Positions 1 to 54,193 of a stretch of 54,193 nucleotides of DNA are shown piece by piece. The DNA lies in contig JAAYAM010000025.1 of NCBI GenBank assembly GCA_012719355.1, positions 1-54,193 on the forward strand, given 5' to 3'. The DNA comes from Acidobacteriota bacterium (lineage in GTDB: Bacteria > Acidobacteriota > UBA6911). Position numbers and translations under genes: made by a program. The notes below the pieces were generated by a model. It saw only the letters and a program-made list of their open reading frames with translations, made no database searches and had not been told where the DNA came from. How positions within the stretch are numbered: position 1 is the stretch's first letter; each line of letters starts with the position of its first letter.

Positions 1-1
1 A

Positions 2-775
2 GGAACCGACCGCAACTGGACAGGACACCCTTTCGTTCAATCCAGCTGGTATTGCTACGGACGCCTGGCCTGGGATCATACTCTCACGGCCGGTGAGATT
101 GCAGACGAATGGATCAGGATGACCTTTGCAAATGACAAGCGTTTCCTGGAACCGGTCAAAGAAATCATGATGAAGTCGCGCGAAGCCGGAGTGAACTATC
201 GCAGCCCGCTGGGACTGACGCATCTTTATGCCCAGGGGCATCACTACGGGCCGGCTCCGTGGACCAAGGACCTGCCGAGAGCCGACTGGACGGCCGTGTA
301 CTACCATCGCGCAGACAAGGACGGCATCGGCTTTGACCGGACCGAGACCGGATCAAATGCCGTAGCCCAGTACCATGAACCCGTCGCTGCCGTCTTTCAG
401 GACATCGCACGCATTCCCGATGATTACCTGCTCTGGTTCCATCACGTCGGCTGGGACCACAAAATGCAATCGGGCCGCACTCTCTGGGAAGAACTGGTCC
501 ACAGGTATTACCAGGGGGTCGAAACGGTGCGGTGGATGAGGAAAACCTGGGATTCCATTGAAGGACTGATCGACCGGGAACGGTTTGAACATGTAAGGGC
601 TCTGCTGGCGATTCAGGAACGGGACGCTGTACGCTGGCGCGACTCCTGCGTACTCTACTTCCAGTCCTTTTCAGCGAGGCCGATCCCCGACGGGTACGAA
701 CGTCCGGAACATGACCTGGAACACTACAGAAAGATGGAACGCGTCGTTTACGTCCCGGATCCTTCGCACAACTGA
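2..775 (+). CDS. Alpha-glucuronidase, GH67 (C-terminal part; 5' end outside window)
   Basis: The reading frame is open from base 2, so the gene starts left of the window and only its last 257 codons are seen. GH67 enzymes release 4-O-methylglucuronic acid from xylan oligosaccharides. The visible part carries strongly conserved GH67 C-terminal stretches: [11 protein letters not shown] at the very start, GRLAWD, the [17 protein letters not shown] segment, and [10 protein letters not shown], followed by the all-helical tail ([13 protein letters not shown], then PIPDGY). The catalytic acids lie upstream and cannot be checked. No secretion signal can be assessed. It ends 13 bases before the convergent membrane-protein gene. 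It implies hemicellulose use; no other xylan genes are in view. Confidence 0.93.
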
Positions 776-788
776 CGTGACGATGGAC

Positions 789-2228
789 TTACCGTGGCGA
801 AATGCGGACCAGCCGCGGAACGATGATTTCTTTTTCGCTTTCCTTCAGCAACGGCTGCAGGGACAGGTATTCCGATTCAAAATAGCTCCATCCACGGGCG
901 TCCTGGCTCAGATACACCGGGATTCCTTCTGCCCACGATCGGCGAATCGCCGATTCCGCCTTCTCTGCACTCCAATCCCATCCCGACCACAGAATCCGCC
1001 ATCCGGGCCTCAGCCCTATTCCCCGGTAGTAATCCAGAATCGGGCTGTACCCTCCTGCTATCAGCAATCCCTCTCCCGGGACCGCCTCCCGTATCCGTTC
1101 GGCGAATTCCATCTTTTCCATCTGGATCTGACGCAGAGGTGAAAAAGCGGCAAGCGCGAGCCCGAAAGCCGCCACCTGAATCACTCCCCATGTCACCGCA
1201 CCCCGTCTCTTTTCGATCCAGCCGCCGTAAAGATATGCGCACATTATGACCGAGCCGGGAAGGATCGGCAGGAGATAGCGAGGGTGGATCTGAACATCGG
1301 CGTCCCGCCACAGGACCACAATCGGCACCACGATTGAACAGACAAGCCCCCACCAGGGATTCGGGATCCCTCCTTTGGACCGGGGCCGCGCCCGCTGCTG
1401 CCGCTTCACCAATCCCCAGACCGCCGCACCGGCGAGCGCCAGCCACGCTCCGGGGCAGACGCAGAAGGCATAAAGCAGGCTGGCCTGTACATTGCTCCAG
1501 AACTGAACCTGTCCCATCGGAATCGCATGCAGCCACACTCGAATACGTTCCGTAAATCCATTGGGATCGGCAAGATAGAAGACGACTGCCGGCGCCAGCG
1601 TCACTGCAGACGCGGCGCAGCCGAACAGCGCCAGGTCGCGAATTCTGGCTTGCCGCGGCTGCCGCCGGCTCCAGATCATCCAGACGAAGGCCGCACCCAT
1701 CGTCAGCGCCTGCTCGCGGATCCCCGCCGCAAGGCCGAAGAGAATACCTCCGGCCAGCGCGCTCGACAACGGACGGGTGGAACCAAATTGCACGACTACC
1801 AGCCCCGCGGCCATCAAAGCCACCAGCATCGGGATCTCCGTCATGATGTATCCGGCGTAGATCGCATACAGCGGAGAAAGCGCCAGAGCCAGCGTCGCGA
1901 AGGAACTCACGCGGGAAGGAAGAAACTGCCGCGCAAGCTTCTGAAAGAGAATGACCCCCACAAAGCCCAGCAGAACCGTCCCGGCCATGATCACCGTCTC
2001 GACCTTGAGCACATCGAGATCAAAGATGCTTCTGGCGGTTTCCCATAGCAGTATGTTGTAGCCGATGAAGACCGGCCGTCCGATCCCCAGATCGGAAAAC
2101 TCATGCGTGACGATCTGCTTCAGATAATCGTAACTGTCCCACTGCCCCAGGTACGGCGCGCTCCCGGCAAGGTACAGGTAGAGGGCGATCACCGGCAACA
2201 CAATGGAGTATCGGGATAGTTTCGACAT
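789..2228 (-). CDS. Polytopic membrane protein, GT39/PMT-like glycosyltransferase-type
   Basis: A 479-residue protein with about ten hydrophobic segments, starting with an N-terminal membrane anchor (LPVIALYLYLAGSAPYL). A first extracytoplasmic loop follows with acidic residues (WDSYDYL), and the soluble C-terminal part has about 120 residues. This is the architecture of lipid-linked-sugar-dependent glycosyltransferases (GT-C, PMT/ArnT-like), but I see no diagnostic motif beyond that. The frame stays open further upstream to 2345. I chose the ATG at 2228 because it directly precedes the first membrane segment and avoids overlap with the DUF1573 gene ending at 2257. The 28-base gap suggests co-transcription with that gene. 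Substrate unknown. Confidence 0.7.
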   Translation of the reverse strand: MSKLSRYSIVLPVIALYLYLAGSAPYLGQWDSYDYLKQIVTHEFSDLGIGRPVFIGYNILLWETARSIFDLDVLKVETVIMAGTVLLGFVGVILFQKLARQFLPSRVSSFATLALALSPLYAIYAGYIMTEIPMLVALMAAGLVVVQFGSTRPLSSALAGGILFGLAAGIREQALTMGAAFVWMIWSRRQPRQARIRDLALFGCAASAVTLAPAVVFYLADPNGFTERIRVWLHAIPMGQVQFWSNVQASLLYAFCVCPGAWLALAGAAVWGLVKRQQRARPRSKGGIPNPWWGLVCSIVVPIVVLWRDADVQIHPRYLLPILPGSVIMCAYLYGGWIEKRRGAVTWGVIQVAAFGLALAAFSPLRQIQMEKMEFAERIREAVPGEGLLIAGGYSPILDYYRGIGLRPGWRILWSGWDWSAEKAESAIRRSWAEGIPVYLSQDARGWSYFESEYLSLQPLLKESEKEIIVPRLVRISPR

Positions 2229-2256
2229 ACACAGACGCCAAGCGCCGGCACTAGCG

Positions 2257-2949
2257 CTATTTTTCGCCGGCAGTGACATTTCCTGACTCGTAGATGACGA
2301 TTTCACGAACACGTCCGCCGAGGGTCCGTACAATAATCTTTCCAAAATGGGGACCTATCGGTGCGTTCGCCTTCCTGACCGCAATCAGTCTCATGTTTTT
2401 GCCGTCTGAACCGTCGACACCCTCAATCCTTACCGACACGGCAGGATCCGTGGACCGGACGGAGTGAATCTTAATCGATTTTGCCCGTGGTACAGTCATC
2501 AAAAGTTCTCTGCGAAGCTCCTTCCCCCGAGGCGAGTCCCCAAAGAAGATCGCGGCATCCGAGAGGATCACCTCCGGCTCGATTTCGGCCTTTATGGTCA
2601 ACTTCACGATTTCGTTCTGAGGATCGTTGGTCGTGACAAAAACCGATTTCTCCACAATTCCGGAAAGGGAGGCAGTATCGACTTTCATCTCGATCCGCCC
2701 GCTTTTCCCGGCCGCGACCTTCTTTGCTGACAGCAAAGTGGTTTCACAGCCTCAGGAGTGGACAATGCCGGTTATCTCGAGCGTGCGGGTCCCCTCATTT
2801 GAGAACGTAAAGACGTGCCTGATTGGAATCCCCTGCTCCACTTTACCGGCATCACGGGTGGTCATGGGAAACCGGATCGAGGGAGCCTGTTGCGGGGCCG
2901 CCACAGAAATCGCCGTGACAAGAAGAATGATGCAGGAACATAGTCGCAT
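2257..2949 (-). CDS. DUF1573-family exported protein, probable selenoprotein (in-frame TGA = Sec66)
   Basis: One continuous frame of 230 codons interrupted only by a TGA at 2754-2752. Before it: a signal peptide (MRLCSCIILLVTAISVAAP), then the DUF1573 N-terminal strand pattern (FPMTTRDAGKVEQG, FTFSNEGTRTLEITGIVHS). After it: GCETT, then GKSGRIEMKVDT and VFVTTNDPQNEIV, which continue the same ASH/DUF1573 fold. The family normally has Cys-Gly-Cys here; the TGA sits exactly on the first Cys, giving U-G-C (Sec66, Cys68). A hairpin of bacterial SECIS type follows at once, and selB lies at 40104. Selenocysteine therefore explains the data better than a nonsense mutation. The ATG at 2949 places the signal peptide at the N-terminus. 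A periplasmic redox or metal role is possible, but the family's function is not established. Confidence 0.82.
2717..2742 (-). promoter_or_regulatory. Putative bacterial SECIS hairpin downstream of the DUF1573 TGA
   Basis: In the minus-strand RNA a perfect 7-bp stem (CUUUGCU/AGCAAAG, 2738-2732 with 2728-2722) closes a three-base GUC loop (2731-2729). A further ACC/GGU pairing (2742-2740 with 2719-2717) extends it across a small internal loop. The loop begins with G, and 20 bases separate the TGA from it. Bacterial SECIS elements typically lie within the coding sequence just 3' of UGA, with a G near the start of a small apical loop and roughly this spacing. Function is inferred from position and shape only. 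Confidence 0.6.
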
Positions 2950-3071
2950 TGCAGCTCCATTCAGTGAAGATGTGTTGTCGGAGGCGTGATCATTTCTCAC
3001 CTTTTTCAGGATTGTGTGACAATCGCAACTCGTTATCGCAAGGTTCCTGATAGACTCTATAGCGTAATACC

Positions 3072-3176
3072 ATGGAATTTCAGAACATAGATTTCTGGAT
3101 TTCGCTCGTTGCCGGACTTTTTGGTGTGATAGTTTTTGTCATATGGCTGAAAAGAGGCGGCAGGAAATCGGGATAG
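3072..3176 (+). CDS. Possible small single-span membrane protein (34 aa)
   Basis: In the 379-base gap between the DUF1573 gene and murG there is an ATG-initiated 34-codon frame. It encodes a short polar N-terminus (MEFQNIDFW), a hydrophobic stretch of about 18 residues (ISLVAGLFGVIVFVIWL) and a basic tail (KRGGRKSG). That is a textbook inside-positive, single-span small membrane protein. No good Shine-Dalgarno precedes it, and 34 codons can arise by chance, so I keep this tentative. I recognise no family. The rest of the gap holds only a weak promoter-like sequence before murG. Confidence 0.35.
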   Translation: MEFQNIDFWISLVAGLFGVIVFVIWLKRGGRKSG

Positions 3177-3226
3177 GTCGAGGCCTGTCCAGGCAGCCAA
3201 ACCTGTCAACAGCACAAAAAAATGTA

Positions 3227-3255
3227 TTGCTCACGTGTTTTTGATAGATTATTTT
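3227..3255 (+). promoter_or_regulatory. Weak sigma70-like promoter candidate for the murG cluster
   Basis: TTGCTC (3227-3232) and TATTTT (3250-3255) are separated by 17 bases in an AT-rich patch about 75 bases before the murG start. Each hexamer matches the consensus at four of six positions, so this is only suggestive. Confidence 0.25.
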
Positions 3256-3328
3256 GGGCGGTCACGGCAGTCTTTGCCGGGAACCCGCAGGGCAGTTTCA
3301 CAGATGAACCTACACTGGCGGAAATTGA

Positions 3329-5362
3329 ATGCAGACGATTAAACGCATTCTATTGACCGGCGGCGGCACGGCCGGCCATGTCAACCCAGCATTGGCCATA
3401 GGATCCGTCCTGGCTTCCGATGAAAGCCGTTTTCTGTTCGTCGGAGTCCGGGGAAGAGTTGAAGAGGAAGTCGTTCCGCACGAGGGCATCCCGATAAAGT
3501 ACGTGCGGGCATCCGGATTTCCGGGAGGGATTTCGCCGAAATGGGCGCGTTTTCTCTTTGATCTCACGGCGGGGGTGCTGAAGTCGATATACATCCTGCT
3601 GCTTTTTCGCCCACAGATCATAATCGGAACCGGCGGCTATGCATCGGCGCCAGTGGTGGTGGCCGCTTCCCTGCTTCGCAGACTCAGGCTCTGCAGTGCC
3701 AGGATTTTCATCCACGAACAGAATGCCGTTCCCGGGAAGCTGAACCGCCTGATGGGACGCTTCGCTCACAAGGTCCTGGTCACATTTCCGGAAAGCCTGT
3801 CTCATTTTCCTGATAACGGCCTCCTGGTGGGATATCCGCTTCGGCGCCGCATAGCACGGGTAAGCCGCGAGGAAGCAATACAGAAGGCAAACATAGCCGT
3901 CCCCGAGGGACGGAAGATTATCCTCGTTTTCGGCGGCTCCCAGGGATCCCGGACGATCAACCGGGCTATGGTCGATGCTTTGAAATACCTTCTGCCATAC
4001 CGCGATAAGCTCTTAATCATCCACGGAGTCGGGCTGTTCAAGAGCAGCGACTACAATGCGGTTGCCGATACCGAGGCAAGGCTGCACCGTCTCTACAGCG
4101 AGGAACAGCTGAAGGAAATCGGGAGTTTCTACACATACCAGTCGTTCTTTCATAACATAGAAAACTTGTATGGCCTGAGCGATCTGGTCGTAGCCAGGGC
4201 AGGAGCGGGAAGCCTCAACGAAATCTCCGCAATGGGCCTGCCGGTTCTGATAATCCCGAAATCGAACCTGCCGGGCGATCACCAGGTGATGAATGCCAGA
4301 TCCATGGAACGTGCGGGAGGAGCAGAGATACTCTACGAACAGATCGCCCCTGTCGACGGCGTTCTTTCTGAGTGGATTGACGGAGAACTCCTGGCAGCGA
4401 GACTCCTGTCGCTGATTCGCGATGACTCCCGACTGCAAAGCATGAGGGAACGGAGCGACTCGTTTCTGAACCACGACGCACTTTCCCGGATCGCCAGGGT
4501 GATTCTGAAGGAAGAGAGCACCGCAGAACAGGATTCGGTCCCTGCACGGATACCGACAACCGCTCCGCTCCCGGGCAACAGGGCGCTCCTGTCGCTGCTT
4601 GAGAAAGCGCTCGAGAAACAGAAGACCGGCTACAGGCCGGAATTTGTCATTACGCGGCCGCAGGACCTCGAGTATCTCAAGAACCGCGCCAGCGCTCTCC
4701 TTATACACCCCTCGTGGCAGGAACGGAACCTGGGGGTGAAGCTCCTGGGGCTACTGCAGGCCAGGGAGCGAATCCCGGCACTCCTGACACTTTTCTTCGA
4801 CCGGACTCCGGCACCCCTGATTCAGAGGTTTTTTGGGGGAGACTACAGACAGGTAGGGTTTATCCGGCGCAACATAATCGTTTCGCTTGTCCGAATCAAC
4901 GTGGTATCGCAGGAAGTTGAAAGAGCCTTTCTCGCCGGCCTCGAAGATCCCTATTATGAGGTGAGAGTGGAAGCGGCCCGCGCAGTTGAATTTTTCAACT
5001 CAAGGCTATCGTATCCGAAAAATTTCCTTGCGGCGCTGCTGAAGCTCCTGGATGATTCCATTCTTGACGTCAGCGTGGCTGCGGCCGAAGCGCTCGGGAA
5101 AGTGGGTGGAGAGTATGATGCACTCCCTGCCCTCCTCGGAAGGTGGGACTCAAGATTCTGGAAGATGCGGGCTGCCGTGCTGCGCGGCATCCTCCACCTG
5201 GTGGAGCGGGGAGAAGTAGGCCGGCTCGATCTCGTCGAGGCACAGGTGCCGAGATTCATTCTCACCTCGACGGATTTTGCTCCCCATTTTGAGATCAAAT
5301 CGGTGTACAGGCAGCTGATGGAGTCAGTTTCCAGGAAGAAGGAGAAGAGAGTAGCGCAATGA
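3329..5362 (+). CDS. murG: MurG glycosyltransferase with C-terminal HEAT-repeat domain
   Basis: Residues 1-395 are a full MurG: UDP-GlcNAc to lipid I GlcNAc transfer on the cytoplasmic face, making lipid II. Landmarks are GGGTAGH (11-17), GTGGYAS (100-106), HEQN (129-132), GGSQGS (202-207) and RAGAGSLNE (290-298). MurG is normally about 355-370 residues; this protein is 677. After a linker rich in Pro, Thr and Ala (about 396-415), residues about 440-665 form paired amphipathic helices of HEAT type (for example DPYYEVRVEAARAVEFF and DDSILDVSVAAAEALGKVG). Such repeats usually bind other proteins. The last codons overlap the mraY start by 4 bases (ATGA), indicating translational coupling. No stop or frame shift separates the parts, so the fusion appears real. 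Confidence 0.93.
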   Translation: MQTIKRILLTGGGTAGHVNPALAIGSVLASDESRFLFVGVRGRVEEEVVPHEGIPIKYVRASGFPGGISPKWARFLFDLTAGVLKSIYILLLFRPQIIIGTGGYASAPVVVAASLLRRLRLCSARIFIHEQNAVPGKLNRLMGRFAHKVLVTFPESLSHFPDNGLLVGYPLRRRIARVSREEAIQKANIAVPEGRKIILVFGGSQGSRTINRAMVDALKYLLPYRDKLLIIHGVGLFKSSDYNAVADTEARLHRLYSEEQLKEIGSFYTYQSFFHNIENLYGLSDLVVARAGAGSLNEISAMGLPVLIIPKSNLPGDHQVMNARSMERAGGAEILYEQIAPVDGVLSEWIDGELLAARLLSLIRDDSRLQSMRERSDSFLNHDALSRIARVILKEESTAEQDSVPARIPTTAPLPGNRALLSLLEKALEKQKTGYRPEFVITRPQDLEYLKNRASALLIHPSWQERNLGVKLLGLLQARERIPALLTLFFDRTPAPLIQRFFGGDYRQVGFIRRNIIVSLVRINVVSQEVERAFLAGLEDPYYEVRVEAARAVEFFNSRLSYPKNFLAALLKLLDDSILDVSVAAAEALGKVGGEYDALPALLGRWDSRFWKMRAAVLRGILHLVERGEVGRLDLVEAQVPRFILTSTDFAPHFEIKSVYRQLMESVSRKKEKRVAQ

Positions 5363-6465
5363 TCTATTTCCTCGGAAAATGGCTCAATCCCGACGCCGGG
5401 TTTTTCTCGTTCCTCCGGCTGGTCGACTATCTTTCGGCCAGAGCCATCGGGGCGGCTTTAACCGCGATCATCCTTACACTCTTCTTCACTCCTGTCTTCA
5501 TCAGGTATCTTCACCGTCGCGGATTGGTCGACCAGTGCAGAGATACGGGAATCGCGTCATCGTTCGACAAGGCGGGGACACCTGCGATGGGAGGGGCGAT
5601 CGTCACCGGATGCATCCTGGTATCCTGTCTGCTCTGGTGCAATCTGTCGAATCTGTATCTGCTCACGGTAGTTGTTGGGATGACATGGTTCGGCGCCATC
5701 GGACTAATGGACGACCTGGCCAAGACCCGTGCCAGATCAGGCAATCACGGACTTTCGGAGTCGAAGAAACTTCTGCTGCAGGCGTCGTTTGCCGCACTGC
5801 TGGTCGCCTGTCTCGCAAGCCCTTTTTCTCCGCTACCGCCCGATCAGGCCGCAACGTTCTATATTCCTTTTCTCAAGACGCCGCTTTTCATCTCTCCCTG
5901 GATCTATTTTCCTATTGTGTTCTTTTTCGTCCTGGTGGTCGGAAACTCGGTCAACATCACTGACGGGCTCGATGGACTCGCAATCGTCCCGTCGGTCTTC
6001 GTTCTGGGAGTCCTTGGCATATTTGGATGGATCCTGGGAAACAAGATATGGGCCAGCTACCTTAATTATCCAACCCTCCCGGGAGCGGGCGAACTGGCTG
6101 TATTCGCTTCGGCGTTCGCAGGCGCGGGCATAGGGTTTCTCTGGTTCAACGCCTACCCCGCTCAGGTCTTCATGGGAGACACCGGTGCCCTGGCTATCGG
6201 AGGGTGCATGGCGGTGGTTTCGGTCCTACTGAAACAGGAGGCGCTCTTTTTGATCCTTGGCGGGCTGTTTGTCGCTGAAGCTCTGAGCTCGCAGATTCAG
6301 GACAAGATCGGAATACGCTGGCTCGGCCGGAGAATATTCCTCCGCGCGCCGCTGCATCACCAGATGCAGCACAAAGGTCTTGCCGAAACCAAAGTAGTCA
6401 TACGGCTCTGGATCGCCTCCGGTATTCTGGCGCTGACCGCTCTCGCCACACTGAAACTGCGCTGA
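5359..6465 (+). CDS. mraY: Phospho-N-acetylmuramoyl-pentapeptide-transferase
   Basis: MraY transfers phospho-MurNAc-pentapeptide onto undecaprenyl phosphate to form lipid I in the inner membrane. The 368-residue protein is a normal length with about ten membrane helices. It shows the family signatures KAGTPAMGG, the acidic pair GLMDDLAK, NSVNITDGLDGLA, FNAYPAQVFMGDTGALAIGG and the His-rich loop APLHHQMQHKG. The order here (murG, mraY, murJ) differs from the classical division cluster, where mraY lies upstream of murD, ftsW and murG. Overlap with both neighbours (4 bases and 1 base) suggests the three proteins are made together. Confidence 0.95.
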   Translation: MIYFLGKWLNPDAGFFSFLRLVDYLSARAIGAALTAIILTLFFTPVFIRYLHRRGLVDQCRDTGIASSFDKAGTPAMGGAIVTGCILVSCLLWCNLSNLYLLTVVVGMTWFGAIGLMDDLAKTRARSGNHGLSESKKLLLQASFAALLVACLASPFSPLPPDQAATFYIPFLKTPLFISPWIYFPIVFFFVLVVGNSVNITDGLDGLAIVPSVFVLGVLGIFGWILGNKIWASYLNYPTLPGAGELAVFASAFAGAGIGFLWFNAYPAQVFMGDTGALAIGGCMAVVSVLLKQEALFLILGGLFVAEALSSQIQDKIGIRWLGRRIFLRAPLHHQMQHKGLAETKVVIRLWIASGILALTALATLKLR

Positions 6466-8063
6466 TGCACACTCCCTCCCGTCTGAAAGAAACCCTTCCA
6501 CCGAAACGAAGGAGTTCCGGCCACAACGCAGTCCTGATCGGCGCCGGCATCCTGCTGAGCCGACTGATCGGACTGGTCAGGGAACGAGCCTTCGCCCACT
6601 ACTTCGGCAATTCGGATGCAGCCGATGTCTTCAAGGCCGCCCTGCGCATCCCGAATCTGCTGCAGAATCTTTTCGGAGAAGGGGCTCTTTCATCTTCCTT
6701 TATTCCCGTATATGCACACCTTCTGGCAAAGGGTGAGAAAGAAGAGGCAGACCGTGTGGCACGAGTGATCGCCTCGATACTGGCGGTTGCAATGTCGGTA
6801 CTGGTGCTGGCGGGAGTTCTGGCGACGCCTCTGCTCATCGACCTTATTGCACCCGGGTTTCAGGGCGAGAAGCGCGATTTCACCATCCAGATCGTGCGCA
6901 TTCTCTTTCCGGGAATGGGAATTCTCGTGCTTTCGGCATGGTGCCTCGGCATCCTCAACAGCCACAGGCGCTTCTTTCTGCCGTACGCGGCTCCGGTCCT
7001 ATGGAACCTTGCAATGATCGGTGCGCTTGTCTGGTTCGGCACTACCAGACAATCCTACCCGCTGGCGGAGACGCTCGCATGGGGAGCGGTTGCAGGATCG
7101 GTTCTCCAGTTCGGAGTGCAGCTCCCCACTGTCCTGCGTCTGGTCGGCAGAATCCGCTTCCAGTTCGAGACAGTCTCGTCGAATGTCAGAACAGTGATCA
7201 GAAACTTCGTGCCTGGAGTCGCGGCCCGCGGCGTCAACCAGGTGAGCAGCTATGTCGACGAGATCCTGGCGAGCTTTCTTCCCGCGGGGTCTATTGCCGC
7301 TCTGGGATATGCTCAGACACTCTATCTGCTCCCGGTCAGCCTCTTCGGGATGGCAATATCCAACGCCGAGTTGCCTGAGATGGCAAGCCGGAACGAATCG
7401 GGCAGTGAGGCGCTCATCTCCCTCTGCCGGAGGATCAACGAGGCTATGCAGCGGGTGGCATTTTTTGTGATCCCGTCTTTGGCGGCAATCCTGCTCCTGG
7501 GAGATACGATTGTCGCAGCCCTTTTTCAGACCGGCCGGTTCTCCCAAAGCGACGTGCAGCTGGTCTGGATCGTTCTCGGCGGCTATGCAGTCGGGCTCCT
7601 GGCCGCTACCATAGGCCGGCTCTACACCTCAGCCTATTGGGCTCTGCGCGACACCCGAACCCCACTGCGTTTCGCGGTCGTGAGAGTGACGCTCAGCGCG
7701 CTGCTCGGATGGTTGTTCGCGTTCCCGCTTCCGCGGGCAGCCGGCATTGACCCGCGCATGAGCGTCGCCGGTTTGACTTTCGCTGCGGGTATTTCGGCAT
7801 GGGTCGAGTTCGGCCTGCTCCGTCGGTCGATGAATCGCAGGATCGGAAAGACCGGAGTGCCGTACGGATTTCTCGCCAGGGTGTCCGGCGCAGCAGCAGG
7901 AGCTGCCCTCGTAGCGTTCCTTGCCAAGGACATAGTCGATATCGCGCCGCCGTATTCAGGGATAATCGTTCTTTCGATCTTCGGCGCGGTCTATCTCGCG
8001 GCAACGGCGACGCTTGGAGTCCCTGAAGCGCTCAAGCTGCTGAAATTGGCCTTCAGACGGTAA
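6465..8063 (+). CDS. murJ: Lipid II flippase MurJ (MviN)
   Basis: A 532-residue MATE-like membrane protein with about fourteen hydrophobic segments. The N-terminal helix motif GIGL-type region reads LLSRLIGLVRERAFAHYFG, followed by DAADVFKAALRIPNLLQNLFGEGALSSSFIPVY, here cited in two parts as typical MurJ signatures. The central RGVNQVSSYVDEILASFLP and QTLYLLPVSLFGMA segments also fit. It flips lipid II across the inner membrane. The ATG uses the last base of the mraY stop codon. The gene ends 26 bases before a convergent gene. Confidence 0.94.
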   Translation: MHTPSRLKETLPPKRRSSGHNAVLIGAGILLSRLIGLVRERAFAHYFGNSDAADVFKAALRIPNLLQNLFGEGALSSSFIPVYAHLLAKGEKEEADRVARVIASILAVAMSVLVLAGVLATPLLIDLIAPGFQGEKRDFTIQIVRILFPGMGILVLSAWCLGILNSHRRFFLPYAAPVLWNLAMIGALVWFGTTRQSYPLAETLAWGAVAGSVLQFGVQLPTVLRLVGRIRFQFETVSSNVRTVIRNFVPGVAARGVNQVSSYVDEILASFLPAGSIAALGYAQTLYLLPVSLFGMAISNAELPEMASRNESGSEALISLCRRINEAMQRVAFFVIPSLAAILLLGDTIVAALFQTGRFSQSDVQLVWIVLGGYAVGLLAATIGRLYTSAYWALRDTRTPLRFAVVRVTLSALLGWLFAFPLPRAAGIDPRMSVAGLTFAAGISAWVEFGLLRRSMNRRIGKTGVPYGFLARVSGAAAGAALVAFLAKDIVDIAPPYSGIIVLSIFGAVYLAATATLGVPEALKLLKLAFRR

Positions 8064-8089
8064 AGCTTTCCAGCCTAACCGGCCGGGGT

Positions 8090-8647
8090 TCACAGAGCTT
8101 TCAGTTTCGGCTGCAGTGCTTTGAACTCCTCGGTCCCGGCGGTACGCAGCCATTCAAACACGACAGCCTCTGCGGTCGTTACAGTCAGGCCGCTCCGGTC
8201 CATCCGCTGCAGCGCGACCTGGGCGTCCAACGGTCTCCGCGATGAAGTGGCATCCGCAACAACGGCAACATTTCTCCCGGTGGAGGCCAGATCGAGTGCT
8301 GTTTGGGCAACGCATACGTGAGTCTCGATGCCGGTCAGCAGCACCTGGTCCCTGTTCAGCGACGAAAGCTTCTCTTCGAATCCCGGCGCCGGAACGCAGG
8401 AAAAATCCATCTTTGTCAATGGTTGAATCCCCGGGATGCTCCTTCGAATTTCTTCGATGGTGGAGCCAAGCCCTCTGGGATACTGCTCGGTCAGCACCAC
8501 CGGAATTCTCATCAGGGTCGCCGCAGACAAAATCATATCGACGCGGGCCAGCATCCGCTCATGCTCATGCACGTGGGGAAACAGCCTTTCCTGGATATCG
8601 ATGACTACTACAACACTACGATCCCGGTCCAACAACTCAGCTTTCAT
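8090..8647 (-). CDS. Isochorismatase-family cysteine hydrolase
   Basis: A 185-residue alpha/beta hydrolase of the isochorismatase/nicotinamidase superfamily. The catalytic triad positions are visible: Asp in VVVIDIQERLF, Lys in LTKMDFSCV, and the nucleophilic Cys in GIETHVCVAQTALDL. The cis-peptide segment before the Cys is conserved. Its length and the EQYPRGLG segment resemble the YcaC-like subgroup. The natural substrate cannot be deduced. A good Shine-Dalgarno (GGGAG, 7 bases before ATG) supports the start. It is divergent from gpmA. Confidence 0.85.
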   Translation of the reverse strand: MKAELLDRDRSVVVVIDIQERLFPHVHEHERMLARVDMILSAATLMRIPVVLTEQYPRGLGSTIEEIRRSIPGIQPLTKMDFSCVPAPGFEEKLSSLNRDQVLLTGIETHVCVAQTALDLASTGRNVAVVADATSSRRPLDAQVALQRMDRSGLTVTTAEAVVFEWLRTAGTEEFKALQPKLKAL

Positions 8648-8719
8648 TTTTATCTCCCATCTCAGCCTTGATAGTCTAATCTATATAGTTTGCTAAATGA
8701 GCACATAAAGGAGAATACA

Positions 8720-9466
8720 GTGAAGAAATTAGTACTGCTGAGGCACGGGGAAAGCGTATGGAACAAGGAGAACCTGTTCACGGGCTGGACCGATGTCGGA
8801 CTCAGCGAAAGGGGGATCCAGGAGGCGACAGAAGCGGGACGTATTCTGCGTACTGAAGGATACACTTTTGATGCAGCGTACACTTCCGTGCTCAAGCGTG
8901 CCATCAAGACACTGTGGCTTGCCCTTGAGGAAATGGACCTGATGTGGATCCCGGTGTACAACAGCTGGCGTTTGAACGAGAGGCACTACGGAGCGCTCCA
9001 GGGACTCAACAAGGTCGAGATGGTCGATAAGTTCGGAGCGGAACAGGTCAAGCTCTGGCGCCGCAGTTACGATGTTCGGCCTCCGTCGCTCGAGCCCGGA
9101 GATGAACGATCGCCCGCAAACGATCGGCGCTATGCGGATCTCGATCCGAAAGAAATCCCGCTTACCGAGTGTCTCAAGGACACGGTAGCCCGAGTGCTTC
9201 CCTACTGGCACCAGACCATCGCCCCCGCAGTGCAGTCGGGACGACGCCTCATTGTGACCGCGCACGGCAACAGCATGCGGGCGCTGGTAAAATATCTAGA
9301 CAGGATGTCGGACGAGGAAATAGTGGGTCTCAACATACCGACGGGCATTCCGCTTGTCTACGAATTCGACGACGATATGACGCCGGTCCGGCACTACTAC
9401 CTGGGCGATCCGGATGCCGTCAGCAAAGCGGTGCAGTCGGTGGCGAACCAGACCCGGAAGAAATAG
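8720..9466 (+). CDS. gpmA: 2,3-bisphosphoglycerate-dependent phosphoglycerate mutase
   Basis: A 248-residue dPGM interconverting 3- and 2-phosphoglycerate in glycolysis. It has the phosphohistidine motif [12 protein letters not shown] at the N-terminus, [14 protein letters not shown], the substrate loop [15 protein letters not shown] and the second His in [16 protein letters not shown]. The frame is open to 8690. However, the GTG at 8720 follows AAAGGAG with six bases of spacing and gives the canonical N-terminus and length (E. coli GpmA has 250 residues), so I use it. Confidence 0.95.
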
Positions 9467-9475
9467 CCTGGACTG

Positions 9476-9925
9476 CTATCCGCGGTCCGCGCCTGCCGGT
9501 GTCTCACTGAAGAAGTATTTTCGATATCGCTCCGGCAGGCGGGAGGGCCTGCAGCTGCGGTCGGTGACCACATGCGCGGTCTCTCCGGTCGCCAGCAGCC
9601 GGCCGCCGGCCTTGCTTCGTATCTCGTACCGGTAGCGAATGACCCTGTCGGTCGCCTTCGCAACTGCAGTCCGCACGATGATCTCATCCTCAAAACGGGC
9701 GGGGGATTTGTAGCGGCATCCGGCCTCAGCGACCATCAGGTAATGTCCTTCTTCCGCTTCCATGTCCGCGTAACTGAAGCCCTTGTCCCTGCACCAGGCA
9801 ACCCTCCCGACTTCAAACCAGACAAGGTAATTCGCGTGATGCACCACCCCCATCTGATCCGTTTCCGCATAGCGGACCTTCACGACAGTTTCAACATACT
9901 CTCGATCTATCTCTCTCTTGCCCAT
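9476..9925 (-). CDS. Acyl-CoA thioesterase, YbgC/FadM (4HBT) family
   Basis: A 149-residue single hot-dog domain. The catalytic region reads RYAETDQMGVVHHANYLVWFE, where the Asp in ETDQMG corresponds to the active-site Asp of 4-hydroxybenzoyl-CoA thioesterases. YKSPARFEDEIIVRT is the usual second block. Members hydrolyse acyl-CoAs in the cytoplasm; in proteobacteria YbgC sits next to tol-pal, but no tol genes are visible here. It converges with gpmA across a 9-base gap. Confidence 0.85.
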   Translation of the reverse strand: MGKREIDREYVETVVKVRYAETDQMGVVHHANYLVWFEVGRVAWCRDKGFSYADMEAEEGHYLMVAEAGCRYKSPARFEDEIIVRTAVAKATDRVIRYRYEIRSKAGGRLLATGETAHVVTDRSCRPSRLPERYRKYFFSETPAGADRG

Positions 9926-10011
9926 ACCTCACCTGAAGCCCGACATGATATCATCCCGAAGGCCGCCGTGCGACAACTTGCATCAGCGCCCGGGCCACAA
10001 GCACCCGTTTC

Positions 10012-10041
10012 TTGCTTTCGTTTGATATGCGCGACTAGAAT
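10012..10041 (+). promoter_or_regulatory. Sigma70-like promoter for the ferredoxin gene
   Basis: TTGCTT (10012-10017), an 18-base spacer, and TAGAAT (10036-10041; five of six consensus bases). This places transcription start about 12 bases before the ferredoxin ATG, leaving room for the strong AGAGGAG ribosome site. Confidence 0.5.
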
Positions 10042-10059
10042 TGATCAGAGGAGCGAATA

Positions 10060-10320
10060 ATGACATACATAATTACTGAGCCATGCATAAACGTGAAAGA
10101 CACTGCGTGCGTCGATGTGTGTCCCGTCGACTGTATTCATCCCAGGAAAGATGAAGAAGGTTTCGCGGAAGCTGTCCAGCTCTACATCAACCCCGACGAA
10201 TGCATTGATTGCGGAGCCTGTGAGCCCGCTTGTCCGGTCGCTGCAATATTCCCTGAAGAGGAAGTTCCGGAGAAATGGAAAAGCTTCATTCCGGTAAACT
10301 ACGACTACTATAAGAAATAG
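10060..10320 (+). CDS. fdxA: 7Fe-type bacterial ferredoxin ([3Fe-4S][4Fe-4S])
   Basis: An 86-residue electron carrier. Cysteines 9, 17 and 21 (C-x7-C-x3-CP) with Cys58 form the 3Fe or 4Fe site. Cys25, 48, 51 and 54 complete the C-x2-C-x2-C-x3-CP pattern (CIDCGACEPACP). The longer C-x7-C spacing instead of C-x2-C-x2-C points to the Azotobacter FdI/FdxA-like 7Fe type. The C-terminal helix (EKWKSFIPVNYDYYKK) is also seen in that group. Strong Shine-Dalgarno AGAGGAG precedes the ATG. Redox partners are not identifiable here. Confidence 0.88.
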   Translation: MTYIITEPCINVKDTACVDVCPVDCIHPRKDEEGFAEAVQLYINPDECIDCGACEPACPVAAIFPEEEVPEKWKSFIPVNYDYYKK

Positions 10321-10379
10321 CTTGGACCATCCATTCCTCCTTCGTTCACGAGAGCGGCGGATAAGGCTCAGACAGGAAC

Positions 10380-11561
10380 ATGTTCTCTAAGATTGCGTCA
10401 CAGCTTCACGCCGAATCCAACGTCCTTTACAGGTTGCGCGACGAACTCAGACAGCAGGGGCACGCTGTCACGGACCTCATCTCCGGAAATATCAACGAAC
10501 AGGGATTTCTGTTCCCGCAGGACCTCCTAGAGGAGATCCTTGCCCGAAATCTGTCGAAGTGCAGAATCTATAGACCCGACTCCTTTGGCCAGCCTGCTGC
10601 GCGTGAAGCCGTGTCCGCGTATTATCGCGGCCGCGGTCATGACATACCTCCGGAATGCATTCTGATTACTCCTGGAAGCAGCATTTCATACTGGTACTGC
10701 TTCAAGTTGCTGGCCGACGAAGGGGACGAAATCCTCTGTCCCTGCCCGTCGTATCCGCTGTTTGACTACATCGCCCTGCTCAGCGGGGTGAAGCTGATTC
10801 CGTACAGGCTCGATGAGACGAAGGACTGGAGCATTGACATCGATCAGCTCGAGGCGTGCGTCTCGACGAGAACAAGGGCGCTGGTCCTGATTTCTCCTCA
10901 CAATCCCACGGGGCACGTAGCCACGCCCGAGGAAATCACGAAGCTGGTCGATGTCGCACGACGGCATGAACTTGCCATTATCAGCGATGAGGTGTTCAGC
11001 GAATTCCTCCTCCGACAGGACGCACTGCCCCGTCCCGGAACATGCGGGGCGCCTCTGATTTTCACCCTTAACGGTTTTTCGAAGATGTTCGCCCTGCCCG
11101 GAATCAAATTCGGGTGGACCGCAGTCTCTGGGGATTTTGAAAAGGTTCGACGGGCAATGCGGGCACTCGAATTGATCTCCGACACATTTCTCCCGGTCAG
11201 CGAAATCGTGCAGGCTGCTGCGCCGGAGATCTTCCAGCTTGGAGAGGAAGTCGCAAAAGGTTTTGCGGCCAGGATCCGCAAGTGCTGGCATGAAGCGGAT
11301 GCTCTCATGCATGGGTCCCGCATCTTTGCTTATGTCAAACCGGATGGCGGATTCTATGTCACGCTCCGGCTCCAGGGCATTTCCGAAGAACGTGCAGCGG
11401 AGATGGTGCTGGAGAGGAATCATGTCTTGATTCATCCCGGGTATTTCTACGACATGGAGCCGGATCACCTCGTCTTCTGCTTCGTGCAGAAGCCTGAACT
11501 CCTTCATAATGCGGTTTCCGCGCTCATTGCCACACTTGATGAAATGGCTGCCGGCAACTGA
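10380..11561 (+). CDS. PLP-dependent aminotransferase, class I/II
   Basis: A 393-residue fold-type I aminotransferase. PLP contacts visible are the SISYWY segment after ITPGS, the Asn in SPHNPTGHV, Asp-x-Val in ISDEVFSEF, the Schiff-base Lys in NGFSKMFALPG followed by IKFGW, and the substrate-binding Arg region late in the chain. The SKMFALPGIKFGW block resembles aspartate/alanine aminotransferase-like enzymes, but the substrate cannot be set. It lies 59 bases after the ferredoxin gene and 42 bases before the FAH-family gene, probably in one transcript. Confidence 0.88.
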   Translation: MFSKIASQLHAESNVLYRLRDELRQQGHAVTDLISGNINEQGFLFPQDLLEEILARNLSKCRIYRPDSFGQPAAREAVSAYYRGRGHDIPPECILITPGSSISYWYCFKLLADEGDEILCPCPSYPLFDYIALLSGVKLIPYRLDETKDWSIDIDQLEACVSTRTRALVLISPHNPTGHVATPEEITKLVDVARRHELAIISDEVFSEFLLRQDALPRPGTCGAPLIFTLNGFSKMFALPGIKFGWTAVSGDFEKVRRAMRALELISDTFLPVSEIVQAAAPEIFQLGEEVAKGFAARIRKCWHEADALMHGSRIFAYVKPDGGFYVTLRLQGISEERAAEMVLERNHVLIHPGYFYDMEPDHLVFCFVQKPELLHNAVSALIATLDEMAAGN

Positions 11562-11603
11562 ATCAGTGCTTTTCGACAGATAAACAGATAGAAGGAAGAG
11601 AGA

Positions 11604-12353
11604 ATGAAATACGTTCGGTACAGGGACAGTAGAGGAGAGATCACTTACGGAGTGCTGGAGGAAGATACGGTTTGCGAGATCAGCGGAGGGCTGTTCGGCG
11701 CAAGAGAAGAAACGGGCCGCAAAGATGATCTTGGGAGTGTGGAACTGCTCTGCCCGTGCGAGCCGTCCAAAATTCTTGCCATAGGCTGGAACTATAGGAG
11801 TCATCTGAGCGACCGGCCCGCGCCGGAAAATCCCGAGATCTTCGTCGTGCCGGTCTCGGCGCTGCTGGAACCGGAGGGAACGATCAGAATCCCTGACGAC
11901 GCGGAGAATGTCCATTTCGAAGGCGAGCTCGTAATGGTGGTCGGAAAAAAGACACGGGAGATTCAGCCGTCAGAGGCTGAAGAGCATATTTTCGGATTCA
12001 CGTGCGGCAACGACATCAGCGAACGCAACTGGCAGAAGAACGATCTGCAGTGGTGGCGGGCAAAAGGGTGCGATACGTTCGCACCACTCGGCCCTGCCAT
12101 CGTTACCGACTTCAACTGGAAAGAAGGACAGATTCGGACCCGTGTCAACGGTGAAACCGTGCAGTCGGGCCGGTTCGCCGAACTGCTGTTCGATCCGCCC
12201 GCTATCCTCAGCTATGCGAGCCGGTACGTAACGCTCTACCCGGGAGACGTGATCTTCACAGGGACTCCGGGCGTCACCAGGCCCCTGCAGCCCGGGGATT
12301 CTGTTGAAGTGGAGATACCCGGGATCGGCGTGCTGCGCAATCGTGTGGCGTGA
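11604..12353 (+). CDS. Fumarylacetoacetate hydrolase-family protein
   Basis: A 249-residue protein with the FAH C-terminal fold. The metal-binding acids appear in VHFEGELVMVVGK (two Glu) and in FTCGNDISERNWQ (Asp), with LSYASRYVTLYPGDVIFTGTPGV near the end. Such enzymes hydrolyse or decarboxylate beta-diketo acids or cleave acylpyruvates. The N-terminal region (ILAIGWNYRSHLSD) is the usual small lead domain. GAAGGAAGAGAGA before the ATG supplies a ribosome site. Exact reaction is unknown. Confidence 0.85.
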   Translation: MKYVRYRDSRGEITYGVLEEDTVCEISGGLFGAREETGRKDDLGSVELLCPCEPSKILAIGWNYRSHLSDRPAPENPEIFVVPVSALLEPEGTIRIPDDAENVHFEGELVMVVGKKTREIQPSEAEEHIFGFTCGNDISERNWQKNDLQWWRAKGCDTFAPLGPAIVTDFNWKEGQIRTRVNGETVQSGRFAELLFDPPAILSYASRYVTLYPGDVIFTGTPGVTRPLQPGDSVEVEIPGIGVLRNRVA

Positions 12354-12358
12354 ACGGT

Positions 12359-13756
12359 TCAGTCGCCAAACGGCATCGCGGAACCGAGTTTCCGCTTGAT
12401 GCGGTCCTCTATCCAGTGCCCGTCGCTCCATTCCACGGGGTTCACCGGCAACCCGTGCAGAACCGTGCAGAAGTGGAGGTGATCTCCGCCGGCGAGTCCG
12501 GTTTCGCCCGTCTTTCCTATGACATCTCCTCTTGACACTTTCTGCCCTTCCGCAACCGAGATGGAAGAGAGATGTCCGTAGATCGTCGTCAGCCCGAATC
12601 CATGATCAATCAGAACGGCGTTGCCATAGATCCCCAGGAACCCGGCAAAGAGGACAACGCCGTCGTTCGCAGCCGGAATCGGCGCCTGCCTGACCGAGGC
12701 AAGGTCAATGCCCAAATGGGTCTGGTTATCGATGTTGCGCCCCTGGTACTGGTAGTTGCGCCGGTCGGCAAAAGCCGCCATGACCTTGCCGTTCGGCATC
12801 ATCAGGAAGGGCTTGGTCCAGAAAAAGGTTGGGCTCGATTTTCCGGCAAGCGTTTTCACCGTTTCTGCGTTATTCAGACGGACTTCCCTGTTGATAGCGA
12901 GGTAGTTGTCCAGAAGGCTGCCGCGGTCATTCAAATCGGGAGTCTGGGCGAGGATTGCCGGAACCACCTTCGCCATAAAGCTGTCTGACACCGCCATTAC
13001 GTCGGAGCGGAAAGACTTGGGAAAGAATTTGTCGATAAAGGATATTTCGGCTTCATTGCCCGCGGCGTCTGTCGCGGCCAGCTTCACATCGGGCTGCCCC
13101 ATGTCAAAAGGGACGGCAAATATGGCGAAACGGTCCTGCTTCCCTCCGCCCGGAAGCGGGTAACCTCTGAACCACCACGATCCAGCGCGGACGCCATCCC
13201 GGACGGCCGATTCCCCGACACGATATACCACCACCTCGCACCCTCCCTGCGCCACGTAAGTCTGGGTGGAAGTTATCTGCAGGGAAGGAGGTGTGAGCTG
13301 TACCGGAAGGGTGACTTCGTCAAACACCGGATTCGGCGAGCGCAACCAAGTGCCTGCTCTGCCGGCGGTGACCCGGATCGACGCCGTTCCTTCCCTGAGG
13401 CCGGGGAGCACCTCCTTCCCCACCTCGACCACAAGCTCTTCCTTTTCCGTTTTCTCACCCCAGAACGAGAATTGCTGCTCCGGAGTGTAGGTTTTTTCCC
13501 AGAGCAGCGAAGAGTTGTTGCCCTGCAGAAATTCGACCTTGACGTCGGTCAGTCCACGGCCGGGCGCTGAGACCTCGATTCTCACCTGCGCCTTTTTTCC
13601 GATAACAGGCGTTCCGGGTTCAATCCTGATGTCCGGAACGCTCCCGACACGGAAGAATCCCTGAGCCAGGGCGGCCAGGAGAATGAAGATCAAGAGGGAG
13701 AAGAAAACTTTCACTGAACGTCCTGAGCGTCCTGAACTGAAGCGGTCACCAGCCAT
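12359..13756 (-). CDS. Membrane-anchored M23 (LytM) peptidase
   Basis: A 465-residue envelope protein: an N-terminal membrane anchor (VKVFFSLLIFILLAALAQGFF), about 280 residues of extracytoplasmic beta-rich sequence, then a complete M23 domain. Zn ligands are seen in THLGIDLA (HxxxD) and DHLHF (HxH), with the intervening YGNAVLIDHGFGL and IYGHLSSI blocks. All catalytic residues are present, so an active peptidoglycan endopeptidase is likely. The frame is open to 13930. Two nearby ATGs compete: 13771 has AAGGAA directly abutting it, while 13756 has AAGGA five bases upstream, so I prefer 13756. Confidence 0.87.
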   Translation of the reverse strand: MAGDRFSSGRSGRSVKVFFSLLIFILLAALAQGFFRVGSVPDIRIEPGTPVIGKKAQVRIEVSAPGRGLTDVKVEFLQGNNSSLLWEKTYTPEQQFSFWGEKTEKEELVVEVGKEVLPGLREGTASIRVTAGRAGTWLRSPNPVFDEVTLPVQLTPPSLQITSTQTYVAQGGCEVVVYRVGESAVRDGVRAGSWWFRGYPLPGGGKQDRFAIFAVPFDMGQPDVKLAATDAAGNEAEISFIDKFFPKSFRSDVMAVSDSFMAKVVPAILAQTPDLNDRGSLLDNYLAINREVRLNNAETVKTLAGKSSPTFFWTKPFLMMPNGKVMAAFADRRNYQYQGRNIDNQTHLGIDLASVRQAPIPAANDGVVLFAGFLGIYGNAVLIDHGFGLTTIYGHLSSISVAEGQKVSRGDVIGKTGETGLAGGDHLHFCTVLHGLPVNPVEWSDGHWIEDRIKRKLGSAMPFGD

Positions 13757-13871
13757 ATCGATCCTTGCCATTTCCTTTTTTTGGTTGAAGCAAGAGTGTA
13801 TCACCACGGCTGCCTGATGGGTGAGACCAATAGCACACTTTTTGGCCGCTCCGCCTCCCGCGGAAGAATTA

Positions 13872-13901
13872 TTGCTCCAAATCATTGCCTCGATGTACAA
13901 T
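13872..13901 (+). promoter_or_regulatory. Sigma70-like promoter for the lipoprotein gene
   Basis: TTGCTC (13872-13877), an 18-base spacer, and TACAAT (13896-13901; five of six consensus bases), about 55 bases before the lipoprotein ATG, which itself has a strong AGGAGG. Confidence 0.45.
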
Positions 13902-13957
13902 AGCGCGGGCAAGTTAGTGAAAAATCCCATTGCACGATCTGGTACAAGGAGGCTGCG

Positions 13958-14308
13958 ATGAAAAAGCTTTGGACAGCCGCATCTCTCGGCTTATTGCTGC
14001 TGGCCTTTGGTTGTTCCAGTACTCCCCCTGGAACGATCTCAATCAGTGAACTTCAGGAAACCGCAGCATCGAAGCTGGGACAGGATGTAGTTGTGGTTGG
14101 GACCGCCGAGACCAAGACCTCCCTTTCCGCCTTCAGAATGTTCAAGCTCTACAATAAAGGTGACTTTATCTGGGTGACGATCCCGGAATCCGAGGAAGAA
14201 CCGGCGCAGGGGATGAAGTACAGGGTTTCCGGCCCCTTACAGCAGAAAAAATTCGATCTGATCGGCGAAACCTACTACATAGAGGCAACCAGCCTGAGGG
14301 TTGAGTAG
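13958..14308 (+). CDS. Small lipoprotein, OB-fold-like
   Basis: A 116-residue protein with a clear type II signal peptide: MKKLWTAASLGLLLLAFGC, lipobox LAFGC with Cys19. The mature part has an alternating beta pattern (DVVVVGTAE, FRMFKLYNKGDFIWVTIPE, KYRVSG, TYYIEATSL) like small OB-fold proteins. No named family is recognised. AGGAGG seven bases upstream fixes the start. It is divergent from the M23 gene and ends four bases before the convergent nucleosidase gene. Confidence 0.75.
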   Translation: MKKLWTAASLGLLLLAFGCSSTPPGTISISELQETAASKLGQDVVVVGTAETKTSLSAFRMFKLYNKGDFIWVTIPESEEEPAQGMKYRVSGPLQQKKFDLIGETYYIEATSLRVE

Positions 14309-14312
14309 TCAC

Positions 14313-15176
14313 CTAATCGCGGGTAATGGGCGCCCCCGCGGGGCGCCCGGTCTGTTCCGGTATCGCGTTTTCAAGGTATTTCAGCAGAAAGCGGCGCAGG
14401 TTTTCCCTCGCAACGGCCGTGTGCTCTTTCCATTCTTTGTACATTCGCCTCATCCCGGCACTTACAACCTGTACGGCACGCGACGGGATCCCAACCGTTG
14501 GATCGTACGAAAACGGAGCAAGCAGCGCATCCCCGGCCTCGTCACTGATAGCACGCACGCAACTGAGCGGTATTCCCCGTGATGTGGCGACGCGCGCGAG
14601 CGCGGCGGTCTCCATGTCGACGATAGAAGCACCGAACTTCCTGTAAACTGTGGCTTTATGAACGGGGTCGCCAAGGACGTGGGGAGAAGTCAACACCGCG
14701 CCTGTACACGAGGCGACGCCGGCAGAGATCGCCGTCTTCAGCAGGAAATCCGGGTCGGCCAGTCCGTAAACCCCGTCGATCCGGCCGCTTTCCCACTCTG
14801 GACGGTTCGGATCAAACCGGAACGTGAGAGCCTTTTCGACTGCAATTAGACTCCCCAGCTTCAGTTCGGCATCAAGACCCCCTCCGTATCCTACAACCAG
14901 TATCCGGGACGGCTTGATCGACGCCAGGACACGTTCCAGGCTTGACGCGGCACGTTTCGGGCCGATCCCCGTTTTCAGAAACCAGAACTCCCTCTCTCGA
15001 TGTAGTGCATGCCGAAGTCTGATTCCGCCGGCCGGAATCTCTCTCACATCCTGGAAGATATCCAGGGCAGTCTTCAGCTCTTCCTCAAGGGCCGCAGCGA
15101 TCATAAACATGGCGGGGACAGCATAGGGCGACGGCATGGAAGAGTAAAGCCTGAAAGATTTGCCTCTCGATTGCAT
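14313..15176 (-). CDS. Nucleoside phosphorylase/nucleosidase-family protein (MTA/SAH nucleosidase-like)
   Basis: A 287-residue member of the PNP/UDP superfamily. Signatures: MIAAALEEEL at the start of the fold, a Gly-rich block ILVVGYGGGLDAELKLGSLIAV, and the purine/ribose-binding VDMETAALARVA, followed by AISDEAGD with the catalytic Asp. These fit MTA/SAH or futalosine nucleosidases, without deciding between them. The ATG at 15176 has AGGA five bases upstream; without that site I would have chosen one of the internal Met codons nearer the fold. Confidence 0.75.
   Translation of the reverse strand: MQSRGKSFRLYSSMPSPYAVPAMFMIAAALEEELKTALDIFQDVREIPAGGIRLRHALHREREFWFLKTGIGPKRAASSLERVLASIKPSRILVVGYGGGLDAELKLGSLIAVEKALTFRFDPNRPEWESGRIDGVYGLADPDFLLKTAISAGVASCTGAVLTSPHVLGDPVHKATVYRKFGASIVDMETAALARVATSRGIPLSCVRAISDEAGDALLAPFSYDPTVGIPSRAVQVVSAGMRRMYKEWKEHTAVARENLRRFLLKYLENAIPEQTGRPAGAPITRD
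14328..14348. repeat. Perfect GC hairpin at convergent gene ends
   Basis: GGGCGCCCC, a CGC loop, and GGGGCGCCC form a perfect 9-bp stem. It lies 20 bases after the lipoprotein stop and inside the last codons of the convergent nucleosidase gene. There is no U tract on either strand, so it is not a standard intrinsic terminator. It may protect RNA ends or help Rho-type termination. Confidence 0.5.
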
Positions 15177-15194
15177 CCAATTCCTGGGATAAAG

Positions 15195-15224
15195 TTGAAT
15201 GAATTGCGGTCGTTCAGCTATAGT
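15195..15224 (+). promoter_or_regulatory. Sigma70-like promoter for the TPR gene
   Basis: TTGAAT (15195-15200), an 18-base spacer, and TATAGT (15219-15224; five of six consensus bases), 24 bases before the TPR ATG and immediately upstream of the divergent nucleosidase gene. Confidence 0.45.
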
Positions 15225-15248
15225 GGCGCAAGATAGGGCCTGAATGAA

Positions 15249-16217
15249 ATGAAAGTATTAGTAATAGCTGTTTTGGCATTTTTTGTCCGACCTATGGCAG
15301 GGTCCCCGCACAACCCGGAACTGGAAAATGCCGTCAGACTTTATGAGACCGGGGAGTTCAGGAAGGCGCTCGATGTGTTCCTTGAGCTGAAGGGGAAGGC
15401 GCCGGAGAATCCCGAAATAAGGATCTGGACGGGCAAATCATATCTGAAGGTTCACAAGTGGGAGAACGCGGTCAAGGAGTTTGAGAAATCCGTCGCACTG
15501 CAGCCGGCGAATGCCCATAATCACCTCTGGCTCGGGAGGGCCCTCGGGGCACGGGCGGCTCATTCAATCTTCTTCAAGGCTGTCGGCATCGCCCGTAAAG
15601 TCGTGGCCGCCTTTGAAAAAGCGAGGGAGCTTGCGCCGGACAATCTGGACGTAAGATTTGACCTGATTGACTTTTACCTCAACGCACCCGGCTTTATCGG
15701 CGGCGGAAAAGACAAGGCCGAAAAGGAGGCAAAGATCATCTCCGACCTCAATGCCAAACTGGGGTATGCGGCTCGCGCCTCGATCCTGATGAAGGACAAG
15801 AAGTGGGATCAGGCGAAAAAAGAACTGACACAGGCAACTATCGAGTTCCCCCAGGATCCGGACCCGTACAACGATCTGGCCGGTTTCCTTCTGGACCGGG
15901 AGGATTTCAGCGGAGCCATGGATTCCGCCGCGAAGGCGTTGGCTCTTGATAAAGGGTCTAAGCGCGCCAGGCTGCTTCTGGCCGCAGCGCGAATCCGTCT
16001 CAGGACCGCCCTTGATGAGGCAGAGAAATCTCTCAAGGAGCTCGCGGCCGGTTCGCTGACGGACGAGGATCCAGCATTCGAAGAGGTGTACTACTGGCTT
16101 GGGGAATGCTATTTCGCAAAAGGGGATAAGGCAAAGGCGCTCGATGCGTACAAGTCAGCGCTGGACTTTGATCCCTGGCACGAGAAAGCAAAAAAGCAAT
16201 TATCCAAAGTGAAGTAA
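15249..16217 (+). CDS. Exported TPR-repeat protein
   Basis: A 322-residue protein with a signal peptide (MKVLVIAVLAFFVRPMAGSP) followed by several tetratricopeptide repeats: LENAVRLYETGEFRKALDVF, then the W-type repeat KSYLKVHKWENAVKEFEKSV, two degenerate central units around NAPGFIGGGKDKAE, and a clear final repeat GECYFAKGDKAKALDAYKSA. TPRs are scaffolds for protein contacts; the location is probably periplasmic. The TolC-like gene follows by 54 bases in the same direction, so the two may act together in export. Confidence 0.82.
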   Translation: MKVLVIAVLAFFVRPMAGSPHNPELENAVRLYETGEFRKALDVFLELKGKAPENPEIRIWTGKSYLKVHKWENAVKEFEKSVALQPANAHNHLWLGRALGARAAHSIFFKAVGIARKVVAAFEKARELAPDNLDVRFDLIDFYLNAPGFIGGGKDKAEKEAKIISDLNAKLGYAARASILMKDKKWDQAKKELTQATIEFPQDPDPYNDLAGFLLDREDFSGAMDSAAKALALDKGSKRARLLLAAARIRLRTALDEAEKSLKELAAGSLTDEDPAFEEVYYWLGECYFAKGDKAKALDAYKSALDFDPWHEKAKKQLSKVK

Positions 16218-16271
16218 CGCACGGCGCCGGACTCCCGAGTTCTCGTCACAAAATCAAATCGAGGCACCGAA

Positions 16272-17588
16272 ATGAAACTATCGCTTCGCCCTTATGCCCT
16301 CATGATTTCCATATCTCTCGTAGTCGCTGTAGTCCCGAGCGTGTCTGGGGGACAGTCTACCAGCAGGTCCATGACCGTCCAGGAGGCGATCAGGATTGCA
16401 ATGACCCGGGCGCCCGAGGTCCTGATTGCTGAAACACAGGCGGCAAGGGCGAAGGAGGCGGTCCGGGAGACACGGTCCCTGAATCGTCCCCAGGTCTTTA
16501 CCGGCACAGGACTGGCATACAACAACGGCTATCCTTTGAGTATGGAAGGGGCAGCCCCATCGATCTTTCAGCTGGGCGCAAGCCAGGCCATTTTCAGCAA
16601 GAGGAATTCCAACCTGATAAACGAAGCTGAAGAGGCGGGAAAAGCCAGCCGCCTCGGGGCCGAAACGGTGCGAAACGAGCTCGCTTCAAGAACAGCGCTG
16701 GTCTATTACGAGCTCTTCAAATCGCGCAAGATAATAGACATAGCTTCGGAGCGGCTGCAGGCAGCCGAACAGCAACAGAGCCTCACTGAGACGCTGCTCG
16801 AGGGAGGAAGGGTGCTGCCGGTAGAAGTCACAAAGGCCAGGACCGCCGTCTCGTCGACCCGCCAGCAACTACTGATTGCGAAAGAGCAGGCTATGCTCGC
16901 TGAAAGCGAATTGCGTGCCTTGACCGGCATTCCGGATTCTGTCTCGATTGAGACGATCGAACCCCGTATTGAAAGCCCGATTTTCGAGCTTGGGAGTGAT
17001 GCTCTCTACAGACAGGTCCTTGAATCCTCGCCCGAAGTGCTGCAGGCAGAGGCGACCCTGCGTGCAAAGCAATACCACGTTGAGGCCGAAAAAGGGGAAG
17101 CTCATCCGCGCGCGGAGATCATCGGGCAGTACGCCCTGTTCAGCAAGGCCAACAATTACGACGATTTCTTCAACCGCTTTACGCGCAACAACTTCATCAT
17201 AGGACTTTCGCTGCAGGTCCCCATCTTCAACGGGTTCCGCACGAATGCCCGTGTGGCCCAGAGCCGCCAGGAGGCTTCCGAGGCGAGCCACAACCTCGAA
17301 CGGATTAAGGCCAATCTGAAGCTGAGGATTGAAAGAGGATCGAGCGCATTGCGGATTGCCAGGGGCGCGGCCGAACTTGCCCACAGCGACGCGGAGGCGG
17401 CGCGCGAAATGGTGAAGGTGAGCACGACGCTGCTCGAAAGCGGCAGGATAGGTCCCGGAGATCTCGAGGAAGCGCGCGGGCAACTGCACCAGAAAGAGCT
17501 GGCGATCCTCGACGCCGAGCAGCTGCTGTACCAGAGAAAGCTGGAACTCCTCAACGCGACCGGATCCATTACATCGCTGCTTGATTAG
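16272..17588 (+). CDS. TolC-family outer-membrane efflux protein
   Basis: A 438-residue protein with a signal peptide and two OEP halves. Each half has long coiled-coil alpha segments (ETVRNELASRTALVYYELFKS; ALRIARGAAELAHSDAEAA) and membrane beta-strand pieces (FSLQVPIFNGF-like: GLSLQVPIFNGFRTNARV). TolC proteins trimerise into outer-membrane ducts for tripartite pumps or type I secretion. No adaptor or pump gene is adjacent, so its partner lies elsewhere. A GAGG seven bases before ATG supports the start. Confidence 0.88.
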   Translation: MKLSLRPYALMISISLVVAVVPSVSGGQSTSRSMTVQEAIRIAMTRAPEVLIAETQAARAKEAVRETRSLNRPQVFTGTGLAYNNGYPLSMEGAAPSIFQLGASQAIFSKRNSNLINEAEEAGKASRLGAETVRNELASRTALVYYELFKSRKIIDIASERLQAAEQQQSLTETLLEGGRVLPVEVTKARTAVSSTRQQLLIAKEQAMLAESELRALTGIPDSVSIETIEPRIESPIFELGSDALYRQVLESSPEVLQAEATLRAKQYHVEAEKGEAHPRAEIIGQYALFSKANNYDDFFNRFTRNNFIIGLSLQVPIFNGFRTNARVAQSRQEASEASHNLERIKANLKLRIERGSSALRIARGAAELAHSDAEAAREMVKVSTTLLESGRIGPGDLEEARGQLHQKELAILDAEQLLYQRKLELLNATGSITSLLD

Positions 17589-17630
17589 AATGGGTTCGAT
17601 AGGAACGATGAAATAACCAAGTCTCATCGT

Positions 17631-17668
17631 GACGACCGACGTTAGAGGGGATTGATTTTTCGGTCGTC
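17631..17668. repeat. Inverted repeat in convergent intergenic region
   Basis: GACGACCG (17631-17638) and CGGTCGTC (17661-17668) are perfectly complementary around a 22-base AT-rich loop. It lies between the ends of the TolC-like and haem-binding genes, where a bidirectional RNA end would be expected. No clean U tract follows the stem. Confidence 0.35.
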
Positions 17669-17700
17669 CCTGACGGGACTTGCCCTTCGGTGGCTCCGGT

Positions 17701-18168
17701 TTAAGGAATCTGCGGCATCCGATCGTCTCCCTCAACAGCAGCCGAAACCCACGCCTTGAGCCTGTTGAGATCGTCAGGGCCGAGTCTGGACTCGGGATGC
17801 GCCAGCGAGTAGTACCATAACGGCATCTCCCCTTCCCCGACCTCTTCCAGGATCTCTTTGAGCAGTTTTACCTGGTCGTAGCTGTCATAAGATCCCCATT
17901 CGGAGAAGTTCAGATGCTTCCTCCCTCCGTTGACATCATTGGCGATAAGCCAGGACATGGGAGCGACATTCGCATACCAGGGCCACACCGTCTCGTTGGA
18001 GTGACAGTCGTAACAAGACCGCTTCAGGACATTCTTAACTGAAGGATGAGCCTGGATATCCGACAAGACCGGAGGGTTCGTCTTCTCAATTCTGAACACC
18101 TGTGCCGCCAGCAGCAGTGCTGCCAGCACGACCCCCCCGATTTTTGCGTCTCTTCGAAAGCTTCGCAT
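17701..18168 (-). CDS. Haem-binding domain (Haem_bd) protein, exported c-type
   Basis: A 155-residue protein with an N-terminal membrane anchor or signal (IGGVVLAALLLAAQVF). It carries the single c-type haem motif CYDCHSN, then the family's WPWY and PMSWLIANDVNGGRKHLNFSEW segments. Proteins of this family sit on the periplasmic side; their electron partners are uncertain. The frame is open to 18213, but the ATG at 18168 has GGAG eight bases upstream and gives a normal N-terminus. Confidence 0.88.
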   Translation of the reverse strand: MRSFRRDAKIGGVVLAALLLAAQVFRIEKTNPPVLSDIQAHPSVKNVLKRSCYDCHSNETVWPWYANVAPMSWLIANDVNGGRKHLNFSEWGSYDSYDQVKLLKEILEEVGEGEMPLWYYSLAHPESRLGPDDLNRLKAWVSAAVEGDDRMPQIP

Positions 18169-18218
18169 ATTATCTACTCCAGGAAGCAGGATTTCTGATC
18201 CGGGAAAGAACACTCAAA

Positions 18219-18247
18219 GATATATATTCAGATTCAAAGCGTGTAAA
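18219..18247 (-). promoter_or_regulatory. Sigma70-like promoter for the haem-binding gene
   Basis: On the minus strand TTTACA (18247-18242; five of six consensus bases) and TATATC (18224-18219) are 17 bases apart, about 50 bases before the ATG at 18168, in the region divergent from the M28-like gene. Confidence 0.45.
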
Positions 18248-18316
18248 TGGGGGACGGCAATTATTGCACCAGGAGTACATAGGATATGTGTTAAACTCTG
18301 CGAGCCTCGGAGTTCG

Positions 18317-20041
18317 ATGATGGATGCAAAACAACGGAAGATCCTGATCGGCGTGATTGTCTGCGTGCTCGCCTCATGGCTGGTCATCCCGCTTCTGCTG
18401 TCAGGACGTGAACAACCGGTCCCTCTGTCCCGCACCCCCCTGTTGTTCGATGCAGCACAGGCTTACCGAGCTGTTGAACAGTTCGTCACTACTCATCCGA
18501 CTCGCGTTCTCGGAAGCCTTGAATCCCGTCAATCGACCGGGTACATCCGCGACTATCTCGAAAACCTGGGATACGAAATCAGCTACGGCCACTTTGAGGC
18601 TACGATCAACCGCCGGATAAGGGTCGGACGGAACGTGATCGGATATCGCCAGGGGAAAAGTCCAGAGATACTGGTCCTCGTCGCACATTTCGACAACGCC
18701 CCGACCAGCGTGCAGGGTGCGATGGACAACGGTTCGGGCGTGGGTGTGCTGCTCGAACTCGCCCGGGTAATGGCCGCGTCACCAATCAACCGGAGCCTTC
18801 TTGTCATTTTCTCTGACGGGAAGGAATGGGGGACACTTGGCGCAATGGATGTGGCTGCCACCCACCCGGAGCGGCACAGAATTGCCGCCGTCCTTTCCCT
18901 TGATCACGTGGCACCAGGCGACCTTGCCGCATTCTGCCTCCGGGAAGACGGACTGACGAGCGGTTTCACTCCCCCATGGCTGAGGGAGCTGGCACGACAG
19001 GCAGGGGAACAACAGGGACTTCCGGTTAGAGCGCCCGCTCTCATCAGCGAGCACCTCCAGCGGTCGTTCTATCTGGCATGGGCGGACCAGGGTCCATTTC
19101 TGCATGCACGCATTCCCGCCATCACACTCGGGAGCGAATCAAAAGACAGAGAACGCCAGAAGGCTGTGTACCATTCTGCAGGCGATACAATAGAAAATTT
19201 GAAACTGTCAAGCATCGAAAAGTATGGGCTGGTATCCGAACGTATCGCACGCACGCTGGACGAGCTGCAGTCGATACCAGACGAGTCTTTTCAGTATTTC
19301 CGGTTGTGGGGAAGCAGCTATCTGAATCCCGCAGCCGTCCGGGCGCTGCACATCATCAGTTTCCTTCCTCTCCCGGTCATCCTGTGGTTCCAGTTCAGGA
19401 AGAACCGGAAACGGCTGAATGCCGATCAGGTGGGGCGCGAACTCCTCGCCTTGATGGCTACCCTGCCGGTCTTCTGGGTAATCTTCCTTGCAGTGTGGCT
19501 CGCAAAAGGCCTGCGTCTCCTCCCCATCTATTCCCTCTATCCGGCCGTCAAAGATCCTGTGCTGACAAGCCCTCCATTGGGGGTGCTGGGCGGCATCTTT
19601 GGAAGTGCGCTATTTGTCGCCGTCGTTTCATGGATTGTGGTCGGCTACTCACTTCGCAGTTTTCCGAAACCGGATTACCATGCATCGAGGCAGGTCCTTC
19701 TCACTCTCCTTCTTGTGTGCATTGTACTGGGACTGTTGTACAACTCCTACTGGGCCATGACATTCCTTCTGTTCCCCGCCTGGATCTGGGCACTGACAGG
19801 ACCGGCTGATTGTCTCAAAGTCCGAATTCGGAACCGCATTCTTATTGCGGCCGCAGCCATTCCGTACGCGACGCTCCTGTGGGTGTACGGATCCAGGCTG
19901 GAACTCGGCTGGAATTTCGCATGGTACCAGCTGCTTGCAATAGGAAACGGTATGTTTACCGCTTCAGCTTTCTTCCTGGGAACCGCGATGGCCGCACTCG
20001 GGATAAGATTCCTCGTGATCCAGTCCCATCGTCCGGAGTAG
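18317..20041 (+). CDS. M28-family metallopeptidase-like membrane protein with altered active site
   Basis: A 574-residue protein: an N-terminal membrane anchor, an M28 aminopeptidase-like domain (about 45-320) and a C-terminal membrane block of six to seven helices, as in ERMP1/Fxna-like proteins. Zn-ligand positions are present: His124 (VAHFDN), Asp137 (MDNGSGVGV), Glu170, Asp196 (SLDHV) and His286 (VYHSAGDT). In active M28 enzymes the Zn-ligand Glu follows a catalytic Glu (DGEE); here the pair reads DGKE, with Lys169 in the general-base position. It may therefore be inactive or use another base. Metal binding should still be possible. Confidence 0.82.
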   Translation: MMDAKQRKILIGVIVCVLASWLVIPLLLSGREQPVPLSRTPLLFDAAQAYRAVEQFVTTHPTRVLGSLESRQSTGYIRDYLENLGYEISYGHFEATINRRIRVGRNVIGYRQGKSPEILVLVAHFDNAPTSVQGAMDNGSGVGVLLELARVMAASPINRSLLVIFSDGKEWGTLGAMDVAATHPERHRIAAVLSLDHVAPGDLAAFCLREDGLTSGFTPPWLRELARQAGEQQGLPVRAPALISEHLQRSFYLAWADQGPFLHARIPAITLGSESKDRERQKAVYHSAGDTIENLKLSSIEKYGLVSERIARTLDELQSIPDESFQYFRLWGSSYLNPAAVRALHIISFLPLPVILWFQFRKNRKRLNADQVGRELLALMATLPVFWVIFLAVWLAKGLRLLPIYSLYPAVKDPVLTSPPLGVLGGIFGSALFVAVVSWIVVGYSLRSFPKPDYHASRQVLLTLLLVCIVLGLLYNSYWAMTFLLFPAWIWALTGPADCLKVRIRNRILIAAAAIPYATLLWVYGSRLELGWNFAWYQLLAIGNGMFTASAFFLGTAMAALGIRFLVIQSHRPE

Positions 20042-20043
20042 AT

Positions 20044-21069
20044 CTACAGCGCTTCCCAGTACCTAGAGGGCATGTCCTGCGCGAGTTTCAGCGCACCGAA
20101 GGCCCCCGCCAGCAACGGGTCGGCGACACGGGTAACCTGGTAGTCTCCGTACTCGCTCAGTTCCTCCTGCAGACACTGCGCTATGCCTCTGATGAGACTT
20201 CCTCCTCCGCCCAGAACGATGTTCTTCCTGATGCGCGTCTGAAATTCCGGATCGACCCGTGACACCATTTCGGTAATCGTCTCGACAATGGGAGGGATAA
20301 TGCTTTCACAAGCCCTGCGGATTTCATCCTTGATGTCATGAATTGACGGTTTCCCGTTCACCGGGAGTTCAACGCAGATCTGCTCATCAATGGTGCGGAC
20401 GAAGCTAAACTGCTCTTTGAACTGCCTTACCATATTCCTGTTGAACTTGGAATTGGGATACTTCTGCAGCAGCAGGCTGTAGAGCTGCTCATCCACATAA
20501 TCCCCGGCAGTAAAAATCGTCTTCTGATCTTCCTCCGACGGTATCGTTCCGTGCATGACGCAGAAGTCGACCGTTCCGGCGCCGATATCCACGATCATGC
20601 AATTGCTCAGCAGGTCGATTCCGTAGGCGATCGAGAATGGTTCGGAAACCACCATGAGGGAATGGACATGCTCGGAAACGGCCCTCCGGATGGCGAGCTT
20701 GTTTATCTTGAGCGAGTCAGCAGGAACTCCGACCACGGCATGAAGACGCTGTCCGGGCTCCGGCCGGGCCAGTTCGATCAGGTGCCGTATGATCTCCTTC
20801 ACGGCCCGTTCGCTTCCCTCGATCCCTTCCTTGATGACACCCCTGTCGAGGGGCCGGTACAGATCGAGCGAAAGCCTGTGCTGCAGTGCTTCGGTCCCGA
20901 CCAGAACGCTCTTGCCGATGACTTTTTCCGCGATGAAGTCTTTCGGCCACCCGACGAAGCTCTCGATCCATTCACGCGTGCCGTTGCTTGAACAGATCGC
21001 GCTTCGGGATGTTCCAAGATCTACGCCAAAAAACAAAACACTCTCGCGTTGCTCCTCATTGAAAATCAT
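20044..21069 (-). CDS. MamK-like bacterial actin (MreB/ParM superfamily)
   Basis: A 341-residue actin-fold ATPase. Phosphate 1 is GVDLGTSRS (15-23), phosphate 2 is IVDIGAGTVDF (159-169), and the adenosine loop is VLGGGGSLIRG (286-296). The sequence follows MamK, the magnetosome filament protein, closely as I recall it: VGWPKDFIAEKVIG, VVSEPFSIAYGIDLLSN, GTIPSEEDQKTIFTAGDYVDE, RQFKEQFSFV, and the terminal MPSRYWEAL against MamK's PPQYW. This is closer than to MreB, which has different loops. The start overlaps the amidase gene end by 14 bases, so the two are coupled. No magnetosome genes are visible. Likely a cytoplasmic filament positioning an envelope machine. Confidence 0.82.
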   Translation of the reverse strand: MIFNEEQRESVLFFGVDLGTSRSAICSSNGTREWIESFVGWPKDFIAEKVIGKSVLVGTEALQHRLSLDLYRPLDRGVIKEGIEGSERAVKEIIRHLIELARPEPGQRLHAVVGVPADSLKINKLAIRRAVSEHVHSLMVVSEPFSIAYGIDLLSNCMIVDIGAGTVDFCVMHGTIPSEEDQKTIFTAGDYVDEQLYSLLLQKYPNSKFNRNMVRQFKEQFSFVRTIDEQICVELPVNGKPSIHDIKDEIRRACESIIPPIVETITEMVSRVDPEFQTRIRKNIVLGGGGSLIRGIAQCLQEELSEYGDYQVTRVADPLLAGAFGALKLAQDMPSRYWEAL

Positions 21070-22096
21070 CTTCGGCTCCCGTATTCAGATAATTCGAAAT
21101 GCCTTCCGCGAGATACCAGGCGATATCCCGGCGGTGCTCGTCGGTCTTGAGCATCAACTCCTCGGCTGGGTTGCTCAGGCACGAGATTTCAGCAAGAACG
21201 GAAGGGACATCCAGGCCCAGCAGGACCACAAATGGAGCCCGTTTGACTCCATTGTCTCTGATTTTCCGGTTCTTCCGGCTGCTGTTTACAAACAGGCTCT
21301 TCTGAATCGATTCCGCAAAGTCCTTTGATTCCTGCACCTTCATCACGGTCCCGAGACGGGCGAGAATCTCCTTGAAATCGTTCAGCCCGTATTCCGATCC
21401 GCGGTTCTCCTGGCCGGCAAGTTCGAGAACACGCTTGTCCCGAGACGGTCCGAAGTAGAACGTCTCAATAAGGTTGACCGGCGTGTTCGGCAGCCAGTTC
21501 ACATGGATCGAAAGGAACAGATCCGCCTCAACGCTCTGGGCAAAGGCAACCCGTTCCGCCAGGAGAACGGCAGCATCGTCTTCCCGCGTCATGAAGACAT
21601 TCGGATATCCCAGATCCTGCAGCCGTGCCTTCAGCTTCCTGGCGATGTCGAGCGTGATGTCCTTCTCGGCTATGCCCGTTTTCCCAATGGCGCCCAGATC
21701 GTCTCCGCCATGACCGGCGTCGATCACGATGTTGTGAATGCCGAGTCCGAGCATTCGGCTGAGCGGCAGATCGCTCTTCTGTTCCAGCGTCCTCAGTTCC
21801 GCGACACTTACGCTCTTGACCGGCGATGCCGTGACGACGATCTCGTCGGTCGCAATCACCGGCGTCTCTACCTCGTCTGACGACCTGGACGGCACCGGCG
21901 TCACGTCAAGACCGTGCAGAACAAGCATCACGGCACAGACGATGCCGTATGCCAGAACCCTTCGTGACAGGGATCTCTTCCGGCGCAGGTCGCAGTTGAA
22001 TCCACGGCGCGCGATCAGGAGGTTTTCCTCATACACCCCGCGCAGAATTCTGCTTCGGTCCCTGAGGACCCTTTTTCGTGCAAAAAAATCCGGCAT
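21056..22096 (-). CDS. N-acetylmuramoyl-L-alanine amidase (Amidase_3)
   Basis: A 346-residue enzyme cleaving the MurNAc-L-Ala bond of peptidoglycan. A cytoplasmic basic N-terminus (about 45 residues) is followed by a single membrane span (VLAYGIVCAVMLVLHGL), a linker and the catalytic domain. Zn-binding landmarks: IVIDAGHGGDDLGA, then LFLSIHVNW, and the catalytic Glu in PSVLAEISCLSNP. The anchored topology and unusually long basic tail could let it contact the filament protein encoded immediately downstream, whose start lies within its last codons. No regulatory AMIN domain is seen. Confidence 0.9.
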   Translation of the reverse strand: MPDFFARKRVLRDRSRILRGVYEENLLIARRGFNCDLRRKRSLSRRVLAYGIVCAVMLVLHGLDVTPVPSRSSDEVETPVIATDEIVVTASPVKSVSVAELRTLEQKSDLPLSRMLGLGIHNIVIDAGHGGDDLGAIGKTGIAEKDITLDIARKLKARLQDLGYPNVFMTREDDAAVLLAERVAFAQSVEADLFLSIHVNWLPNTPVNLIETFYFGPSRDKRVLELAGQENRGSEYGLNDFKEILARLGTVMKVQESKDFAESIQKSLFVNSSRKNRKIRDNGVKRAPFVVLLGLDVPSVLAEISCLSNPAEELMLKTDEHRRDIAWYLAEGISNYLNTGAEDDFQ

Positions 22097-22142
22097 TGCT
22101 TTTCCGTCGGATGACGATTAGTCGCATCCGGAAAGGGATCTA

Positions 22143-22158
22143 AGCAATTTTCAATCCA
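22143..22158 (-). promoter_or_regulatory. Possible sigma54-type promoter of the amidase/actin operon
   Basis: The minus strand reads TGGATT-GAAAA-TTGCT, i.e. GG and GC separated by exactly ten bases with a perfect TTGCT downstream element, about 47 bases before the amidase start. The upstream element matches only in TGG. It is a weak call without an activator gene nearby. Confidence 0.25.
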
Positions 22159-22277
22159 AGATATAAGAACTTGATTTTACTGCACTTTGCTTCGAACGGT
22201 CCCGGTCCTCAACGGAAACCTGACAACAAAGCGGCACTTCTGTGACAAATTCTTGATCCCCGTGGACGGGATAGGAA

Positions 22278-23120
22278 TCAGTTGCGGGAACAGACGATCG
22301 TCCTGAGCATCTTGATATGCTCCTCGATATTGGAGCTGTCCTCAGGAGACATCACGTGGGTGAGATAGGATTCGAGATCGGCCAGTGCCTTGGCAAAAAG
22401 GCTCGTCTGCATATAAATCAATCCGCGATCCCGGACTTCCGAAGGGGTCCAGGGATTAAGCAGCAGTATTTTTTCGATGATTGCCAACGCTTTCTGGTAC
22501 TGCTCCCTCTGGCGGTAAATCCCCTTGAGATTGTAGAGCATCCTGGTGATGATTGCCCGTTTCTCCATGGGATTGAGGAGGGAGGGGCTCATCTGCACGG
22601 CCCCGTTATATGTCTTGTCCAGGAGTTCCTGGCAGTCCCTGGTGGTAAGGATTCTGCCCATCTCGAACGCGTCAATGATGATATCGCGCTCATTTGCCAC
22701 ATGTTTCATGAGGAAATGCCCGGGGAAGCCGATCCCGTGAACGGGAAAGCCTATGCGGCGGGCGGCTTCAATGTAGATGATTGACAGCGTGATCGGAATC
22801 CCCAGTCTGCGGTCGAGCACTTCATTGATATAGCTGTTGCGGGGATCGTAGTAATCCTCGCTGTTTCCCCTGAGTCCTTCCTGGACGAAAAGCACCTCGT
22901 TGATGCTCTCGATGTAGTTGATGGGCGACCGGTCGAACCCGACCAGCACTTCTGCACGGGCGGCGAAGGTGTCGATTCGTCGAAGGTAGGACGCAACATC
23001 GAGTTCCGGGTATTCTTCAGAGGCGATAACGAGTGCGGCTCTGTCCAGCGGGAACGCCTCTTCGTCAAGCGCTGCCAGTGCTGCGAAGGATTGCCGGGCC
23101 CTGATGGTGTCAATGATCAC
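22278..23120 (-). CDS. SirB1-family protein (transglutaminase-like plus TPR-like)
   Basis: A 280-residue cytoplasmic protein matching the SirB1/YchA family. The N-terminal half carries SYINEVLDRRLGIPITLSI and AARRIGFPVHGIGFPGHFLM, the transglutaminase-like core. The C-terminal half has two TPR-like helix pairs (YNLKGIYRQREQYQKALAII). In gammaproteobacteria the homologue lies near prmC and kdsA; here it has no such partner. Biochemical function is unknown. The start is GTG at 23120, with GAGGAG thirteen bases upstream. Confidence 0.82.
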   Translation of the reverse strand: MIIDTIRARQSFAALAALDEEAFPLDRAALVIASEEYPELDVASYLRRIDTFAARAEVLVGFDRSPINYIESINEVLFVQEGLRGNSEDYYDPRNSYINEVLDRRLGIPITLSIIYIEAARRIGFPVHGIGFPGHFLMKHVANERDIIIDAFEMGRILTTRDCQELLDKTYNGAVQMSPSLLNPMEKRAIITRMLYNLKGIYRQREQYQKALAIIEKILLLNPWTPSEVRDRGLIYMQTSLFAKALADLESYLTHVMSPEDSSNIEEHIKMLRTIVCSRN

Positions 23121-23150
23121 TGATCACTTCATCTCCTCTGCGCACGAGGG

Positions 23151-24014
23151 CTATGGAACATTCATGTTCAGCGGAGCCTGCAATCTGAACTCCAGTATTG
23201 TCTCTGCAGGTATTCTCAGGACCTGCCCCTTTGTCATTACCTGGACACCCGTGCCGACTGCGGCACCCGATGCAGCCCCTACCGCTGCCCCGGTGCCTCC
23301 GCCGGCAATTGCTCCGATAATGGCGCCGAGCGCGGCGGTTCCTCCTACGGTCGCAGCCGTACGCCTGCCACGGCTCGAACCTACTTCGCTGTAATCGGAT
23401 GTCCGCAACATGAAGGACTTCCCTTCAGCTATCAGTTCGGTGAGTTCCAGCACCAGCTGAGACTGCCCGCTCAGTTTTCCTGATTCCTGCGCATATGCAA
23501 TACGCCCTTTGACAGTTGCCCCCCGGGGTACGACAGTACGGTTCCCCCATACCAGCGGCTCGTCAAGAATGGCATCGAAGACATCTCCCACCCTGTTGCG
23601 GTCCGTGTCGATTTCCGTGGTCGTCCGGATCGTAACGGGAGTTCCAACCGGCAGAGTGACGGCGGTACCGCGGGCCAGCGGAGGAGGCGGCGGTTCGTTC
23701 AATGCAGCCACGGGCTCTTCATAGGGCTCCAGTTCGGGAGGCGGAGAAGAAAGCTGAGCCGGCGCGGCAGGAGTTGCCCGGGTGGCGGCAGAAGGCTGCA
23801 ACTCCGGTTCTTTGAACTCGATCCGCGAGACGTCGGCAAGTGGAAACTTCTCCACCCGGCCGAGCACCTGGAAATCCACGCTCCTTGAGTCCCCGCGGAT
23901 GAACTTGCCTGAGTATACGGTCCCGTCTCTCAGGACAATCTGATCTGCCCAGGCTGCCGTAATCAGGACTTGCAGGGCAAACACCGCAAACAGCAGAGGG
24001 GGCTTGATTCTCAT
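23151..24014 (-). CDS. Exported glycine-zipper protein
   Basis: A 287-residue exported protein: signal peptide, an N-terminal LRDGTVYSGKFIRG beta domain, a Pro/Ala-rich linker (about 85-120), then a domain with TPVTIRTTTEIDTDRNRVGD and VVPRGATVKGRI. Near the C-terminus lies a glycine-zipper stretch (IIGAIAGGGTGAAVGAA), which may insert in or pack against a membrane. I have seen this domain order mainly in Acidobacteriota, which informs the taxonomic guess. Function unknown. The ATG at 24014 has GGGAGAAGGA just upstream; the frame is open to 24062. Confidence 0.72.
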   Translation of the reverse strand: MRIKPPLLFAVFALQVLITAAWADQIVLRDGTVYSGKFIRGDSRSVDFQVLGRVEKFPLADVSRIEFKEPELQPSAATRATPAAPAQLSSPPPELEPYEEPVAALNEPPPPPLARGTAVTLPVGTPVTIRTTTEIDTDRNRVGDVFDAILDEPLVWGNRTVVPRGATVKGRIAYAQESGKLSGQSQLVLELTELIAEGKSFMLRTSDYSEVGSSRGRRTAATVGGTAALGAIIGAIAGGGTGAAVGAASGAAVGTGVQVMTKGQVLRIPAETILEFRLQAPLNMNVP

Positions 24015-24144
24015 ATTTTCCTTCTCCCTTTCATGCGTCCATAGAAGTCCCGGAATTGGCACTTCCGACCCGCTTCTATTTCGATAAAGTTATCCTCCGG
24101 ATGTTTCATATTCAAATAAATCTTCGGGCGGGCCTTACAGGAAC

Positions 24145-24167
24145 GCGGCAGCCTTTTCGGCTGCCGC
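24145..24167. repeat. Perfect hairpin between the 3D-domain and glycine-zipper genes
   Basis: GCGGCAGCC, a TTTTC loop and GGCTGCCGC form a 9-bp perfect stem, 23 bases after the stop of the 3D-domain gene. In the minus-strand RNA no U tract follows; the U-rich run precedes it. It may end or stabilise the 3D-domain transcript. Confidence 0.5.
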
Positions 24168-24189
24168 AAACAAAAAGGGGCACAGGCAG

Positions 24190-24690
24190 TTATTCGGTCG
24201 GTTCTCGAACCTCCTTCTTCTCGTTCTCCTCGAATCCATACCTGAGTACTCTGACCTTCACCATTCTCCTTCCAAAGTTGATGCAGGCCTCGTAACTGGG
24301 TATGAATATGTCAATGATCTTCCCCTTGATCGCTTTCCCGGTATCCATCACCTGATAAAACCCGCCCATCAGGGGCGACTCGACATAGATCATCGAACCG
24401 AGAGGGATCACCTCAGGATCGGCTGCAATGATACCCGGAGTGGTCGGGACACCCGATTTGGTGATGCCCGAGATGCAGTAGGCGGTCGCCTGAAATACTT
24501 CTTCCGAATTCCCCGCCGGTTGAGGTTCGACTGCATCCGGGACAGGAGATGCCTCTCTGATCGGCGAGGGATTAACCCGGGCACACTCCCGGTGGGTGAT
24601 ATGAACGGCGAATACAAAACCAATAATTACGACAAAGAAACGAAGAATACCCAGATATCTTCGACCATGGCTGAATAGCTTTTTCGGCAT
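24190..24690 (-). CDS. 3D-domain protein, membrane-anchored
   Basis: A 166-residue protein with an N-terminal membrane span (FFVVIIGFVFAVHI) and a C-terminal 3D domain. The three-Asp pattern is visible: IAADPEVIPLGS, YQVMDTGKAIKG and IIDIFIPS, preceded by ATAYC and GITKSG. The fold is a double-psi beta-barrel related to the MltA lytic transglycosylase catalytic domain, so cell-wall binding or cleavage is likely on the outer face of the membrane. SD-like GGAGAG lies five bases before ATG. Confidence 0.86.
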   Translation of the reverse strand: MPKKLFSHGRRYLGILRFFVVIIGFVFAVHITHRECARVNPSPIREASPVPDAVEPQPAGNSEEVFQATAYCISGITKSGVPTTPGIIAADPEVIPLGSMIYVESPLMGGFYQVMDTGKAIKGKIIDIFIPSYEACINFGRRMVKVRVLRYGFEENEKKEVREPTE

Positions 24691-24921
24691 AACACTCTCC
24701 AGTAACTAGAGAATCTCTTCCGGCAAAAGAATTGGAGCCTCGGCTCAAAGAGACGCAAAATGAGGGGGGACGCAAGCCGCCAGGGCGACTTCAGGATAAG
24801 ACAATCGGGCGATTATGACTCGACACTCGTTAAACATGGGGGGGATCCTAGCACTTTGGTGCCGGCGCGGGCAACCATAATTTTAGTGGGGCCTTGAAGC
24901 GGTTGGGGGGGGATGGAACTT
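24691..24921. other. Intergenic region with repeated long G tracts
   Basis: A 231-base gap without a convincing gene or RNA. The plus strand has G runs of six (24764-24769), seven (24838-24844), four (24888-24891) and eight (24905-24912) bases. Long homopolymers of this kind are rare in the rest of the window. They could form quadruplex structure or slip in replication, but nothing is known about function. Confidence 0.4.
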
Positions 24922-25347
24922 TCATTTGAGTGAATCCAGCAGATGGTCAATGCCCGCCTGGGACACCTGGCGGTCCTGTTCGGGCGAGCCTGAACTGGCA
25001 CCGACGCCGCCGGCAATCGCATTGTTTATGAAGATGGGAAGACCGCCTCCGACAATCATGAACCGTCCCTGGTTAGAAGCATGCATCCCGAAAGCCGGCC
25101 CCCCCGCCCCGGCGATCATGGCATACTCATGGGTGCCCCTGCGGGCACAGGCCGCGGTGAACGCCTTGTTTATCGCCACGTCAATGCTGGTGAGGCGCGC
25201 TCCATCCATGCGAATGAAAGCAAGCAGGTGCCCTCCGTCATCCACAACCGCGATATCCATATCCACTCCAATTTCCTTCGCCTTGGCTTCCGCGCCTTCG
25301 AGAATTATTCTTGCATCGCTGAGCGTGAGTTTTGGTGTCGTTATCAT
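24922..25347 (-). CDS. GlcG/HbpS-like protein (DUF336)
   Basis: A 141-residue protein of the GlcG/HbpS family, a small alpha/beta fold that in Streptomyces HbpS binds haem. Family marks are LSDARIILEGAEAKAKEIG, IAVVDDGGHLLAFIRMDGA, the INKAFTAA segment and GGLPIFINN...GGVGASSG. In E. coli GlcG sits in the glycolate operon; no glycolate genes are here. GGAGG eight bases before ATG supports the start. It is divergent from the HAD gene. Confidence 0.88.
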   Translation of the reverse strand: MITTPKLTLSDARIILEGAEAKAKEIGVDMDIAVVDDGGHLLAFIRMDGARLTSIDVAINKAFTAACARRGTHEYAMIAGAGGPAFGMHASNQGRFMIVGGGLPIFINNAIAGGVGASSGSPEQDRQVSQAGIDHLLDSLK

Positions 25348-25400
25348 AGGGAACCCTCCGGGTATAAGATTATCATCTGTCGAAAGGAGTTCTTGCTGAC

Positions 25401-26087
25401 ATGGACAGAATCACGACCATCTTTTTCGACGCAGTCGGTACGCTCATACGCGTGCGCGGCAGCGTGGGCCAGGTCTACAGCCGGATAGCGCGACACCATG
25501 GGACCCCGGTCGAGCCGGAGGAACTGGACGATCGCTTCAGAAACGCTTTCGCCAGAAGATCCGCAGCACCTCTCCCGAAGGACGCCCAAGCCGGCGCAGA
25601 ACGATGGTGGTGGTTCGAACTCGTCAGGGAAACAGCCGCCGGCCTGATCCCCGACAGCCGCATAAAACCCTACTTCGACGAACTGTATGAGTTCTTCGGA
25701 AGCGCCGGCGCCTGGCTCCTTTACCCCGATGTTAAACCTGAACTGGAGAGACTTCGCGCCGGGAGGTTCAGGCTCGGAATTATCTCCAATTTCGATTCCA
25801 GGCTCGTGACGGTACTGGCGGAACTCGGGGTCGGCGGTTTCTTCGATAGGATAACTCTCTCGTGGGAAACGGGAGCTTCCAAACCCGACCTGCAGATTTT
25901 CAGAAAGGCTCTCGAAGACATGCAGGCAGCCCCTGACGAAGCAATGCACGTAGGCGACTCAGTCAGCGAAGATGTAAACGGGGCGGAGCGGGCCGGGATG
26001 CTCCCCATCCTGCTGGACAGGCGCGACACGCGCCGGGAGTGGACAAGAACCGTCCGGATCAGAAGCCTCGCCGAGCTTCCGGTTTAG
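25401..26087 (+). CDS. HAD-superfamily hydrolase (IA type, DREG-2-like)
   Basis: A 228-residue HAD protein. Motif I is FFDAVGTLI with nucleophile Asp10; the usual second Asp (D+2) is Val12, as in the DREG-2/HDHD3-like branch. Motif II is ISNFDS, motif III SKPDLQIF and motif IV HVGDSVSEDVNGA. Because the D+2 acid is missing, normal phosphatase activity is uncertain. It lies 57 bases upstream of hypA and could be co-transcribed with the hyp genes. SD AAAGGAG is eleven bases before the ATG. Confidence 0.86.
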   Translation: MDRITTIFFDAVGTLIRVRGSVGQVYSRIARHHGTPVEPEELDDRFRNAFARRSAAPLPKDAQAGAERWWWFELVRETAAGLIPDSRIKPYFDELYEFFGSAGAWLLYPDVKPELERLRAGRFRLGIISNFDSRLVTVLAELGVGGFFDRITLSWETGASKPDLQIFRKALEDMQAAPDEAMHVGDSVSEDVNGAERAGMLPILLDRRDTRREWTRTVRIRSLAELPV

Positions 26088-26144
26088 GTGCGCGCTCTGC
26101 CGCCGACTTGGAACACGCTTTGTGGTAAGCTTGCATTTGCTGAT

Positions 26145-26507
26145 ATGCACGAATTGGGAATTGCGGAAAACATTCTGCAGATCGTCCGGCAATCGGTCCC
26201 GGAAGGACAGACGGCAGCGGTCCGACGGATCAAGCTGCGGGTAGGGAAGCTTTCGGGAGTGGTCGCCGAATCGCTCGACTTCTGCTTTGGCGTGATGATC
26301 GGCGATACGGATATGAATCGCGCCGGACTCGACATCGAAGACGTCCCCGTGACGTCGAAATGCAGGGAGTGCGGCAATGCTTTCGCGACGGACGATTTCG
26401 CGTTTTCCTGCCCCGCATGCGGCGGCAACAGCATCGAAGTGGTTTCCGGGAGAGAACTGGAGATAGTCGAGATAGAACTTGCTGACGAAAGTGGCGAACA
26501 GATATGA
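26145..26507 (+). CDS. hypA: Hydrogenase maturation nickel carrier HypA
   Basis: A 120-residue nickel metallochaperone for [NiFe]-hydrogenase. The N-terminal MHELGIAENI holds the Ni-binding His2. A zinc site lies at CRECGNAF...CPACGG. The frame is open from 26088, but only the ATG at 26145 gives the obligate MHE N-terminus. It overlaps hypB by four bases. Confidence 0.95.
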   Translation: MHELGIAENILQIVRQSVPEGQTAAVRRIKLRVGKLSGVVAESLDFCFGVMIGDTDMNRAGLDIEDVPVTSKCRECGNAFATDDFAFSCPACGGNSIEVVSGRELEIVEIELADESGEQI

Positions 26508-27151
26508 GCGTAATAACGATAGAACGCAAGGTCCTGGAGAAAAACGAGCAGATAGCCGCCCGCAACCGGCAGATCTTCCAGGAACACGGCATTTTTGTCC
26601 TGAATCTTGTAAGCTCTCCCGGAGCGGGCAAGACCAGTATTCTCGAGAAGACCTTTCAGGAACTGCGGGACGAACTCAATATCGCGGTAGTTGAAGGTGA
26701 TGTTCAGACCGACCTCGACGCCCAGCGAGTCGCCCGCTACGGAGTTCCGGTGATCCAGATTGTCACCTCGGGCGGATGCCACCTCGAGGCAACGCTCGTA
26801 CAGGATGCCGTCGGCAATCTCGACCTGAAGGAGCTTGATATCCTTTTTATCGAAAACGTCGGCAACCTCGTCTGCCCTGCAAACTACGATTTGGGAGAAG
26901 CCCTGAAGGTCGTGGTGTTGAGTACGACCGAAGGGGACGACAAGCCTCTGAAATATCCGGCCATGTTCCTCAATTCCTCGGTTCTGCTGATCAACAAGAC
27001 CGATCTCATCCCCTACGTCAACTGTGATCTGAACCGCCTCAGGAATAACGCTCTGCAGATCAATCCCTCGCTCCGGATCTTCGAGATCTCCTGCTTCACC
27101 GGGGCAGGTATTCCGGAATGGTGTAATTGGCTCAGGAAAAAGGAAGTCTGA
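26504..27151 (+). CDS. hypB: Hydrogenase/nickel insertion GTPase HypB
   Basis: A 215-residue GTPase that drives nickel insertion with HypA. P-loop SSPGAGKTS, switch region with EGDVQTDLDAQR, the metal site at GGCHLEA, VGNLVCPANYDLGE, and NKTDLIPY for guanine recognition. It lacks the N-terminal His-rich nickel-storage stretch found in some HypB proteins. Coupled to hypA by a 4-base overlap. Confidence 0.95.
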   Translation: MSVITIERKVLEKNEQIAARNRQIFQEHGIFVLNLVSSPGAGKTSILEKTFQELRDELNIAVVEGDVQTDLDAQRVARYGVPVIQIVTSGGCHLEATLVQDAVGNLDLKELDILFIENVGNLVCPANYDLGEALKVVVLSTTEGDDKPLKYPAMFLNSSVLLINKTDLIPYVNCDLNRLRNNALQINPSLRIFEISCFTGAGIPEWCNWLRKKEV

Positions 27152-27159
27152 TTCAGCGC

Positions 27160-29487
27160 ATGCACATATCGGTCCGGGGCGCCGTGCAGGGGGTCGGATT
27201 CAGGCCCTTCGTGTACCGGCTGGCATCGGAACTCGAGCTCATGGGATGGGTGCTCAACTCGCCCGAAGGGGTATTCATCGAGGTCGAGGGTAACCGGCCG
27301 AGGCTCGAGTCTTTTCTGCTGCGGCTGCAGGACGAGAAGCCCGCGTCTTCGTTCATTCAGAGCCTGGAGTTTTCCTATCTCGATCCCGCCTTTTACTCGG
27401 CGTTCCAGATAAGGGAGAGCGAGCAGGCTGGGACCACAAGCGCAACCATCCTCCCGGACATCGCCACCTGCGATCAATGTCTTTCGGAAGTACTGGATCC
27501 CGGGAACCGCCGCCATCTTTACCCTTTCACCAACTGCACCCACTGCGGGCCGCGTTATACCATCATAGAATCGCTCCCCTATGACCGGCCGAATACATCG
27601 ATGAAAGTCTTTGAGATGTGTCGGGAATGCCGCAGGGAATATGAGGATCCGGAAGACCGACGCTTCCATGCCCAGCCTAATGCCTGCCCGGAGTGCGGCC
27701 CCGCGCTGGAGTTGTGGAATGCGGCGGGCGACGTGCTCTCGCGGCGGCATGAGGCGCTGCTCGAAACGGCGGATGCAATCAGGCGGGGCCTGATTGCCGC
27801 AGTGAAAGGACTGGGCGGCTTTCATCTCATTGCCGACGCCCGGAATGAGGACGCGGTACAGACGCTGCGCGCCAGAAAGCACCGTGAAGAAAAGCCTTTC
27901 GCACTCATGTTCCCCTCGCTCGATCACATTCGCGACGAGTGTGCCGTCTCCCGGCTCGAGGCCCGTCTTCTGCACTCGACCGAATCTCCGATCGTGCTGC
28001 TTGAACGCAGTAACTCTCGCAGCGCGCTGGCGCCAGCAGTTGCGCCCGGAAACCCGTATCTTGGAGTAATGCTCCCGTACACTCCGCTGCATCATCTCCT
28101 GATGAGAGAACTGCAGTTCCCGGTAATCGCCACGAGCGGGAATCTGTCGGACGAGCCGATCTGTACGGATGAAGGCGAAGCATTGACACGCCTGGCCGGA
28201 GTCGCCGACATCTTCCTCGTCCACAACCGGCCCATAGTCCGGCACATGGACGACTCCATAGTCAGGATTGTCATGGAACGTGAGATGGTTCTGCGCAGGG
28301 CGCGCGGCTACGCACCGCTCCCGGTACGCTGCAAGACTCTCGTCCCGGGCATTCTGGCAGTCGGCGGACACCTCAAGAATACCGTTGCGCTTTCCGTTGA
28401 AAAGAACGTTTTCATCAGCCAGCACATTGGAGATCTTGAAAACGCCGAGGCGACGGAGGCTTTTCGGCATGTCATCGGCAGTTTCAAGCAGCTCTACCGG
28501 ATCGAGCCTGCTCAAATCGCCGCAGATATGCACCCGGACTATGTGTCGACGAAGTTCGCGCGGGACTGCGGCGTTCCGGTCATTGCCGTTCAGCATCATT
28601 ATGCGCACGTCGCTTCGTGCATGGCTGAAAACGAAATTGACGGGAGCGTCCTTGGCGTGTCCTGGGACGGAACCGGCTACGGCCCGGACGGAACCATCTG
28701 GGGGGGAGAGTTCATCGTGACCGATGAACGGTCATTCACCCGCACCGCATCGTTCCGCAGATTCAGGCTCCCGGGAAGCGCCGCCGCGATAAAGGAGCCG
28801 CGGCGCACGGCCCTGGGCCTGCTGTACGAGATTTTCGGGGAACGACTGTCCGAACAGCGGGACCTGGCTACAATTCAGGCGTTCACCGTCAATGAGCTCT
28901 CCGTTCTCCTCCAGATGCTTGAAAGAGGGATCCATTCACCATGGACGACAAGCGCGGGACGCCTCTTTGATGCGGTGGCCTCCATTGCCGGTCTGAAACA
29001 GATCATGCGGTTTGAAGGACAGGCCGCCATGGAGCTCGAGTTCGCAGCCGGATCGGAGACGACAGCCGACAGCTATCCGGTTGTAGTCGACGGCAGCACG
29101 GGAGACGCGCCGATGATTGTGGACTGGGAACCGGCGATATGCGCTATCATTCAGGACGTGCGCTCCGGAACTCGTCTGGCGGTCATCTCCAGAAAGTTCC
29201 ACAATGCGCTTGTAGAGGCAATCGTGCAGGTTGCGCAACTTGTCGGACAGCGGCGAGTGGTAATGACCGGAGGGTGCTTTCAAAATAAGTTTCTCCTGCA
29301 ACGGGCGGTCGAGAGGCTGCAGCAGCAGGGATTCCGACCTTACTGGCACCAGAGGATTCCGCCCAACGATGGCGGCATCGCTTTGGGACAGGTAATCGCG
29401 GCCTCACGCCGGCTTGCCGGATCAGGCCCGCAAAACAAGGGAGTCAAAAATGTGCCTGGCTGTTCCAGGGAAGATCCTGAGCATTGA
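27160..29487 (+). CDS. hypF: Carbamoyltransferase HypF
   Basis: A 775-residue enzyme that makes the carbamoyl group later turned into the CN ligands of the hydrogenase iron. Domains in order: acylphosphatase (RGAVQGVGFRPFVYRLA, from residue 5), two zinc fingers (CDQC...CTHCG and CREC...CPECG), a YrdC-like carbamoyl-adenylate domain, and a Kae1-like transferase domain with HHYAHVASCMAEN and DGTGYGPDG. The ATG at 27160 gives the standard N-terminus, nine bases after hypB; the frame also runs back to a TTG at 27127 inside hypB. Confidence 0.95.
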   Translation: MHISVRGAVQGVGFRPFVYRLASELELMGWVLNSPEGVFIEVEGNRPRLESFLLRLQDEKPASSFIQSLEFSYLDPAFYSAFQIRESEQAGTTSATILPDIATCDQCLSEVLDPGNRRHLYPFTNCTHCGPRYTIIESLPYDRPNTSMKVFEMCRECRREYEDPEDRRFHAQPNACPECGPALELWNAAGDVLSRRHEALLETADAIRRGLIAAVKGLGGFHLIADARNEDAVQTLRARKHREEKPFALMFPSLDHIRDECAVSRLEARLLHSTESPIVLLERSNSRSALAPAVAPGNPYLGVMLPYTPLHHLLMRELQFPVIATSGNLSDEPICTDEGEALTRLAGVADIFLVHNRPIVRHMDDSIVRIVMEREMVLRRARGYAPLPVRCKTLVPGILAVGGHLKNTVALSVEKNVFISQHIGDLENAEATEAFRHVIGSFKQLYRIEPAQIAADMHPDYVSTKFARDCGVPVIAVQHHYAHVASCMAENEIDGSVLGVSWDGTGYGPDGTIWGGEFIVTDERSFTRTASFRRFRLPGSAAAIKEPRRTALGLLYEIFGERLSEQRDLATIQAFTVNELSVLLQMLERGIHSPWTTSAGRLFDAVASIAGLKQIMRFEGQAAMELEFAAGSETTADSYPVVVDGSTGDAPMIVDWEPAICAIIQDVRSGTRLAVISRKFHNALVEAIVQVAQLVGQRRVVMTGGCFQNKFLLQRAVERLQQQGFRPYWHQRIPPNDGGIALGQVIAASRRLAGSGPQNKGVKNVPGCSREDPEH

Positions 29488-29707
29488 AGGTTCCGATCCG
29501 CTCTTTCGCAGCGGCAGGGTGAGTTTCGGCGGAATCATCAAGAACATCAATCTCGCCTATGTTCCGGAAGCCAAGGTTGATGACTACGTTCTTGTTCATG
29601 TCGGATTCGCGATCAGCATCATAGATGAGGCCGAAGCGATGCAGGTTTTTGAATACCTGCGCCAGATGGGCGAACTTGCGGAACTAGAAGAGGGGGGCAC
29701 CCAGTGA
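29450..29707 (+). CDS. hypC: Hydrogenase maturation chaperone HypC
   Basis: An 85-residue chaperone that holds the Fe(CN)2CO unit with HypD. It begins [14 protein letters not shown]; Cys2 after Met removal is the functional residue. [17 protein letters not shown] is the usual C-terminal block. The ATG at 29450 follows AGGGAG and lies within the end of hypF (38-base overlap). The stop overlaps the hypD ATG. Confidence 0.95.
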
Positions 29708-30795
29708 AATTCATCGACGAATACCGCGACGAGCGGACTGCGCAGCTGTATTCCAGGGCGCTCAGCCGCATCGTAACGAGGCCATGGACGATCATGGAGG
29801 TGTGCGGCGGCCAGACCCACTCGATTGTCAAGTTCGGCATCGACGAACTCCTCCCTTCGGCCGTCACACTGGTTCACGGTCCGGGCTGCCCGGTCTGCGT
29901 CACCCCGCTCGAACTGATCGAAAAGGCGATCGAGCTTGCATCAATGCAGAACGTCATCTTCTGTTCCTTCGGTGACATGCTGCGGGTGCCGGGAGAATCA
30001 AAGGATCTGCTCTCGGTCAAAGCCGCCGGAGGCGATGTCCGCATCCTCTACTCACCTCTGGATGCACTCAAGATCGCAACCGAGAATCCCGAGCGCGAGG
30101 TAGTCTTTTTCGCGGTGGGGTTCGAAACGACAGCCCCGGCAAATGCTATGGCCGTCTATCAGGCGAAGCGGCAGGGCATAAGAAACTTCTCCATCCTTGT
30201 CTCCCACGTTCTCGTGCCCCCCGCGATGGAGGCGATTCTCTCCTTCCCCGATACGAAGGTTCAGGGGTTTCTGGCCGCCGGGCATGTCTGTGCAGTGATG
30301 GGATATGTCGAGTACGAGCCCATTGCGGACAAGTACAAAGTCCCTATCGTAGTGACAGGGTTTGAGCCCCTGGACATCCTGCAGGGGATCTACATGTGTG
30401 TGCGCCAGCTCGAGGAGGGACGTGCAAAGGTAGAGAACCAGTATTCGCGTTCGGTGCGGAAAGAGGGGAATCTGCCGGCCAGGAAAATCATCAGCGAGAT
30501 CTTTCGAGTAGTGCCGCGTAAATGGCGCGGTGTCGGGGAAATACCGCAAAGCGGACTCGGGCTGCAGGAAGCTTATGCAGAGTTCGACGCGGAATTGCGC
30601 TTCGGCGTGGCCGGACGGACGATCGACGAGCCGGCTGAGTGCATCTCCGGACTCATACTGCAGGGGCTCAAAAAGCCTCACGAGTGTTCTGCATTCGGGA
30701 CGCGGTGCACTCCCGAACACCCCCTGGGAGCGACGATGGTCTCTTCCGAAGGGGCGTGCGCAGCCTATTACCACTACAGAAGAAGAAACAACTGA
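29704..30795 (+). CDS. hypD: Hydrogenase maturation protein HypD
   Basis: A 363-residue [4Fe-4S] protein that assembles the Fe(CN)2CO centre with HypC. Conserved blocks: [38 protein letters not shown] and, near the end, the iron-sulfur cysteines in [17 protein letters not shown] and [10 protein letters not shown]. Length and start are as in other HypD proteins. Confidence 0.96.
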
Positions 30796-30807
30796 TACGG
30801 AATCGCC

Positions 30808-31860
30808 ATGGAATCGAAAAGCGCAGGATTCATCTGTCCTATCCCGATCGAACAATATCCGAACGTGTTGCTGGCACACGGAGGAGGAGGCAAGCTGACA
30901 CAGCAGCTGATCGAAAGAATGTTCATGCCGGCCTTCAGCAATTCAATGCTCGCCTCACGCCATGACGGAGCAACGTTCGACCTTCCCTCGCAGAAGCTTG
31001 CGTTCACCACGGATTCATATGTGGTCCGTCCGCTTTTCTTCCCGGGAGGCGACATCGGCGCCCTGGCGGTAAACGGTACTGTCAACGACCTTGCGATGTG
31101 CGGCGCACAGCCTCTTTATCTGAGCGTCGGTTTCATCCTGGAAGAGGGCCTTCCAATGGACACACTGTGGAAAGTTGTGCAGTCGATGTCCAAAGCCGCC
31201 GCGGAAGCGGGCGTTCAGCTTGTCACCGGAGATACAAAAGTCGTCGACAGGGGCAAAGGAGACGGAATCTTTATCAATACCGCGGGGGTCGGAGTGGTCA
31301 ATTCGGCTAATCCCATTGCACCAGGCAGGGTGGCACCCGGAGACGTCATAGTCCTGAGCGGCGACATAGGCCGCCACGGAATCGCTATCATGGCGATGCG
31401 GGAAGGGCTTGAATTCGAGAGTACCATCATGAGCGACTGCGCGCCGCTGGCGGCGGTCGTAATGGATGTACTTGCGGCCGGAACCGAAGTGCATTGCATG
31501 CGCGATCTGACGCGTGGAGGGCTGGCCAGCGCGCTGGTCGAGATAGCCGAGGCATCACGGCTTCATCTGGAAATCGAGGAAGCTGCAATCCCGCTAACGG
31601 AAAACGTAAGGGGCGCATGCGAGATTCTGGGTTTTGATCCTCTCTATGTGGCCAACGAGGGCCGGTACATAACGTTCGTTCCGGCTGCTGAGACGGAAAG
31701 AGCGCTCGGGAGAATGCGCACGCATCCGGTTGCGGCGGAGGCGGCGGTCATCGGAAGAGTCAAAGAAGGGTCGCCGGGCCTGGTCACGATGCGCAGCAGA
31801 ATAGGAGCAAGTCGAGTGGTGGATATGCTCAGCGGCGAACAGCTGCCGAGGATTTGTTAG
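30808..31860 (+). CDS. hypE: Hydrogenase maturation protein HypE
   Basis: A 350-residue PurM-like enzyme that dehydrates the HypF-made thiocarboxamide to thiocyanate. N-terminal [15 protein letters not shown], the ATP-binding [10 protein letters not shown] and [15 protein letters not shown] blocks, and a C-terminus ending PRIC, where the final Cys carries the carbamoyl group. With this gene hypA, B, F, C, D and E are all present in one transcript, though no hydrogenase subunit gene is in view. Confidence 0.96.
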
Positions 31861-31879
31861 AAACAGCAGGAGGCGGACA

Positions 31880-32596
31880 ATGCGGTTTAGGGTGGAAGAA
31901 GGGGTTTTTAGGCTCTTTCCCCAGTTCTGTCGGGGAATAGTAACGGCGGCGGGTATTGACAACAGCAGGACCAGCCCTGACTTGGAGAGACTGCTGAAAG
32001 AACAGCAGGAGCAGATGAGGGCCGACCCCTCAATCGATCCGGCAACACATCCACGGCTGCTCGCGTGGAAAGAAGCCTATCGACGCTTCGGCTCCAATCC
32101 AAATAAGTTCACCCCTTCGATTCTGTTTCTGGCGAAGCAGGTCAAGGCGGGTAAGCCGGTGCGATCCATCTCTCCCGCCGTGGATGCCTTCAACATAGTC
32201 AGCCTCAGACATGTCATTCCGTGCGGAGGAGATGACATGGACAGCATCGAAGAGGACGCCACTCTCGGGCTGGCGACTTCGGAGGAGACGTTTGCCCCGA
32301 TATTCAATCCGGAAGAGATAGAGCATCCCAATCAGGGAGAAGTCATCTACGTCAACCGGAAGAGCGGCCGGGTGATGTGCCGCCGCTGGAACTGGAGAAA
32401 TGCGGATTTCTCGAAACTGACACCAGAAACAGGAAATCTGGAGATAAACGTGGATGGGATGCTTTCAGTTATCAGTCGGGAAGAACTCGAGAAGGCTTCT
32501 GAAGAACTGAAGGAACTCCTGCTCCGCTTTTGCGGCGGCCGCGTCGCAATCACTTACCTCGACGCGGAGCGCCCGGAAGCAGACATCAGTTTTTGA
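31880..32596 (+). CDS. B3/B4 domain protein (PheT-like)
   Basis: A 238-residue stand-alone B3/B4 domain as found in the beta chain of phenylalanyl-tRNA synthetase. Marks: WKEAYRRFGSNPNKFTPSILFL, ISPAVDAFNIVSLRHVIPCGGDD and the C-terminal GNLEINVDGM. In such proteins an editing-like role on tRNA is suspected but not proven. Strong AGGAGG precedes the ATG, and it follows hypE by 19 bases, probably by chance of operon placement. Confidence 0.82.
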   Translation: MRFRVEEGVFRLFPQFCRGIVTAAGIDNSRTSPDLERLLKEQQEQMRADPSIDPATHPRLLAWKEAYRRFGSNPNKFTPSILFLAKQVKAGKPVRSISPAVDAFNIVSLRHVIPCGGDDMDSIEEDATLGLATSEETFAPIFNPEEIEHPNQGEVIYVNRKSGRVMCRRWNWRNADFSKLTPETGNLEINVDGMLSVISREELEKASEELKELLLRFCGGRVAITYLDAERPEADISF

Positions 32597-32636
32597 CCCC
32601 GTCCCGGTATCGGCTCAAGTCGTACCAGTGAAGCCG

Positions 32637-33263
32637 TCAGAGGCGGCCGGCGTCAGGTGACTGAAACATCGTTATGGCGGCGACGCCCACGGCGCCTGCA
32701 TCGATAATGGCCTGGATACGATCGGGCGTAATGCCGCCGAGCCCGAAGACCGGCACAGGCGAAACGGCACACGCTCTCCTCAGCCCGGACAACCCCACCG
32801 GCCAGCCATAACCTTCCTTGGACTTCGTTGCAAACACGTGTCCCATGAGCACGTAGTCAACCCCTTCGGCAGAGACGCGACGTATCTCGCCTACGGTATG
32901 AACCGAAGCCCCGACGAGGAAGTCGTTGGGAAGCCATCGCCTGAGGTCGCGCACCGTCAGACCTGTCGATGGGAGGTGCACACCGTGCGCACCGGCAGCC
33001 AGAGCTATGTCCGCTCTGCCGTTCACCAGTATGCGGCACCCTTTGCCGCGCGCCATCGACACCGCCCTGCTGACGAGCTCGTACAGGGCCCTGTCATCAA
33101 GATCCTTTTCCCTGATCTGGATAAAGTCCACCTTATCAATGTTTCGGCGGATGCAGGAGATCAGAGATCTGCCGGCGAGTTGATTTCGCCCCGTGATGTA
33201 GTAAAGGAGAGGGCGCTTAGCGGAAATTGACCTTCTTCTGCGGATGATCCTTCCTGTGGGCAA
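32637..33263 (-). CDS. Thiamine-phosphate synthase/TenI-family protein
   Basis: A 208-residue TIM-barrel of the ThiE/TenI family. Seen: FIQIREKDLDDRALYELV, ILVNGRADIALAAGAHGVHL, GASVHTVGEIRR, and VFGLGGITPDRIQAIIDAG. In ThiE the segment after VHL normally reads G-Q-x-D for Mg/pyrophosphate; here it is PSTGL, so the enzyme could be TenI-like or an atypical ThiE. No other thiamin gene is nearby. The start shown is TTG at 33263, overlapping the next gene by 47 bases; a later start is possible. Confidence 0.8.
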   Translation of the reverse strand: MPTGRIIRRRRSISAKRPLLYYITGRNQLAGRSLISCIRRNIDKVDFIQIREKDLDDRALYELVSRAVSMARGKGCRILVNGRADIALAAGAHGVHLPSTGLTVRDLRRWLPNDFLVGASVHTVGEIRRVSAEGVDYVLMGHVFATKSKEGYGWPVGLSGLRRACAVSPVPVFGLGGITPDRIQAIIDAGAVGVAAITMFQSPDAGRL

Positions 33264-33540
33264 TCTCGTTCAATCCTATCAGGATGTTCACTATCCCCAG
33301 TCCCAGAACGAAACCCTTGAAGAACGCATTTGCCACCAGGGGGCGGAACTGCGGATACAAGTAAATGAGGTAGTTGTCTTCCCAGAAACCGGACCAGGGG
33401 AGCCAAAGCAGAAGGGCGCCGATTCCGGTCCAGTACACAATAGAAAGAGTTCGCCGCAAATCGGAGATTATCGACACGTGCTCCCTGTCTCCCCCGGGTT
33501 TAAAGCTTGCCGGCTGAGTTATTACAATCCTGGGGAGCAT
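33217..33540 (-). CDS. Small membrane protein, unknown family
   Basis: About 107 residues with two hydrophobic segments (LSIVYWTGIGALLLWLPW and AFFKGFVLGLGIVNILIGL), linked by an aromatic-rich stretch (FWEDNYLIYLYPQFRP). The C-terminus is basic (HRKDHPQKKVNFR). No family is recognised. Start is uncertain: the ATG at 33540 lacks a ribosome site, while a GTG at 33477 has GGGAG just upstream. Confidence 0.5.
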   Translation of the reverse strand: MLPRIVITQPASFKPGGDREHVSIISDLRRTLSIVYWTGIGALLLWLPWSGFWEDNYLIYLYPQFRPLVANAFFKGFVLGLGIVNILIGLNEIAHRKDHPQKKVNFR

Positions 33541-33583
33541 GCAGTTCTTTCGAGTTTCGAGTCCCCCTGTTCCCGGTTTTTGA

Positions 33584-36259
33584 TTAACTCGGGACCGGGA
33601 ACTGTGACCCGGCAACTCCTCTGGCCTTCAGTTCGTCGATTCTCTGAGCCACGTCCCGGTAAGATGGATCAAGGCCGAAGATCTCATCAAAACACTCGAG
33701 TGCGCGCTCGCTGCTTCCGGACATTGAATGGGCAACGCCCATATCATAACGGAGAGCCAGGGCTTCGTGTGAAGAAATATCCTGGACATTCAATCCGGTC
33801 TGGCACCAGCGGAGTGCCGATGCCGGCATGCCCTTTTTCAGATAACACGTGCTCAACATCCCGCAGCACTGGATCACTTTTCTTGCATCTTTCGTCAAAT
33901 CAGCGACTTTCAGCGCCAGCTGGAATTCCCGGATGGCCTCCTCGATCAGTTCCATTTCCCGGTAGGCGGTTCCAAGGCTGAAATGATCTTCAAAAGAATC
34001 CTTGGTCGCATCCTTCTCGTCGAGAGCACCGACTTCGGCCATCAGATCAGCGAACATCTCGTTGGTCGCGAAACCGGCAGCTCCGTTACCTGCCGGAGCG
34101 GGAGTTTCCAAAACAGGTTCCTGGAAGTCCTCGAGTATTTCGGCGGCCTTCGCAAGCTCCTCCTGCGGAAATTCAAAACCTGTGAGTTCGCCGCCTTCAG
34201 AGGTCGTCGTCTCGACAAGCTGGTCGAGTGTGCTCTTTATATCCCCATCACTGAATATTTCAAAGCCGTCAACGTCAGGTGCGTTTTCGACTTCCTGCTC
34301 GACGATAGCGGCTGCCACCGGCGCCTGGACGTTGGACGGCGCGCCCTCTCCCAGTTTCTCAAAACGCGACTGCAGTTGAGGATCGTTCGGACAGGTTCTG
34401 GCAATCTCGTTGAGTTTGGCAAGTGCTTCGTCGCGGAAGCCGAGCCGGATGTAAAAGTCGACTTCCTGCAACTGCTCCTGCATCGGCTTCACAGGAGCCG
34501 ACGGCATTTCCTGCCCATAGCTTTCGGCTATGAGCTCCTGTGCTTCAGCCGCGGCCGGATCATCACCCTCAAGTTCCTCTCCTTCACCTGAGAAGAAGAT
34601 GTCGAGCAGGTCGGAGGACAGGTCCACCTCGGATTCAGGGGCGGTCGCCTGGCCTGCGGCCTCTGCAGGACTGTCCATCTCGATTCCATGCCTGCGGGCG
34701 AACGCCTCGAGATCCCGTTCGAGCTCTACCAGATCGGGGTCCAGCTGCTTTGCCTCAGCAAGGTAGTTCTGCGCCGCTTCTTCGTTTCTCGAATTGCGGG
34801 ACAGAGCGGCCAGCAGCAGGCACTGCTCGGCGGCCTCGGCAGTCTTCTTCTCAGCCCGATAGATGGACAGGAGTCGCACCCGTACTTCTTTGTCCGTAGG
34901 ATCACAGGTCTCGAGGTTGAGAAGCAGACTCAGGGCCTTCTCCCTCATGCCGTAGTTCATCAGCAGGTCGATTTCGACGATCGAGGAAGACCCTTCCTTT
35001 TCAGGTTCAGCCGCTTCCGGGAGATCGGGCCCGGCGTTCGACTCGGGCTGGTCAGCCGGCGAGACGTACGGGACGTCCGGATAGGCCTCTGAGTAGGCCT
35101 GGCGATGCAGTTTCTTGTGTTTTTCGCTTTCCGGATTTGATCTGAGGATCTTCTCCAGGTACTCGATAGCCTCGATCCACTTCTTCTCGCCGATGTGGTG
35201 ATCAGCGATACCGTCAAGCATCTCGAGATACCGCGCCCGGTCACCGGTAGCCGAATGAATGGACGCGAGTTTCACCATAGACAGAACGTGGTCGGGCGAG
35301 TGCTGCAGTATCAATTCGTACAGCTGCGCCGCCCGCTCCGTTTCGCGGTGGGTGATGAGGATCGGGGTAATGCTGTCGAGCGACGCGACAGCTTTGTCGA
35401 ATTCGCCTCTGTTTATGAGATACTCCGCCGCCTGAAGGAGGTTTTCGTAGCGAGTCTCGTCTATTGAAACAACCGTCTGGAAAGCCTTGACAGCCTCGTC
35501 CGGGGCGGCGCTTGCCAGATAGGCCTGCCCCAGCATCTCACGCAGGTCAACATTTTCAGGCGCGTCTTCAACAAGTCTGGTTAGCCGCTCGATGGCCGGA
35601 ACAACGTTACCGGATTTGATGCAGCAGTCAAGGAACCCCCGCATCACGCCCGTATCGAGCGGGTCGATCTCCAGCGCCCGACCATAGCAGTCAATGGCTT
35701 CGGCGGAGTTCCCGGCCTTCGCAAGCGCCCGGGCGGCGCCTGCCCAGTGGATCCGGGCCTTGTCAGCTGAGCCATCCAAATGATACATCTGGGCGAGTTT
35801 ACGCTGGACCTCCGAATTGGACGGGTCCAGTTCGACAACCTTTTCGTAAAACTCCAATGACTCCCTTGCCTGCCCCTCCTTCTCCAGCAAGCCGGCCACC
35901 CTGAGATACTGGTTGCGGGCATCAATGCTCAGGCCCTGCTTGGCATAGAGCGAGGCCATCGTCCCGTTGATTTCGAGGTTGTTCGGATCGGCGCTCAGGA
36001 TCTTCTTGTAGACGGCGATCGCCTTAAGAAAGAAATTGTTGCGGACATACGTATCGGCAACCTGGGAAAAGTACCTGTTGGCTTCGGTCCTGTTCCCCTG
36101 GCGCAGGTAGAGGTCCCCTATCGTGTTCAGAATCAGTACGTCGTTGGGATCGAACCTGATTATTTTGAGATACTCACCGATAGCCTGTTGAACCTTGCCA
36201 TGGAGCACGTATCTTTCGGCGTCGTGAAGAAACTTTGCCTTGCTATCAGCGGCGACCAT
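33584..36259 (-). CDS. Large cytoplasmic TPR-repeat protein
   Basis: An 891-residue soluble protein. Residues about 1-410 are near-continuous TPRs (for example EYLKIIRFDPNDVLILNTIGD and AIAVYKKILSADPNNLEI). A Glu/Ala-rich disordered middle (about 410-700) contains further isolated TPR pieces (EVDFYIRLGFRDEALAKLNEI). A final TPR block precedes the end (SLGTAYREMELIEEAIREF). No signal peptide or membrane segment. Similar scaffold proteins occur in gliding or pilus systems, but nothing here points to one. Strong AGGAGG five bases before ATG. It follows rplS by 76 bases. Confidence 0.82.
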   Translation of the reverse strand: MVAADSKAKFLHDAERYVLHGKVQQAIGEYLKIIRFDPNDVLILNTIGDLYLRQGNRTEANRYFSQVADTYVRNNFFLKAIAVYKKILSADPNNLEINGTMASLYAKQGLSIDARNQYLRVAGLLEKEGQARESLEFYEKVVELDPSNSEVQRKLAQMYHLDGSADKARIHWAGAARALAKAGNSAEAIDCYGRALEIDPLDTGVMRGFLDCCIKSGNVVPAIERLTRLVEDAPENVDLREMLGQAYLASAAPDEAVKAFQTVVSIDETRYENLLQAAEYLINRGEFDKAVASLDSITPILITHRETERAAQLYELILQHSPDHVLSMVKLASIHSATGDRARYLEMLDGIADHHIGEKKWIEAIEYLEKILRSNPESEKHKKLHRQAYSEAYPDVPYVSPADQPESNAGPDLPEAAEPEKEGSSSIVEIDLLMNYGMREKALSLLLNLETCDPTDKEVRVRLLSIYRAEKKTAEAAEQCLLLAALSRNSRNEEAAQNYLAEAKQLDPDLVELERDLEAFARRHGIEMDSPAEAAGQATAPESEVDLSSDLLDIFFSGEGEELEGDDPAAAEAQELIAESYGQEMPSAPVKPMQEQLQEVDFYIRLGFRDEALAKLNEIARTCPNDPQLQSRFEKLGEGAPSNVQAPVAAAIVEQEVENAPDVDGFEIFSDGDIKSTLDQLVETTTSEGGELTGFEFPQEELAKAAEILEDFQEPVLETPAPAGNGAAGFATNEMFADLMAEVGALDEKDATKDSFEDHFSLGTAYREMELIEEAIREFQLALKVADLTKDARKVIQCCGMLSTCYLKKGMPASALRWCQTGLNVQDISSHEALALRYDMGVAHSMSGSSERALECFDEIFGLDPSYRDVAQRIDELKARGVAGSQFPVPS

Positions 36260-36335
36260 AATCCTCCTGCAGTCTTGACAAACCAGTTCTCAAAGTCCGC
36301 CGATAGGGCAATCGAGCCTCTTCAGGCATTTTCCG

Positions 36336-36713
36336 CTAGGCCCTGGAGGCACCCTCGGAAGCGCGCCCTGTTCTACCGGCTTCTTTCAATCTGGCAGCCT
36401 TGCCCCGGCGTCCTCTAAGGAAATACAACCGCGCACGGCGCACTTTCCCGCTCTTGACCACCTCGAGCTTCTCAATTATGGGTGAGTGCACCGGAAAAAT
36501 TCGCTCGATACCATATCCGGACGAGACTTTCCGTACGGTAAACGTCGACGAAATACCGTTGTGCTTGTGTACTATTACGACACCTTCAAAAATCTGTATG
36601 CGGTATTTGTCACCTTCTTTGATTTTTACGTGAACCCGTACCGTGTCTCCTGGACGAAAGCGGGGAAGATCGGTCCGAATTTGAGATTTCTCGACTGCCC
36701 GTAACAAACTCAT
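36336..36713 (-). CDS. rplS: 50S ribosomal protein L19
   Basis: A 125-residue L19 with the diagnostic [43 protein letters not shown] and [18 protein letters not shown]. Slightly extended basic C-terminus ([13 protein letters not shown]). It ends the ffh-rpsP-khpA-rimM-trmD-rplS group. Confidence 0.97.
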
Positions 36714-36725
36714 GACTAAAACTCC

Positions 36726-37424
36726 TTAGTTTTGGGCTGACTTCTTATCCACCAGCTCCGGCCGGGCCCGTTTGGTCTTCTCCAGAGCCTGTTCTTTACG
36801 CCATTTCTCTATCTTCGCGTGGTTCCCGGAGAGAAGCACATCCGGTACAGCCTGGCCCCGATACTGCGCAGGGCGCGTATACTGTGGGTAGTCCAGCATT
36901 CCTGTGGAAAAACTCTCGTTGACGGCAGAGTCCGGGTGCCCTAACGCCCCCGGGATCAGCCGCACAACGGAGTCAAGGACTACCATCGCCGGAATCTCCC
37001 CCCCGGTCAGGACGAAATCTCCAATCGAGATCTCCCTGTCCACGAGGTTATCTATCACCCGCTGGTCCACTCCTTCGTATCGGCCGCAGATCATAATTAG
37101 ATGCGGAATAGTAACGAATTCGGCAGCTAAATTCTGCGACCATACCTCCCCCTGAGGGGTGAGAAGGACGACCTGGCCGTCAAACTCTTCTTCCCGGCCG
37201 CGGCAAAACTCTACAGCCTCAAACAGCGGCCCCGGCATAAACACCATGCCTTCACCGCCGCCGTACGGACGGTCGTCGACCGACCGATGCCTGTCGCGTG
37301 TAAAATCGCGCAGGTTCACAACCCGTATCTCTGCCATTCCCGACTGCAAGGTACGGCGGATTATCCCGCACTCCAATACCCCGCTGAACAGCTCGGGAAA
37401 AATCGTTATAATATCAAACCTCAT
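36726..37424 (-). CDS. trmD: tRNA (guanine37-N1)-methyltransferase TrmD
   Basis: A 232-residue knotted SPOUT methyltransferase. Landmarks: MRFDIITIFPELF, DDRPYGGGEGMV, the SAM-binding ICGRYEGVDQRV and SIGDFVLTGGE. The ATG at 37424 overlaps the rimM stop as ATGA; an open frame to 37496 is only the rimM tail. Confidence 0.96.
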   Translation of the reverse strand: MRFDIITIFPELFSGVLECGIIRRTLQSGMAEIRVVNLRDFTRDRHRSVDDRPYGGGEGMVFMPGPLFEAVEFCRGREEEFDGQVVLLTPQGEVWSQNLAAEFVTIPHLIMICGRYEGVDQRVIDNLVDREISIGDFVLTGGEIPAMVVLDSVVRLIPGALGHPDSAVNESFSTGMLDYPQYTRPAQYRGQAVPDVLLSGNHAKIEKWRKEQALEKTKRARPELVDKKSAQN

Positions 37425-37948
37425 TTGCCCAGGTCCATCAATCCTTCGGGAGGATCTATAACGATCCTTTTCGCCGTAATCTCGATCCGGACGCAAATGC
37501 TCCGCACCAGAGGAATCAGGTGTTCCCGGCCGCGATCTCTGACCACAAGCTGGCTGTTCTCGGCGATCCTCAGAATCTCGGCCACCGTGCCGACGAACTC
37601 ACCCTGAAGATTCTCCACAGAACACCCGATAAGATCATGGTCGAAATACATCCCCTCGGGGAGTTTTACCGCCTGATCTTCCGGCACCTGGACCCAGCAC
37701 CCCACCAGGCGCTCGGCGGAGCCGATGTCATCTATACCTTTGAATTTCAGTATTCTGCGGCCTTTGTGCTCCCACGTTTCTTCGATGACAGCCGTCTGAC
37801 GGCCGGCGGCAGACTCGAGCCAGACCTCCTCCAGCTTGTCGAAACGATCAGGAAAGTCCGTGTAGAGGTCGACCAGGACTTCGCCCCTGTTTCCCCGGGT
37901 CCTGGCGATTCGGGCAATGGCGATGTACGGCTGTGGTTCCGGATCCAC
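37421..37948 (-). CDS. rimM: 16S rRNA processing protein RimM
   Basis: A 175-residue RimM that helps mature the 30S head with S19. Seen: IARIARTRGNRGEVLVDLYTDFPDRF (N-terminal domain) and the PRC-barrel MYFDHDLIGCSVENLQGEFVGTV with HLIPLVRSICVRI. The start is GTG, immediately after the khpA TAA; GGAA within the last khpA codons can serve as ribosome site. Confidence 0.93.
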   Translation of the reverse strand: MDPEPQPYIAIARIARTRGNRGEVLVDLYTDFPDRFDKLEEVWLESAAGRQTAVIEETWEHKGRRILKFKGIDDIGSAERLVGCWVQVPEDQAVKLPEGMYFDHDLIGCSVENLQGEFVGTVAEILRIAENSQLVVRDRGREHLIPLVRSICVRIEITAKRIVIDPPEGLMDLGK

Positions 37949-38179
37949 TTATTCCAGAATTTCCAGCACGAACCGCTTCTTCAACTTCATGCCGGCCGCC
38001 CCGAGAAGAGTTCGGATGCAACGGGCAGTCCGACCCTGCTTGCCGATAACCTTGCCAAGGTCGCTGGGAGCCACTCGGAGTTCCAGCACGGTGGTTTGCT
38101 CTCCTTCAACTTCAGTTACCAGTACCTGCTCGGGATTATCCACAAGCGCTTTAGCAATCATTTCTACCAGATCTTTCAT
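37949..38179 (-). CDS. khpA: KH-domain RNA-binding protein KhpA
   Basis: A 76-residue single KH domain with [24 protein letters not shown], containing the GKQGR type GxxG loop. Usual place between rpsP and rimM. The ATG has GGAGAGGCGG upstream. Binds RNA, involved in cell-division and translation control in other bacteria. Confidence 0.95.
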
Positions 38180-38250
38180 ATCCGCCTCTCCTCCGAGACT
38201 ACGCTAATCCACTTACTCGGGAGCACATCCGGACACAAGAAGGGGTGATG

Positions 38251-38508
38251 TCAGCCGGCAGCTGCAGGCGAAGGGGGAGCGGCTTTCTTCATCAGGGAGT
38301 GCACTGTCTCTGAAGGTTGCGCGCCGCATGCCAGCCAGTGACGAACTCTGTCCATGTTCAGCTCGATAAGGGGTGGATTAGTCGTCGGGTTATACCGCCC
38401 GACGATTTCAAGAAAACTCCCGTCCCGAGTCTGCCTCTGCTCCATTACAACTACTCTATAGAAGGGCTTCTTTTTAGCCCCCATGCGCGTCAAACGTATC
38501 CTTAGCAA
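38251..38508 (-). CDS. rpsP: 30S ribosomal protein S16
   Basis: An 85-residue S16: LRIRLTRMGAKKKPFYRVVV, EIVGRYNP and the C-terminal VRHWLACGAQPSETV. The start codon is TTG at 38508; the strong GAGGAGGA directly upstream supports it, and it gives the family's usual N-terminus. Confidence 0.96.
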   Translation of the reverse strand: MLRIRLTRMGAKKKPFYRVVVMEQRQTRDGSFLEIVGRYNPTTNPPLIELNMDRVRHWLACGAQPSETVHSLMKKAAPPSPAAAG

Positions 38509-38612
38509 AAGTCCTCCTCAAAAGTAAGAGACCTAAATAGTGACAATTCTGGCATATAACGAAACCGGATTCAACTATCGGTATAAAAGCAACTCTGCCG
38601 CCAAAGGCCTTC

Positions 38613-39950
38613 CTACATCGGCGGCATCCTCATTCCTTTCATAAAACGGGGCATTATGCCACGACTCAGGCTCCGCATCATCTTTTTTGCTTCCACATAC
38701 TGCTTAAGCAGTTGATTGATCTCCGCCACCGGACGGCCACTCCCTCGAGCAATACGCTTTCTACGGCTCCCGGTAAGGATCTGATGATTTCTCCGTTCCG
38801 CGGGTGTCATCGAGTTTATTATTGCTTCAATATGGATAAGTTCTTTCTCGTCCACCTTCAGCTGATTCATCCCACGCATCGGCCCGAGGTTGGGAAGCAT
38901 ACCCAGGATCTGCTCAAGTGGACCCATCTTGCGGATCTGCTTCAGCTGGTCACGGAAATCATCGAGCGTGAATTCGTCCTTCCTGATCTTTTCGGCCAGT
39001 TCAGCAGCCTGCTCCCTGTCGACCGCGTCTTCGGCTCTTTCGATGAGAGACAGCACATCACCCATCCCAAGGATCCGGCCGGCAAGGCGGTCCGGGAAGA
39101 AAGGCTCCAGTGCCTCCACTTTCTCTCCGACGCCGACAAACTTAATCGGCCGGCCCGTGACGCTCTTGATGGAAAGAGCCGCGCCTCCGCGGGCGTCTCC
39201 ATCCATCTTGGTCAAAACTACTCCCGTCAGCCCCAGTCGGTCGTGGAATTCCCTGGCGCTCTTTACCGCATCCTGACCGGTCATGGCGTCCGCAACCAGC
39301 AGGATTTCGACAGGCGACGTCGCTTTCCGGATGTTCTCAAGCTCGAGCATCATCTCATCGTCAATGTGAAGGCGCCCCGCCGTATCGATCAAAACCACGT
39401 CGTAGCCGCTGTTGCGGGCCTGCCTGAGCCCCTGCTCAGATCGCACGACCGGATCCCGCTCGCCGGGCGAATCAAAATACCTCAGACCGCTGTTTTCGCA
39501 CAGAACACGCAACTGCTCAACCGCCGCAGGCCGGTAGACGTCCACCGACAGCAGAAGAGGGGTGTGGTTGTTCTTCGACAGCCAGTAGCCTAGCTTGGCC
39601 GTTGACGTCGTTTTCCCCGATCCCTGAAGCCCGACCATCAGAAAAACACTGGGGGGGTGCTTCCCATACTGCAGCTCAGCCTGGGCACCCCCAAGAAGAT
39701 TGATCAGCTCATCGCGGACCACCCTGATCACCTGCTGTCCAGGAGTGAGCGATTCCATCACCTCCTGACCCAGCGCCTTGTCCTTCACCCGTTCGACAAA
39801 ATCCCGGGCGATCTTGAAATGTACATCGGCATCCAGGAGCGCGTTCCTGATTTCGCGCGCGGTCTCTTCAATATGACGTTCCGAAACTCTCCCCTGCCCG
39901 GTCAAATTCCGAAGTATCTTCTGCAGCTTGTTCGATAGGTTATCGAGCAT
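38613..39950 (-). CDS. ffh: Signal recognition particle protein Ffh
   Basis: A 445-residue SRP GTPase: N domain, G domain (GLQGSGKTTS, VLIDTAGR, TKMDGDARGG), and the Met-rich M domain ending FMKGMRMPPM. It guides membrane proteins to the translocon with 4.5S RNA, which is not visible here. AGGGA is five bases before ATG. Head of the minus-strand operon running to rplS. Confidence 0.97.
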   Translation of the reverse strand: MLDNLSNKLQKILRNLTGQGRVSERHIEETAREIRNALLDADVHFKIARDFVERVKDKALGQEVMESLTPGQQVIRVVRDELINLLGGAQAELQYGKHPPSVFLMVGLQGSGKTTSTAKLGYWLSKNNHTPLLLSVDVYRPAAVEQLRVLCENSGLRYFDSPGERDPVVRSEQGLRQARNSGYDVVLIDTAGRLHIDDEMMLELENIRKATSPVEILLVADAMTGQDAVKSAREFHDRLGLTGVVLTKMDGDARGGAALSIKSVTGRPIKFVGVGEKVEALEPFFPDRLAGRILGMGDVLSLIERAEDAVDREQAAELAEKIRKDEFTLDDFRDQLKQIRKMGPLEQILGMLPNLGPMRGMNQLKVDEKELIHIEAIINSMTPAERRNHQILTGSRRKRIARGSGRPVAEINQLLKQYVEAKKMMRSLSRGIMPRFMKGMRMPPM

Positions 39951-40009
39951 TCCTGTCCCTTTATCAATTCAGAGTTTATAATACCCGCATTTTTGACAAT
40001 GCAGAAGGC

Positions 40010-40094
40010 AGAATACAGATTTCAGAATACAGAAAGGGGATGAAATCTGCTAATAATGAGGATTCCAGGCTCTGACTTCTATATCCTGTATTCC
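40010..40094. repeat. AGAATACAGA repeats in the ffh-selB divergent region
   Basis: AGAATACAGA occurs at 40010-40019 and 40024-40033, and an inverted copy (CCTGTATTCC) at 40085-40094, 10 bases before selB. The paired copies could form a hairpin in the selB leader. It may be regulatory or a short dispersed repeat; one locus cannot tell. Confidence 0.3.
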
Positions 40095-40103
40095 GGGTGA
40101 CAT

Positions 40104-42002
40104 ATGAAGCATGTGATTGTGGGGACCGCCGGACATATCGACCACGGCAAGAGTGCGCTGGTGCGCGCCCTGACCGGAGTCGATCCCGACCGACTCAAGG
40201 AAGAACAACAGCGCGGCATAACCATCGATCTGGGATTCGCCCACCTCGATCTCGGAGAAGTGCAGATCGGGTTTGTCGACGTGCCCGGTCACGAAAAATT
40301 CGTGAAAAATATGCTTGCCGGAGTCGGGGGTATAGATTTCGTCCTGCTGGTTGTCGCAGCCGATGAATCCATCATGCCCCAGACCCGCGAGCACTTCGAC
40401 ATCTGCCGCCTTCTGGGGGTGAATACCGGGATCATCGCGATTACAAAATCAGATATGGTCGAGCCGGATATGATCGAGCTCGTCCGCGACGAGATAGAAG
40501 AGACCGTAGCGGGATCATTCCTCGAAAACGCGGAAATCATCCCGGTAAGTTCAAAAACCGGCGAAGGGATCGACAGACTCAAGAAGGCGATCCACGATCT
40601 TTCCCTCGCCGCCCGGGCGCGTCCGTCGAACAAGATCCTCAGATTGCCGATCGACCGTGCCTTCAGCATCCGCGGCTTCGGCACGGTCGTCACCGGAACC
40701 CTGACCTCAGGCGAGGTTCAGAAGGACCAGGAAATCGAGCTTATTCCGGGGGGATTGACTGCAAAGATCAGGGGAATCCAGGTGCATGGCAGCATGACCG
40801 CGCGCGCGGTCGCCGGACAGCGCACCGCCGTCAACCTGCAGGGGATAGACTTGGCGCAGGTGGAGAGAGGTATGGTGATCACCGTCCCTCACAGCTTCCA
40901 TTCCACCCGGATACTGGACGTACACCTGCTGCTCCTGCCGTCGGCCAGGCCGCTCAAGAACCTGGTGAAAGTAAGATTCCACCAGGGCACGATAGAAGTT
41001 TTGGCACGCGTAGCATTGATTGGACAGGAGACTCTTCTGCCGGGAGAGACGGGTTACGCTCAGCTGAGACTGGATTCCCCCGTCTTCTGCCTCCACGGAG
41101 ACACATTCATCATTCGTCAGTTCTCTCCGACGATCACGATCGGCGGCGGCACGATACTCCATCCGCATCCTCCAAAACACAAGAGCACCGACCTGAAGAT
41201 GCTCGCGGCTTTGCGGGAATTGGACCAGGAAAACCTTCAGAACAAGATCCCGATTCTGCTGGGAATGAATCCGGAGAGCGCAATGAACATGAAAGAGCTC
41301 AACTCGTTCATAGGCCTCCCCGGAAACGAACTCGCGAAAGCCTGCGCACCTCTCGCCCAATCAGGCAAGATTGCGATGATCCAGGCGCCCTCCCCCATCC
41401 TCGTCCTTCCGAACCTACTGGAATCGCTGGAAAGACAAACCCTTGCGCAGGTGGAAGGTTTCCATAAAGAGAATCCGCTTCAGAAAGGGATTTCGAAAGA
41501 AGAGCTTCGAAAAAAGATCTTTGACCGTCTGCCGCTCGAGGTCTTCCGCTATTGCCTCGATCGCCTGGTGGAAAAACAGAAGATTGCGTTCCTGGAAGAT
41601 GCAGTGTCAATCCACGGACGCGAAGTGCAGCTGACGGCCGAAGGGGAGCACATTCGCGACCTGATCGAGCAGTTCTACAGGAATGCCGGGTATCAGCCCC
41701 CCTCGTTTTCGGACCTGCAGAATTCCGTACCGGCCGATCCCCAGGAAGTCCGGCGTATCTCTTTCTGGATGATCAAGGAAAAGATACTGATCAAGATCGC
41801 CGACGATATCGTCTATCACCGGTCGACTATCGATTCAATAAAATCCCAGATCAGGAGCAGATTTAAGCCCGGAGCGAAATTCGGCGTCGCCGACTTCAAG
41901 GAACTGTTTGATATAACGCGCAAGCACGCAATCCCGTTGCTGGAGTACCTCGATCGCGAACGCTTCACCCGTCGACTCGGCAACGAGCGCGTTTTACTCT
42001 AA
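40104..42002 (+). CDS. selB: Selenocysteine-specific elongation factor SelB
   Basis: A 632-residue GTPase that brings Sec-tRNA(Sec) to UGA codons marked by a SECIS. G1 is GHIDHGKS (10-17), G3 DVPGHEKF (59-66), G4 TKSD (114-117). EF-Tu-like beta-barrels follow ([14 protein letters not shown]). The C-terminal third, about 370-632, holds winged-helix repeats that bind the SECIS RNA. Length matches E. coli SelB (614). Presence of this gene supports recoding of the DUF1573 TGA. selA, selC and selD are not in the window. The start has only a weak ribosome site. Confidence 0.96.
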
Positions 42003-42040
42003 AAGACCGTCGCGGTGGGAATGGGCGCAATCCCTGCACC

Positions 42041-42214
42041 CTATCTGGATTCGCTCCTTCCCTCCGGATCCTCATGAACGGCTTTTATGGAAGACTTGAA
42101 ATTTCTGATGCCTTCCCCCAGCCCCTTACCCAGCTGCGGAATCTTATTTACACCGAAAACCAGGATTACGATGAGCAGAATAACGACAAGCTCACCTGTT
42201 CCAAAGCCAAACAT
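42041..42214 (-). CDS. tatA: Twin-arginine translocase subunit TatA
   Basis: A 57-residue TatA/E: N-terminal span [18 protein letters not shown], the hinge [16 protein letters not shown] and amphipathic helix [17 protein letters not shown] six bases before ATG fixes the start. No tatC in view. It is convergent with selB. Confidence 0.9.
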
Positions 42215-42284
42215 AGGTAACCTCCACGATGATGCCTGTGGGGTAAAGCGTACTCGTCCCGGGGAGGAATTGCAATGGAAGGAA

Positions 42285-43799
42285 TCAGCCCGGTTCCCCA
42301 CACCTGTAGCGCAGCCGCCGCACGACTTTGACTCCAGTGCGCCAGTCCTCGTTGATCGAGACCTTCCATACCTCCAGTTCAGGATCCAGGAAACGGAGCA
42401 GGTTCTCGGTCGTGTCGTGAAAAGAAAACACGGGCGAAACCAGGTAAATTCGCGGGCGGTTCCGGTTAAGCCGCACTTCCGAGAAGTATCCCCTGTGTTC
42501 GAAGTCGCCGTTGTCGTTGTGCTGGATAACGCGGCCCCAGTAGTCGAGCGCCTGCAGCGGAAGGTCTGAATCCGGTGCAACCTTCAACTCGATGACGATC
42601 AGGGTCCCGCTGCGGTCGGCACCAAGAATGTCGATGCGCCAGGGATCCTTCCCGAGATAGACCGGTATCTGGGAATAGACCGACTCGGGCGCCATCTCGG
42701 GGAACAGTTGGGCCACATCCTCAAGCACAAGGGCTTCCAGCCACCTCTCCGCCTGCAGCCTATAGTAAGGATGTCGTATGTCTGGACTATCGGGCCTGCG
42801 GAAATAGAGTATCTCATCGACCAGCGAACTCAGGGTCGGGAAGTTGTCTTCCGTCAGATCCGTCCGCTGTGTTCCTACTCCGAAACAGACTCGGTCGCGC
42901 TCAGGGCCCATCACCCGCGCAAATTCAAGCCCCCAAAGCCGAAGCGAATCGTAATCCTGGAACCTGGGGTAGCGCCGGATGAGCGCCGGCGCCAGGTTCA
43001 GAATCTTTTCGAGCTGCGGACTCCAACGGAACGGCCCCAGCACCGGCCAGCGGAAATCCCTGTCTTCCACGGGCGGATCCTGGGACGACGCCTTTCTGAC
43101 TTCAAAACCAGGAGAGTATTCCCAGACATGAACTTTGATCCTGCCGCTGTTCAGGAGCCTGCTGCGGTGCACGAGCGGCGCACCTGTGCCTGCAGGAATG
43201 AGGATGTCCACCTCCGGCGGGCGGTTCGGCTTCTTCCCGGCAAAAAGCCAGGAAAGCCAGACCAGCGCCTGCCCCAATGCTTTGTGGATCTCGTCCCCCA
43301 CGTCTTCATCGGCCGCGATCAGGTAGCGCGTCCCCTGACCGTGACGAAAGACAACACGGAGAAACTTTCCCGAAAGTGTGTGGGCCAGGCAAGATCTCTT
43401 GCCCGCAGTCACGATCCGATGACACGGAAATCTCGACGCAAGCCAATGCCTCACAGTGTCCCACAACTCCGGGGAAGCGACGAACTCCGGCACACTCTCC
43501 TTCCACGAGATATCGAACACACCGGGAACCGGAGCGACCAAATCGGTCAGCAGAACCCTCACTCCCCACGGCGTCGGCTTTATCGAAGCAACCCAGTACT
43601 GGTGAGCCCGGTCAGGAGTAGAAAATCGGAACCGGATTCGCCCGTTCAGCACGCGCCAGCCCGGTTGCACCGATTCCCAGGAACCTAGATCGGTCGAGTT
43701 CCATCTGATCTCTGTTATTTTTCCGGCATCCGCATAATTCTTCACCAGGTCGAAGATGGCCAGCATCTTCTTCAGCCGGGTCTCGGGCGTTCTTCTCAC
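42285..43799 (-). CDS. Orphan PD-(D/E)XK nuclease-like protein
   Basis: A 504-residue protein with no methylase, helicase or toxin partner. Near the C-terminus it has the PD-(D/E)XK core: Asp390 in WRIDILGAD, Glu404-x-Lys406 in VIELK, and the downstream QALDYW helix (Gln416). This fits a Mg-dependent nuclease active site of NucS/DUF91 type. The N-terminal 380 residues show no family I know. Start GTG at 43799 is uncertain; a Met lies 11 codons later. A repair or defence role is possible but unsupported. Confidence 0.68.
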
Positions 43800-43867
43800 A
43801 CCTGAGAAGTTTGATCAGGGGCCTCGATATTTCACAAAATCCGATAACTGATTCGTTTTCGCCGCAG

Positions 43868-44182
43868 CTACTCCACAGACGCGTGGAGCCAGGAGAGATA
43901 GGCGGGATCGCCGCCGGAAACCGGAATCGAAATCACTTCCGGCGTCTGATACGTGTGAAGCGAACGGACACGATCCTTTACTGCTTCCAATCTCTGGACA
44001 GTCGATTTGATCACCAGCAAAAATTCCTTCTCATCACAAATCTTCCCTTCCCAGCGGTACACGGAACGGATTTCGGGGATGATGTTGACGCACGCAGCTT
44101 CGCGCTTTTCCACCAATGCGGATGCGATTTTGTGCGCCAGCTCAATGGAATCGGTCGTGGTAAGGACAATTATTTCATTCAT
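43868..44182 (-). CDS. cutA: CutA1 divalent-cation tolerance protein
   Basis: A 104-residue trimeric CutA1. Marks: IIVLTTTDSIELAHKIASALVEKREAACVNI (cited as overlapping parts of the family block), SVYRWEGKI and TYQTPEVISIPVSGG. Role in copper tolerance is historical and not firm. Divergent from the ftsB-like gene. Confidence 0.93.
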   Translation of the reverse strand: MNEIIVLTTTDSIELAHKIASALVEKREAACVNIIPEIRSVYRWEGKICDEKEFLLVIKSTVQRLEAVKDRVRSLHTYQTPEVISIPVSGGDPAYLSWLHASVE

Positions 44183-44205
44183 TGCTATTTAGCCATTGAT
44201 GGAAA

Positions 44206-44234
44206 TTGCATATCACACTCGTCTCTAGTATTAT
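44206..44234 (+). promoter_or_regulatory. Sigma70-like promoter for the ftsB-like gene
   Basis: TTGCAT (44206-44211) and TATTAT (44229-44234) are 17 bases apart, 32 bases before the ATG. Hexamers match the consensus at four and five of six positions. Confidence 0.55.
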
Positions 44235-44266
44235 GCCTTCGGGGTCGGAAAGTTCAAAAAGATAAG

Positions 44267-44578
44267 ATGGCTTACGCAAAAAGCCGAATCACATACATCA
44301 AGGAACTCTACTATATTCTCTGCATAGTGGCGGTGCTGGTTATCCTGCTCTTCAGCCTCTTCGGACCGCAGGGCTATCGTGACCTGCGCGAGTCGCGAAT
44401 TGAACTGCAGGAACAGCGCATGCGGGTGGAACGTCTCGAACGGTCGAACCACGAGCGCATAGAAAGGATAAACGCACTGAAGACCGATCGCGAAACTCTC
44501 GAAAGGTATGCCCGGGAGAAGGGTTACGGCAGAGAAGGAGAAATCATCCAGCAACTCCCCAGAGAATCCGACGAATAA
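44267..44578 (+). CDS. FtsB/DivIC-like septum protein
   Basis: A 103-residue bitopic protein: short cytoplasmic N-terminus, one membrane span (YYILCIVAVLVILLFSLFG) and an extracytoplasmic coiled coil (QEQRMRVERLERSNHERIERI), ending with LERYAREKGYGREGEIIQQL, the FtsB/DivIC pattern. It recruits septal peptidoglycan synthases with FtsL and FtsQ. The ATG at 44267 is the only start that gives this N-terminus; the frame is open further upstream through cutA antisense. Confidence 0.87.
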   Translation: MAYAKSRITYIKELYYILCIVAVLVILLFSLFGPQGYRDLRESRIELQEQRMRVERLERSNHERIERINALKTDRETLERYAREKGYGREGEIIQQLPRESDE

Positions 44579-44592
44579 CCGGAGTAGATCGC

Positions 44593-45867
44593 CTACAGAT
44601 TCCAGACCACCTTGCCTCTGACAATCGTCATCGTGGGCCCCCCGCGGAGTTTCCATCCCTCGAACGGAGTGTTACGGCTGCGCGAAAGGAAGCGCTTCGA
44701 ATCGATCTGGTGCTCGAGCTCGGGGTCCAGCACCGTGATATCGGCACACGCACCCTTGGCCAGCGTCCCCCGTTCGAGTCTCAGGATTCGTGCCGGATTG
44801 GTCGAGAAGAGCTGGACCATCCTCTCTATACTGATGATCCCGGGCCGGACGAAGCGGTCGAAGATGAGGCTGACCGAAGTCTCGAGCCCTACGACGCCGA
44901 ACGGCGCGCGATCAAACTCCAGCATTTTGTCATTTATGTTGTGCGGAGCATGATCCGACGCAATCACATCTATATCCCCTGAGGCGATTCCCTTCACGAG
45001 CGCATCCACATCTTCCCTAGAACGGAGCGGCGGATTCATTTTCGTATTGGTGTTGTACGATGTCACCTCGGCATCGGTCAGAAGCAGGTGGTGCGGGGTC
45101 GCTTCACAGGTGATTGAGGTTTTCTGCCTCCTGGCTCTCACGACCGCTTCCAGCGAGCGTTTTGTCGAAATGTGGGCGATATGTACGTGCGCTCCCGTGT
45201 AGTGCGCAAGGATGAGATCCCTCACGACCTGCACTTCCTCGGCGGCCGGATTGATTCCTCTCAACCCGAGCGCGGTCGAGTAGTAGCCTTCGTTCATCAC
45301 CCCGCCGGCCGAGAGATCCCGGTCCTCGCAGTGATCGATCACGGGAAGGTTGAACAGTTTGGAGTACTCCATTGCGCGCCGCATCACCTGGCTGTCCTGC
45401 ACAGGATGACCGTCGTCGCTGATCGCCACAATCCCGGTCCTGTGCATTTCGCCGATTTCGGCCAGAGTCTTTCCCTGACTCCCCTTGGTAATTGCGCCGA
45501 CCGGGTACACAGCGATCTTGGAAACCTCTCGTGCCCTCTCGAGAATAAATGACGTCACGGCCTCAGAATCATTTACCGGTTGCGTGTTCGGCATGCAGGC
45601 CACGCCGGTGAATCCGCCGCGAGCGCCGGCGTTGGTGCCCGACTCGATTGTCTCGGCGTCTTCGCGGCCCGGCTCTCTGAGGTGAACGTGCATGTCGATA
45701 AAGCCCGGCAGCACCAGCAGGCCTCGCGCATCGATCTCCTTCTTCCCCTTTGTGCCGATTTTCGGCGCGATTTCGACCACGCGGCCGTCTTCTATGCCGA
45801 GGTCGGCGACGGTGTTCAGCTTTTGCGAGGGATCTACGATCCGTCCCTGACGAAGTATCAATTGCAT
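44593..45867 (-). CDS. pyrC: Dihydroorotase (class I)
   Basis: A 424-residue amidohydrolase closing carbamoyl-aspartate to dihydroorotate. Metal-ligand motifs: GFIDMHVHLREPGREDAETI, VIDHCEDRDL, HIAHISTKRSLE, and ASDHAPHN. The ATG at 45867 is preferred; a TTG at 45879 overlapping the pyrB stop is an alternative. Third gene of the pyrR-pyrB-pyrC run. Confidence 0.95.
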   Translation of the reverse strand: MQLILRQGRIVDPSQKLNTVADLGIEDGRVVEIAPKIGTKGKKEIDARGLLVLPGFIDMHVHLREPGREDAETIESGTNAGARGGFTGVACMPNTQPVNDSEAVTSFILERAREVSKIAVYPVGAITKGSQGKTLAEIGEMHRTGIVAISDDGHPVQDSQVMRRAMEYSKLFNLPVIDHCEDRDLSAGGVMNEGYYSTALGLRGINPAAEEVQVVRDLILAHYTGAHVHIAHISTKRSLEAVVRARRQKTSITCEATPHHLLLTDAEVTSYNTNTKMNPPLRSREDVDALVKGIASGDIDVIASDHAPHNINDKMLEFDRAPFGVVGLETSVSLIFDRFVRPGIISIERMVQLFSTNPARILRLERGTLAKGACADITVLDPELEHQIDSKRFLSRSRNTPFEGWKLRGGPTMTIVRGKVVWNL

Positions 45868-45875
45868 AAGCGCGC

Positions 45876-46826
45876 TCAACGGGAGGTTTTCTTCACCTTC
45901 AAGCCGGCATAACCTGACAGAAGGTACAGAACAGCCATTCGGGTTGCGACGCCGTTCGCAACCTGGTTCAAGATAACAGAGTAGTCTGCATCCGCGACGT
46001 CGGAATCGATCTCCACGCCGCGGTTGAGCGGGCCGGGATGCATGACGATGGTGTCCTTCTTCGCCCGGCGCATCCTCTCCCGGGTAAGCCCGTAGAAATT
46101 GTAGTACTCGCGCGTTGAAGGGATAAACGCCTCGTTCTGCCGCTCGTGCTGCAGCCGGAGCATCATGATGACGTCGGCACCATCAATGGCCTCATCCATG
46201 CAGCCGGTTATTCTGGCCCCGAGCCTGTCAAAATCCCAGGGAATCAGTGTTGGCGGACCGCAAACCCAGACCTCGGCGCCCATCTTGTGAAACAGCAGCG
46301 TGTCGGAGCGGGCGACACGACTATGGGAAATATCCCCGATAATCGCAATCTTCAGCCCGTCAAGACGCCCCTTTACCGTCCGGACCGTGAGGGCATCGAG
46401 CAGCGCCTGCGTCGGATGCTCATGCATGCCGTCCCCTGCATTTACAATCGATGACCTGCATTCACGGCCGAGAAGATGCGGTGCACCCGCCGATTGATGC
46501 CGTATCACTATAATGTCCGGAGCCATCGATTCAAGATTGTGCGCGGTGTCGAGCAGGGTTTCCCCCTTAGACACACTGCTGGTCGTAGAGGCAAAGTTCA
46601 GGATGTCGGCGCTCAACCTCTTTTCCGCCAGTTCAAACGACGACCGTGTTCGGGTCGACGGCTCGAAAAACAGGTTAACCACAGTCTTGCCGCGCAGCGT
46701 CGGGACCTTCTTGACCGGCCGGGCAGCGACCTCCCTCAAGGCTTCGGCCGTATCAAGGATCAAATTGATGTCTTCAATGGAAAGCTGCTCGATTCCAAGC
46801 AGGTCCTTATGGCTGAGAGATGCCAT
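45876..46826 (-). CDS. pyrB: Aspartate carbamoyltransferase catalytic chain
   Basis: A 316-residue ATCase. Carbamoyl-phosphate site [14 protein letters not shown], the SVSKGETL loop, and [12 protein letters not shown]. No pyrI regulatory chain is adjacent. It follows pyrR by 27 bases. Confidence 0.96.
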
Positions 46827-46853
46827 GAATTTCGCCCCTTCGCGGATTCCGGA

Positions 46854-47402
46854 CTAAACCGATTTACTGAAAAGAACCACTCGCTCCTCCCGGTCCTCCT
46901 CGTTCAACCGGACTTCGACCGTCTCGTCTTCAGTCGTATCAAGGTGCTTCCCCACATAATCCGCCTGTATGGGCAACTCCCGCAGACCGCGGTCGATCAA
47001 AACGGCCAGCTGGACTCTCTTAGGCCTCCCGAGATCCACAAGCCCGTCCAAGGCTGACCGAATAGTCCTCCCCGTGTACAGCACATCATCAACGAGCACC
47101 AGGCTCAGGTTGTTGATGTCGAAATCAATAAGGGTCTCGCGCAGCAATGGGCGGTTGCCGGCGGTTGTGAGATCATCCCGGTATAAGGTAATATCCAGTA
47201 TGCCGGTCGGTATGGGACGTTTGAGAATCGCTTCCAGTTTGCTGCACAGGCGTTGAGCCAGAACAACTCCGCGCCTCCTGATCCCGATTATCGCGAACTC
47301 ATCCCGGGAGCCAAGTTTCTCGACAATTTCGGCCGCCATCCTTGCGAGAGCAAGATCGATTTCCGCGGCCGACATCAGGAGCTTACCCTTGGTCTTCTTC
47401 AT
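46854..47402 (-). CDS. pyrR: Bifunctional pyr regulator/uracil phosphoribosyltransferase PyrR
   Basis: A 182-residue PRTase-fold protein. PRPP loop VLVDDVLYTGRTIRSALDGL, IIGIRRRGVVLAQRL, and LIDRGLRELPIQADYVGK. In Bacillus PyrR binds pyr mRNA and attenuates it with UMP. I find no clear attenuator or Bacillus-like PyrR site in the short leader, so control may differ here. Start at 47402 gives the usual short N-terminal lead; an open frame reaches 47462. Confidence 0.92.
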   Translation of the reverse strand: MKKTKGKLLMSAAEIDLALARMAAEIVEKLGSRDEFAIIGIRRRGVVLAQRLCSKLEAILKRPIPTGILDITLYRDDLTTAGNRPLLRETLIDFDINNLSLVLVDDVLYTGRTIRSALDGLVDLGRPKRVQLAVLIDRGLRELPIQADYVGKHLDTTEDETVEVRLNEEDREERVVLFSKSV

Positions 47403-47480
47403 CCGGATTCTGTCTTGTACAGTTAGCCCGCCGCTCTTCCGAAAGTGCGGGAATAGCCGCAAATCCTCGAGAGCGGGGCG

Positions 47481-47509
47481 ATAATATCACACGGAAAAAT
47501 GCGTTGCAA
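47481..47509 (-). promoter_or_regulatory. Sigma70-like promoter for pyrR-pyrB-pyrC
   Basis: On the minus strand TTGCAA (47509-47504) and TATTAT (47486-47481) are separated by 17 bases. The leader to pyrR is about 70 bases. The -35 hexamer is self-complementary and is also usable for pyrK. Confidence 0.6.
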
Positions 47510-47531
47510 ACAGCTAGTTCCAACATATACT
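47504..47531 (+). promoter_or_regulatory. Sigma70-like promoter for pyrK-pyrD-pyrF, near-leaderless
   Basis: On the plus strand TTGCAA (47504-47509) and TATACT (47526-47531; five of six consensus bases) are 16 bases apart. Initiation about seven bases after the -10 would fall only about four bases before the pyrK ATG, which has no ribosome site. Confidence 0.55.
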
Positions 47532-47541
47532 GGATTTGAAA

Positions 47542-48381
47542 ATGCTGGATAAAAAGGTAAAAGTAAAAGCAATCAGAGAACTTGGCGCGGACAACTACCT
47601 TCTGACCGTGAATACGCCCGAGCAGGCGCGGCTGGTGCGGCCGGGCCAGTTCGTCATGTTGAAGTGTGTCGAGGACCTGGCCGAAAACCCGCTTCTGCGC
47701 CGCCCCTTCACCATCTTCGATATTCATCGCAGTTCGCGCAGCGGCAAACCCGCCGGCCTCGACCTGCTGATAAAGGACGTCGGAGTCGGAACGCGAAAGC
47801 TGGTGCAGACGCGTCCTGGTCAACTGCTGGACTGCCTGGGGCCGCAGGGACACGGATTCCAGGTGGCAGCTGAGATGCGCAACCGCGTCCAGCTGGCGTA
47901 CCTGGTCGCCGGGGGTGTAGGGATCGCCCCACTCTTTCTTCTGGCCCAAAGCCTTCTGACACACGGGATCAGACCTGTCCTTTTTTATGGAGGTGCGTCG
48001 GCAGCCGATCTGGTGCTGCGGGAGAATTTTGAACGGCTGGGCATCGAGTGCGTCTACACCACGGAAGACGGTTCGTTCGGAGAGCGGGCCCTGGTTACGC
48101 AGCCGCTCGCTCAGTACATACGATCCTACCGGGGCAAGAACATCCGGATGTATGGCTGCGGTCCCTGGGGGATGATGAAAGCGGTGCACCTACTCTCGAT
48201 CGAGAACGATATCCAGTGCGAAGTCAGCCTGGAAGCCCGCATGGGCTGCTCACTGGGCGCCTGCCTCGGATGCGTGGTTCAGACCCGGGACAGCCGGGGC
48301 GAAGAACAATATCTGCGCGTCTGTCAGGACGGCCCCGTCATGAACAGCCGCCTTATCAACTGGAACACCGTTCCCCTCTAA
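47542..48381 (+). CDS. pyrK: Dihydroorotate dehydrogenase electron-transfer subunit PyrK
   Basis: A 279-residue FAD/[2Fe-2S] partner of class 1B PyrD, passing electrons to NAD+. FAD site [12 protein letters not shown]-binding [15 protein letters not shown], and the iron-sulfur cysteines in [17 protein letters not shown] plus a later Cys (VCQDGP). The ATG at 47542 is chosen over an in-frame TTG two codons upstream; neither has a ribosome site. Confidence 0.94.
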
Positions 48382-48398
48382 TCCTCGAACGTTTGCAC

Positions 48399-49352
48399 AT
48401 GACGAAAGAAAGCGACAAGGCATCATTCAAAGCCCCTCACATGGCGGTCGACATCGCCGGCGTGCGATTCAAGAACCCGGTCATGACCGCCAGCGGCACT
48501 TTCGGGTACGGGCTGGAATTCTCGAATCTGATGGATCTGAACTCGATCGGGGGGATCGTTGTCAAGGGACTCTCGACCGCTCCCATCAAGGGGAACCCGC
48601 CCCCGAGAGTGTACGAAACCCCTTCGGGCATGCTCAACGCCATAGGATGGCAGAACATCGGCGCAACTGAATTCGTCGCCCGAAAGCTGCCGGTGTTGAT
48701 GAACTACGACACCAATGTAATCGTCAACATCGTCGGCTTTGAACTTGACGATTACCTCGAGGTCACCCGGTTTCTGAATGACTGCCCCGGAATAAAGGCT
48801 CTGGAACTCAACATATCGTGCCCCAACGTCAAGAAGGGGGGTTTTCACTTCAACAAGGACCCTAAAGATACGTACACGATCACGGCCGAGACGAAGAAGG
48901 CGTCGCCGCGTCTCCCGCTCTGGGTGAAGCTCTCGCCCAATGTCACCGACATCGCTGAATTTGCCAAAGCCTGCGAAGACGCCGGCGCCGATGCCCTTTC
49001 GGTAATCAATACATTTGTCGGAATGGCAATTGATGTCGAAAAGAGGCGGCCAAGGCTGCGTTTCATGACAGGAGGCCTCTCCGGCCCGGCAATCAGGCCG
49101 ATAGCCGTCAGAATGGTGTACGAAGCTTCTCGTGCCGTCAAAATCCCCGTGATAGGGATCGGCGGAATCGCAAGCACAGAGGATGCCCTCGAGTTTCTCA
49201 TTGCCGGCGCCCGCGCAGTGCAGGTCGGAACGGCTAACTTCTATCAGCCGGACATCTCGCAGCGGATCGCCCTCGGACTTCAGGAATACTGCCGCCTGCG
49301 TCACATCGAAGATATCAACGAACTGGTCGGGAGCCTCCAACCCTATGAGTAG
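48399..49352 (+). CDS. pyrD: Dihydroorotate dehydrogenase, class 1B
   Basis: A 317-residue FMN enzyme. Seen: [33 protein letters not shown], the catalytic Cys in [14 protein letters not shown], and [19 protein letters not shown]. The Cys base plus adjacent pyrK identify class 1B. It starts 17 bases after pyrK and overlaps pyrF by eight bases. Confidence 0.95.
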
Positions 49353-50052
49353 TGCAAGATCGAGACTTATCGTCGCGCTGGATCTGCCCGACGCGGAATC
49401 AGCGCTGAAAATGGTCAACCAGTTGTCCGGGCACGCAGGCCTGTTCAAAGTCGGGCTAGAGTTGTTCACGAGGGAAGGCCCCAGCCTGGTCCAACAGATC
49501 CGGGACCGCGGAGAGAGGGTTTTTCTCGATCTGAAGTTGCACGATATACCGAATACCGTAAGAGGAGCCGTCAGATCCGCCTGCAGGCTCGGGGCGGATA
49601 TGCTCACCGTTCACGCCTCAGGCGGCCCGGCCATGATAGCGGCAGCGGCAGAGGAGGCGCGAGACTCGGGCTCGCCCCCCTTGATTCTTGCCGTCACCGC
49701 ACTCACCAGTCTTTCTGCAGACGACATCCACGCACTCGGAGTTCCGCTGACGCCCGCGGATTGGGTGGAACGCCTGGCCGAGATCGCGCAGCTGTCCGGG
49801 GCTGCAGGAGTGGTCGCTTCAGCCAAAGAGCTCCCGGTGCTGAGGGCGAAATTCGGGAACGGGCTCAAGTATGTAATTCCCGGCATCCGTCCTGCGGGCA
49901 CCGCAACACAGGACCAGTCACGGATCGCAACACCTCGAGATGCCATCCGGGCCGGTGCCGATTATATAGTGGTTGGCCGCCCCGTCCTGCAGGCCAACGA
50001 TCCTGCAGCAGCCGCGGATGCCATCGTTGAGGAAATTTCGGCTCAGGGATAA
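49345..50052 (+). CDS. pyrF: Orotidine-5'-phosphate decarboxylase
   Basis: A 235-residue TIM barrel converting OMP to UMP. The catalytic tetrad lies in FKVGLELF (Lys), [12 protein letters not shown] (Asp-Lys-Asp). Phosphate-binding IPGIRP and VVGRPV near the end. Overlaps pyrD by eight bases and the convergent oxidoreductase gene by ten. The operon lacks pyrE and carAB. Confidence 0.95.
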
Positions 50053-50894
50053 TATTTTTCGCGCTTGATATCACGATCAACGTGGAAACCGCGCCTTGAC
50101 AGGGTTTCAACGACACCGTCGACTGTCCCGGGATGCCCGCAGACGTAGACCGCATGCGTCTCGGGCCGGATCATCACTCCGAGGATTATCCTGACCATGT
50201 TTTCAGGATTGATAATGGTCCCCTCATGGGCGCCCGGCGCCTCCATCAAAGTCTCCGCCCTTCCCTTCAGTCCTTTCCAGGAAAAGTCGATATAGGGCCG
50301 GCTGATGGTCGGGATGTACACCAGGGCCAGTTTCCGCTTCAGATCACGAACCGTTTCCACAGCCAGCCGTTCCAGTTCTTCCCGGTAGCCGAGATGACTC
50401 GGATAGCTCACCCCGTGTATGAGGTAGATTTTGCGCGCATGGAAAGCCTTCGGCGAAGCCAGATAATCCTCGTTGAACTTCCGGATCATACTTATGAACG
50501 GTGCAAGCCCGGTGCCCGAGGCGACGAAAACCAGGTCGCGCATGTCTTCCGGATCCACTACAAAGCGCCCCTTTGGTCCCGTGACCGCCGCATGCGTTCC
50601 CGGATCCCCTCTTGTCAATCCGGTGATCACTTCCGGGTCCCACAACGAGGGGGTGAGCTTCCCCTCCCTGACGAAGTTGATATAGAACTCCAGTGATCGT
50701 TTCTCCGATGGGGACGAGGCTATGGAATACGGGCGCGCAAGCGTTTTCCCCCCGTGGGTCAGCCAGAACGTGGCGTACTGTCCGGGAACGAAATGGAAGT
50801 CACGCTCGAGGGAAAACCTGAAAACGGCAAGCCCGTCTGACACTTCGAATCTTGATTCCAGCGTCGCAGGGATCCGAAAGTCGTGCGTCGACAT
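50043..50894 (-). CDS. Ferredoxin/flavodoxin-NADP+ reductase-like flavoprotein
   Basis: A 283-residue two-domain FNR-fold protein: FAD-binding barrel with LARPYSIASSPSEK, and NAD(P) domain with FVASGTGLAPFISMIRKF and VYVCGHPGTVDGV. The C-terminus ends EKYYP, with an aromatic residue expected to stack on FAD. Electron partner unknown; the FdxA-like ferredoxin is 40 kb away. Confidence 0.86.
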   Translation of the reverse strand: MSTHDFRIPATLESRFEVSDGLAVFRFSLERDFHFVPGQYATFWLTHGGKTLARPYSIASSPSEKRSLEFYINFVREGKLTPSLWDPEVITGLTRGDPGTHAAVTGPKGRFVVDPEDMRDLVFVASGTGLAPFISMIRKFNEDYLASPKAFHARKIYLIHGVSYPSHLGYREELERLAVETVRDLKRKLALVYIPTISRPYIDFSWKGLKGRAETLMEAPGAHEGTIINPENMVRIILGVMIRPETHAVYVCGHPGTVDGVVETLSRRGFHVDRDIKREKYYP

Positions 50895-50923
50895 GCAAGA
50901 AAGGTAACATGAGAACTCCGGAT

Positions 50924-51607
50924 TCAGGAGTCCAGGAGCAGTCGTGCCCGGCGGAACACCTCATAGAACATCTCGCGCGTAAGCTTCCCCGTCTGGGTAT
51001 TCTGCTGGCTCGGATGATACGAAGAGAGAAGCACGACCCCGCCGGGCAACGCCCATTCGCCACCATGACGAAAAATGACATTTTGATCACCGAGACCGTT
51101 CCTGGTTTCCTTCCAGAGCTTCAGAAAGCCGCGAAATGCAATATGACCCAGGGCAACAACGACGCGAGCGTTCACGGCCAGCTGCAATTCGCGACGCAGA
51201 TACTCGCGGCAGTTACGAATTTCCTCCGGCAGCGGCTTGTTCCCGGGCGGCGCGCAGCGCAGCATCGCGGTGATCAGGCAGTCGTTCACCTCGAGCCCGT
51301 CATCTCTCGACACCGAATGCGGCTGATTTGCAAATCCGTATTCGTACAGGACCTCGTACAGCCAATTGCCGCTCCGGTCTCCCGTGAAGATACGCCCGGT
51401 CCGGTTACCTCCATGCGCGGCAGGAGCAAGCCCGATAATCACAAGCCTCGCGTCGGGAGTGCCGAATGCGGGAACGGGACGCCCCCAGTATTCCTGATCC
51501 CGGTACCTGCGGACCTTTTCCCGCGCAACCCTTTCACGCCATTCAACCAGACGCGGACAGCGCCGGCATGCAATGATCTTCTTTTCCAGCGAATCGAAAT
51601 CGTCCAT
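50924..51607 (-). CDS. Family-5 uracil-DNA glycosylase (UdgB-like)
   Basis: A 227-residue iron-sulfur UDG. Cluster cysteines: CRRCPRLVEW, and a later pair in MLRCAPPGNKPLPEEIRNC. Active-site region VIIGLAPAAHGGNRTGRIFTGD; the GLAPAAHG form, lacking the acidic residue of families 1 and 4, marks family 5. C-terminal SSYHPSQQNTQTGK. It removes uracil and related lesions. ATG at 51607 gives the usual N-terminus; the frame is open upstream. Confidence 0.88.
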   Translation of the reverse strand: MDDFDSLEKKIIACRRCPRLVEWRERVAREKVRRYRDQEYWGRPVPAFGTPDARLVIIGLAPAAHGGNRTGRIFTGDRSGNWLYEVLYEYGFANQPHSVSRDDGLEVNDCLITAMLRCAPPGNKPLPEEIRNCREYLRRELQLAVNARVVVALGHIAFRGFLKLWKETRNGLGDQNVIFRHGGEWALPGGVVLLSSYHPSQQNTQTGKLTREMFYEVFRRARLLLDS

Positions 51608-51673
51608 CTCTAGAAGAATTCTACAGGTTCTGAATTCTGCCTCTCCGTTTTTTTTGATAACATACCCGGCTCG

Positions 51674-53074
51674 ATGAAAAACGACAACCGCTTGACAATC
51701 GCATCTCTCGCCACACTCATCCGGCGCAAGAAGATCTCGCCGGTGCAACTGACACAGTTCTGTCTCGATCGCATCTCTTTGCTGCAGCCTTCAATCAACG
51801 CCTACATAACGGTAACCGCGGAGAGCGCGCTCAGGCAGGCCCGACAGGCGGAAAAAGAAATCGTGCGGGGAGATTACAGGGGGATGCTGCACGGCATTCC
51901 GATCAGCCTGAAAGATATCTTCCATACAAAAGGAATCCGCACTACGGCGGGATCCAGAATCCTTAACAAGTTCGTTCCATCTGAGAATGCCGTTGTCGTT
52001 GAGCGTCTGCTGTCGGCCGGATCCATACTGCTCGGCAAGACCAATATGCACGAGTTCGCGTACGGCCCAACGAATCTGAACCCGCACTACGGGCACGTGC
52101 GCAACCCGTGGGACACGAGCCGCATGTCCGGAGGTTCGAGCGGGGGAAGCGCAGCGTCAGTGGTAACCGCACAGGCTATCGCATCGTTCGGCACCGATAC
52201 GGGAGGTTCGATCAGAATTCCTGCAGCAGCCTGCGGTTGCGTGGGACTGAAGCCGACATACGGACGCATTTCGTCAAAGGGAGTCATTCCGCTCGCATGG
52301 AGCCTCGATCATCCGGGTCCGCTTGCCCGCTCCGTGAGAGATGCCGCCATCCTGTTCGATGCCACTGCCGAGCCGATGCAATGCGGACGAAGCCGGAAGC
52401 AGGAGACTCTCCTACGGAAAGAAATCAGGGGACTCCGAATCGGGATCCCTCGACAGTATTTTTTTGACCGGATCCATCCGGAGGTGCGCCGCGCAGTCCT
52501 TTCCGCGGCAGAAGTCTTCGAGCAGTCCGGCGCGCGGGTAGGCGAAGTCAATCTGAAGGGAATGGAGGAGACGGCGCAGCTTGCCGCCGCTATCGTCGGA
52601 GCCGAGGCGGTCGCCTATCACGATGAATGGATGCGACAGAAGCCGCAGGAATACGGATATGACGTCATCTCCCGCCTCGAACTCACCAGGGAATTCCCTG
52701 CAACGCGTTACATAAGAGCTCTGCAGAAGATGACGGCGTACAGGGAGAGGCTTTCCGCTGTCCTGAACGATGTGGACGTGCTGCTCGCCCCCACCCTTCC
52801 GATTGTCGCTCCACCCTTGGACGTGGCGATAATGAAAATCGGCAGAGCGCGCGAGGACGTGCTGTCTGCGCTCCTGAGGCTCACCCGTCCCGGCAACCTT
52901 TCCGGGCTTCCTTCGATTTCGGTCCCGTGCGGCTTCTCATCCGACGGTCTCCCGGTAGGACTGCAGCTCATCGGAAAAGAATTTGATGAAGCCACCCTTT
53001 TGAGTGCCGCGTTCGCCTACGAATCGGCCACAGACTGGCACACGTATTTTCCACCTGATATCTTTCTCCAATAA
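51674..53074 (+). CDS. GatA-like amidase
   Basis: A 466-residue amidase-signature enzyme with the Ser-cisSer-Lys triad: Lys in ISLKDIFHTKG, GGSSGGSAASV and the nucleophile in GTDTGGSIRIPAA. It resembles GatA of the Glu-tRNA amidotransferase, but gatB/gatC are absent nearby, so a free amidase is equally possible. It precedes nadE by eight bases. Confidence 0.85.
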   Translation: MKNDNRLTIASLATLIRRKKISPVQLTQFCLDRISLLQPSINAYITVTAESALRQARQAEKEIVRGDYRGMLHGIPISLKDIFHTKGIRTTAGSRILNKFVPSENAVVVERLLSAGSILLGKTNMHEFAYGPTNLNPHYGHVRNPWDTSRMSGGSSGGSAASVVTAQAIASFGTDTGGSIRIPAAACGCVGLKPTYGRISSKGVIPLAWSLDHPGPLARSVRDAAILFDATAEPMQCGRSRKQETLLRKEIRGLRIGIPRQYFFDRIHPEVRRAVLSAAEVFEQSGARVGEVNLKGMEETAQLAAAIVGAEAVAYHDEWMRQKPQEYGYDVISRLELTREFPATRYIRALQKMTAYRERLSAVLNDVDVLLAPTLPIVAPPLDVAIMKIGRAREDVLSALLRLTRPGNLSGLPSISVPCGFSSDGLPVGLQLIGKEFDEATLLSAAFAYESATDWHTYFPPDIFLQ

Positions 53075-53082
53075 GGTGACTC

Positions 53083-54193
53083 ATGAAAACCGTTATGGCA
53101 CAGATCAACACGACTGTGGGAGACATCAAGGGGAACCGCGACCTGATCCTCAGTGCCATGAAAAAAGCTGGAGATCTGAAGGCCGACCTGGCGGTATTTC
53201 CCGAACTCAGCCTCACGGGATATCCTCCGCGCGACCTGCTCGGCCTTCACGGCTTTGTTGAGGCGAATCTGCAGGCGCTCGATGAAATCGCCGCTCACAC
53301 CCACGAAGTTGCGGCAATTATCGGATTCGTGGACTTCAACAGGAAGAAGGAGGGACGCGCCTTTTACAACTCTGCCGCATTCCTGTGGCAAGGGAAACTG
53401 CAGGCGGTGATTCATAAGACGCTGCTCCCTACCTACGATGTCTTTGACGAGGACCGCTACTTCGAGCGCTCGGAGGAAGTCACCCTGATGCCTTTTCGCG
53501 GTCGGCTGCTGGGAATATCGATCTGTGAAGACGCGTGGAATCCGGAAGATCTGGGGGAGCGGCAACTCTATCCGCTCAATCCGATCAGAAGCCAGGTCGA
53601 AAAGGGCGCCGACCTTCTCATCAATATCTCGGCTTCCCCGTTTGAGCTGGAAAAGCCCAAGTCTCGCTTTCACCTGCTCCAGGGACACGTAAGCAGGCAC
53701 AAGGTGCCCCTGATCTACGTGAATCTGGCGGGCGGCAACGACGATCTTCTGTTTGACGGCAACAGCATTGCACTCGGAAGACACGGCAACGTCATTGCCC
53801 GGGGAAAGAGCTTTGCGGAAGATCTGCTGCTGGTCGATACCGATTCGGACGACGACCTTGGCTACCGTGAACAGGAGAGCCTGGAGACTCTGCGTGAAGC
53901 CCTGGTGATGGGAACGCGGGACTATGCGCGAAAGTGCGGCTTCACATCTGCCGTGCTTGGACTCAGCGGCGGGATCGATTCCGCCGTCGTTGCATGCATC
54001 GCGGCCGAGGCCTTCGGTCCGCAGAATGTGCTGGGCGTTTCGATGCCCTCCATGTACTCCGCACCAAAAAGCTTCGAAGACGCCCGTGCCCTCGCCGCCA
54101 ATCTGGGAATCAGGTTCCAGGCCATTCCGATAGAATCGGTATTTCATGCCTTCGAGGAATCACTCGCGGAGGTTTTTGCAGGCCGTCCCAAGG
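53083..54193 (+). CDS. nadE: Glutamine-dependent NAD+ synthetase (3' end outside window)
   Basis: The frame runs from ATG at 53083 off the right edge (370 codons seen). AAGGTG four bases upstream. The N-terminal nitrilase-type glutaminase has Glu in VFPELSLTGYPPRD, Lys in HKTLLPTYDVFDE and Cys in GISICEDAW. The synthetase domain begins with the ATP-pyrophosphatase loop LGLSGGIDSAVVA. Makes NAD+ from nicotinate-adenine dinucleotide with ammonia from glutamine. Confidence 0.95.
   Translation, partial: MKTVMAQINTTVGDIKGNRDLILSAMKKAGDLKADLAVFPELSLTGYPPRDLLGLHGFVEANLQALDEIAAHTHEVAAIIGFVDFNRKKEGRAFYNSAAFLWQGKLQAVIHKTLLPTYDVFDEDRYFERSEEVTLMPFRGRLLGISICEDAWNPEDLGERQLYPLNPIRSQVEKGADLLINISASPFELEKPKSRFHLLQGHVSRHKVPLIYVNLAGGNDDLLFDGNSIALGRHGNVIARGKSFAEDLLLVDTDSDDDLGYREQESLETLREALVMGTRDYARKCGFTSAVLGLSGGIDSAVVACIAAEAFGPQNVLGVSMPSMYSAPKSFEDARALAANLGIRFQAIPIESVFHAFEESLAEVFAGRPK

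Follow-up and report, generated by a model that had tools for sequence, protein, structure and literature searches.

Does the single in-frame TGA of a DUF1573 gene in an Acidobacteriota genome mark a broken gene, or is it read as selenocysteine (Sec), and what might the protein then do? We addressed this in the window (the whole analysed stretch of DNA, 54,193 nucleotides), in its genome (4.57 Mb) and in 149 related genomes.

The DUF1573 gene and the selenocysteine machinery

The following features of the window were considered.

789..2225, minus strand: PMT_2-family membrane glycosyltransferase, adjacent downstream of the DUF1573 gene (conserved adjacency)
2257..2949, minus strand: predicted DUF1573 selenoprotein gene, 230 aa, Sec at residue 66 (frame with TGA as U, Pfam match, homologues)
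2722..2738, minus strand: bSECIS-type hairpin directly 3' of the TGA, 7-bp stem CUUUGCU/AGCAAAG, loop GUC (folding against shuffles, orthologues)
2752..2754, minus strand: TGA codon, predicted to be read as selenocysteine (Ser-Sec-Gly-Cys; frame and aligned column in homologues)
2955..2958, minus strand: GGAG, probable ribosome-binding site of the DUF1573 gene (direct sequence reading)
40104..42002, plus strand: selB, selenocysteine-specific elongation factor (TIGR00475, 398.5 bits, cut-off 242)

The DUF1573 gene starts with the ATG at 2949, preceded on the minus strand by GGAG at 2958-2955. With TGA read as U, its 230-residue frame contained one TGA only, at codon 66 (2754-2752), and then ended with TAG. 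The N-terminus (MRLCSCIILLVTAISVAAPQQ) resembles a signal peptide, as judged by eye, and the Pfam DUF1573 match covered residues 26-123, spanning the TGA (71.4 bits, E 6.6e-20; curated cut-off of PF07610, 26.1 bits). The sequence around codon 66 reads ...HSUGCETT..., and the TGA stands where the Cys-Gly-Cys motif has its first Cys, in what is apparently an exported DUF1573 protein. The sequence-only reading had described a lone in-frame TGA in an otherwise intact gene, and the frame and the Pfam match on both sides of the codon bear this out. Standard annotation would call the gene truncated or split it into two fragments, a result that the present reading corrects.

The genes selA, selC and selD, which the same reading had named as the ones to look for, were all present in the genome, along with selB, which is located within the same window as the DUF1573 gene. 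A tRNA-Sec with the anticodon TCA (UCA) was detected, selA matched with 555 bits, and selD (L049, contig C126:9885-10814) has an in-frame TGA of its own, and is therefore probably a selenoprotein gene too. Among all 29 genomes with a DUF1573 TGA (see below), selA was found in 26 and selB in the other 3, above the cut-off. Since the use of Sec is widespread in the phylum, the association of selA with the DUF1573 TGA (26/29 vs 81/120 genomes, Fisher p 0.02) is weak when taken alone.

Elsewhere in the window, with TGA read through, no obvious further selenoprotein was seen by eye in the intergenic gaps at 9467-10685 and 24063-25400. Genes for HypF, HypD and an AIR-synthase-type protein (probably HypE) lie in a row at 27127-31860, and these hydrogenase maturation genes suggest an anaerobic metabolism.

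Conservation of the TGA and of the downstream hairpin

DUF1573 relatives were found in 73 of the 149 related genomes searched. In the profile alignment, a TGA occupied the residue-66 column in 34 homologous domains from 29 genomes and 12 families, and none of these 34 domains had a TGA elsewhere; 50 distinct comparison domains had Cys in this column. The column is thus conserved as Cys or Sec, and the TGA is shared by the nearest relative, which is 51% identical in protein sequence and comes from a separate genome. None of the outcomes that the sequence-only reading had named as a refutation was encountered. One relative's locus, in a genome that belongs to the window's own family, is QHZE01000471 (annotated as gp18, Acidobacteriota), and further TGA-form DUF1573 genes were present in records of Spirochaetes, Zixibacteria and Deltaproteobacteria.

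To follow the exchange of the two residues, a DUF1573 tree was built without the Sec column (84 rows, 104 columns). It required 13 Sec/Cys changes, at least 6 of them forced by well-supported branches, and its individual forks are uncertain given 104 columns for 84 rows. The window's own family contained four Sec and four Cys orthologues, which makes the exchange not only frequent but also recent, and two of the Cys orthologues (L021, L022) fall inside the window's own genus. Sec/Cys switching in DUF1573 is thus widespread and recurrent in Acidobacteriota. At one locus (L087, G146:C17), two DUF1573 domains, one with Sec and one with Cys, lie close together in adjacent frames.

Directly after the UGA, the window gene can form a hairpin whose apical loop begins 20 nt from the codon. 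In the published bSECIS model (PMC13188914), the stem has 4 bp or more, the apical loop lies 16-37 nt from the UGA, and a G occurs in the first two positions of the loop; the window hairpin, with its perfect 7-bp stem and GUC loop, agrees with this model in each respect. It lies within a longer structure of -21 kcal/mol (z -2.76; 3/200 shuffles folded as well), but taken by itself it stands out only moderately from synonymous-codon controls (p 0.05). An Rfam scan of the window gave no match, and the hairpin reached no Rfam threshold. In many cases, SECIS elements of bacteria are specific to their host.

The same hairpin, with 8-bp stems, was present in the Sec orthologues L018, L020 and L023, whereas the Cys orthologues L019, L021, L022 and L024 were without it. 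Across all homologues, the best hairpin had a mean z of -1.35 in Sec genes vs -0.10 in Cys genes (synonymous-codon controls), and the longest perfect stem had a median of 7 bp vs 4 bp (Mann-Whitney p 3e-12); as these genes share ancestry, this p value and the shuffle counts overstate independence. In a test for compensatory changes in 15 Sec homologues with one common register, a set that excludes the window gene (its hairpin register is shifted by one base), 28 cells had changed on both sides of a pair, compared with 8.6 in the shuffled controls and a maximum of 8 for slid registers.

These observations bear on two explanations that do without selenocysteine. The TGA could be a nonsense mutation or an assembly error in a pseudogene or a Cys gene, and the assembly is indeed a draft of metagenome type with 377 contigs. 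However, genomes of 12 families, each assembled separately, share this TGA at the identical alignment position, the remaining frame is intact and conserved, and the hairpin is specific to Sec genes; we rejected this explanation, now very improbable, on the conservation of the TGA across independent genomes. Alternatively, a changed genetic code could have UGA read as another amino acid, e.g., Trp. Beyond the open frame nothing speaks for this, whereas TGA ends 16 of 40 long open reading frames chosen in the window (a mechanical list, not all genes), the aligned residue is Cys and never Trp, and the genome has a complete Sec machinery. The TGA-terminated frames and the Cys at the aligned column led us to reject it as well, as more remote still.

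A chance origin of the TGA is unlikely given the 34 homologous domains with TGA in the same column and none elsewhere, followed by a Sec-specific hairpin, and the codon is almost certainly a selenocysteine codon, not the mark of a broken gene. The conserved column, the Sec machinery and the hairpin together lend strong support to the earlier placement of Sec at the first position of the CGC motif. On these comparisons, we hold with very high confidence that the gene product would be an exported DUF1573-family selenoprotein in which UGA codon 66 would be decoded as Sec by SelB and tRNA-Sec, guided by the bSECIS hairpin immediately downstream.

Genomic context and possible role of the Sec-Gly-Cys motif

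The AlphaFold model of the window protein has two Ig-like domains (mean pLDDT 90) and places Sec66-Gly67-Cys68 between strands 57-64 and 68-72 of the first domain. As a high-confidence prediction, the mature protein would thus consist of two Ig-like beta-sandwich domains, with Sec66-Gly-Cys68 at an inter-strand turn of domain one.

At the loci inspected, the glycosyltransferase was the sole conserved neighbour of the window gene and the only conserved candidate for an operon partner; it is shared with the closest relative alone, where it adjoins the Sec gene (L054). More informative is a second DUF1573 selenoprotein of the same genome (L061, 6068-6805, contig C257) with the motif U-A-C, whose neighbours are a tetraheme cytochrome c and a rhodanese. 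In the clade of this paralogue, all 12 loci had TGA and none had Cys, and a tetraheme cytochrome c and/or rhodanese gene adjoined in 12/12. Five genomes also encode a DUF1573 fusion protein whose C-terminal part is a cytochrome c with two CxxCH motifs; two of these fusions are of the Sec form (L076, L079) and three of the Cys form (L102, L106, L111). The idea that DUF1573 may include extracytoplasmic redox enzymes, raised in the sequence-only reading, is reasonable in the light of this cytochrome and rhodanese context, but the links are a feature of the paralogues and not of the window gene.

We favour a role in which an Ig-like envelope scaffold presents a Sec-Gly-Cys redox dyad tied to c-type cytochromes, as the relatives suggest. 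The Sec/Cys pair would cycle between selenol/thiol and selenenylsulfide in the cell envelope, and its partners in electron exchange would be c-type cytochromes as well as disulfides or sulfur compounds; given the context of the relatives, we lean towards this chemistry with modest confidence. Taken as a whole, an exported DUF1573 selenoprotein with a redox role in the envelope is highly likely to be the best explanation.

Two other roles would keep the selenoprotein. C-x-C motifs can bind soft metals, so that Sec-Gly-Cys may bind a soft metal or metalloid (e.g., copper or mercury) in place of thiol-disulfide redox chemistry. Metal-related binding has been predicted for part of the selenoprotein families in a 2026 review (PMC13188914), which fits such a role; yet no metal-handling neighbours were seen at the loci inspected and the cytochrome c fusion better matches electron transfer, so metal binding seems unlikely. 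The motif could also serve, with rhodanese, in the transfer or reduction of sulfane sulfur or selenium compounds, the cytochromes being electron donor or acceptor. The paralogue family of the same genome, with its neighbouring genes for rhodanese and tetraheme cytochrome, points this way, but neither the window gene nor its orthologues had such a neighbour, and we regard this role as rather unlikely.

Returning to the cytochrome-linked redox dyad, it is conceivable, though we put it forward only tentatively, that DUF1573 proteins in general use their CGC/UGC dyad to transfer electrons in the envelope together with c-type cytochromes, and that in one all-Sec U-G/A-C subfamily the partners are a rhodanese and a tetraheme cytochrome. 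If true, this would give a chemistry to DUF1573, a family of unknown function, and the frequent switching between Sec and Cys would then serve to tune one and the same reaction. Its fusions to cytochrome c and its rhodanese and tetraheme cytochrome neighbours suggest a chemistry for the domain that can be tested.

Comparison with known families

The sequence-only reading knew of no described DUF1573 selenoprotein. This was wrong, as a "DUF1573 domain-containing protein, PF07610, motif UGC" is among the selenoprotein families of two reviews from 2022 and 2026 (PMC9312934, PMC13188914). The window protein has the U-G-C motif that defines these proteins, and is thus a new example, from Acidobacteria, of a family already predicted. 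Our analysis adds the distribution in Acidobacteriota, the repeated exchange of Sec and Cys, and the links to cytochromes and rhodanese. No paper on these links was found in a literature search that did not cover the key papers of Haft and colleagues, and for this reason they are not claimed as new.

Among the related families, NCBIfam NF041425 (OS_HP2 family (seleno)protein) matched window residues 34-124 (E 1.4e-18), but its score of 67 bits falls short of the curated cut-off (100 bits), so that the window protein is not a formal member of this subfamily. The nearest solved structures were Ig-like domains of the HYDIN/ASPM type and P. gingivalis 2qsv, of unknown function. The HYDIN/ASPM-SPD-2 domains (PF22544; PDB 2qsv, ciliary central-pair proteins) likewise form an Ig-like beta-sandwich, but the resemblance is structural only, with TM-scores of ~0.4 over the two-domain query. 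The Cys-form DUF1573 proteins (SCGCT motif) share the domain and the position of the window Sec, but have Cys in its place and no hairpin after the codon. Also close is the DUF1573 UGC family itself, which the reviews trace to a first report by Zhang & Gladyshev 2007 in the Olavius algarvensis delta1 symbiont (PMC9312934, PMC13188914). As the reviews describe it, it has the same Pfam domain and the same Sec-Gly-Cys motif, in which Sec takes the place of the first Cys; the present case differs from that description in lying in Acidobacteriota and in coming with a Cys/Sec phylogeny, a hairpin comparison and cytochrome links.
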